Shown here one piece after another: positions 1-35,271 of a stretch of 35,271 nucleotides of DNA. The stretch is from a virus. Position 1 is the first letter of the stretch, and each line of letters begins with the position of its first letter. The notes under the pieces were generated by a model, which did no database searches, was not told where the DNA came from, and saw only the letters and a program-made list of their open reading frames with translations. The stretch covers positions 1-35,271 of the IMG/VR virus record IMGVR_UViG_3300014720_000087. One strand, given 5' to 3'. The position numbers and the translations under genes were made by a program.

Positions 1-2558
1 GTTAGATCAGCTACGTTTGCTTTGGTACTTAGATTCGCATCGAAACGAATTTCTTTCGGATCGGATGTAGCATTAGTAGTAATTGAAAGAAAATTACCAG
101 GAACAAATCTAACTGTATCTAATCCTGTTGCTACTAAATTTGCCTGACCTAAGACATTCCAAGTCTTAAAGGTCGAATTCATCTGTACTTTGGCTATACC
201 ATTTGCTCTATCTACAACATCAAAACCTGAATCAGATTCGAATTGAATGGTACGAACATTGGCAACAGATACCGATGCTACATTGGATGCATCAACTAAT
301 TCTACCTTAAGCGCAGATGTTATTAAACCGGTAACTGCATCATAGTTAATACCATTTGCTGAAGTGATAGCACTACGAGCTCTTGCATTGGTAAAGAATA
401 GATTTGTACTTTCAATAACATTTGAAGAATACAAATTCTGATACACATTAGCATAAACTATATTAGCTACCACAGCATTTGGTATTGATACATTTCCTGC
501 AGTATCAAAGGTGAAAATTGCAGTATTTGCTGTGATTGTAGTGTTAGTGCCGGTACCTAGATATAAACTAGCTACTACGTTGCCAACTGCTATGACGTTA
601 TTAAAGGTTACATTTGCTGTTGTTGCTACATTCTGACCAATAGCAATTGTAGGATTTATTCCTTCACCGCCATTATTAGTTACCGATACACCTGTTCCTG
701 CAGTAATATTTGCAACGTAATCACCGGTGGTATCCGTTCCTAATGTGACAGAATTAGGTTGAATTGTTGTTGAAATCTGTAACGTATTACCTCTTAGATT
801 ATTAAGAGATACGTTAGCTGTACCCGTTACGTCTCCGGATAAGGTTACATTAACAAAAGGATCACGATTAATAGTAGTTGCAAAAAGAGTGCCTGATACA
901 TCTAAACTCTTATTAGTTGTCCATTTGTCGCCAGATGAGGCATAATTGAATGTGGCACCTGCACCATCTATAGTAATGCCTGCGCCATCAGCAGCAGCTG
1001 CACTAACTGCGCCATTTGCTAATAATATGTTTTTATCTTCGACTAAAACTGTTTCAGTATTAAGAGTAATTGTGTTGCCCTGAACCAACAAATTACCCGT
1101 TATAATCGCATCACCGTCGATTGTAACGCTGGTTGCAGTTATATCATTACTTAATAATTTACCTGATACAGTAACGTTAGCAAATGTAACATCTGATGTA
1201 GTTTCTACTGGTTGCCCGATAGCAATTGTTGGTGTTGCACCTTCATTACCAAGATTAGTTAGAGTAACACCGGTTCCTGCAACAATATTTTGTAGATATG
1301 CGCCAGATGTTTCTGTTCCAAGTACAATATCACCAAATGCCACATTTGATGCTCTTGTTACTCTACCATAAGAATCAACATCAAATGTAGGAACAATTCT
1401 TGAAGAACCATATGTCGTAGCAACAACCCCAGATGGTGTGAGTGTTATATTACCTGTTACTGGATTAAATGATATAGTGTTGCCCGATGATAACGATGCA
1501 TATACTCTGGCATTGGAAAAATAAACATTTCCAGAAGTAGTATCACCAGATTCAATAATATTAGAAGTGAAAATTAATGTTCTAGCGGGATTGCCATTTG
1601 GATCCAACAACTTGAATAATCCGCCCTCATATTTTATAGCAGCCCCACCAATATCAATTGTAGAACCACTTAAAAATATATTACTAAATCTGTGTGTTGC
1701 ATTACCAATTGAAAATGTTACATTCTGTCTTGGTATGATGTTGCCTGCATAAAATATGCCTGTAGAAGTAATATCACCAAAAGTAACATTTGATGTGGTT
1801 CCAACATTTTGACCAATAGAAACTGTTGGTGTTGCACCTTCATTACCAAGATTAGTTAAAGTGACACCGGTTCCTGCAACTAGATTACCTACATACGCGC
1901 CTGTAGTATCAGTTCCAAGTCTAATTGAATCTGTTCTGATGTTGGCAATGAATGTATTACCATCTGCTGTAGAGATAGTAAAAGAATTACCAGAGGAAGT
2001 AAAGCTTGATACACCCGCTACCGTCACATTAGATGCAGAAGTTAATCTACCTTTCTGATCTACTACGAAAACAGGTATTTGTGAAGAACCACCATAGGTT
2101 GCAGGAGTGACTGCTGTGTCGGCTAGTGCTATAGTAACATTAGCTAATTCGCCGCCTTGATTTGTAACATTGATACCAGAACCAGCAATGACGTTATTGA
2201 CATAATCACCAACGGTATCTGTTCCAAGTCTTATTGAGTTTACCTGAATATTGGCATAGAAGTTACTTCCGGTACTGGTAGATAGAACAAAGCTATTACC
2301 AGATACTGTGAAATTAGAGATGCCTGAAACTGGTGTATTGCCGGCAAAAAGCAATAAACCGTTTGGCATAACGGTGAATACTGCTACATTGCTTGAACCA
2401 CCATAAGTACCAGCAACGACTCCTGTTTCTAGCGTAGAAAAACTACCGGTAGGGCCTTGAGGACCCTCCGGACCCGCAGGGCCTGCTGGACCCTGCGTAC
2501 CACCTTTGTTAATTATTACTTGTGCTGATTTTTGTTTAGTAGCTATTACTACTGTCAT
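1..2558 (-). CDS. Modular tail-fibre-like protein, 3' end outside window
   Basis: The frame is open from an ATG at 2558 to the window edge (852 codons), so the C-terminus is missing. Residues 23-38 are collagen-like triplets (GPAGPAGPEGPQGPTG). The rest is beta-rich NVT/NIT repeat sequence with modules such as TYGGSSQIPVFVVDQKGRLT, LGTETSGAY and NLFFTNARARSAI, which are typical of fibres in T4-like marine phages. The same modules occur in the fibre at 10396-12576. Its start overlaps the stop of the upstream gene as ATGA. I infer a trimeric fibre or fibre-associated structural protein used in host contact. Receptor and exact position on the virion cannot be read from sequence. Confidence 0.8.
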   Translation of the reverse strand, partial: MTVVIATKQKSAQVIINKGGTQGPAGPAGPEGPQGPTGSFSTLETGVVAGTYGGSSNVAVFTVMPNGLLLFAGNTPVSGISNFTVSGNSFVLSTSTGSNFYANIQVNSIRLGTDTVGDYVNNVIAGSGINVTNQGGELANVTIALADTAVTPATYGGSSQIPVFVVDQKGRLTSASNVTVAGVSSFTSSGNSFTISTADGNTFIANIRTDSIRLGTDTTGAYVGNLVAGTGVTLTNLGNEGATPTVSIGQNVGTTSNVTFGDITSTGIFYAGNIIPRQNVTFSIGNATHRFSNIFLSGSTIDIGGAAIKYEGGLFKLLDPNGNPARTLIFTSNIIESGDTTSGNVYFSNARVYASLSSGNTISFNPVTGNITLTPSGVVATTYGSSRIVPTFDVDSYGRVTRASNVAFGDIVLGTETSGAYLQNIVAGTGVTLTNLGNEGATPTIAIGQPVETTSDVTFANVTVSGKLLSNDITATSVTIDGDAIITGNLLVQGNTITLNTETVLVEDKNILLANGAVSAAAADGAGITIDGAGATFNYASSGDKWTTNKSLDVSGTLFATTINRDPFVNVTLSGDVTGTANVSLNNLRGNTLQISTTIQPNSVTLGTDTTGDYVANITAGTGVSVTNNGGEGINPTIAIGQNVATTANVTFNNVIAVGNVVASLYLGTGTNTTITANTAIFTFDTAGNVSIPNAVVANIVYANVYQNLYSSNVIESTNLFFTNARARSAITSANGINYDAVTGLITSALKVELVDASNVASVSVANVRTIQFESDSGFDVVDRANGIAKVQMNSTFKTWNVLGQANLVATGLDTVRFVPGNFLSITTNATSDPKEIRFDANLSTKANVADL
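1228..1283. repeat. 56-base direct repeat, copy 1 (fibre module)
   Basis: This stretch matches 1825-1880 at 54 of 56 bases; the two differences lie near the right end (agagtaac versus aaagtgac). Both copies lie in the same coding frame of the left-edge fibre and encode the module VTLTNLGNEGATPT, so this is an internal gene duplication. Confidence 0.85.
1825..1880. repeat. 56-base direct repeat, copy 2 (fibre module)
   Basis: Second copy of the repeat at 1228-1283, spaced 597 bases (199 codons) from it, which keeps the frame. A more diverged third version can be seen around 640-715 (GINPTIAIGQ module). Confidence 0.85.
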
Positions 2559-2890
2559 TTAGTTACCTCGGGCATTACTGTTATGATACCCTCTATAATA
2601 CGAGAGACAGTATAGGTAGTATTCTCAACTACCTCTACATCATAAAGATATCTGCCCACCTTGAGGTTAGCTGTAGTATTAGCATTTAATGTTAAAGTGA
2701 CATTACCATTTGTTGGACTAGAAATATTCGCTGAAATGGTTGTGGCTGTTGTAGAATAATAAGATCTTCGCATCTGCGAACGAGCTTGGTATCCTGTTAG
2801 ATCAATAGCCGTCGCGTCATCATTCAAGTAACGTATAGTAACATTAAAATCTGTGCCTTGGTCTATAACTAGATTTGATATGACAGCCAT
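2555..2890 (-). CDS. Small beta-rich structural protein, BppU-N-like
   Basis: A 111-residue protein that opens with DQGTDFNVTIRYLNDDATAI and contains DLTGYQARSQMR, then alternating strands and a closing IIEGIITVMPEVTK. This pattern resembles the N-terminal beta-sandwich of phage baseplate or receptor-binding accessory proteins (BppU_N-like) and small virion proteins of T4-like cyanophages. A GGGGG ribosome-binding sequence lies at 2896-2900 and a TATAAATA late-promoter box at 2909-2916, so it probably begins a late transcript that includes the downstream collagen-like fibre. The stop overlaps the fibre start by 4 bases. An adaptor or accessory role for that fibre is inference. Confidence 0.6.
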   Translation of the reverse strand: MAVISNLVIDQGTDFNVTIRYLNDDATAIDLTGYQARSQMRRSYYSTTATTISANISSPTNGNVTLTLNANTTANLKVGRYLYDVEVVENTTYTVSRIIEGIITVMPEVTK

Positions 2891-2908
2891 AATTTCCCCC
2901 TATCACAA

Positions 2909-2916
2909 TATTTATA
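2909..2916 (-). promoter_or_regulatory. T4-type late promoter box TATAAATA
   Basis: A perfect TATAAATA reads leftward in the gap between 2890 and 2941. An expected start near 2903 leaves a short leader containing the GGGGG ribosome-binding sequence of the gene starting at 2890. TATAAATA is the T4 late consensus recognised with a gp55-like sigma factor. Confidence 0.7.
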
Positions 2917-2940
2917 AGGGTAATAATTTGGCTACTCAAA

Positions 2941-3330
2941 TCATTGTTGAGGAGGTACCACTTCCTGCCAAGATACTGTTTCTTCGTTCCATGTATACAT
3001 CTTAGGAGGATCTCCGGTTCCAGCATCGCCTGGCATTGCTACTGGTGCGTCCCAATGACAAGTTGTCTCGTTTAATACCCAGCTGTTGAAGGGCTTAGGA
3101 GGAATAAACGCATCACGCTGGGCATCGAATGTGTATCCGATACCGGCATAATTCTTTCGTTGGTTGGCATTGTAACTAGTTTGTTTCCATGTGCCACCAA
3201 GTAATCTTTCAAGAAAAGCTGCGCCAATGTGTTCCTTCTCAACACCACTTGCATCAGCTGTATCTTTATTGTCAACTACCACCACTCTAAGTACTACATT
3301 ATTCTGATCTATTTCTGCGAAGTGTGCCAT
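2941..3330 (-). CDS. Conserved marine-phage protein of unknown function
   Basis: A 129-residue protein beginning MAHFAEIDQNNVVLRVVVVDN, with LLGGTWKQTSYNANQRKNYA, GIGYTFDAQRDAFIPPKPF and repeated short W-containing segments (SWVLNETTCHW, YTWNEETVSW). From memory this pattern recurs beside fibre genes in T4-like marine phages, but I know no assigned function. No signal peptide or membrane segment is visible. A GGGG ribosome-binding sequence (3336-3339) precedes the ATG. The two W-rich tail segments look like a small repeated fold. Position among fibre genes suggests a structural or assembly role, which is inference. Confidence 0.6.
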   Translation of the reverse strand: MAHFAEIDQNNVVLRVVVVDNKDTADASGVEKEHIGAAFLERLLGGTWKQTSYNANQRKNYAGIGYTFDAQRDAFIPPKPFNSWVLNETTCHWDAPVAMPGDAGTGDPPKMYTWNEETVSWQEVVPPQQ

Positions 3331-3348
3331 AATTGCCCCAAATAAAAA

Positions 3349-3356
3349 TATTTATT
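3349..3356 (-). promoter_or_regulatory. Possible late promoter box AATAAATA
   Basis: AATAAATA reads leftward 19 bases upstream of the ATG at 3330, overlapping the stop of the oxygenase gene. It fits the relaxed NATAAATA late consensus, but the leader would be short and the region is AT-rich. Confidence 0.35.
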
Positions 3357-4008
3357 TATCTAAATCTAAACCTGTTAGATCCATATCTTCACCTACCTTA
3401 CCTACTAAAAAGGTATTGAATGATAAAGAAACTCTTGTTTTGTCTGCGTTAACTGTTTCTACCATATGCTCAAGTGTTGATGGAAACAGATACAAGGTAC
3501 CTTTAACTGCTTCAAACCACCATGATTCACTATTCCAAATATTCCAATTGCTTGGTGGTAACTTAAGAACATCTACTCTACCATTATAAAAATAAATTTT
3601 ATCTGTTTCAGTAGATTGAATATAGTAAACACCTGAAATAAAAGAATTTGGATGACGATGTTTATGATGATACTGTCCTTTTTTGGTGTAATTAACCCAG
3701 GACTGAGTAATTCTTAAACTAACATCATATTTTGGACTGTAAACCTCATGGAAAAACATATTCAATTTTAGTTCTAATGCTTTTCTAAAGGTTGCTAATT
3801 CATCATTATCTAAAATTTTATTGTCAACACTGGTAGTGTTTCCCATATTATTTCTTTGAGGTTGGTCAAGTAAAAATTTCATCTCTTTTTTACTTAACTT
3901 GTGCTCTACTCCATAACTACCTACTGGAGTTGGAAATAAATTGTGTATAGTCGATTTTTGTGGAAATTCAAAAATGTTCGGTGAAATAGGTACAATAACA
4001 TCACTCAC
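3352..4008 (-). CDS. 2OG-Fe(II) oxygenase (2OG-FeII_Oxy_5 type)
   Basis: A 218-residue protein with the pattern of the PF13759 oxygenase family: a conserved Phe/Pro/Thr/Pro start (LFPTPVGSYGV), QSWVNYTKKGQYHHKHRHPN with probable iron ligands H117 and H119, then SFISGVYYIQS, distal H181 in LFPSTLEHMVE, and R192 in TRVSLSFN for the 2-oxoglutarate carboxylate. All expected catalytic positions are present, so it should be active. The family hydroxylates unknown substrates and is common among fibre genes of T4-like cyanophages. It overlaps the upstream 98-residue gene by 4 bases. Modification of a virion protein is an inference from location. Confidence 0.8.
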   Translation of the reverse strand: MSDVIVPISPNIFEFPQKSTIHNLFPTPVGSYGVEHKLSKKEMKFLLDQPQRNNMGNTTSVDNKILDNDELATFRKALELKLNMFFHEVYSPKYDVSLRITQSWVNYTKKGQYHHKHRHPNSFISGVYYIQSTETDKIYFYNGRVDVLKLPPSNWNIWNSESWWFEAVKGTLYLFPSTLEHMVETVNADKTRVSLSFNTFLVGKVGEDMDLTGLDLDK

Positions 4009-4301
4009 TTTAGCGCCTCTTCAATTTGTTTCATTTCAATGCCCATTTGTTCCAACTGCTCAGGCAAATAAATTGTATTAATAGAATCTTCAAATGCTTT
4101 AATCTTATCTATAGTCTCATAAACTTCCTCAATCGTTGGGCATGGTCTGGGATCTTCCCAGCGAGAAAATGTGCTATTGGAAATTTCCCACTTAGCACCG
4201 GGTCTCAATAAATGCATTGCTGTATCAATACCCATTAAACGATAAACTTGAAACTGCTTATTAGTTAAGTTTGTGTCCTTGGTTGCTTTTTTCTTTGGCA
4301 T
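4005..4301 (-). CDS. Small conserved protein, possible fibre-assembly factor
   Basis: A 98-residue charged protein with a Lys-rich start (MPKKKATKD), then GAKWEISNSTFSRWEDPRPC, PTIEEVYETIDKIKAFED, and a helical tail (EQLEQMGIEMKQIEEALK). No enzymatic motif is visible. The R-W-E/D-D-P-R-P core looks like a conserved small family found near fibre genes in marine T4-like phages. It has a good GAGG ribosome-binding sequence and overlaps the oxygenase gene by ATGA, so the two are probably co-translated. A chaperone or adaptor role is possible but not shown. Confidence 0.55.
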   Translation of the reverse strand: MPKKKATKDTNLTNKQFQVYRLMGIDTAMHLLRPGAKWEISNSTFSRWEDPRPCPTIEEVYETIDKIKAFEDSINTIYLPEQLEQMGIEMKQIEEALK

Positions 4302-4335
4302 AGTTTTTCCTCAAAATAATAATTAGTATATATAA

Positions 4336-4641
4336 CTAAATTACTGGTCCTGCAGTATATCCGTCTAGTGATATAGAACTGTTGTTTGATTCTGGCTCTA
4401 TTATTTCTACTGTGTTCGTGATATTTGCCTTGAGCCACTTAGATTCAGATTGTATCCATTTCCATTTAAAACCTTCTTCATCTTCAGGTTTAACGGGTCG
4501 TATTACCCAACCTGGAGGAAACCACCAAACTACTTCTTCTCCTTCACCTGGGGTAGGTTTATCTGGTACAAGAATCCAACCGGGGCGATCATCTGGAATA
4601 ATATTAGGATAAACACCTTGTCTATTAGTATAAAGTGGCAT
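4336..4641 (-). CDS. Trp/Pro-rich small protein downstream of LamG adhesin
   Basis: I prefer the ATG at 4641 (MPLYTNRQGVYPN, 101 residues) over the in-frame ATG at 4653, because AGGA lies at correct spacing before 4641 while the 4653 ATG is embedded in the stop of the upstream gene (TAATGAGGA). The centre holds two similar Trp/Pro motifs: RPGWILVPDKPTPGEGEE, then PPGWVIRPVKPEDEEGFK, followed by WKWIQSESKWLK. No known catalytic motif is seen. Its place directly after an adhesin gene is where fibre chaperones (gp38-like) often sit; that function is inference only. Confidence 0.55.
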   Translation of the reverse strand: MPLYTNRQGVYPNIIPDDRPGWILVPDKPTPGEGEEVVWWFPPGWVIRPVKPEDEEGFKWKWIQSESKWLKANITNTVEIIEPESNNSSISLDGYTAGPVI

Positions 4642-4652
4642 AATGTTCCTCA

Positions 4653-6743
4653 TTACAATAGGAAAGCAGCCGATGGCGGCGTGAAGCTGCTGGTGTATCG
4701 GGCAATGCCTTTAGTGATGCGTAGGTCGTCGATGTAGCCGTTTAATGCTCTTCCACCGTTCTTTTGATACCCAATATAAGCACAATCAAAAGATCCCGTA
4801 ATGCTTGAAGTATTTCCACCAACTGCGCCATTCAGGTATATTTTGGTTGTCCCTGAACTTCTAACAACGGCAACATGGCCCCATGTGTTAGCGGACAACG
4901 ATGAAGGCGCGTCAATAAGTTTTGAATACCCTGATGCCGTATCTGTCGAACTGCAAATCACCGCATAGGTGGCTGCACTGTCTGTAATTAAAATTGATGA
5001 TGTAGAAGACGCCCAGTAAACCGAAGGTGTCAAACTTGATGCCCAATAGAGCCAAAACTCAATCGTAAAATCTCCGCCACCAACTTTAATTGACTCGGCA
5101 GTCGGCATTATCAAATAATCCCCCGTCCCATCAAAGTACATCGACGCCCCACCAAACTTTGACTGCGTAGTGCTGATCTGCGCGTTGCCTACGGTAACCA
5201 AATCGTTCTTGGCTGTGCTGTCGATTATGCCTGCGTTGGTGAAGTTGAGGAGCAGGGAGGTATTGGTAATTGCCGTGAGGGGTGCTGTTGGTGGCGTAAA
5301 CGTCGTGCCACTTGGATAGACGCAAGTTCCTTTTACAAACCGCAAGCTTGCAACATAGCCCTTGAAGTATTCTGCGTTTAATTCTCCCGGCCTACCAATT
5401 CCAACTTGATAACTTGAGTCAAACACAGACTGCGTAGAAATTGTTCCGTTCGTTCCGTCTTGGACGCCGTTTATATAAAGACGAAGTGTCGATCCGTTAC
5501 GCACAAACGCAATATGGTTCCATTGATTTACAACTAAGTCGGCACTACTTGTTGCGTCATAAGCGGTAGTGCTTACAAGGACTCTTCCGATTGCTTTATT
5601 TGCAGATGTGGTTCCCAGAACAAATGAAACATTGTTACCACTGCTATCAGCCTGAGCAATAATTCGCTGCTGACCAGATCCGGTCCAATACGCCCAACAT
5701 TCAATCGTAAAATCTCCGCTTCCAAGTGTAAATGCCGCGTTATCCGGCACCGTCAAATAATCCCCACTCCCATCAAAGTACCCGCTGCCACCGACCGTTG
5801 CTGCACTATACGCCGCTGTGGGGTTGAATGGGGAGAAGGCTTGGACGGTTGGCGCACCATTGACCGAAATTGGGAGGGCCGAACTTGAATTGTCTATCCA
5901 CCTGTTGCTTTGCAATGTAAGCAGCGTGGTTCCTGAAATAGCCGTTAACGGACCGGTTGGCGGAGTAAACGCTGCGGTGTAAACAGCAGTGCCTTTAACG
6001 ATTCTTAGGTTTGAAATGTTTCCGTTGAACTGACGATCACCACTAGAGAAATAAGACAGATTAGCGATCCTGTTTGTTGAACCGCAAGAATAATTAACCG
6101 AGTCTGATGTGGACGCAAGCGACGTTCCGTTAATATAAATGCTGGTGGTTCCACTATTCCTGACAATTGCGATATGAAGCCAAGTATTTAAGGATACAGT
6201 TGAAGTGGTGAATGACCCTGTTCCGTTGTCCCAATAAACGGTTTGGTTTGAAAGACCGAAATTAAAGTACGCTCCATTCGTTCCTGTCGGACGAACGTCC
6301 ATGATTACGTTTTCACTGCCCCCTGAAGACCCAACAGTAGTGAAGTAGGCCCAGCACTCAACCGTAAAATCGCCCGTGCCTAGTTGTAAAGCCGCGCTGC
6401 TACCCATTTGCAAATAGTCGCTGCTTCCAGTGCAACCGCCCAAGCTCCACCCCGTCTGGCTAAATGGGCTGAAGGTGCCTTGGGTCGTATCGCCGTTGCG
6501 GGTGATCGTGAGAGGGCTGGAGCTTGAATCAAGGAACGTGTTGTTTTGTGCGCCGTTTGTGCCATCCCCCGGCAAAAGCAAGGTGGTATAATTAAAGTAC
6601 GTGTCAGATGTCGAAACTGCAGGAGCACCGGTCCATGTACCTAGTTTTCTTAATAAAAATTGATTTACAGCAGTGTGGACACCTTGTTGATTATTAGTAG
6701 TAGGTGTCTTATCAATACCTATAAATCCACTATTATAACGCAT
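4653..6743 (-). CDS. Tail adhesin with three LamG/concanavalin A-like domains
   Basis: A 696-residue protein with three LamG-type repeats at about residues 107-265, 320-488 and 533-690. Each has GDFT(V/I)E(C/F)W, a W..(H/G)(I/V)A(I/V/F)VR core, (I/L)Y(I/L)NG and a closing LR(I/F).KG...Y...FTPP. Such jelly-roll domains usually bind glycans, so this is a likely host-surface adhesin. The N-terminal 40 residues (MRYNSGFIGIDKTPTTNNQQ onward) look like a virion attachment segment and are AT-rich like the neighbours. From about 6620 down to 4653 the DNA is much GC-richer (sampled 60-base lines at 55-63 percent against 22-37 percent nearby), suggesting a recently acquired adhesin body. The start overlaps the upstream stop as TAATG. 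Confidence 0.85.
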   Translation of the reverse strand: MRYNSGFIGIDKTPTTNNQQGVHTAVNQFLLRKLGTWTGAPAVSTSDTYFNYTTLLLPGDGTNGAQNNTFLDSSSSPLTITRNGDTTQGTFSPFSQTGWSLGGCTGSSDYLQMGSSAALQLGTGDFTVECWAYFTTVGSSGGSENVIMDVRPTGTNGAYFNFGLSNQTVYWDNGTGSFTTSTVSLNTWLHIAIVRNSGTTSIYINGTSLASTSDSVNYSCGSTNRIANLSYFSSGDRQFNGNISNLRIVKGTAVYTAAFTPPTGPLTAISGTTLLTLQSNRWIDNSSSALPISVNGAPTVQAFSPFNPTAAYSAATVGGSGYFDGSGDYLTVPDNAAFTLGSGDFTIECWAYWTGSGQQRIIAQADSSGNNVSFVLGTTSANKAIGRVLVSTTAYDATSSADLVVNQWNHIAFVRNGSTLRLYINGVQDGTNGTISTQSVFDSSYQVGIGRPGELNAEYFKGYVASLRFVKGTCVYPSGTTFTPPTAPLTAITNTSLLLNFTNAGIIDSTAKNDLVTVGNAQISTTQSKFGGASMYFDGTGDYLIMPTAESIKVGGGDFTIEFWLYWASSLTPSVYWASSTSSILITDSAATYAVICSSTDTASGYSKLIDAPSSLSANTWGHVAVVRSSGTTKIYLNGAVGGNTSSITGSFDCAYIGYQKNGGRALNGYIDDLRITKGIARYTSSFTPPSAAFLL

Positions 6744-7102
6744 TAAATAATAACCTCATACGAACAAATCGCATCTAGATTAGCTATGGTGTTGTATGAA
6801 ATTACCGATACGTTGTCACCTTCTGTTAAATAAAAACCATCAGCTTTAGTGATAACAATAAACGATGAATTATTGGGGACAGAAATATTTGATGCCAACG
6901 TGTAATAAGAATTACCTTTACCCAAATTAACAGTAATATTAGCAGCAGATGATACCTTATTCGTAATTCTTAAAGTGTTGATCTTTATGACAGAATTACT
7001 ATTAGTAGCATTGGTGATAATTGCCTGCAGAGAAGTATTGACAGAAGTTACTGCAGTATTACCCGTGATACTTGTTACATTAATTATATTAGGATTAGCC
7101 AT
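6743..7102 (-). CDS. Small virion structural protein (cyanophage MANPNI type)
   Basis: A 119-residue, beta-rich protein beginning MANPNIINVTSITGNTAVTS and ending LDAICSYEVII, with SVPNNSSFIVITKADGFYLT and EGDNVSVIS near the C-terminus. From memory this pattern matches a small structural family repeated in T4-like cyanophage fibre regions; the middle resembles one beta-sandwich domain. No membrane segment is present. It ends in a TAATG overlap with the LamG adhesin start, so the two are translationally coupled, which hints that it is an adaptor or sheath-side partner for that adhesin. Function is inference. Confidence 0.6.
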   Translation of the reverse strand: MANPNIINVTSITGNTAVTSVNTSLQAIITNATNSNSVIKINTLRITNKVSSAANITVNLGKGNSYYTLASNISVPNNSSFIVITKADGFYLTEGDNVSVISYNTIANLDAICSYEVII

Positions 7103-7112
7103 TTACTATCCT

Positions 7113-7319
7113 TTAGGATCCAAATATTAATGAAAGAGCTATTGATTTACCAGTAAATGTAGCACTCACTCTTGCATTAGTAAAATACAGATTGGTACCC
7201 TCCGTAACATTACTTGTTACCAAAGCCGCTCCTTGAATTGCATTACCTGTCGTGTACAAATAGGAATTATTTGTAACATTAGCGGTGATTCGATTAAGTC
7301 TTATAGTTTGCTTGGGCAT
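7113..7319 (-). CDS. 68-residue fibre-module protein
   Basis: A short protein starting MPKQTIRLNRITANVTNNSY. Its second half, NVTEGTNLYFTNARVSATFT, is the same module as NVIESTNLFFTNARARSAIT in the fibre at the left edge (about 361-425). It then stops after a short hydrophobic tail (GKSIALSLIFGS). It is therefore either a fibre fragment left by recombination or a real stand-alone adaptor. It sits in tight spacing (10 bases) with the next gene, and has an upstream stop only a few bases away, so translation by coupling is plausible. Confidence 0.5.
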   Translation of the reverse strand: MPKQTIRLNRITANVTNNSYLYTTGNAIQGAALVTSNVTEGTNLYFTNARVSATFTGKSIALSLIFGS

Positions 7320-7325
7320 TTATAT

Positions 7326-7706
7326 TTACTGTGTTGGAAAAGGTGGCCAAACAACCTCTTCAGGTGAACTAAATTTTAATTCTATAGATCTTAAGTTGCG
7401 AATATATTTATAAATTTTTGTTTTAAAATCTGAATCTACTACATCTTCAATAGTTTCAAATTTATAATTAGATGCGTTACAATTAGGGCAATGCAAAGTA
7501 TTTTTTAATTCTTTACTGGTCTGTCCACTAAATGAAGTATCACATTCATTACATACTGCAGTAAAACTAACATCCCACGCATTCACATAATTATTAAAAA
7601 CTTCGTCTAATAATCTATCTTTTTCTCTTGAAACATCATCCCATATTTCATCTAATACAACCGAATTTATAAGATCAACTTCGATATATTTACTTACGTA
7701 ACGCAT
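7326..7706 (-). CDS. Zinc-ribbon protein with chaperone-like C-terminus
   Basis: A 126-residue protein with a predicted zinc knuckle: C52-x2-C55 (CNEC) and C73-x2-C76 (CPNC). The C-terminal stretch YKYIRNLRSIELKFSSPEE followed by VVWPPFP resembles the end of the next gene's product (YRNDLRNITNQQDPFNVVWP). That ending is a signature of phage tail-fibre assembly chaperones. I read it as a diverged chaperone-like protein carrying an inserted zinc ribbon. No catalytic motif is visible. It lies one base from the chaperone-like gene at 7708-8130 and so probably acts on the same fibres. The zinc site and the chaperone role are both predictions. Confidence 0.5.
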   Translation of the reverse strand: MRYVSKYIEVDLINSVVLDEIWDDVSREKDRLLDEVFNNYVNAWDVSFTAVCNECDTSFSGQTSKELKNTLHCPNCNASNYKFETIEDVVDSDFKTKIYKYIRNLRSIELKFSSPEEVVWPPFPTQ

Positions 7707-7707
7707 T

Positions 7708-8130
7708 TTAGATCGGTGCTGTTGGCCAAACTACGTTAAAGGGATCTTGTTGATTAGTAATATTGCGAAGATCGTTTCGATAAACTGCCCAATTATTTTT
7801 CCATTCATCACTTTTAGAACCAACTGCTGATGGTAATTCGGTCCAATCACTATTTCTTAATTTCTCGTTTCTTTCTAATCTAACTAGATTCCATTGTACT
7901 GCTTCGAAATTATTTTTTACTTCTGCTAATTGTGATAAATTTGCACCATCTGCGAGAACTTGTTCCTCGGTTAAAAATCCAAAATTGTGTCCGGCATAAT
8001 TCAGATCATTGAAGTTGCCTTCAAATTCATCTGTTAAACCAGTAATATTTCTCCAAGTTTCAGGTATAGGTCCATAACTTATTGCTAATTTATTGGTTTT
8101 GTCGAAACAGTAAAATAATTTTGTGGACAT
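7708..8130 (-). CDS. Tail-fibre assembly chaperone-like protein
   Basis: A 140-residue protein. Residues 84-139 carry the signature of phage tail assembly chaperones of the PF16778 type: RLERNEKLRNSDWTELPSA, then W..YR..LR.IT.Q.DPF and VVWPTAP. In that family the pattern is R..RN.LL..SDWT..PD, W..YRQ.LRD....FP, V.WP..P. The N-terminal part (MSTKLFYCFDKTNKLAISYG) is less conserved. Such proteins assist folding or trimerisation of fibres. It starts directly after the DUF6065-like gene (no gap) and precedes the zinc-ribbon gene. Which fibre it serves is unknown; the NVT-rich fibre at 10396-12576 is the nearest upstream candidate. Confidence 0.65.
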   Translation of the reverse strand: MSTKLFYCFDKTNKLAISYGPIPETWRNITGLTDEFEGNFNDLNYAGHNFGFLTEEQVLADGANLSQLAEVKNNFEAVQWNLVRLERNEKLRNSDWTELPSAVGSKSDEWKNNWAVYRNDLRNITNQQDPFNVVWPTAPI

Positions 8131-8865
8131 TTAATCCTCTTTAACTTCTTTTCGTTTTTCCCTTAGTTCATGTGTATAAACATGGTGCCTTGTTTGTTGC
8201 CTAAGGTGTAAATCTGCTACTATCTTTTTTTCTTTTGCAGTAATGGCTCTAGGTTTAGTTTCTTCTTTTAAAACACTTCGCTTTACTGGTATTACTTGTA
8301 CTAATGGAGTACCGGCTTCAACCAAAGCATCATAATTGGGCACATGCCAAACTGCAGGAAAATTAATCTGTTTCAAATATTTATCAGTATCAACTAATCC
8401 TCCTAGGCACGTAAACCGTTTTTCAAAATGATTTATTGGAGTTACGAATAACGATGACCAACCTGGAGCAGTTTTTATAATCCAATTGTTTATGAATTTA
8501 ATTGGTGCGGAAAGACCCCCTGGCCAAGATGTACCTCCCACTTGATCTAAAGAATGAAACTCAGCTTGCTTATATAAAGGAGTACCGCCTAATTCTATAT
8601 TTTTTAAATCTGCACTTGTTCTTATATTAATATCGCCCTGAAGAGGTATAATCCAACCTGCTGTCATGGCATCCAACATAGGCAAACATTTTTTAGCTGT
8701 CATGCCTTTGGAATTAAATTGGTCTCTGCCATTGTTATATGGTTTAATATTCTTGTACCATTTGGGAACATGCTTTACCGCTGGCTCCGGCTCTGGTATG
8801 TTTCCAAATAAATGTTCTTCACAATAAAATTCAATAGTAGGATCGCTATAGAAAAGCTTTAACAT
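8131..8865 (-). CDS. DUF6065-like protein of unknown function
   Basis: A 244-residue protein with PKWYKNIKPY, KKCLPMLDAMTAGWIIPLQG, NWIIKTAPGWSSLFVTPINH, GGLVDTDKYLKQINFP and GTPLVQVIPVKR. The order CLP..A...GW, then a TPPG(W/Y) segment, then G.V(D/E)TD, resembles the family catalogued as DUF6065, though the match is by eye and distant. The C-terminus is a long charged helix (RAITAKEKKIVADLHLRQ and a Lys/Arg/Glu-rich tail). No known catalytic triad is obvious. It overlaps the P4H-like oxygenase gene by 7 bases, so the pair is very likely co-translated and may act on the same substrate. Function is not known. Confidence 0.5.
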   Translation of the reverse strand: MLKLFYSDPTIEFYCEEHLFGNIPEPEPAVKHVPKWYKNIKPYNNGRDQFNSKGMTAKKCLPMLDAMTAGWIIPLQGDINIRTSADLKNIELGGTPLYKQAEFHSLDQVGGTSWPGGLSAPIKFINNWIIKTAPGWSSLFVTPINHFEKRFTCLGGLVDTDKYLKQINFPAVWHVPNYDALVEAGTPLVQVIPVKRSVLKEETKPRAITAKEKKIVADLHLRQQTRHHVYTHELREKRKEVKED

Positions 8866-9455
8866 ATTCTATCACCTACGCACCATCCTACTAAACTTTT
8901 TCTTTCACCCTTGGTAACAGGTTTCACTCTATGAGGATAAAAGCTTTTAAATAAAAGCACTTGTCCTTTTTCCATTCTAAATAATTTAGACTTATTCACA
9001 TTTCCATTAAATATAACTTCAAATTCTCCACCTTCATATTCATTTGGATCACTTAAACACATAGAAAAACTAAGTTTTCTATCTTGAGGTTGAGAATTTA
9101 AATATGAGTCAAAATGCCAATCATAATGTTGATTAGAATCAGCATTATATTTAGTATATTGTAATACTTGCAAATAATCTAGTTGCATCCAAAACGACTG
9201 ATGATTTATTTGTGAAACTAAATCGACAAATCTTTTATATATCCATTCTGTTTGGTTTTTAATAGATAACCAAGAAATAGTACTATCTCTAGTTTCCAAA
9301 TCCAATTTACTGTAGTTGGTTTCCCCTACTCTAGCTGCCTCAAATTTTTCAAGTTCACACAAATCTACAATCTGGTCTACTTCGTCATTGGTAAATAAAT
9401 TCTCCCATAGAACCATCGGTGGTAAATTGGGAGTAAACAAAGGTATTCTGTACAT
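8859..9455 (-). CDS. 2OG-Fe(II) oxygenase, prolyl-4-hydroxylase-like
   Basis: A 198-residue double-stranded beta-helix enzyme of the P4H/PKHD type. Iron ligands H114 and D116 lie in HYDWHFDSYLNS, distal H175 in LLFKSFYPHRVKPV, and R185 in TKGERKSLVGW is placed to bind 2-oxoglutarate. A typical EGGEFEV turn sits at 141-147. All cofactor residues are present. The family hydroxylates proline or lysine residues or other small substrates. The gene follows the proline/glycine-rich protein at 9458-10396 with a 2-base gap and overlaps the DUF6065-like gene. Hydroxylation of that neighbour is an attractive inference, not shown by the sequence. Confidence 0.85.
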   Translation of the reverse strand: MYRIPLFTPNLPPMVLWENLFTNDEVDQIVDLCELEKFEAARVGETNYSKLDLETRDSTISWLSIKNQTEWIYKRFVDLVSQINHQSFWMQLDYLQVLQYTKYNADSNQHYDWHFDSYLNSQPQDRKLSFSMCLSDPNEYEGGEFEVIFNGNVNKSKLFRMEKGQVLLFKSFYPHRVKPVTKGERKSLVGWCVGDRIC

Positions 9456-9457
9456 AA

Positions 9458-10396
9458 TTAATCAAATGTTATAGTAACACTGCCTCCTGAGGGAACGGTT
9501 ATGGATAAATTAGTTTGGTTAGGACCAACTGTTGGTAAAAATACTGGAGTACCAGATACTGCTGGAGCATTTCCTGCTACCGGTCCTCCGGGGAACGTAA
9601 CTCCCAGCACCGAAAAAGGAGATCCAGCATTACCCGAGGATGACGGGTTAGGTGGATTAGGTGTAGGGGGATTAGTGTTTTCATAACCAGGTGCAATTAT
9701 TGGATTGCCTGGATTTTCTCCTCCGGGATAAGGTGTCGGTGGAGTTGGATTCCCTGGTGTTGGGTTATTCCCCGGGGAACCCGGAGATGTATAATCATAA
9801 TAGTAGTATAATCCTATTCCACATGGTTCAGCAAGGGTGTTGATATAAAAGGTTCCGACACCACCTCTAAACCCTTCACCTGGGGAATCTACAGGATTGC
9901 TAGTACCTGGTTTTAAAGTTTCATTAAAATCAGCAGAATTTGTAACCAAATTATTACCAAGAATAAACCCCGGCCAATTACTTGTGGCAGGGGCAGATAA
10001 TGACGAAGCGTTTACTTGAAATTCATTTCCAAATGCTTGTACACAATTACTAGTTTGAGGTCCTACAGTATGTACTAAGGTGTTGTAGGTATATGTTGTG
10101 GATGTTCCTGGATTGCCTGGTGTAGGAGGATTTGGTGGATTAGAGTTTTCACCACCTGGATAAGGTTCAGGTGGATTGGATCCTACCGGATACGGCGGAT
10201 TAAAATTTCCTGTTGGGTTGCCTGGCGATGCAGGAGTAGGATTCCCAGGCACATTGGGATTGCCCGGAACACCTTGTCCGTATATGCTAATAGAATTTTT
10301 ACCAAAAGGAACAGAAAGATTACCAGAACTATTGAATGTAGCAGTCTTTCTTTCTATTCTCCAAGTTTTATCCTTAGTTACATTTCTAAATAACAT
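9458..10396 (-). CDS. Pro/Gly/Asn-rich virion protein with two repeat blocks
   Basis: A 312-residue protein with an N-terminal beta segment (FNSSGNLSVPFGKNSISIYG), low-complexity PGNP/NPP blocks at residues 43-96 and 204-252, a central globular part (about 100-200), and a C-terminal strand ending SVTITFD. Both blocks contain YPGGEN followed by NPP or PGNP, so they look duplicated. The blocks should form extended polyproline-like linkers, not a true Gly-X-Y collagen helix. The start overlaps the stop of the fibre at 10396-12576 (TAATG). I infer a fibre-associated or spike-like structural protein. The adjacent oxygenase may modify its prolines. Confidence 0.65.
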   Translation of the reverse strand: MLFRNVTKDKTWRIERKTATFNSSGNLSVPFGKNSISIYGQGVPGNPNVPGNPTPASPGNPTGNFNPPYPVGSNPPEPYPGGENSNPPNPPTPGNPGTSTTYTYNTLVHTVGPQTSNCVQAFGNEFQVNASSLSAPATSNWPGFILGNNLVTNSADFNETLKPGTSNPVDSPGEGFRGGVGTFYINTLAEPCGIGLYYYYDYTSPGSPGNNPTPGNPTPPTPYPGGENPGNPIIAPGYENTNPPTPNPPNPSSSGNAGSPFSVLGVTFPGGPVAGNAPAVSGTPVFLPTVGPNQTNLSITVPSGGSVTITFD

Positions 10397-12576
10397 TACG
10401 CCTTAGCATCCTTGCTTGCAAGTGTTCCAATATAAGAAGTTCCTGAATCATATGTAAAGAATGTCCAAACATCTATAGCGCTCACATTACTTGTTCTTGG
10501 TGGAATATTTGAAGCACCACCTGCCCATTTTACTGTACCTGGCCATGAAATAGTATTACCGGCAAAAGAATTGAATGTAATTAATGAAAAGCTACCTAAT
10601 CTATTTGTGGGAGGATTGCTAAAAGTAAACGTCTTGTTACTATTTATTACACAGAAAAATACACCCGAGTCCAATAGATTAAGATCAATCGTAGTAGTAC
10701 CAGCTGCAGCTGTAACGTTACTTACATATTCTGAGTAAGTTCTAAATAATGCATTTCCTGATATATTGACATTAGATACGATTATATTCGAAGCAGTAAT
10801 AGAAGATACTGTGGTAGCACCAAATGCAGTATTTAAAGAAATGTTCCCAGCATATGTCACATGTCCAGTAGTATTTACAGTAAAAACACCTATTTGATCA
10901 TTGCCGCCATATGTCGATGCTGATACACCGGAGGTTGCATGTGTTAGTTGAACATTGCCTGTAGAGACATTTGCTAAAATAGGACTAACATTAGATAAAT
11001 TTACAACACCAGTATTTGTCAATGTGACTATTGCACTTTCTGATCCGGATCCCGCAACACCTATTCCCAGTCCGCCCAACATCGTAGCGATATAATTACC
11101 AGAAGTTTCTGAACCCAATACTATATCACCAACTGATACGTTTGATGCAGATACTATTCTACCCTGAGCATTTACATTAATAACAGGAATAATTCTAGAA
11201 GAACCATAAACTGAAGCTACAACGCCGGTGTCGGTTAATGCTGATACCGCGACGTTTGCTGCAGATGTTATTCTACCCTGTTGGTCGACGGTAATAACTG
11301 GAACATTAGTTGTACCACCATATGTATCAGCAGTTACCGTAACATTTGGTATATTAGCAGTGAAGGAACTGCCATCTGCTGTGGAAATTACAAAAAATCT
11401 ATTATTAGAACTAAATGATGTTACTCCTGCTACATTAACATTTGCTGCAGAAGTAATTCTTCCATCTGTTCCTACTACGAAGACTGGTACCTTTGATGTA
11501 CCACCATATGTAGTTGATGCCACTCCTGTTGCTGGTAGATCAACTTGAGTAAATGTTCCTCTTGTTGCAGTAATATTACCAGCAGTAACATTTCCGCTAA
11601 ATCTTCCTTGCACAGATACTACAGCTGATCCACCTGGTTGTGAGGCGTTTTCCGCAATCACGTTATAAACGTTAATATTACCTGTGATGTTTTGACTGCC
11701 TACTGTGGTTGTAGTGCCTGAAACAATAATATTACCAACAGTAATATTACCAGCAATATTTACGTTACCACCAACAACTAAATTACCTGAGAAATAACCT
11801 GTTGCTGCGTTTACTCTGTCTATTGCATTAATATTGCCTTTGTCCAAAAGGACATTACCTATATTAGCAAAATTGAAAGAGCCTCGTGTACCAACTATAG
11901 CAGTTGCAGATACATTACCAAATGTTGCATTGCCTGTTGCAGAAATATTACCTGTTACTGTTGCCTCACCTGTAATTAATCTACCAGCAACAGTAATATT
12001 ACTAATGGCTACGTTACCTAATAAAGAATTAAGTATTGTAACATTACCAACAGTTAAATTTGCTGTCACATTTGCATCAGTAACTACTAATAAACCATCA
12101 TTCAATAAAGAGGCATTACCCAATCCAAGGGTAACTCTAACATTTGTAGCATCCGTATCATCAAGTAAGGTTCTGGCAAATGATGACAAAGTAGTACCAG
12201 ATGCACTGGATGCTCCAGTGTAATAAACTATTCTGTCAGCTGCCGGTGTTACTGTTGATATAACATCTAATGCCGAATCCCATGCTTGCACATTGGTACC
12301 AATTGTTAAACCTAAATTAGTTCTTGCTGCAACCGGTGTGCTTGCACCTGTACCTCCATCTGCAACTGCAAGATCGGTGATACCTGTTATAGTACCGCCT
12401 TTGATATTAATATTGGTTACATTGCCAAGATGAGTACTGTTACCTAAAAAAGTATAGATATCAAAGAAATTGTTGTTTGTCTTTTCAAATGCAGTTCTTA
12501 AGGCATCACCGTCTCCGCTATTAGCTGCGGTGCCTATATTTACATTTGAATACGAATTACCATTGAAAATAGACAT
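10396..12576 (-). CDS. Modular NVT-rich tail fibre
   Basis: A 726-residue fibre. The N-terminus (NIGTAANSGDGDALRTAFEK, then TNNNFFDIYTFLG) is the attachment-like segment common in marine T4-like fibres. GGTGASTPVAARTNLGL at about 74-90 is a widespread phage fibre repeat. Four YGG..xxPV..V...GR(I/V)(T/V) modules lie at about 355-380, 417-441, 455-480 and 554-580. The C-terminus (NKTFTFSNPP, ISWPGTVKWAGG, DVWTFFTYDSGTSYIGTLA) is the usual beta-structured fibre tip domain. It lies directly after the baseplate genes, where T4 carries fibre genes. It likely contacts the host surface. Confidence 0.8.
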   Translation of the reverse strand: MSIFNGNSYSNVNIGTAANSGDGDALRTAFEKTNNNFFDIYTFLGNSTHLGNVTNINIKGGTITGITDLAVADGGTGASTPVAARTNLGLTIGTNVQAWDSALDVISTVTPAADRIVYYTGASSASGTTLSSFARTLLDDTDATNVRVTLGLGNASLLNDGLLVVTDANVTANLTVGNVTILNSLLGNVAISNITVAGRLITGEATVTGNISATGNATFGNVSATAIVGTRGSFNFANIGNVLLDKGNINAIDRVNAATGYFSGNLVVGGNVNIAGNITVGNIIVSGTTTTVGSQNITGNINVYNVIAENASQPGGSAVVSVQGRFSGNVTAGNITATRGTFTQVDLPATGVASTTYGGTSKVPVFVVGTDGRITSAANVNVAGVTSFSSNNRFFVISTADGSSFTANIPNVTVTADTYGGTTNVPVITVDQQGRITSAANVAVSALTDTGVVASVYGSSRIIPVINVNAQGRIVSASNVSVGDIVLGSETSGNYIATMLGGLGIGVAGSGSESAIVTLTNTGVVNLSNVSPILANVSTGNVQLTHATSGVSASTYGGNDQIGVFTVNTTGHVTYAGNISLNTAFGATTVSSITASNIIVSNVNISGNALFRTYSEYVSNVTAAAGTTTIDLNLLDSGVFFCVINSNKTFTFSNPPTNRLGSFSLITFNSFAGNTISWPGTVKWAGGASNIPPRTSNVSAIDVWTFFTYDSGTSYIGTLASKDAKA
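10837..11514. repeat. Four tandem-like YGG/GRIT fibre modules
   Basis: Coding repeats of about 40-100 residues within the fibre. Module starts read TTYGGTSKVPVFVV, DTYGGTTNVPVITV, SVYGSSRIIPVINV and STYGGNDQIGVFTV. The same modules appear in the left-edge fibre (about 1340-2420), including the shared ISTADG segment. Confidence 0.75.
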
Positions 12577-12588
12577 TTATTCTGAACC

Positions 12589-12795
12589 TTATCTGTTTAA
12601 AAGTTCACGAAGCATTTCTTTGATTTCCTTAATCTCAGATTTCATATTATTTATTTCTGTTTCTACGTGATTAGTTTTATCACGCATTTGACGTTCTTTA
12701 ATGTATCTATGATACCCGGAATTGTCTTCGCTTACTATTCCTTTGGAAAATGAATCTCTGTATAATCCCGGATGTTCTTTTACTTTTAACTTCAT
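12589..12795 (-). CDS. Small coiled-coil protein after the baseplate wedge genes
   Basis: A 68-residue protein. The first half (MKLKVKEHPGLYRDSFSKGI, then VSEDNSGYHRYIKER) is a charged segment. The C-terminal half has an I/L heptad-like pattern (VETEINNMKSEIKEIKEMLR) predicted to form a coiled coil. It overlaps the start region of its upstream neighbour by 4 bases (12792-12795). Similar small proteins follow the gp10-position genes in T4-like cyanophages, by recollection. It may help trimerise or attach the following fibre, which starts 12 bases after its stop. Function is unassigned. Confidence 0.6.
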   Translation of the reverse strand: MKLKVKEHPGLYRDSFSKGIVSEDNSGYHRYIKERQMRDKTNHVETEINNMKSEIKEIKEMLRELLNR

Positions 12796-14633
12796 GCCAA
12801 ACTTACAATTCTTAGATTTTTACATTTAGGAATTCTAGCAGGATTATCTGACAGTAAAACGATCTTGAATTGTAAACCATCAAATTGCGCAATATTTTCT
12901 ACTAACTTGGTGATCTCATAAAATTCACCACCCAAGGATTGTGTAATTGTAATACCAGTTATTTCTATAAATTCTTTTTCATTTAGATCCGCTGTTTCAC
13001 CAACTAAACTTGTTCTATAATAGAACTTTAAATTCGTGTCTGCTGGTTTTGCCACATCGACAAAGAACTTAAATGCGGTACATGGATTGATGAAGTTAAT
13101 TTGTCTGGTAATATATTTAGATGCAGCCGAACCGCCTTTTGCTGCCTCTTCTGCAATATATTGAATACCGTTATTAATAATAATATTCGCATTAGCAGCT
13201 GCGTTAGCTATTTCTGTTACAATTGTGCCATAAACTAGAATGTTGGCACCGCTGTTTTGAATTTCTAATACTCGCACGTTGCCGTTGTTATTAGATCCTT
13301 GAATATTAATAATAGAACCTTTGTTGATGGATACAGCATTTGCTCTGGCATTTGTGTTTGCCAAATTAATTGTGCCTGTGCTTGTAGTTAAATTAGTAAA
13401 ACTAATTGTATTTCCATACGACACCGTAACAATATCTCTTGAAATATTTTCTGTATCAAATGTGGGATTGTTCACAATATTATTAACCAACACCAGACCC
13501 ATTTTGTGCGTATCAACAATTGGTGCTACATATGCGTTAGTTGTATTTAATTCTATTCTAAATGCGATACCCGAACTATTGGATAACGAATAATATCTAT
13601 TGATTGTTGAAGGCAAACTTCTTAAATTTGGATATTCATAATCTTTATCATCTTCCAGTGTAGTAAAGGTTGAGTCCATCGCATAAGCGTTACTCATAGT
13701 TTTTACTTTTTGCACTACAGATGTTTCCGAAGGTGATATAAAACCTATTGATGGATATAAAGTAGTAAATTGAATATCATTAAAGGCGAATAGTTTTTCT
13801 CCGCCGAATCTTGTCTTAGCTGTGACGTTTGAGACTGCTTTAGGTAATTGTACTGTATATGAATTTAATCTAATGTTGGATACTAATTGCTTTGTTCCAG
13901 ATATGACATTTGATTGAATTCCATAGATATTTGAATCACCAAAATTTACTAATTTAATTGGTGATATTGCTACCGATGACCCTGAAATAAATCCATGATT
14001 TATGTGATACACTTTCATTTCCGGACTATTGGGAATTACTTCCAGCGGATCGGTATCTAAAACTGTTAATCTACCAGATAAATTACTAGGCCACAAATCA
14101 ATACTTGCGGTTTGGCCTATTGTGAATTTTGCTCGATACAAAGTAAATTTTAAATCTTGTAACTGATCCGGTGTCCAAGTCGAAGAGTTTTGCGATTTAA
14201 ATAATACACCGATGGTAGGTTGTTTTTGTACAACTAATCCTGTTAGTTTATCGAATTCACCTAATTGCGATATCCACACTTTATACTTTAAGGAGTCACT
14301 ATTTAAACAAAGAGCATACTCGCCTGCTTCAACATAAACTGGATTGGTAAATGTGACAGATGTAGCTGTAGCAGAAGTTGTGCTAACATTTACGCTTGCT
14401 GCTGGAATTGACACTTGTGAAAAGGGAACAATGAAGGTACCTGGAAAACCGTCCTTCATTTTTCTAATCTCGATATTAACAGGAAGATTAGAATCCTTAG
14501 CAGCAAAATATAAATCTACTTTTGTAAGAATACTTGGTTCTGACACAATGAATGATTGTGCCATTGGATCCATCATAGGAGCCAATTCACTAGGATAGAA
14601 GTTAGTAACTTTTTGGTATCTGTTTGTAGACAT
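12792..14633 (-). CDS. Baseplate structural protein, gp10 position
   Basis: A 613-residue protein that opens with PMMDPMAQSFIVSEPSILTK, then VDLYFAAKDSNLPVNIEIRK and EAGEYALCLNSDSLKYKVWI, followed by SQNSSTWTPDQLQDLKFTLY. This series is a conserved feature of a baseplate/tail structural protein in T4-like cyanophages, next to the DUF4815 protein. Later sequence is beta-rich and ends ARIPKCKNLRIVSLA. I assign it to the outer wedge (T4 gp10-like location) on synteny; sequence kinship to T4 gp10 itself is not visible to me. It lies 3 bases after the 1509-residue gene. Confidence 0.6.
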   Translation of the reverse strand: MSTNRYQKVTNFYPSELAPMMDPMAQSFIVSEPSILTKVDLYFAAKDSNLPVNIEIRKMKDGFPGTFIVPFSQVSIPAASVNVSTTSATATSVTFTNPVYVEAGEYALCLNSDSLKYKVWISQLGEFDKLTGLVVQKQPTIGVLFKSQNSSTWTPDQLQDLKFTLYRAKFTIGQTASIDLWPSNLSGRLTVLDTDPLEVIPNSPEMKVYHINHGFISGSSVAISPIKLVNFGDSNIYGIQSNVISGTKQLVSNIRLNSYTVQLPKAVSNVTAKTRFGGEKLFAFNDIQFTTLYPSIGFISPSETSVVQKVKTMSNAYAMDSTFTTLEDDKDYEYPNLRSLPSTINRYYSLSNSSGIAFRIELNTTNAYVAPIVDTHKMGLVLVNNIVNNPTFDTENISRDIVTVSYGNTISFTNLTTSTGTINLANTNARANAVSINKGSIINIQGSNNNGNVRVLEIQNSGANILVYGTIVTEIANAAANANIIINNGIQYIAEEAAKGGSAASKYITRQINFINPCTAFKFFVDVAKPADTNLKFYYRTSLVGETADLNEKEFIEITGITITQSLGGEFYEITKLVENIAQFDGLQFKIVLLSDNPARIPKCKNLRIVSLA

Positions 14634-14636
14634 TTA

Positions 14637-17600
14637 TTATGGTCCTACCTTAACTAATGTTTTGCCATCATGTATTACCCCTAATACGGCCTGCCCAGCA
14701 GCTAAAATAGATAATCTTGTCACCAAAGTTTGTTGATCTGGTGAATCTCCTAGTAAGGCATTCGCAAAAGAACCTGCTGGATCTGTAGCTAATTGTTCCA
14801 TCACATCAATAAAGAACGGATGCCAACCAACCTCTGAGGCCCTTTGTCTTGCAACTGCTAATGCTGCATCTGTACTTGCCCCTGCACCTAACGATTGATA
14901 ATATGCTGCTTTCCAAACTTCTAATTTTTGTTGCAATGAATCATAATTATTAGTGATAAATTCTCGTGCTCCAGTAATAACACCTGTTGCCATTTCTTGA
15001 ATTGATTGATTCATATTAGCAAAAGATTGATTATTCACTGCATCTGTGTACGCATTATAATCAAATCCTTGTTGAGCTGTGAAGAATGTATCTGTATCAA
15101 CAGCACCACCGACAGTATCGAGACCAGCTTCATTCACATTTACTACGTCCGAAGATGTGAATCCTGCTCTTTCGAGATATGCACCAACTGCAGATTGTAA
15201 TCCTATTGATCCGCCTCCCCAACTAGCAGTTACTTCACCTGTAACTGTGTATGTAGGAACAACTTTCAGTTTCACATTTGCATTGGCACCGTTTCCTGCT
15301 CCTGGGAATCCTTTAGGTCTCAAGGTAGTATATTCATCTTTAATTATCAATTCACCTGATGCTTGGTAAACCGCATCCGCATAGGTCGTTCTGTCTAATC
15401 CATTTGTGGGAGAATCAGATAATCTAAATATCTTTGTACCAACAGGCATATCTAAATCTTCTGATCTGTAATTAAAGATACCTTTTAGATTGCCCTTATC
15501 GTCGGTAATTAGATCATTATTGTATGCGACGTTTGCCACGTAATACGCACCTTTTAATTGGGATATTGTATTAGCGCTCATATAATCTAGAACAGTGTAA
15601 TTAGATACGTCCACATCATCAAAGAACGCATAAACAACTGTATTAGGTTTCAATCCAGACGCATTAAAACCAATGTCCATACTACGCATCTTAGGTATTA
15701 CTACCCTCGACACAATTTTTTCACCTTCAGCTGTGGTATCAAATGTTTCTACTATTTCAAAACGAGCACTTGATAATGCTGCAAAAGCATCAGTAGTTTT
15801 TATTACTGAGGATTTATTGGTTGTGGTATCTACCACCTTTGTTTCAGATTTTTCTTCACCAAACCAATAATTTCTCCAACCTCCATAAATTGAATCATAT
15901 CCAACTCTTGCTTGTGAAAATGAAGTCAATGTGTCATATTTACCATTATTATTTTCGTTTAATACTGGTAACGTAAGAGTGTCAAACCAAATATCAGATG
16001 ATGGTGTCAATGTCATAACACCTCTGAATGTAAGAATATTAAATGGATTAATAAATTCGTCCTTAGATGCTATGCTGTTTTGCACCAATGCTTCTTCAGT
16101 ATAGGTTGGTAATAAGCAATCACCAACTTTAGCATAACTATTAGCAGCTCTCAGGGTTGCAGGATTTAAAAAGTTTTCAGAAAACTCGTAAAGTCTAACA
16201 AAGTCTTGAGAAAATCTAGGACGTAGTTCTCGTTTGTTTAAATCAATAGATACAGAATAATCTGGATTTGTTACGTCACCTACCCCGTGACCACTAAAAT
16301 TATCTACTATAAATCCATTTTTAAATCTATCAAATCCGTCCGCATCTTGTATTTGTAATGATGCTGTTTCATTTTCCAATAGATTTAAAGTTGTATAATA
16401 TTCCAAATTCTTAACTCTGTTTTCTATACGACCAATATCTCGCATAGTATAACGTCTGTTATCTATTTCTGTGATATTGATATCAGTATTCACATTGAAA
16501 ACATAAGCATTTTGTTTTAGAATATATAATGCTACTGCATCATCTGGTGTTTTAGGTTCTGGTGGGTTCGCAACACTTGGACCTGAGATTATATAGGCAT
16601 TTCCCGACTTATCTAAAACTAATTTATCAACCTTTGGCAGATAGTATTGAAAATCTGTTTGGAAATCTGTTTCAGATTCTAAAAATTCTGTTTGTGATGA
16701 TCCTGTACCAGAAAATCCTGTGCCAGCGTCATTTATTCTTGGTCTAAAATCTAAGCAGTCTCTTAGATTAAATGTTTTACCATAAAGAGAAATGGATGGA
16801 ATAGATTTGTAATCTACGTCATTATATGAATCAACTGAGAAATAATCACCTGAACCATGTGAGAAATAGTCAAATGTTATTCTAATGGGGCCTGTTGGTG
16901 GTGTCTTACCAGGTTTCAATACTATTCTACCAACATCATAAAAAGTAGCTCTTTGACCATTATCCAAAGTATATCTCTCAGTGATATCTGACGCATTAGT
17001 AGAACTGTATGATGTTCCAAACGCTGTAGTTGACATACTAACAGACTTTAATCCATATACGTCAGCTTTACCTAAAGATATGATAGCAGCAGTACCTGTT
17101 GCTTGAGTAGTAACATCTAAAGTCGCATCTGAATTTAATGTCTTAGATTTTCTTAAAGCGGCTGCTGTTGTTTTATTTACTGTGGTTATTGCTCTAACCG
17201 CAGCAGATGTTAATGACGCATTGCCTGACAGATTAAAGGTAACCGTTTTACCTGTAGGAGTACCGCCCCTTGTTACTAATCCAGACAAATCTTTCCATGA
17301 ACCATCTGCCTGGATAACTATTTGATAATTATCAGAGGAATAAGGTGCAAATGTTTCGTCAGTACCAGCTGTTAACGTGTACTGTCCTGCTGATAAAGAA
17401 AAATCATATACTCTTCTTACTTGATAATCAGTTTCTGAATTGGTTGTATCAACTGCTTTAATTATTTTGTAGGGTAATTCAAAAACATAAAATAATTTGT
17501 TACCTTCTTGAATAGCTGCTTCATTTAAAGTAAAGTTAACACCTGAAACTGTAGCAGTTGCTGAAGTTACTGCTGCTAATGATATTGCATTAGTTATGCT

Positions 17601-19166
17601 ATCAATTCTAAATAATTGACTTCCTACTGTAATAAAATCGCCGCCTTCTAACTGAGTATCGAACGATGTACCCGATCCTGTAATAGTTGCACTACCAGAA
17701 GTAGTAGATACTGTACCTGTTAATGAAACTTGATTAGGTACAATATTAGCAGTAAAATCAGTGAATGTTCCATTATCATAATATAATTGTTTAACATCTT
17801 CTTCAAATTTAAATCCAGTTACCATATTAACATCAAAGAGATACATCTTGTAAATTGCTGATGTACTACCTAAAGTACCTGAATTATAATCGATTGCTCT
17901 TACTCTAGCATTACCAACAATATTGGCACCTGATGCTGGAAAAGATTTAGCAGTAGTGTAGCGATCATAGAGTTGCACTTGAACCATATTTGTAATATCT
18001 GGGATACTATGCACGTCTGTAATGTAAATATAATTACCTACTTCTGTGGCTATTGTACCAGAATTAACATTGGCAAAGTTTCTTGCCTTGCTTCCTAAAA
18101 CATATTTCTTATTAACATTCTCAATTTCGTAACCTTTTACATATGCCTTACCTCTGGATAAGGAAGCTACGTAAAGATCATCGTTACCGCCATCTGACGA
18201 AGTTAAATATCCGTCTCTAATTGCATTACCAGATTTTAGATGATTTAATAATTCTAATGCGAAAGGTCTAACTACATAATCACCTGATTCGTCGTATGTG
18301 CGTCTTGCTAGAGTATCTGCTAATAAATTATATTCTACTGTTGGTTTTAAAAAGGTTATTTCATTGCTTTGAATTCTCATCAATTCAATAAAATTGGGAT
18401 CATCAATAGTACTATTAAATGTTAATGCTCTTGCCTCAAGTGTTAAATCAATTTTATATCTATCAGCGCCCGGAGCAAAATAATTTGAAAAACCTACTGC
18501 AGGATCTAGTAATGATGAGTCTTCAGTGTCATCAATAATATCCTCAGTAATTAAGAAACCTATTTTTTTATCTGAACTAACTGAACTATATTTGCTTACG
18601 ATAAGAGTAGAATTAGGGAAATAAGCAAAGGTGCCCTTTGTAAATACTACACCTTGGCTAATATTAAATGCTGTTCCTGCACCACAGGGAGAAATAACTG
18701 CTGCTCGAACTGAAATAGTAGATGTAGAATTAACTAATATTTCATTTGCTTCAAATTGACTAGTTAAACCAGTAGTACCAGCATTGATGTACTTAACAAA
18801 AATTGTAGGAGGATCTTCACCGGTAGCAACTGTTTGATTAACAACTATAGCTTTTAATCCGGTAGATTGTCCTGTTAAAGTGTCGCCTACTAGATCTTCA
18901 ATAACATTGTCTGCATCTACAGAATTATATGTGGATTGTAACTTAACAAACTTATAGTTTCTTTCGTAGTGAATTTGTCCAGGCTGAACTATAGAACCTT
19001 CTTTGAAGATATGGGCACCAAATCTCTCTATTTGCTTTTGCAAGATAGATTGTAACTGAGTAAGTTCTCTAGCTTGGACAGCTCTTCCTGGACGAAACAG
19101 TATACGATAAAACTGTTTGGTCTCGTTAAAATCGTCGTAGTATGGACTTTGATTACTTACGTACAT
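14637..19166 (-). CDS. DUF4815 giant baseplate protein
   Basis: A 1509-residue protein whose N-terminus has the DUF4815 signature: SPYYDDFNETKQFYRILFRP, GRAVQARELTQLQSILQKQI and ERFGAHIFKEGSIVQPGQI. Proteins of this family occupy the position of the late wedge proteins (T4 gp9-gp10) in T4-like marine phages and are virion structural components. Later regions are long beta-rich segments and a C-terminal helical stretch (NNYDSLQQKLEVWKAAYYQS) ending in VIHDGKTLVKVGP. An AAGG ribosome-binding sequence precedes the ATG at 19166, and gp8 ends 10 bases upstream. Assignment as a wedge protein is by family plus synteny. Confidence 0.75.
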   Translation of the reverse strand: MYVSNQSPYYDDFNETKQFYRILFRPGRAVQARELTQLQSILQKQIERFGAHIFKEGSIVQPGQIHYERNYKFVKLQSTYNSVDADNVIEDLVGDTLTGQSTGLKAIVVNQTVATGEDPPTIFVKYINAGTTGLTSQFEANEILVNSTSTISVRAAVISPCGAGTAFNISQGVVFTKGTFAYFPNSTLIVSKYSSVSSDKKIGFLITEDIIDDTEDSSLLDPAVGFSNYFAPGADRYKIDLTLEARALTFNSTIDDPNFIELMRIQSNEITFLKPTVEYNLLADTLARRTYDESGDYVVRPFALELLNHLKSGNAIRDGYLTSSDGGNDDLYVASLSRGKAYVKGYEIENVNKKYVLGSKARNFANVNSGTIATEVGNYIYITDVHSIPDITNMVQVQLYDRYTTAKSFPASGANIVGNARVRAIDYNSGTLGSTSAIYKMYLFDVNMVTGFKFEEDVKQLYYDNGTFTDFTANIVPNQVSLTGTVSTTSGSATITGSGTSFDTQLEGGDFITVGSQLFRIDSITNAISLAAVTSATATVSGVNFTLNEAAIQEGNKLFYVFELPYKIIKAVDTTNSETDYQVRRVYDFSLSAGQYTLTAGTDETFAPYSSDNYQIVIQADGSWKDLSGLVTRGGTPTGKTVTFNLSGNASLTSAAVRAITTVNKTTAAALRKSKTLNSDATLDVTTQATGTAAIISLGKADVYGLKSVSMSTTAFGTSYSSTNASDITERYTLDNGQRATFYDVGRIVLKPGKTPPTGPIRITFDYFSHGSGDYFSVDSYNDVDYKSIPSISLYGKTFNLRDCLDFRPRINDAGTGFSGTGSSQTEFLESETDFQTDFQYYLPKVDKLVLDKSGNAYIISGPSVANPPEPKTPDDAVALYILKQNAYVFNVNTDINITEIDNRRYTMRDIGRIENRVKNLEYYTTLNLLENETASLQIQDADGFDRFKNGFIVDNFSGHGVGDVTNPDYSVSIDLNKRELRPRFSQDFVRLYEFSENFLNPATLRAANSYAKVGDCLLPTYTEEALVQNSIASKDEFINPFNILTFRGVMTLTPSSDIWFDTLTLPVLNENNNGKYDTLTSFSQARVGYDSIYGGWRNYWFGEEKSETKVVDTTTNKSSVIKTTDAFAALSSARFEIVETFDTTAEGEKIVSRVVIPKMRSMDIGFNASGLKPNTVVYAFFDDVDVSNYTVLDYMSANTISQLKGAYYVANVAYNNDLITDDKGNLKGIFNYRSEDLDMPVGTKIFRLSDSPTNGLDRTTYADAVYQASGELIIKDEYTTLRPKGFPGAGNGANANVKLKVVPTYTVTGEVTASWGGGSIGLQSAVGAYLERAGFTSSDVVNVNEAGLDTVGGAVDTDTFFTAQQGFDYNAYTDAVNNQSFANMNQSIQEMATGVITGAREFITNNYDSLQQKLEVWKAAYYQSLGAGASTDAALAVARQRASEVGWHPFFIDVMEQLATDPAGSFANALLGDSPDQQTLVTRLSILAAGQAVLGVIHDGKTLVKVGP

Positions 19167-19175
19167 GTGTTACCT

Positions 19176-20489
19176 TTAAAATTCAATCACTAAGTAAAGT
19201 GATTCAGTTTGATCTATAGCTCTTTGAATAGGTCTAAATGTATCTACGTAAATTATTTGACCAGAATCGGGTTGTATTTCTTGATTAGTTATAGATACTA
19301 AAGTTCCTACTGCGCCACCTGCTCCAGTTACTATATCACCCACAGCAAAAACATTGGCATTTGCTGTTTTATTTTCTGCCTGAAAATATCTAATGTTTGC
19401 TTTTGAATTGCCTGCGTCAGCAGATATTGAAGTAATAACCGCATTAGCTTTTGAGTTGCTACCAATAACATATTCATCTAATACATATGTTCCAGCTACA
19501 TTGGAAAGATATAAGTTTTTGGTTAATTTATATGCTGAACCACCCGCTACTGTAGAAGTACCATATAGTTGCGGATCCTTAACTAATCCTGATATTCTAA
19601 AATCATTATCTATAGGAAAAATACCACCTTCCTCATTCTCGAGACGAGCATTGATCATCACATAATAACCACCCAATTCAATTCTAGCATTCGAACCGTG
19701 CCCGCCTTTGGGACTTATAATTGCTCTGGCTACAGCATTGGAACCACCGCCCCCTGAAATTGTAATATTGGCATATCTATATCCCGAACCAACATTAACC
19801 ATATTAATTGCTGAAACAATATTACCGTTCAGCGTAGCATTTGCCGATGCCCCAACCCCATCGCCTGTGATTGTAATAGTAGGTGCGGTATTATATCCTG
19901 TCCCAGAATTAGTAACTATAGCTACATTTATAGCGCCATCTACAGCAGCATTGGAAACATCATTAATTTCTGTTTCAACATACATAAAGTCTGAAGTCAA
20001 AAATCTTGATAATTTAGCAGCAGGAACAGTATACATATACTTCCATTTGTATCCATCTGCTGTTGTAATTACACTTGTAGATGTGCCTGTTGGTTTTGTG
20101 TTTGATGCAGTACCGCTGTTATTGAATAAGCATTTATATACATTATAGTTCGAAGGATCAATAACATAGAATTGATTATTAAAAATATTACTTAGGGTAT
20201 GATCGTATTGAGAATAAATTGTTCCAGATGTCCAATTGTATCTGGGAATCACATAAGCTACATCTGTACTAAGAACACGCTTCATAGCAATCATTCTATC
20301 ATACAATCTAAAATCAAGTGCGGCGTTATCTGTTTCTGTAGCAACAGTGCCTGTACTATCTAAGTTATTTTCCCAGGCATCGGTTCTCGCAATAAAAACG
20401 TAGATATTTGATGAAGCTGGTTCTGAGAACCCCTCCACAAATTGTTCTGCTTGGTGATGTTTAAAAGATGTGGTTACTAGCGCGCCCAT
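19176..20489 (-). CDS. gp8: Baseplate wedge protein gp8
   Basis: A 437-residue homologue of T4 gp8. Diagnostic segments are SSNIYVFIARTDAWENN, VIPRYNWTSGTIYSQYDH, FYVIDPSNYNVYKCLFNN and ADGYKWKYMYTVPAAKL. The length is moderately above T4 gp8 (about 334), with glycine/asparagine-rich inserts in the middle (for example GYRYANITISGGGGSNA) that are usual for marine relatives. gp8 is a dimer in each wedge and binds gp10, gp7 and gp6 in T4. A TATAAATA box at 20512-20519 sits in front of the gene, so it may head its own late transcript. Confidence 0.85.
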   Translation of the reverse strand: MGALVTTSFKHHQAEQFVEGFSEPASSNIYVFIARTDAWENNLDSTGTVATETDNAALDFRLYDRMIAMKRVLSTDVAYVIPRYNWTSGTIYSQYDHTLSNIFNNQFYVIDPSNYNVYKCLFNNSGTASNTKPTGTSTSVITTADGYKWKYMYTVPAAKLSRFLTSDFMYVETEINDVSNAAVDGAINVAIVTNSGTGYNTAPTITITGDGVGASANATLNGNIVSAINMVNVGSGYRYANITISGGGGSNAVARAIISPKGGHGSNARIELGGYYVMINARLENEEGGIFPIDNDFRISGLVKDPQLYGTSTVAGGSAYKLTKNLYLSNVAGTYVLDEYVIGSNSKANAVITSISADAGNSKANIRYFQAENKTANANVFAVGDIVTGAGGAVGTLVSITNQEIQPDSGQIIYVDTFRPIQRAIDQTESLYLVIEF

Positions 20490-20511
20490 ATTTACTTTTC
20501 GGTTAACTGAT

Positions 20512-20519
20512 TATTTATA
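20512..20519 (-). promoter_or_regulatory. T4-type late promoter box TATAAATA
   Basis: A perfect leftward TATAAATA lies in the 34-base gap between the gp7-position gene and gp8. The predicted start is near 20506, 17 bases before the gp8 ATG. It is one of only two perfect intergenic copies in the leftward unit. Confidence 0.7.
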
Positions 20520-20523
20520 TTAT

Positions 20524-23271
20524 CTAGATAGCAATATAAACCGTATTGTCCACAGTGTATTCAAGAGTATCTACTGTAATTCTTGTACTATCCGCTCTTA
20601 CATTGCCCAATATCTTAATAGGATAAAAATTAGGGGAAACTTTAACATTCTGTACACCTTGCAATGTAGTGTCTATAATAACTTCACCGAATACCTCAAA
20701 CCCAGCAGGATGCAATAATTTCTTCACTGCCTCACGCCAAGCCGATAATGGTTGAGATGATCTAATTACGTATGAGAACGGCTGATAATAAACTCGATCA
20801 TCCGTGCCTATTCTACCTTCAATAACGAAATTCTCATCAAGCTTTCCTGCATTATCAATCCATCTGCCCTGTCCTATCCCCATTGCGCCAATATTAGCTT
20901 GTAGATTAGCCGATTTGGAATAGTATACAGTTACATTACCTTTAGTATTCGCATTAGCATAGTTAAATGTGAATGCTCTGCTATGTGGTACCGAAACTAC
21001 GGTGAAAGTATTTGCATAATCTTCTATATCATCAGGTAAAATAGATGTTACTACTACGTTGCCAGATGTGTTTCGAATGTTGGATGCGACATTTGATGTG
21101 ACGTATAACGATTTTATTGTTGGGACCGAAGCAACTACTACAGTAGTATGCCTGTTAATAATATTACTTATATCCTTATTAGATACCGTAACATTACCTC
21201 TAGTGTTGGCATTTGCTAAAGTAAATCCGATATTGGTAAATGTTGGATACCCATTACTTGTAACTACTGCAGTAATGGTAGTATTAACCAATGTATTTGG
21301 ATAACCATTTGAGATCGTTATAGTACCAACAGCATCTGCATTTGTTCTTGAAAATATTAAACGTCTGGTATTGGGAACAGATGTTACTGTTGCTGTTTCA
21401 GTAACATTTTTTAGCTTACTTGATACAAGATACACATTTCCCAATGAGACATTAGATGCGGCATTAGCGGTGGCATAAATTGTAGTGTTGCTTGCTATAT
21501 TGGCTACAGTAAAGATATTGCTGTAGTTGATAGTTATTGTATCACCGACTACTAAATTAGCATTAAAATAGGTATTCTGCCCAGTAATAACATTACTGTT
21601 AATGGATAAATTCGCTTTACCTGCTAGCTGAGGTTTATCAGTATCATTTTTTATTAAAGCAGTAGTATAGGTAACATTTATAACATCATTGACTTTATAA
21701 GGATGGCTTCTCTGCAGAGTCATATCTGGTCCAGGAATGCCACCAAATGCTACAACAACTTGATTACCGACTAATTCAAATGTCCCAAGTACAATATTAC
21801 TTTGTGTTTCTTTAAAGTCTACCTTTACATTTTGCCCTGTAACAAAGGCATGTTGAGAAGTAAAGAACACGTTTACCGTACTGTTTACTGCATTTACAAT
21901 GTATGTCCCAGGAAGTGCATTGGTAAAGTTACTAGTAAATGCTACATTTACATTAGCACCTACCGAAAAATTATGTGGTTCAGCAAAATTTAATAATACA
22001 TTTGAGTTATTGGTTAATGCAAAATTACCATCATAAGAATCAACATCCGTTTTACCGAAGATTACATTAACATTATCACCAATCAACAATTCATGTTGTA
22101 TTGGGGTATTAACTAGAACAGAATTACCTTCTAATAAAAATCTTGAAGTATAGAATTTATTGGTAGTATACGCTACAGTTACTGTTCCATTTGTATTAGC
22201 ATTTCCAAATCCTTTATCAACTAAGAAAGTTTTAAGATTAGGAATCGATGATACAGTGAGACTGATATTACTGTTATTGTAGACGTTTCCGGTAGTAAAT
22301 TTAGCGGTTACATTATCACCAATCACTAAGCTATGATTATTAGATAATCTAATAGTAGCTACATTTGCTAAAAGAGTATACGTTCCTGTTTTTATTTCTG
22401 TAGGAGAACTAATGGTCACGTTTGGTTTGACATCGTAATTAATGCCAAAGTTAGTCATTCTAATATCTCTGATTGCGCCTGCATCAGAAACACTATTTAC
22501 TACTGCTGACGCTAGTCTACCATTTGAATCTGTAATAGTAATACTTTGTCCATTACGATAACCTAATCCTCCGGATATAACGTCTATATCACGAATAATA
22601 GGAATAAGATTAGCAGCAACAAAGGTTGTAGCACCTGTTAATGTATTGGCTAACTTAATACCTCGTATATTTTCACCAGCTAAAAAATCACCTTCTATAC
22701 TATTTTCATTAAGATATATTTCATAAATGTCATCGCCTAACGATTGAAACGAAATTACTGACTCAACAATAGCCGTGGCATTTGAAGTATTGCCGGTAAT
22801 CAATGTTCCTGCTAAATTAAACGGGCTACCTGATACTTCGGTTGCTCTAAGAATATGATCACGAGTCCATTTACCATCTGAGGGTTTTAATACCGACTCG
22901 TACGGATAAATGAAATCAATTTCCTCATTAAAAAGAATTCTAAATAATAGTCTATAGGCTTCTTCAGATCCTTTATACTTATTAAGGTCTCTGGAAAATT
23001 TTACAAACTGTCTTTTATCTGTTAAAATAGTTTTCGGAATACCTGAACTATATTGATTTAGAAAATAATCTACAAACGAATCTATAGTTGAGTCAATGTC
23101 GGCATATGATCTGGCATTTTGTAAAAGCTCTTGCGCACCTTGATCTTGCTCAATAAACTTGTAGTAATATTCTAAGAAAATTCTAAAAGTATCATAATCC
23201 GTGGATATATGCTCAGGTAACTGAGACGATATGAGAATAGATAATTTTTCTTTTAATCTGGTTGTAGGCAT
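20524..23271 (-). CDS. Baseplate wedge protein at gp7 position
   Basis: A 915-residue protein with a helical N-terminal domain: LKEKLSILISSQLPEHISTD, FRIFLEYYYKFIEQDQGAQE, IPKTILTDKRQFVKFSRDLN, YKGSEEAYRLLFRILFNEE and LKPSDGKWTRDHILRA. This N-terminus is characteristic of the protein between gp6 and gp8 in T4-like marine phages, which corresponds to T4 gp7 by gene order. After residue 150 follow many NVT-rich beta repeats of similar length, and a conserved C-terminal domain (IGQGRWIDNAGKLDENFVIE, LHPAGFEVFGEVI). It overlaps gp6 by one base. Identity with T4 gp7 rests on synteny. Confidence 0.65.
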   Translation of the reverse strand: MPTTRLKEKLSILISSQLPEHISTDYDTFRIFLEYYYKFIEQDQGAQELLQNARSYADIDSTIDSFVDYFLNQYSSGIPKTILTDKRQFVKFSRDLNKYKGSEEAYRLLFRILFNEEIDFIYPYESVLKPSDGKWTRDHILRATEVSGSPFNLAGTLITGNTSNATAIVESVISFQSLGDDIYEIYLNENSIEGDFLAGENIRGIKLANTLTGATTFVAANLIPIIRDIDVISGGLGYRNGQSITITDSNGRLASAVVNSVSDAGAIRDIRMTNFGINYDVKPNVTISSPTEIKTGTYTLLANVATIRLSNNHSLVIGDNVTAKFTTGNVYNNSNISLTVSSIPNLKTFLVDKGFGNANTNGTVTVAYTTNKFYTSRFLLEGNSVLVNTPIQHELLIGDNVNVIFGKTDVDSYDGNFALTNNSNVLLNFAEPHNFSVGANVNVAFTSNFTNALPGTYIVNAVNSTVNVFFTSQHAFVTGQNVKVDFKETQSNIVLGTFELVGNQVVVAFGGIPGPDMTLQRSHPYKVNDVINVTYTTALIKNDTDKPQLAGKANLSINSNVITGQNTYFNANLVVGDTITINYSNIFTVANIASNTTIYATANAASNVSLGNVYLVSSKLKNVTETATVTSVPNTRRLIFSRTNADAVGTITISNGYPNTLVNTTITAVVTSNGYPTFTNIGFTLANANTRGNVTVSNKDISNIINRHTTVVVASVPTIKSLYVTSNVASNIRNTSGNVVVTSILPDDIEDYANTFTVVSVPHSRAFTFNYANANTKGNVTVYYSKSANLQANIGAMGIGQGRWIDNAGKLDENFVIEGRIGTDDRVYYQPFSYVIRSSQPLSAWREAVKKLLHPAGFEVFGEVIIDTTLQGVQNVKVSPNFYPIKILGNVRADSTRITVDTLEYTVDNTVYIAI

Positions 23272-25121
23272 TATAGTGCTACATCGACTGCTGTTACAGT
23301 AAGACCTTGTAATCTATTTGATTGTGAATCTAAGGTGCTATCATCTAATACTAAAATTTGTTCTCTGTTCACTGCTAAATCATACGAGGATTCTTGCATT
23401 TCAACGGTTATTCTTAAATCATTTTGCCCAGTTGGATATCCAATCGGAATGAAACTGGTTATACTTAGAACGCCCGTAGCGTAATTTACTGTCCCAACAT
23501 TGTTATTGATAACAGTATCAGACACCACGTCTTTAAGTTGTAATGTGCCTGTGCCATTATAATTGATAGGATTATCATTAGGAGAATCAACTAAAACTAC
23601 AGGAGAAACTATACCGCCAGAAACAACACTGAATCTAGTTGATTTAACCCCGTATGGATGAATTCTATTATAAAATCTTATTGCACTAGCACCTTCAAAC
23701 GAATTTGAAACATTTAAGGTAGGTTCAATTCTTTTTTGCAGATTAATTTCAATTAAAGATCCAACTATTGCCGTACTTGCGGCATCAATTGCGGAAGTTA
23801 ATTTAGAATAGTAAAAATCAGCATCAAATTTTTGCAGATTATTAGTAAAGAAGTTTTGAATAGCTGTTGTAGCTAATGTTACTATTTGTGCATTGGATAA
23901 TGTTGTATTTCTACTGTTGTATTTAACAGTAACACCTAGATTTACATAAAAATATTCAGGATCAACAAATTCCACTTGTATACCTAATAATTTCTTCGGA
24001 GCAAGTATTGTGTTTTTAATTGATTCTTTAGTTGTGTTACTTATTACGTATCCAAGATAAGGTTTCAAAGATACTAGTATTTTGCCATATATAGGAGGAT
24101 CATTATCCTCGCCTCCCCATACTGCAACTGATTCAGCAAGTGGATAACTTGTTTGTATAATGGATTTAAAATCTGCAGCAGTAACTGCTCTATTTTGTGC
24201 TAGATATTGTCTTGGCGCATTGAATTTTATCTCACTCAATGCTTCCTTTGCGGCGCCACCTGTGGAATTATCATTAACTGTAATTGTTACATTACTATTT
24301 CCACCAATAGTTCCAGTTAGTGTGAAGGTTTGATCTACTAAGTTAGAAACATTAGCAGCAGAACCATTTGATACCAAGTACTGAATAATAACTATGTTAC
24401 CAGGTGTTAATGCTTTACCTAAAACATTATCACCAAAGAATAATTGGTAACGACCATTTGCATTTTCTTCAAGATAAAATATTTTAGATCCTGCCTCTAC
24501 GCTACTTAAATCTGATGCTAATGTATAAACTTCTTGTGTAGTATCTGCGCTTGATGTTTGTACTAAAATTCTTAATGTCGAAGTATCGACGTTCTCCGAA
24601 GGAATCTCAAATTTTTCAGTTGGAGTACCAGATGCTACTGTGTATTTGTATTCAAAGCTTTGTCCTTCGGTTACTTGAATATTACTAAAAATATAATCTC
24701 CACCCGAAGGAGAAATAGTATGAGGTGACGTATTAACAAAGTTATACGTACCACCATTAATAGTAGTAGTGAATGTAGTATACCTATCCATTGTTAAAGA
24801 TGTTGGAGATCCTGCTGGACTATTTACTTGTATAGTTAATGTTGCTACAGCACCTCTAACTGATCTAGGAGTATAACCTAGATGTTTAGCAATCGAAACT
24901 GCAGATGTTCTTTTTACTGCACTATCTAAAAACATTTCATTTGCCAGCATATTGGCAAGATACGCGTTGTAGTGAGTGTTATAAGAAAGCAGATCAATAA
25001 GAGTCGACAGAGCCGATCCTTCGAAATCATAATCTGTAAATTCTGTTTGAGATTTTAGATAGGTTTTAAGATTTGTCTTGATAGTATCAAAATCAAGCTC
25101 TGCTACTCTTAGATTTGCCAT
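23271..25121 (-). CDS. gp6: Baseplate wedge protein gp6 (baseplate J-like)
   Basis: A 616-residue gp6 homologue. The N-terminus LDFDTIKTNLKTYLKSQTEF, TDYDFEGSALSTLIDLLSYN and THYNAYLANMLANEMFLDSA is highly diagnostic, as is SAVSIAKHLGYTPRSVRGA. A baseplate-J core follows (LYLEENANGRYQLFFGDNVL-like segment, AVTAADFKSIIQTSYPLAES). T4 gp6 forms the inner ring of wedge dimers that triggers sheath contraction, together with gp25 and gp53, both encoded just upstream here. The length is near that of T4 gp6 (660). The gene starts directly after the gp25 stop. Confidence 0.9.
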   Translation of the reverse strand: MANLRVAELDFDTIKTNLKTYLKSQTEFTDYDFEGSALSTLIDLLSYNTHYNAYLANMLANEMFLDSAVKRTSAVSIAKHLGYTPRSVRGAVATLTIQVNSPAGSPTSLTMDRYTTFTTTINGGTYNFVNTSPHTISPSGGDYIFSNIQVTEGQSFEYKYTVASGTPTEKFEIPSENVDTSTLRILVQTSSADTTQEVYTLASDLSSVEAGSKIFYLEENANGRYQLFFGDNVLGKALTPGNIVIIQYLVSNGSAANVSNLVDQTFTLTGTIGGNSNVTITVNDNSTGGAAKEALSEIKFNAPRQYLAQNRAVTAADFKSIIQTSYPLAESVAVWGGEDNDPPIYGKILVSLKPYLGYVISNTTKESIKNTILAPKKLLGIQVEFVDPEYFYVNLGVTVKYNSRNTTLSNAQIVTLATTAIQNFFTNNLQKFDADFYYSKLTSAIDAASTAIVGSLIEINLQKRIEPTLNVSNSFEGASAIRFYNRIHPYGVKSTRFSVVSGGIVSPVVLVDSPNDNPINYNGTGTLQLKDVVSDTVINNNVGTVNYATGVLSITSFIPIGYPTGQNDLRITVEMQESSYDLAVNREQILVLDDSTLDSQSNRLQGLTVTAVDVAL

Positions 25122-25523
25122 TTATCGTACTCTATTTAAAGCAGTCGTAAGTGTTACTGGTCTATCAGAATTCACAACTTGAAATTCTACGGACACTTCA
25201 ACACCATTACTATCTGGCTGAGGATTTATTCTTACATTCAATAATCTAACACGAGGCTCAAATTTATTTACAACATCTATGATAGTTTGTTGCATTGTTC
25301 TTTCTACAATTGGATCCCAATTTTCAAACAACAAACTATGTATTTGGCAACCTATTTCTGGATGAAAGGGTCTTTCGTAGTGTTTGGTTAGCAGCAAGTT
25401 TCTTAAAGATTGTTTGATAGAATCATCGTCTGTTTTCTTCACGATATCCGCAGTAGACGGGTGCTTGGTGAAAAGAAAACTAAAATCTTTAAACTGCCTA
25501 ACTTTTCTATCTACGGTTGTCAT
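25122..25523 (-). CDS. gp25: Baseplate wedge protein gp25
   Basis: A 133-residue member of the GPW/gp25 family. The core LLLTKHYERPFHPEIGCQIH and the EPR motif at 89-91 (KFEPRVRLLNV) are diagnostic; the C-terminal strands (VEVSVEFQVVNSDRPVTLTT) complete the fold. gp25 joins gp6 and gp53 in the inner wedge core and contacts the first sheath ring. The length matches T4 gp25 (132). The start overlaps the PAAR stop by 4 bases. Confidence 0.93.
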   Translation of the reverse strand: MTTVDRKVRQFKDFSFLFTKHPSTADIVKKTDDDSIKQSLRNLLLTKHYERPFHPEIGCQIHSLLFENWDPIVERTMQQTIIDVVNKFEPRVRLLNVRINPQPDSNGVEVSVEFQVVNSDRPVTLTTALNRVR

Positions 25524-25768
25524 GACCCTACTATTACTTTAGAACTACTTGAATTTACATTATCATTACGAGTATCTCCATCACCTAATCTACATACTGC
25601 CCATCCATTGATGAATACTTTTTGACTACCCTCTACCATAGTGTCATTTCCTGTGTCTTTGTCGCCTACTCTCACTACCCCTCTATTTTCTACAAATACT
25701 TTATTACTCCCTTGGTTCTTAGTGTCACCTCGGGTATCAGTATCATTAATGCGGGCTATTCCGGGCAT
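25520..25768 (-). CDS. PAAR-repeat tail-tip protein (gp5.4 analogue)
   Basis: An 82-residue protein with repeated short hairpins typical of PAAR tips: MPGIARINDTDTRGD, VVRVGDKDTGNDTM, and AVCRLGDGDTRNDN, each followed by a (K/Q)(V/K)F(V/I)(E/N)(N/G) strand. PAAR proteins cap the central needle and sharpen the membrane-piercing spike, often binding a metal. It lies just downstream of the needle gene and 4 bases into gp25, in keeping with T4 gp5.4's role on gp5. Only one Cys and no His are present, so the metal-site residues differ from classical PAAR proteins. Confidence 0.8.
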   Translation of the reverse strand: MPGIARINDTDTRGDTKNQGSNKVFVENRGVVRVGDKDTGNDTMVEGSQKVFINGWAVCRLGDGDTRNDNVNSSSSKVIVGS

Positions 25769-25789
25769 CTATTATTTATTTGATAAGAA

Positions 25790-28132
25790 TTAGGCTAACT
25801 GAGACAAACCGTCAGAATACTTGGCATGATTGTTAAATGTCATTACCTGAGTTCTATTTCTATTATTAATATCAAGAGAAACGTGTATCCAAGGATTCAT
25901 TGTAGTAGAAGCATACTCTAAAAGTAGTTGATCATAATTAAGTTTAGATGCTAATATTTTAGCTATTTCAAAATAGGTTGCTTTACTAATTCCTTTGAAT
26001 TGAATATCTACCGCTTGACCAAGACGATGTTGACTTGTTTTGCTTGTAGCGTCTGATCTAAAAGCGCTAGTTACATACATGTTTGGGTATAATTTTAGTA
26101 CGGGTTCACAGATGTTCAATGCTACACCTGAAAGATTGTACAATAGTTCGCCATAAGTTTTACCTGCTTGTGCTGCTAACTTATATTTTGAAACCGCTGC
26201 TTTAGATGATAACATACCAAGTGTGAAATTGGGAGACAAATTAAAATTATCTGGTGCTTCAGATATACTTTTCAGTTCTTCACCTGGTAAAATAAAGGCA
26301 GAATTATTTGTCCTAGGTGATGCAGAATCTAGACTCACAGGAGTCTCGTTCATTTCTGATTTAGATATTATACCTTCTTGTATTGCTTTATTTTTAGTAG
26401 CATTGACCTCAGATTGTAACGCAGTTGGTTCTTCTGCGGATAAAACATAGTTATCAGCCAAAGTTAGATACATTGGATCATCTATGTTTACTATAGAAAT
26501 ATCTTTGCGTCCAGATAGTATACCAATCAAAGCATGTTCTGCTTTATCCGCTTGTCTTGACTCAGATGCGGATACAGAATTGTCAGCTAAACCGCTAGCA
26601 AAATTAACTAGACCGTCTGTATCGACATTTAAATCCCCACCTGCTTTAAAGTGTTGATCAGCACCGGTTTCAGTATATACGCTGGTATCTTGTTTTAGAT
26701 ATAGATTATCAGAAGAAATATAAACGTCCCCTGTCACTTTATCGTGCTTGTCTCCTGCCACGTCATTAAAATAATCGGTATCTGTTTTACCATAATAGTT
26801 GTTAGTGTATACGTACATTGCCGATGAAGCATTACTATGAATAATATTTGAATTTATCTTCGTAACATTTCCAGATTTAAGATTCATTTCTACATCTGCT
26901 TCTATGTAGACATTGGAACTACGAATACTAAATGTTTCTACTGATGATAGATTAAATGTGCCACCTGCTTGGGCAGTAATGTCGTTATGGCAAATTATAT
27001 TTGTATCACCTTCAACTTCAATATTTGCGTCATTACCGACAAAAATATTACAAGCACCGTTAACTGAAATATCTGCCTTGCCCGCAATCGCAATTTTACC
27101 ATTACGATCTATAATCTCATAACTTGAACCTTTGGTACGTTTAATTACTGATCCATTAGAATCTATTTCTATAAAAGTACCAGATTTATGAAAAACATGT
27201 AATCGTTCCGCGCCAGGGGTATCATCTATTTCTATTACATGCCCTGATTCGGTTTGTGTTACTTTATTATAAGGATATTCGCCTTTATACGGAGACTCGG
27301 GTTGTGACCAAGATTCCCCACCTGGCAATTTGGCACCAACCATTCTTTCTTCATTTTTCTTTTGTACTACTGTACCATTAACATCGCCGGTTGCTAATTT
27401 ATTAGTATCAGATCTACCTGCATATTCTTTTGTAGGATAGGTAGCAGTCGGATCAGTAAAACCTGTTTTAGTAACTTCTAGTTTAGCAGTATTATCTTGA
27501 TTAGTTACGTTAAAATTTCTTGCTTCGCTTAGGGCTTTACTAACTATCGCTGAGTTATATTGTTCGTTATATCTTTCTAGTCCTGCTTCAGCATCCCCGT
27601 CATTGAATAAAATATCAATACCGGTAACAACAGGGGTTATCTGTGTGCCGGTATCAAAAACACCATTTGAAAAATTTGAAAGAGCGGTGCTTATTAATCT
27701 ACTTTGATCTTTTTGCAATGCCCCAAGAATGGTGGACTTTAACGAATTAAGATTTAAATTATTAGATCCACCTGGCAGGTTTAGACGTAATACTTCATCT
27801 ACTCTTCTGTTTATGTCTGTTGATACTTGATTGTTGACATCAGTATTAATACTATTAGAGAGAGTATCATTTAAATCAGAGGAAGATAAATTACTACCAA
27901 CTAGATCAACAGGGTTTTTTTGCCCAACTAAATTATTGGGGATTTGATTAAGGGAAAAATTAGCTTCTTTATTTACTGTACTAGATATGTCTTTAGATAT
28001 AGACTTTGATAGCAAAGGAACTACTGTACTGAGAATAGTTTTCGATATAGGTAAGTTATTCTGACTATTAAAAGCTGTGGATAGACTACCAGATAATCTT
28101 GTATTAAGTTGATCTGTAAGATTATCACTCAT
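25790..28132 (-). CDS. Central needle protein with C-terminal M15-type peptidase
   Basis: A 780-residue protein. After a Ser/Asn-rich N-terminal half comes a VgrG/gp5-type beta-helix region (about 300-440): GHVIEIDDTPGAERLHVFHK, SGTFIEIDSNGSVIKRTKG, then strand repeats ISVNGACNIFVGNDANIEVE. The C-terminus is a peptidase M15-like domain: TSAFRSDATSKTSQHRLGQA with probable zinc ligands H702 and D709, and WIHVS with H750; E739 in LLLEY is a candidate catalytic residue. It overlaps the OB-fold/glycosidase gene by 4 bases, and together they replace the single T4 gp5. The domain would cut peptide stems or crosslinks of peptidoglycan during penetration. Confidence 0.8.
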   Translation of the reverse strand: MSDNLTDQLNTRLSGSLSTAFNSQNNLPISKTILSTVVPLLSKSISKDISSTVNKEANFSLNQIPNNLVGQKNPVDLVGSNLSSSDLNDTLSNSINTDVNNQVSTDINRRVDEVLRLNLPGGSNNLNLNSLKSTILGALQKDQSRLISTALSNFSNGVFDTGTQITPVVTGIDILFNDGDAEAGLERYNEQYNSAIVSKALSEARNFNVTNQDNTAKLEVTKTGFTDPTATYPTKEYAGRSDTNKLATGDVNGTVVQKKNEERMVGAKLPGGESWSQPESPYKGEYPYNKVTQTESGHVIEIDDTPGAERLHVFHKSGTFIEIDSNGSVIKRTKGSSYEIIDRNGKIAIAGKADISVNGACNIFVGNDANIEVEGDTNIICHNDITAQAGGTFNLSSVETFSIRSSNVYIEADVEMNLKSGNVTKINSNIIHSNASSAMYVYTNNYYGKTDTDYFNDVAGDKHDKVTGDVYISSDNLYLKQDTSVYTETGADQHFKAGGDLNVDTDGLVNFASGLADNSVSASESRQADKAEHALIGILSGRKDISIVNIDDPMYLTLADNYVLSAEEPTALQSEVNATKNKAIQEGIISKSEMNETPVSLDSASPRTNNSAFILPGEELKSISEAPDNFNLSPNFTLGMLSSKAAVSKYKLAAQAGKTYGELLYNLSGVALNICEPVLKLYPNMYVTSAFRSDATSKTSQHRLGQAVDIQFKGISKATYFEIAKILASKLNYDQLLLEYASTTMNPWIHVSLDINNRNRTQVMTFNNHAKYSDGLSQLA

Positions 28133-29208
28133 GCCGTTATCAGTTTAAGTAGATCATTTTTTTCATTTTGCCATCTTGATTTAACGCCTGCTTGAATGTT
28201 GGCAGAACTAGATTTAAAGAATACAGCAACATTATTTATTTTATAATTTGAAACCAATTCAACGATGTCTTTGTCAGTCAATTCTGATTTGCCTTCTAAT
28301 GGATTTAAAAATACATCTGTTCTACCTGGACCTAATTGAACAGCAGTAGACCAAATTAAATCTTGAACCCCTGGTCCAAAACTAGTTAAATTTAAACCTT
28401 TACGTTTTAAATTTGCCAACATAACATCATAATATTTTGCTTGAATATAGTCGTGTTGATCTTTCTTAAATTCGTTTGGATTAGAACTTGCTATACTTTT
28501 CCACATATTATCAAAATCAGATGTTGCTGGTTCCATATTAACGAATTTATCTTTAAATTTAGATGCGTTTAAATAATCTTTGATAGGAGATTTTTTAGCA
28601 CTAGGCCTAGCTTTTCCACTAGGCATTGTTGAAGGAAGATACGAGGCAAATTGATATGTGCCATAAGACGCACCACCGAAATCGCCAGAATTCAGATAAC
28701 TATTAATGGTGCCAGGACCTTTGCCTCCAGATTCATATTTTTCGGATGTTTGCCCTAGTTCCCATCCGGGCACACTTGGGACTCCCGCTCTAATAGGTTG
28801 TCCACTACTATCTACTACAGGATCGCCTTGGCTATCACGCAAAATACCATCGTTATTATTTTTTACTTGAGGTTTTTCTTCAGTTTGCGTAAATACTTTA
28901 GGAGCGACTTTAGTAGCAATAGTACCAAAAATTGCCGGTTGCTGCATATCATTACCATCAAGGAAAAATCCTATAACCCATGTGCCTTCTACAGGGCCTA
29001 ACGGCGAAGAACCTATTCCTGAAATAGCAGCAGATGTAATTGGTTGAATCGGCACTGACCAAGGCAAATCATTTGTTGGAAGTAGAGTTTTGTCGTCAGT
29101 ATGATATCCGTAAATTCTTACTCGTACTCGTCCCGCCTTTTCAGGATCCATACGATCTTCCACAACTCCAATCCACCAGATAAAACCATCTTTATTAAAA
29201 ATATTCAT
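28129..29208 (-). CDS. gp5: gp5-like hub protein: OB-fold plus lysozyme-like domain
   Basis: A 359-residue protein. The N-terminus (IWWIGVVEDRMDPEKAGRVR, GTWVIGFFLDGNDMQQPAIF) is the gp5/VgrG OB-fold (about 1-105). A linker follows, then a glycosidase-like domain: YESGGKGPGTINS with E159 as the probable acid catalyst, FGGASYGTYQFAS, then QHDYIQAKYYDVML and GVQDLIWSTAVQLG. This is the tail-associated lysozyme type seen in VgrG and some T4-like phages, not the T4 lysozyme fold of classical gp5. It lies between the gp27-like hub gene and the needle gene, each by 4-base overlap. Role: hub with peptidoglycan cleavage. Confidence 0.8.
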   Translation of the reverse strand: MNIFNKDGFIWWIGVVEDRMDPEKAGRVRVRIYGYHTDDKTLLPTNDLPWSVPIQPITSAAISGIGSSPLGPVEGTWVIGFFLDGNDMQQPAIFGTIATKVAPKVFTQTEEKPQVKNNNDGILRDSQGDPVVDSSGQPIRAGVPSVPGWELGQTSEKYESGGKGPGTINSYLNSGDFGGASYGTYQFASYLPSTMPSGKARPSAKKSPIKDYLNASKFKDKFVNMEPATSDFDNMWKSIASSNPNEFKKDQHDYIQAKYYDVMLANLKRKGLNLTSFGPGVQDLIWSTAVQLGPGRTDVFLNPLEGKSELTDKDIVELVSNYKINNVAVFFKSSSANIQAGVKSRWQNEKNDLLKLITA

Positions 29209-30563
29209 GACTCAGTACCCTCATTCACTAACGAATCCTTCACTACCTCCATAACCATCTTATGTTCCATTTTGTTTATTTTGTGATGTATTGAAGTAAT
29301 AATGTAATATCCTGAATACAATTTATCCTGAGCTTGTTTTTGCTTATCAGTATCATCTTTTGGACCTATTGCAGGATAGTTAAACTTAATCATTGCACCG
29401 ACTTCCACATCTGTTCTACCCGGCACAGTAAGTAATAATTTTAGATTGCTAAGTTCCAACAATGTAGATTTTCTATTACCGTATATTGTTTTTATCTTCT
29501 CATTGATGTTACCCGAAAAACCTGTGAACAATTTTGGGTTGATAGGATAAAAATGAACACTTGATGCTGGATTTCTTAAACTATTGTCGGCAAAAATAGG
29601 TATTGATTTTTCACCCGACGAATGCACATAGTTTTTATATTGATCCACGTGATCGTAGTCAACTAGTTCATAGATTTTATTAAACACATCCAGAGTAATT
29701 AGTCTATTTGCCAAATATCCGTTGGTATAATTTTTAATATGATCAGTTGTGTTGACCATTTCTACTGACTCAGTCAGTAACAATTCTCTATTAATATCAA
29801 CCTTGCCATTTGGATCTCTAATGTTGGCTGCAGCTAAGCTGTACTCACCCACGAAACTTTTATTCTTGTTAGTGAAATCGAAAATAGATTCTATTGATGT
29901 AAAATAAAATGCTTTATTAGATTCAAAGAATAAAAAGTTGCATGCCTTTCCTTCTTTAGGTATAGCCTTTGATGCTAACCAATTTATACATTTAAACGGT
30001 GACCAACCTGGACTAACAAACTTAACCTTGTTTGCTGTTTCAGTAAGAATTTTTAAAGGTGTTGTTCTTTCTTTTTCATTTACATTATCATTAGTTGGAT
30101 CTTCAAAATTTCTATTCAATGCGATATAATCAGAAAATATTTGTATAACAACATCATCAATATTTCCCTCAAAACTTCTATACAATGGTAACAGTATATC
30201 GGCTACCATTTCGTGAGACACAAAATGTAATGTATATAACTGAGTATTATTATCTCGAATAACTGTTCTATTGGTTATTTGATATAGACGAAAAGCTTTT
30301 TCTATAGTTGCTTCTTCGGGAAACGAAGGTGTTTTAATTTTTAGAATTAAAAATTCTTCACCTGTAATGGGTAACTTCTCAATAAGATTTCTACTATCTG
30401 ATATTAGAATATCACCATACAAAGAACCAGCAAACATATCTTCGTACAAATTTATTTCTATGTAAAAATCATCTAAATCAATAAGTGCACCTGTTGCACT
30501 TAGCAATTTGAGAGATTTTATAGATATGTCACCTGCTTTTTGTAGACTATCAGTTGAACTCAT
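29205..30563 (-). CDS. Baseplate hub protein, gp27-like
   Basis: A 452-residue protein with features of hub proteins of the gp27/gpD type: SLYGDILISDSRNLIEKLPI, GEEFLILKIKTPS, a TPLKILTETANKV segment, SPGWSPFKCINWLASKAIP, and C-terminal LYSGYYIITSIHHKINKMEH. The hub ring links tail tube to needle. It sits between gp53 and gp5-like genes with 4-base overlaps on both sides. Direct similarity to T4 gp27 is weak by eye; the assignment rests on the final SGYYIIT..HH motif and position. Confidence 0.7.
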   Translation of the reverse strand: MSSTDSLQKAGDISIKSLKLLSATGALIDLDDFYIEINLYEDMFAGSLYGDILISDSRNLIEKLPITGEEFLILKIKTPSFPEEATIEKAFRLYQITNRTVIRDNNTQLYTLHFVSHEMVADILLPLYRSFEGNIDDVVIQIFSDYIALNRNFEDPTNDNVNEKERTTPLKILTETANKVKFVSPGWSPFKCINWLASKAIPKEGKACNFLFFESNKAFYFTSIESIFDFTNKNKSFVGEYSLAAANIRDPNGKVDINRELLLTESVEMVNTTDHIKNYTNGYLANRLITLDVFNKIYELVDYDHVDQYKNYVHSSGEKSIPIFADNSLRNPASSVHFYPINPKLFTGFSGNINEKIKTIYGNRKSTLLELSNLKLLLTVPGRTDVEVGAMIKFNYPAIGPKDDTDKQKQAQDKLYSGYYIITSIHHKINKMEHKMVMEVVKDSLVNEGTES

Positions 30564-31054
30564 AAGGTAATCTTATTATCGAATTCTGATTCAACTGCTG
30601 CAACATATTTTGGTTTAAGAATTTTTATACGACGCTTAGATTCATTGGCTTCATCCTCATATTCATAATTAGAAATTGCAGTAGCACTTGGGTGTGTATT
30701 GTTTACCCAATTGCCATTGCCATCTTCCCAATGATGTGTAGCTTGAATATTCGCCGAGCCATATTTTGAGGAAACATATTCTGATAGTACATAGGTAGAT
30801 AAAGGCCAATCGTATCTTGGATCTATAATTTCATTGATGTGAAGAATTAACCAATGATACTCTGGGCTACCGTAAACTTTGTCTGCTAATTTTTCAGGAG
30901 TATCCCCGTCTCTAATGTCATATTCATCATAAAGTGAAGCATTGTTTTTAATTTCGTCACTTACTGTGATACGTCTAAATATATCTTTGATTACTTGAAC
31001 AGATTCAAGATCGTCTAAAGAATAGACATCGTAGGGAAATTTTTGAAAATACAT
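30560..31054 (-). CDS. gp53: Baseplate wedge protein gp53
   Basis: A 164-residue gp53 homologue. It opens with MYFQKFPYDVYS, followed by the LysM-like stretch RDGDTPEKLADKVYGSPEYH, then WLILHINEIIDPRYDWPLS. The C-terminal half is variable (HHWEDGNGNWVNNTHP, KRRIKILKPKYVAAVESEF). gp53 clamps neighbouring wedges in T4. It starts one base into the gp48 stop and overlaps the hub gene by 4 bases. Confidence 0.88.
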   Translation of the reverse strand: MYFQKFPYDVYSLDDLESVQVIKDIFRRITVSDEIKNNASLYDEYDIRDGDTPEKLADKVYGSPEYHWLILHINEIIDPRYDWPLSTYVLSEYVSSKYGSANIQATHHWEDGNGNWVNNTHPSATAISNYEYEDEANESKRRIKILKPKYVAAVESEFDNKITL

Positions 31055-32232
31055 TAGTAGCCTTCCACGATTTTCTCTTTAGTAAGTATTTCAGTCTCTC
31101 TAAATGTCAAGCTAATATTGACTTCAGATGGTGCGCCATCTTTAAATGACGTGAAGGTTTCTCCGCCATAATCTACATTCAAATCTGTTAGGACAGCAGG
31201 AGCAAACTTGTGAAAATACTTATTAGTTTGATTGCCAAAATAATATGCTATTTGAAATTCAGCAGGATATATAAAGAACAATCTGTTCTCAGAAAGTTCC
31301 GGGTGCATATGAAATTTAAATAATTTTACTATATCTTGTATACTTTGAACTTCGTTTCTATTCTTTGGCATAAATCTATACTTGAAGCTAAATGTTCTAA
31401 AATCTATTGCTTCAAATAACACTTCTCTAAAAGGATTGAGGGCAGTTTTAGAAGAAGCACCTATAATAGATTTAACATCCGTGCCACCAAACATAGATGG
31501 TAGTTTAGCCAGTCCCAGCATTGCAGCTTGGGATGCCTCACCGCCTATATTCATAGCATTTTTTAATGTAGCGCCTAGATCAGATCCACCTATTTGTCCA
31601 ATAACACCTGCTAAAGTGCCAAGGTCTTTATTAGAATATTGTGCACTATATTTGACTGAGGGTTTTTCTTCTATGTGTAAAGCAATAACATCAGAGATTC
31701 TATATGATGTGTCTGGTTTCAATAACCCTTGATCTAAAATCTTATTAGCAACTGCGCCGCCTGCACCTGCGCCTATTGCCGCACCTGTTCCTACTATCAA
31801 TTTATCCGGAGAAGATCTTCCAGCAGAACCAGCTGCAGTATTTGGTTTAGCTCCCGTTTTTGGCACAGACTCGGTAACTTTCTTTGCGGCCATTGCCCCA
31901 ATACTTGCACCTACTACAGCGCCTGCTCCAAGAGTTTTACCCGCAGTAGCCAATTCATCTGCAGATAATTGGGCAGCATTGTTTCGTCGTACTTCAAATA
32001 ATCTAGTGCTACCAGTATCAAATTTAGATTTGCCTCTGATATTAATTGAAAAAGAAATATAGTGTTGTAGTTCCTGAGAACCTAAATTGTCAGGAAATCT
32101 AATCACATTTATTTCATATTTTGAAGCAGAACCAGAGGAAACTATATCACCTATTCTTTCTTCAAAGTTGCCTACACCGGTTTCCGATTCTCGATAATCG
32201 TTTTCTATTCTACGTAAAGCAGCGGTTGACAT
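31054..32232 (-). CDS. gp48: Tail tube cap protein gp48
   Basis: A 392-residue gp48-like protein, first gene of the leftward unit. Hallmarks are IGDIVSSGSASKYEINVIRF, the tube-fold C-terminus DFRTFSFKYRFMPKNRNEVQ, IVKLFKFHMHPELSENRLFF, IYPAEFQIAYYFGNQTNKYF and VLTDLNVDYGGETFTSFKDG. T4 gp48 sits on the hub and starts tube assembly with gp54. Odd feature: two Ala/Gly-rich hydrophobic segments at about 100-116 and 145-163, which resemble glycine-zipper helices inserted in the tube fold. A GGGA ribosome-binding sequence precedes the ATG, and a leftward AATAAATA box lies at 32259-32266. Confidence 0.82.
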   Translation of the reverse strand: MSTAALRRIENDYRESETGVGNFEERIGDIVSSGSASKYEINVIRFPDNLGSQELQHYISFSINIRGKSKFDTGSTRLFEVRRNNAAQLSADELATAGKTLGAGAVVGASIGAMAAKKVTESVPKTGAKPNTAAGSAGRSSPDKLIVGTGAAIGAGAGGAVANKILDQGLLKPDTSYRISDVIALHIEEKPSVKYSAQYSNKDLGTLAGVIGQIGGSDLGATLKNAMNIGGEASQAAMLGLAKLPSMFGGTDVKSIIGASSKTALNPFREVLFEAIDFRTFSFKYRFMPKNRNEVQSIQDIVKLFKFHMHPELSENRLFFIYPAEFQIAYYFGNQTNKYFHKFAPAVLTDLNVDYGGETFTSFKDGAPSEVNISLTFRETEILTKEKIVEGY

Positions 32233-32240
32233 TGTTTTCC

Positions 32241-32248
32241 CATAAATA
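32241..32248 (+). promoter_or_regulatory. Rightward late promoter box CATAAATA
   Basis: CATAAATA fits the NATAAATA late consensus of T4-like marine phages. A start near 32254 would give a leader of about 22 bases before the gp4 ATG at 32276. Confidence 0.6.
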
Positions 32249-32258
32249 GATAATTAAT

Positions 32259-32266
32259 TATTTATT
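32259..32266 (-). promoter_or_regulatory. Leftward late promoter box AATAAATA
   Basis: AATAAATA on the minus strand, with an expected start near 32253, about 21 bases before the gp48 ATG at 32232. It is arranged symmetrically with the rightward box at 32241-32248, so the predicted start points nearly coincide. Confidence 0.6.
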
Positions 32267-32275
32267 GCCAAAATC

Positions 32276-32737
32276 ATGTATAAAAATACTTATAAAGGTA
32301 GATATAGAGTCAATAATCCTCTTAAATACAAAGGAGAGATCAATAACGTCATCTATAGATCGTTGTGGGAGCTAAGATTTATGAAATGGTGCGATGAAAC
32401 ATCAAGTATCATAGAATGGGGCTCTGAGGTTGTTGTGATTCCATATGTCTCCCCATTGGATAAAAGAGTTCATCGATATTTTGTAGATTTTTACATGAAG
32501 GTCCGATCTGCGGATGGTACTATTCAAAAATATCTTATAGAAATTAAACCTGAAAGATTCACAAAACCTCCTCCTATTCCAAAACGAAAAACTAAGCAGT
32601 TTATTGATGAGGTTTTCCAATATGGTGTGAATGAAGCCAAATGGAAAGCCGCATTTGAATATTGTAAAGATAGAAAGATGAAGTTTATGATTTTGACGGA
32701 AAAGGATTTAGGTATAGATACCCTTAATAAATATTAG
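32276..32737 (+). CDS. gp4: Head completion nuclease, gp4
   Basis: A 153-residue homologue of T4 gp4 (gp50/65). Conserved parts: KYKGEINNVIYRSLWELRFM, KWCDETSSIIEWGSEVVVIP, YVSPLDKRVHRYFVDFYMKV, YLIEIKPERFTKPPP, NEAKWKAAFEYCKDRKMKFM and ILTEKDLG. A PD-(D/E)xK-like set is visible (E32, D71, E89-x-K91), consistent with an endonuclease fold. In T4, gp4 finishes filled heads before tail joining. No clear ribosome-binding sequence precedes the ATG. It is the first gene of the rightward unit. Confidence 0.88.
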   Translation: MYKNTYKGRYRVNNPLKYKGEINNVIYRSLWELRFMKWCDETSSIIEWGSEVVVIPYVSPLDKRVHRYFVDFYMKVRSADGTIQKYLIEIKPERFTKPPPIPKRKTKQFIDEVFQYGVNEAKWKAAFEYCKDRKMKFMILTEKDLGIDTLNKY

Positions 32738-32738
32738 T

Positions 32739-33302
32739 ATGGCAACCTCATTTACCACACTTCAAACCAATCCTCGGGAAGTTGACAAGGCGGTACAATG
32801 GTATCAAGCACAAATTAAACAGCTTGGTACATTAAATCCTCAAAATATAATGAAAGAGCGCGAGAGATTAACTACCAGAATTTTGCCTGGTAAGATGTAC
32901 TTATTCTTTTATGATCCGAAGAACAAAGATACCTTACCATATTATGATAGATTTCCGTTAGTTTTACCATTTAGAAAAATGCCCGATGGATTTATTGGTT
33001 TAAATTTGCACTATCTTCCTTATCTAGCTAGATTCAAGCTGTTAGGTTATCTAGCTGATTATTTAAATAACGATAAACTAGATGAGACGTCTAAGTTACA
33101 AATATCCTGGAAAATACTAAATAGTTCATCTAGATTATCACCAATGAATGCGTGTGTAAAAAGATATCTAGCAGACCATGTAGAATCAAAATTTTATGAT
33201 GTGCCGGTCAATAGTTGGATAACAGCAGCATTGTTACCTGTTGAAAGATTCGTAGGTGCAAACAAAAGTGCCATTTGGCGAGATTCTAGGAACAAATATT
33301 AA
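32739..33302 (+). CDS. Conserved T4-like marine phage protein, unknown role
   Basis: A 187-residue protein with GKMYLFFYDPKNKDTLPYYD, RFPLVLPFRKMPDGFIGLNL, HYLPYLARFKLLGYLADYLN and NACVKRYLADHVESKFYDVP. I recognise this as a conserved gene near gp4 and tail-tube genes of T4-like marine phages but cannot assign a function. There is no signal peptide, membrane segment or obvious catalytic motif. It starts one base after gp4's stop, without a clear ribosome-binding sequence, so it probably depends on coupling. Its stop overlaps the next start as TAATG. Confidence 0.65.
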   Translation: MATSFTTLQTNPREVDKAVQWYQAQIKQLGTLNPQNIMKERERLTTRILPGKMYLFFYDPKNKDTLPYYDRFPLVLPFRKMPDGFIGLNLHYLPYLARFKLLGYLADYLNNDKLDETSKLQISWKILNSSSRLSPMNACVKRYLADHVESKFYDVPVNSWITAALLPVERFVGANKSAIWRDSRNKY

Positions 33303-33904
33303 TGACAACATTTTCTTTAGATAAATTTAGGTCGGAAGTATTATCCTATGGTCTAGCTAGAACGAATAGATTCGAGGTATTCATTACACCGCCGCCCGCA
33401 CTTAACAATTATAGAGACGGAGGAGATTTAGTAAGTTTATTGTGTGAAGAAACTAATCTGCCCCCTCTAACTACTACCGTTAAATCTTATAGATTGTTTG
33501 GACCATCTCACCAAAGAGCAGTATCTGCTGAATACGGCGGTGAAGGTATATCAATGACATTTCACGTAGATTCTAATATGTTCGTGAAACGATTCTTTGA
33601 AGAATGGATGAACGTAACAGTCGATTCAAACACATTTTTACTTAACTATCATGAAGATTATACTTCGACAATCTATATCAATCAATTAGATGAGGAAGAT
33701 AATCTATCGTATAGATGCGAAATAATAGATGCCTTTCCTAGATCAATTAATTTATTGCAACTTAATCAAGCAGCACAAAATCAAACACATCGTTTAACCG
33801 TAATGTTTGCCTATAGAAGATGGTATGGCAGAACTAATTCGGAATTAGGAATACAACAAGTAGAACCAACAAGAACCACATTTGAAAATGTGCCACCACA
33901 ATGA
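33302..33904 (+). CDS. Tail tube-fold protein (gp54/gp19 type)
   Basis: A 200-residue protein starting TTFSLDKFRSEVLSYGLART. It has NRFEVFITPPP, CEETNLPPLTTTVKSYRLFG, EYGGEGISMTFHVDSNMFVK, YTSTIYINQLDEEDNLSYRC and QTHRLTVMFAYRRW. The pattern of strands and the MTF..D..M and FAYR motifs match tail tube-fold proteins of T4-like phages: gp54 tube initiator, or gp19 tube. Given baseplate neighbours, gp54-like is my preferred reading, but it is shorter than T4 gp54 (320). A separate gp19 gene would be expected elsewhere in the genome. Confidence 0.72.
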   Translation: MTTFSLDKFRSEVLSYGLARTNRFEVFITPPPALNNYRDGGDLVSLLCEETNLPPLTTTVKSYRLFGPSHQRAVSAEYGGEGISMTFHVDSNMFVKRFFEEWMNVTVDSNTFLLNYHEDYTSTIYINQLDEEDNLSYRCEIIDAFPRSINLLQLNQAAQNQTHRLTVMFAYRRWYGRTNSELGIQQVEPTRTTFENVPPQ

Positions 33905-33915
33905 GGTAACATATT

Positions 33916-34611
33916 ATGGCTTTACCAAAACTAGAAGTACCTACGTATAATTTAAAATTACCTTCTACTAATAAAACAGTTAAGTATAGACCGTTTTTAG
34001 TAAAAGAACATAAGGTGTTGATGACACTTCAAGATGCTCAAGTAGAAGAAGTATCCAAAACCATTAAAGAACTTGTAGATGTTTGTACATTTAATAATTT
34101 AAAGATTGATGATTTAGCTAATTTTGATATCGAGTATATTTTTATTCAATTAAGAGCTAAATCAATCGGAGAATCTTTAGATCTTATAATCAATTGCGAA
34201 TGTGGTAACAAGATAGAACACAAAGCCAATTTGCTTGAAGCTAAAGTGGTAAAAAAGGATAAACATAGTAATAAAATTCAATTAACAAGCAGTATTGGCA
34301 TTGAAATGAGATATCCTAGCTTTGAAGAAGTAGTTAAAGTATACGAATCAGACGATAAAGAGGATGTAATAAAACTTGTTATAAAATGTATTAAAGGCGT
34401 ATACAACAGTGAAAATTATTGGGATTCTTCAGAACAAACTGAAGAAGAAATGTTGGATTTTGTTAATGATTTTACTAAAGAACAATTTGATAAACTTGAA
34501 GAATTTTTCGTAACCATGCCAAAATTAGAACAGACTCTAGAGGCAGATTGCGATAAATGTGGTAAGCATAATGTTATTAAATTGGAGGGCCTGCAGAGTT
34601 TTTTCGTCTAA
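33916..34611 (+). CDS. gp26: Baseplate hub assembly protein gp26-like, zero-frame product
   Basis: A 231-residue member of the T4_baseplate family (gp26/gp51). Start MALPKLEVPTYNLKLPSTNK, then TVKYRPFLVKEHKVLMTLQD, the middle FIQLRAKSIGESLDLIINCE, and a zinc-ribbon-like set C94-x-C96 and C212-x2-C215. A GAGGT ribosome-binding sequence lies 5' of the ATG. The last codons (AGT TTT TTC GTC TAA) include a U UUU UUC slippery heptamer, and a second coding frame continues beyond the stop. In T4 this function is needed for hub assembly around the tape measure. Confidence 0.8.
   Translation: MALPKLEVPTYNLKLPSTNKTVKYRPFLVKEHKVLMTLQDAQVEEVSKTIKELVDVCTFNNLKIDDLANFDIEYIFIQLRAKSIGESLDLIINCECGNKIEHKANLLEAKVVKKDKHSNKIQLTSSIGIEMRYPSFEEVVKVYESDDKEDVIKLVIKCIKGVYNSENYWDSSEQTEEEMLDFVNDFTKEQFDKLEEFFVTMPKLEQTLEADCDKCGKHNVIKLEGLQSFFV
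34584..34589 (+). promoter_or_regulatory. Internal Shine-Dalgarno-like GGAGGG upstream of slip site
   Basis: GGAGGG lies in the gp26-like gene and ends 9 bases before the slippery heptamer. No ATG, GTG or TTG start codon follows at initiation spacing, so it is unlikely to start translation. Such internal elements at about this distance stimulate -1 frameshifting in bacterial dnaX. Confidence 0.6.
34599..34605 (+). promoter_or_regulatory. Slippery heptamer T TTT TTC for -1 frameshift
   Basis: In the gp26-like frame the codons are AGT TTT TTC. The heptamer fits X XXY YYZ, so both tRNAs can re-pair after slipping back one base. Two codons later the zero frame ends in TAA (34609-34611), while the -1 frame continues for 66 more codons. 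Confidence 0.7.
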
Positions 34612-34805
34612 GTCTTTCTCAGGATAGTTTGATTAATTATTTTAGAATGAATTTTGCATTGATGCACCATCACAAATATTCATTAACTGAATTAGAAAAT
34701 ATGATGCCCTGGGAAAGAGATACCTATATAGCACTTTTGATGCAGTATATACATGAAGAAAACGAAAAGATGAGAATGCAGAAGAAAAATAGAGAATTCA
34801 TGTAA
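34599..34805 (+). CDS. gp51-like extension in -1 frame (probable gp26 frameshift tail)
   Basis: The -1 frame is open from 34581 (just after a TAA) to a TAA at 34803-34805. From the slip point it encodes FFRLSLSQDSLINYFRMNFA, LMHHHKYSLTELENMMPWER, DTYIALLMQYIHEENEKMRM and QKKNREFM. The SLTELENMMPWER part followed by a charged helix is coding-like and resembles small hub-assembly proteins (gp51-like) of marine T4-like phages. No good start codon lies near its beginning; the first ATG, at about 34647, lacks a ribosome-binding sequence and would delete the first part. Frameshifting would give a 296-residue fusion (230 zero-frame plus 66 residues). Confidence 0.7.
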   Translation, partial: FFRLSLSQDSLINYFRMNFALMHHHKYSLTELENMMPWERDTYIALLMQYIHEENEKMRMQKKNREFM

Positions 34806-34815
34806 AGGACTTAAG

Positions 34816-35271
34816 ATGGGATTTCAATTCGGTACTAAGAAAAAAGAGGAGCCTAAGGTGGTAGAAGAACCAAAGAAAATTGAATCGTCCGAAGCTAATA
34901 AAGAAGATTGGATGACTAGAAAATGGAGACCAGCTATGGCCATGATGTACATGATATGTTGCCTTGCCGACTTTGCCATCTTCCCAATCATGTTTACTAT
35001 AGTGCAATTTTGGGAAACACAAGCAGCAAACGACGCATTTAGGCAATGGGTTCCTATTACACTTCAGGGTGGCGGATTGTTCCATGTAGCAATGGGTGCA
35101 GTATTAGGTGTTAGCGCATTTGGTCGTACACAGGAAAAAATTGCAGGGGCAGCAGGTGGTGTACCTACACCAACCTTAAGTTCTGAACCACCTAAGTTTA
35201 CACCTGGTCCATCGGCGCCTCCTTCTGGTATGATGTCTGGGGGGATAATGCCAGCGCAGCAAAATATGGCA
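34816..35271 (+). CDS. 3TM holin-like membrane protein, truncated by window edge
   Basis: The ATG at 34816 follows an AAGGA ribosome-binding sequence (34805-34809) and the frame stays open for 152 codons to the window end. A charged N-terminal segment (GFQFGTKKKEEPKVVEEPKK) precedes the core RKWRPAMAMMYMICCLADFA with a first membrane helix at about 39-66, then QWVPITLQGGGLFHVAMGAV with a second at about 79-104, then FGRTQEKIAG and a Pro/Gly/Met-rich tail. The KWRP..A..Y...C..DF pattern and LQGGG.(F/Y)H.AMGA are typical of the 3TM holin family found in gene transfer agents and T4-like cyanophages. Lysis or membrane function is inferred. Confidence 0.7.
   Translation, partial: MGFQFGTKKKEEPKVVEEPKKIESSEANKEDWMTRKWRPAMAMMYMICCLADFAIFPIMFTIVQFWETQAANDAFRQWVPITLQGGGLFHVAMGAVLGVSAFGRTQEKIAGAAGGVPTPTLSSEPPKFTPGPSAPPSGMMSGGIMPAQQNMA

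What the first reader, a model, noticed from the sequence alone, without database searches (positions are those of the whole stretch)
8859..10396. P4H-like oxygenase next to a proline-rich repeat protein: possible fibre hydroxylation pair
The oxygenase has an intact H114/D116/H175/R185 set and starts 2 bases after the stop of a protein with two PGNP/NPP blocks (residues 43-96 and 204-252). Prolyl hydroxylases act on exactly such proline-rich segments, and viral collagen-modifying enzymes are known from giant and chlorella viruses. The gene order suggests enzyme and substrate in one operon, which would be an unusual post-translational modification of a phage virion protein.
Basis: inference. 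Interest (0 to 1): 0.7.

Follow-up and report, generated by a model that had tools for sequence, protein, structure and literature searches.

The report
Phage tail adhesin with prolyl-hydroxylase-like enzyme
A T4-like phage carries a prolyl-hydroxylase-like enzyme directly behind a proline-rich tail-fibre protein, and this pairing turns out to be a recurring module in (mostly marine) phages, which suggests that these phages chemically modify their host-binding fibres.

Summary
On the minus strand, a 312-aa protein with two segments of 37% proline (10396..9458) is followed after 2 bp by a 198-aa 2OG-Fe(II) oxygenase (9455..8859) with H114, D116, H175 and R185, all invariant in 39 relatives. The enzyme's predicted fold is closest to bacterial and HIF prolyl hydroxylases. 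The proline-rich protein sits in a tail-fibre locus, and its N-terminus is weakly homologous to Gly/Pro-rich phage proteins that also adjoin such oxygenases.

The pairing is not a one-off. A search blind to the oxygenase, for PGNPxxPGNP coding, found an oxygenase within 4 kb in 18 of 30 loci, against 0 of 48 off-frame controls. Anchoring on an unrelated tail-fibre gene, 37 of 37 loci with a P/G-rich gene just downstream carried oxygenases, against 4 of 13 without. Classical (GPQ)n collagen-like phage genes mostly lack them (7 of 71).

I infer that the oxygenase hydroxylates the adhesin, most likely at prolines. Substrate, residue and chemistry are untested. Distant members of the family occur elsewhere, for example next to UvsW. 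I found no paper making this link; published readings are auxiliary metabolism or DNA repair.

The parts
9458..10396 (-). Pro/Asn/Gly-rich putative tail adhesin, 312 aa; PGNP/NPP segments at residues 43-96 and 204-252; presumed substrate
   Evidence: no Pfam or PHROG match; N-terminal ~23-aa motif matches Gly/Pro-rich phage proteins next to oxygenases, E=3e-4 with the repeat region removed; low nonsynonymous change in the Pro segments
8859..9455 (-). 2OG-Fe(II) oxygenase, prolyl-hydroxylase-like fold, H114/D116/H175/R185
   Evidence: PF13640 E=6e-17, phrog_61 E=9e-38; catalytic residues invariant in 39 sequences; AlphaFold2 pLDDT 90.8; Foldseek best hit P. putida P4H 4iw3, TM 0.77
10396..12576 (-). 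tail fibre protein, 726 aa, directly upstream
   Evidence: phrog_24210 E=1e-15 and phrog_9017, both tail fibre
8131..8865 (-). DUF6065 protein; same family recurs in related cassettes; function unknown
   Evidence: PF19541 E=2e-11, phrog_7084 E=2e-55; DUF6065 in 13% of adhesin-oxygenase loci
7708..8130 (-). tail fibre assembly chaperone
   Evidence: PF16778 Phage_tail_APC E=2e-12, phrog_4912 E=1e-14
7326..7706 (-). small protein with Cys-pair (zinc-ribbon-like) region and chaperone-like C-terminus; last gene of the block shared with L001
   Evidence: weak PF16778 and zinc-ribbon matches; homology to L001 ends at 7336
3352..4008 (-). second 2OG-Fe(II) oxygenase of another subfamily, in the next fibre module
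   Evidence: PF13759 E=2e-20, phrog_81 E=6e-47
4653..6743 (-). fibre or structural protein with three LamG-type domains; takes the place of the collagen-like module of L001
   Evidence: PF13385 E=8e-58, three stretches

Best explanation
The two genes are the core of a tail-fibre module: an adhesin rich in Pro, Asn and Gly, and an Fe(II)/2-oxoglutarate oxygenase that modifies it in the infected cell before the fibre is assembled. The most likely reaction is hydroxylation of prolines in the PGNP/XPG segments, which would stiffen or stabilise polyproline-II or triple-helix-like rods or change how the tip binds its receptor. Shown: gene identity, intact catalytic residues, prolyl-hydroxylase-like predicted fold, tail-fibre setting, and specific recurrent co-occurrence with P/G-rich fibre proteins. 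Inferred: that the adhesin is the substrate (about 70%), that the residue is proline (about 50% overall), and the physical effect.
For: Oxygenase-blind search for PGNPxxPGNP coding: 18/30 non-redundant loci have an oxygenase within 4 kb, against 0/48 loci with the same DNA match outside a PGNP-coding gene, p=4e-10; with GC<0.55, 16/21 against 0/26. Anchored on an unrelated fibre gene: 37/37 loci with a P/G-rich downstream gene have oxygenases, against 4/13 without, p=3e-7. Specificity: (GPQ)n collagen-like genes, 7/71. Layout fibre - P/G-rich protein - chaperone-like gene - oxygenases, also in cultured phages S-RSM4, HTVC023P and 023Pt_psg01. Window and L001 are collinear and then diverge; beyond the break the fibre type and the oxygenase subfamily change together. 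Best fold hits are prolyl hydroxylases, including viral collagen hydroxylase vCPH and algal P4H with (Ser-Pro)5. Across 92 adhesins next to oxygenases Pro is 1.6-fold and Asn 1.3-fold enriched, while Lys, Asp and His are depleted (0.33-, 0.39- and 0.37-fold).
Against: No biochemical or mass-spectrometric evidence. Partners are usually Gly-rich with only about 7% Pro on average, so Pro need not be the common target. Several different oxygenase subfamilies share one adhesin, so the residue for each is open. Distant members of the same family occur without a P/G-rich neighbour. Modules are inherited as blocks, so the loci are not independent. The closest fold match hydroxylates EF-Tu, not a fibre.
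Confidence: 0.55

Rival explanations
1. The oxygenase modifies the adhesin, but at residues other than proline (for example Asn, Ser, Thr or Tyr), as one of several enzymes that decorate it.
For: Partner proteins are Gly-rich with modest Pro; up to 8 oxygenases of different subfamilies, plus Trp halogenase, DUF6445 and sulfotransferase genes, lie in the same cassettes. Asn is also enriched.
Against: The fold of this enzyme is closest to prolyl hydroxylases, and its own partner is the most Pro-rich of the set, with the Pro segments the most conserved at the protein level.
Confidence: 0.2
2. The enzyme acts on a host protein, for example EF-Tu as P. putida prolyl hydroxylase does, and its position beside the adhesin is incidental.
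For: Best Foldseek hit is P. putida P4H in complex with EF-Tu, TM 0.77.
Against: Does not explain the specific link to P/G-rich adhesins in two oxygenase-blind searches, nor the replacement of oxygenases together with fibres. Fold similarity to PHD2 and algal P4H is about as good.
Confidence: 0.1
3. Auxiliary metabolic or signalling role: drawing on 2-oxoglutarate to tune nitrogen or carbon metabolism, or DNA repair, as proposed for cyanophage oxygenases.
For: Published proposal (PMC3037559); some relatives lie next to uvsW/uvsY.
Against: Those relatives are distant subfamilies; the window clade lies in fibre modules. A generic 2OG sink would not need several subfamilies or a fixed place beside adhesins.
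Confidence: 0.07
4. Hitch-hiking: fibre loci are hypervariable insertion sites, and oxygenases are carried there as unrelated cargo.
For: Fibre regions are mosaic; other cargo (DUF6065, halogenase) is present.
Against: The same fibre backbone without the P/G-rich gene mostly lacks oxygenases (4/13 against 37/37), and (GPQ)n fibre-like genes mostly lack them (7/71). Cargo independent of the adhesin should not track adhesin type.
Confidence: 0.08

Closest known systems
Phage 2OG-Fe(II) oxygenase family phrog_61 / Pfam PF13640 (2OG-FeII_Oxy_3)
   Same: Sequence family (E=9e-38 and 6e-17); widespread in marine cyanophages and pelagiphages (355 records)
   Different: PHROGs files it as moron or auxiliary metabolic gene; the link to adhesins is not part of the family description
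Bacterial prolyl hydroxylase PPHD of Pseudomonas putida (PDB 4iw3, 4j25)
   Same: Closest fold, TM 0.77 over 195 columns
   Different: About 20% identity; substrate is EF-Tu; not phage-encoded and not linked to a fibre
Viral collagen prolyl hydroxylase vCPH of chlorella virus PBCV-1 (PDB 5c5t)
   Same: Virus-encoded, prolyl-hydroxylase fold match TM 0.65-0.66, proposed to act on Pro-rich repeat proteins
   Different: Virus of a eukaryote; 14-16% identity; sequence profile match E=3e-10 only
Bacillus anthracis prolyl-4-hydroxylase
   Same: Bacterial enzyme active on (PPG)n peptides (PMC8968730); profile match E=7e-11
   Different: Cellular gene; not in a phage fibre module
PKHD-type hydroxylases (PiuC, Sbal_3634)
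   Same: Closest solved structures by sequence profile, E=3e-18 to 2e-16 over the catalytic core
   Different: Longer proteins, iron-uptake setting; only the core half aligns
Gly-rich (polyglycine-II) tail-fibre adhesins such as gp38 of T-even-like phages
   Same: Gly-rich fibre-tip-like proteins next to fibre and chaperone genes (recalled from general knowledge; not compared here)
   Different: No oxygenase partner is known to me there; homology to gp38 was not tested

Membership tests
2OG-Fe(II) oxygenase superfamily | HxD...H iron-binding triad | tested here: met
   H114, D116, H175 present and invariant in 39 sequences
2OG-Fe(II) oxygenase superfamily | basic residue for the 2OG carboxylate about 10 residues after the distal His | tested here: met
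   R185 invariant
2OG-Fe(II) oxygenase superfamily | double-stranded beta-helix fold | tested here: met
   AlphaFold2 pLDDT 90.8; 442 PDB matches at E<=0.001, the listed ones being members
Prolyl hydroxylase (PHD/P4H) subfamily | closest structural relatives are prolyl hydroxylases | tested here: met
   ranks 1-3 P. putida P4H; PHD2, algal P4H, vCPH follow; PKHD types interspersed
Prolyl hydroxylase (PHD/P4H) subfamily | Lys as 2OG-binding residue, as in collagen-type P4H | tested here: not met
   Arg at 185, as in PHD/EGLN and PKHD types (residue usage in those families from general knowledge)
Prolyl hydroxylase (PHD/P4H) subfamily | hydroxylates peptidyl proline | not testable with these tools
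   needs an enzyme assay or mass spectrometry
Collagen-like protein | uninterrupted Gly-X-Y triplets | tested here: not met
   Window protein has PGNP/NPP segments without a regular Gly every third residue; several partners elsewhere do have GNPGNPG runs
Gly/Pro-rich phage adhesins next to oxygenases (group defined here) | shared N-terminal motif | tested here: met
   E=2e-7 with, 3e-4 without the start of the repeat; best of 2000 shuffles 9.0 bits against 21.3
Gly/Pro-rich phage adhesins next to oxygenases (group defined here) | shared C-terminal motif | tested here: not met
   no match of the window C-terminus beyond L001
Tail-tip adhesin | present in the virion at the fibre tip | not testable with these tools
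   inferred from neighbours only: fibre upstream, chaperone downstream

The most novel reading that the evidence does not exclude
Many phages, mostly marine, carry adhesin-decorating cassettes: a Gly/Pro-rich tail adhesin with its own set of 2OG oxygenases, and at times a halogenase or sulfotransferase, that hydroxylate or otherwise modify the adhesin and so set or diversify receptor binding by chemistry as well as by sequence. This would explain why marine phages hold so many 2OG oxygenases.
Probability: 0.45. Interest if true: 0.88.

Novelty: new variant of a known kind. Interest (0 to 1): 0.68.

Why it matters
Marine phages carry many 2OG-Fe(II) oxygenases without a known substrate (up to five per cyanophage genome in PMC3037559; 76 of 153 cyanophage genomes in PMC10452541), usually explained as auxiliary metabolism or DNA repair. 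A tight and specific link to P/G-rich fibre proteins offers a concrete alternative, modification of the receptor-binding fibre. It can be tested directly by mass spectrometry of virions of cultured phages (HTVC008M, HTVC023P, S-RSM4). If true, it adds enzymatic hydroxylation to the ways phages build and vary their adhesins.

Tried and rejected
Search for the Pro-rich protein in annotated phages: no match (low-complexity filtering may contribute). AlphaFold2 of the Pro-rich protein: pLDDT 28.8, unusable, so no fold search was made. Homology of its C-terminus and middle domain to other adhesins: none beyond L001, although the C-terminus looked similar by eye. A first version of the PGNP co-occurrence count used a wrong reverse-strand pattern and gave 7/30; corrected. 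Generic link between oxygenases and any collagen-like phage protein: rejected, (GPQ)n loci have few. Treating the whole family as adhesin-linked: rejected, the cyanophage-type clade and the UvsY/UvsW-linked member lie elsewhere. Lysine hydroxylation as main activity: made unlikely by the scarcity of Lys in the adhesins. Literature searches for proline hydroxylation of phage virions or fibre modification by oxygenases or halogenases found nothing pertinent; the library is open-access only.

Full report
Observation. The window is a 35,271-bp viral record with T4-like baseplate, neck and tube genes. Its baseplate wedge protein is closest to those of pelagiphages and methylophages at about 40% identity. 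On the minus strand the order is: tail fibre (12576..10396), Pro-rich protein (10396..9458), oxygenase (9455..8859), DUF6065 protein (8865..8131), tail fibre chaperone (8130..7708) and a small protein (7706..7326).

The enzyme. It belongs to PF13640 and phrog_61. Across 39 relatives from environmental virus contigs, H114, D116, H175 and R185 are invariant, as are Y103, Y111 and W191. The AlphaFold2 model is confident (pLDDT 90.8). Its best Foldseek matches are P. putida prolyl hydroxylase (with EF-Tu, TM 0.77), PKHD-type hydroxylases, HIF prolyl hydroxylases, algal P4H with a (Ser-Pro)5 peptide, and the chlorella virus collagen hydroxylase. By sequence profile the nearest solved structures are PKHD-type hydroxylases and then bacterial and algal P4Hs. 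A fold of this type makes a peptidyl hydroxylase plausible; it does not fix the substrate.

The Pro-rich protein. It has no Pfam or PHROG match, no annotated phage homologue, and one close homologue in IMG/VR. Between the two copies the Pro-rich segments differ by 53 synonymous and 5 nonsynonymous codons, the middle domain by 47 and 20 (p=0.003), so the Pro-rich segments are maintained by selection. A short N-terminal motif (residues 18-40) matches that of Gly/Pro-rich phage proteins, E=3e-4 after removing the repeat. This is weak but specific: the window copy scores 21.3 bits and the best of 2000 shuffles 9.0. No C-terminal or middle-domain match was found. Its structure could not be modelled.

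Co-occurrence tests. Two searches did not use the oxygenase as bait. First, the DNA pattern for PGNPxxPGNP was scanned through IMG/VR. After clustering, 18 of 30 loci with a gene encoding the motif have a 2OG oxygenase within 4 kb, against 0 of 48 loci that match the same DNA pattern without such a gene (p=4e-10). Limited to GC below 0.55, the numbers are 16/21 and 0/26. Second, loci were collected by a conserved tail-fibre N-terminus. Of 50 non-redundant loci with enough downstream sequence, all 37 with a P/G-rich gene just after the fibre have at least one oxygenase, against 4 of 13 without (p=3e-7). As a specificity control, phage loci encoding classical (GPQ)n collagen-like repeats have an oxygenase nearby in 7 of 71 cases, against 16 of 21 for PGNP (p=1e-8). 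These tests treat clustered loci as independent, which they are not fully, and use a simple gene finder of my own. The p-values are therefore guides, not exact.

Cassette structure. The typical order is fibre, P/G-rich protein, a small chaperone-like gene, then several oxygenases. Over 92 distinct adhesins the mean is 2.9 oxygenases within six genes; 61% of loci have the chaperone-like gene, 22% DUF6445, 13% DUF6065, 10% a tryptophan halogenase and 4% a sulfotransferase-like gene (families identified). Cultured phages with a P/G-rich gene near oxygenases include S-RSM4, HTVC023P, HTVC008M, 023Pt_psg01 and ACG-2014b; in HTVC008M the oxygenases and the P/G-rich gene are on opposite strands. The oxygenase tree places the window enzyme in a group of 19 in which 18 have a P/G-rich neighbour, but the branch is weakly resolved (93/84) and sampling was enriched for such loci.

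A natural comparison. The window and contig L001 are collinear at 82% nucleotide identity from the fibre through the Pro-rich protein, oxygenase, DUF6065 and both small genes, and then diverge abruptly at window position 7336. Beyond it, L001 has two other oxygenases and a 397-aa GNPGNAG-rich protein, while the window has a LamG fibre and an oxygenase of another subfamily. Fibre type and oxygenases change together. This is one case only.

Limits and exceptions. Distant family members lie in other settings: between uvsY and uvsW in S-SSM2, and in the tail region without a P/G-rich gene in the cyanophage-type clade L037-L080, P-SSM7 and S-SCSM1.

Mechanism. The best reading is modification of the adhesin by the adjacent oxygenase. 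Proline is favoured for this enzyme because of its fold, its very Pro-rich and conserved partner, and the excess of Pro-Gly pairs in it (16 against 7.2 expected). X-Pro-Gly is the site of animal collagen P4H (general knowledge). Lys, Asp and His, targets of other 2OG hydroxylases, are scarce in the adhesins. Asn is also enriched, and modest Pro content in most partners leaves other residues open. No step of the reaction has been shown.

Comparison with what is known. Phage 2OG oxygenases are common and have been read as auxiliary metabolism, nitrogen signalling or DNA repair (PMC3037559; PMC10452541), and their similarity to human EGLN3 was noted recently (PMC12774648). Collagen modification is known in giant viruses, and Bacillus P4H acts on collagen-like peptides (PMC8968730). 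I found no report that links phage oxygenases to tail adhesins, but the library lacks most subscription journals and preprints, so the novelty is provisional. Verdict: real and specific association, plausible and testable mechanism, new variant of a known kind.

Noticed in passing
window 3352-4008 (-): A second 2OG-Fe(II) oxygenase (PF13759, phrog_81) in the next fibre module, downstream of a triple-LamG fibre protein (4653-6743).
   Followed up: partly
window 1-2558 (-): 852-aa fibre-like ORF whose N-terminus holds a short collagen-like run (GTQGPAGPAGPEGPQGPTG); it runs off the window end.
   Followed up: no
L001 5248 / window 7336: Abrupt end of collinearity between two related phages; beyond it the fibre type and the oxygenase subfamilies differ together.
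   Followed up: yes
L017 7235-8719, L026 6089-7585, L192, L194, L197, L240, L250: Tryptophan halogenase genes (PF04820 tested for L017) inside adhesin-oxygenase cassettes; a possible fibre-modifying role for phage halogenases.
   Followed up: partly
L015 4334-5086; L198, L207, L237, L247: Sulfotransferase-like genes (PF00685/PF13469 tested for L015) in the same cassettes.
   Followed up: no
window 8131-8865 (-); L078 6488-7108; L231, L263, L265: DUF6065 proteins recur next to oxygenases in different phages; function unknown.
   Followed up: partly
L085 9022-9570: In cyanophage S-SSM2 a distant relative lies between UvsY and UvsW, which suggests a different role for that subfamily.
   Followed up: no
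L023 4014-10842: A run of about nine genes of 2OG oxygenase type in one contig, downstream of a Gly-rich protein.
   Followed up: partly
window 7326-7706 (-): Small protein combining Cys pairs (CNEC...CPNC) with a chaperone-like C-terminus.
   Followed up: no
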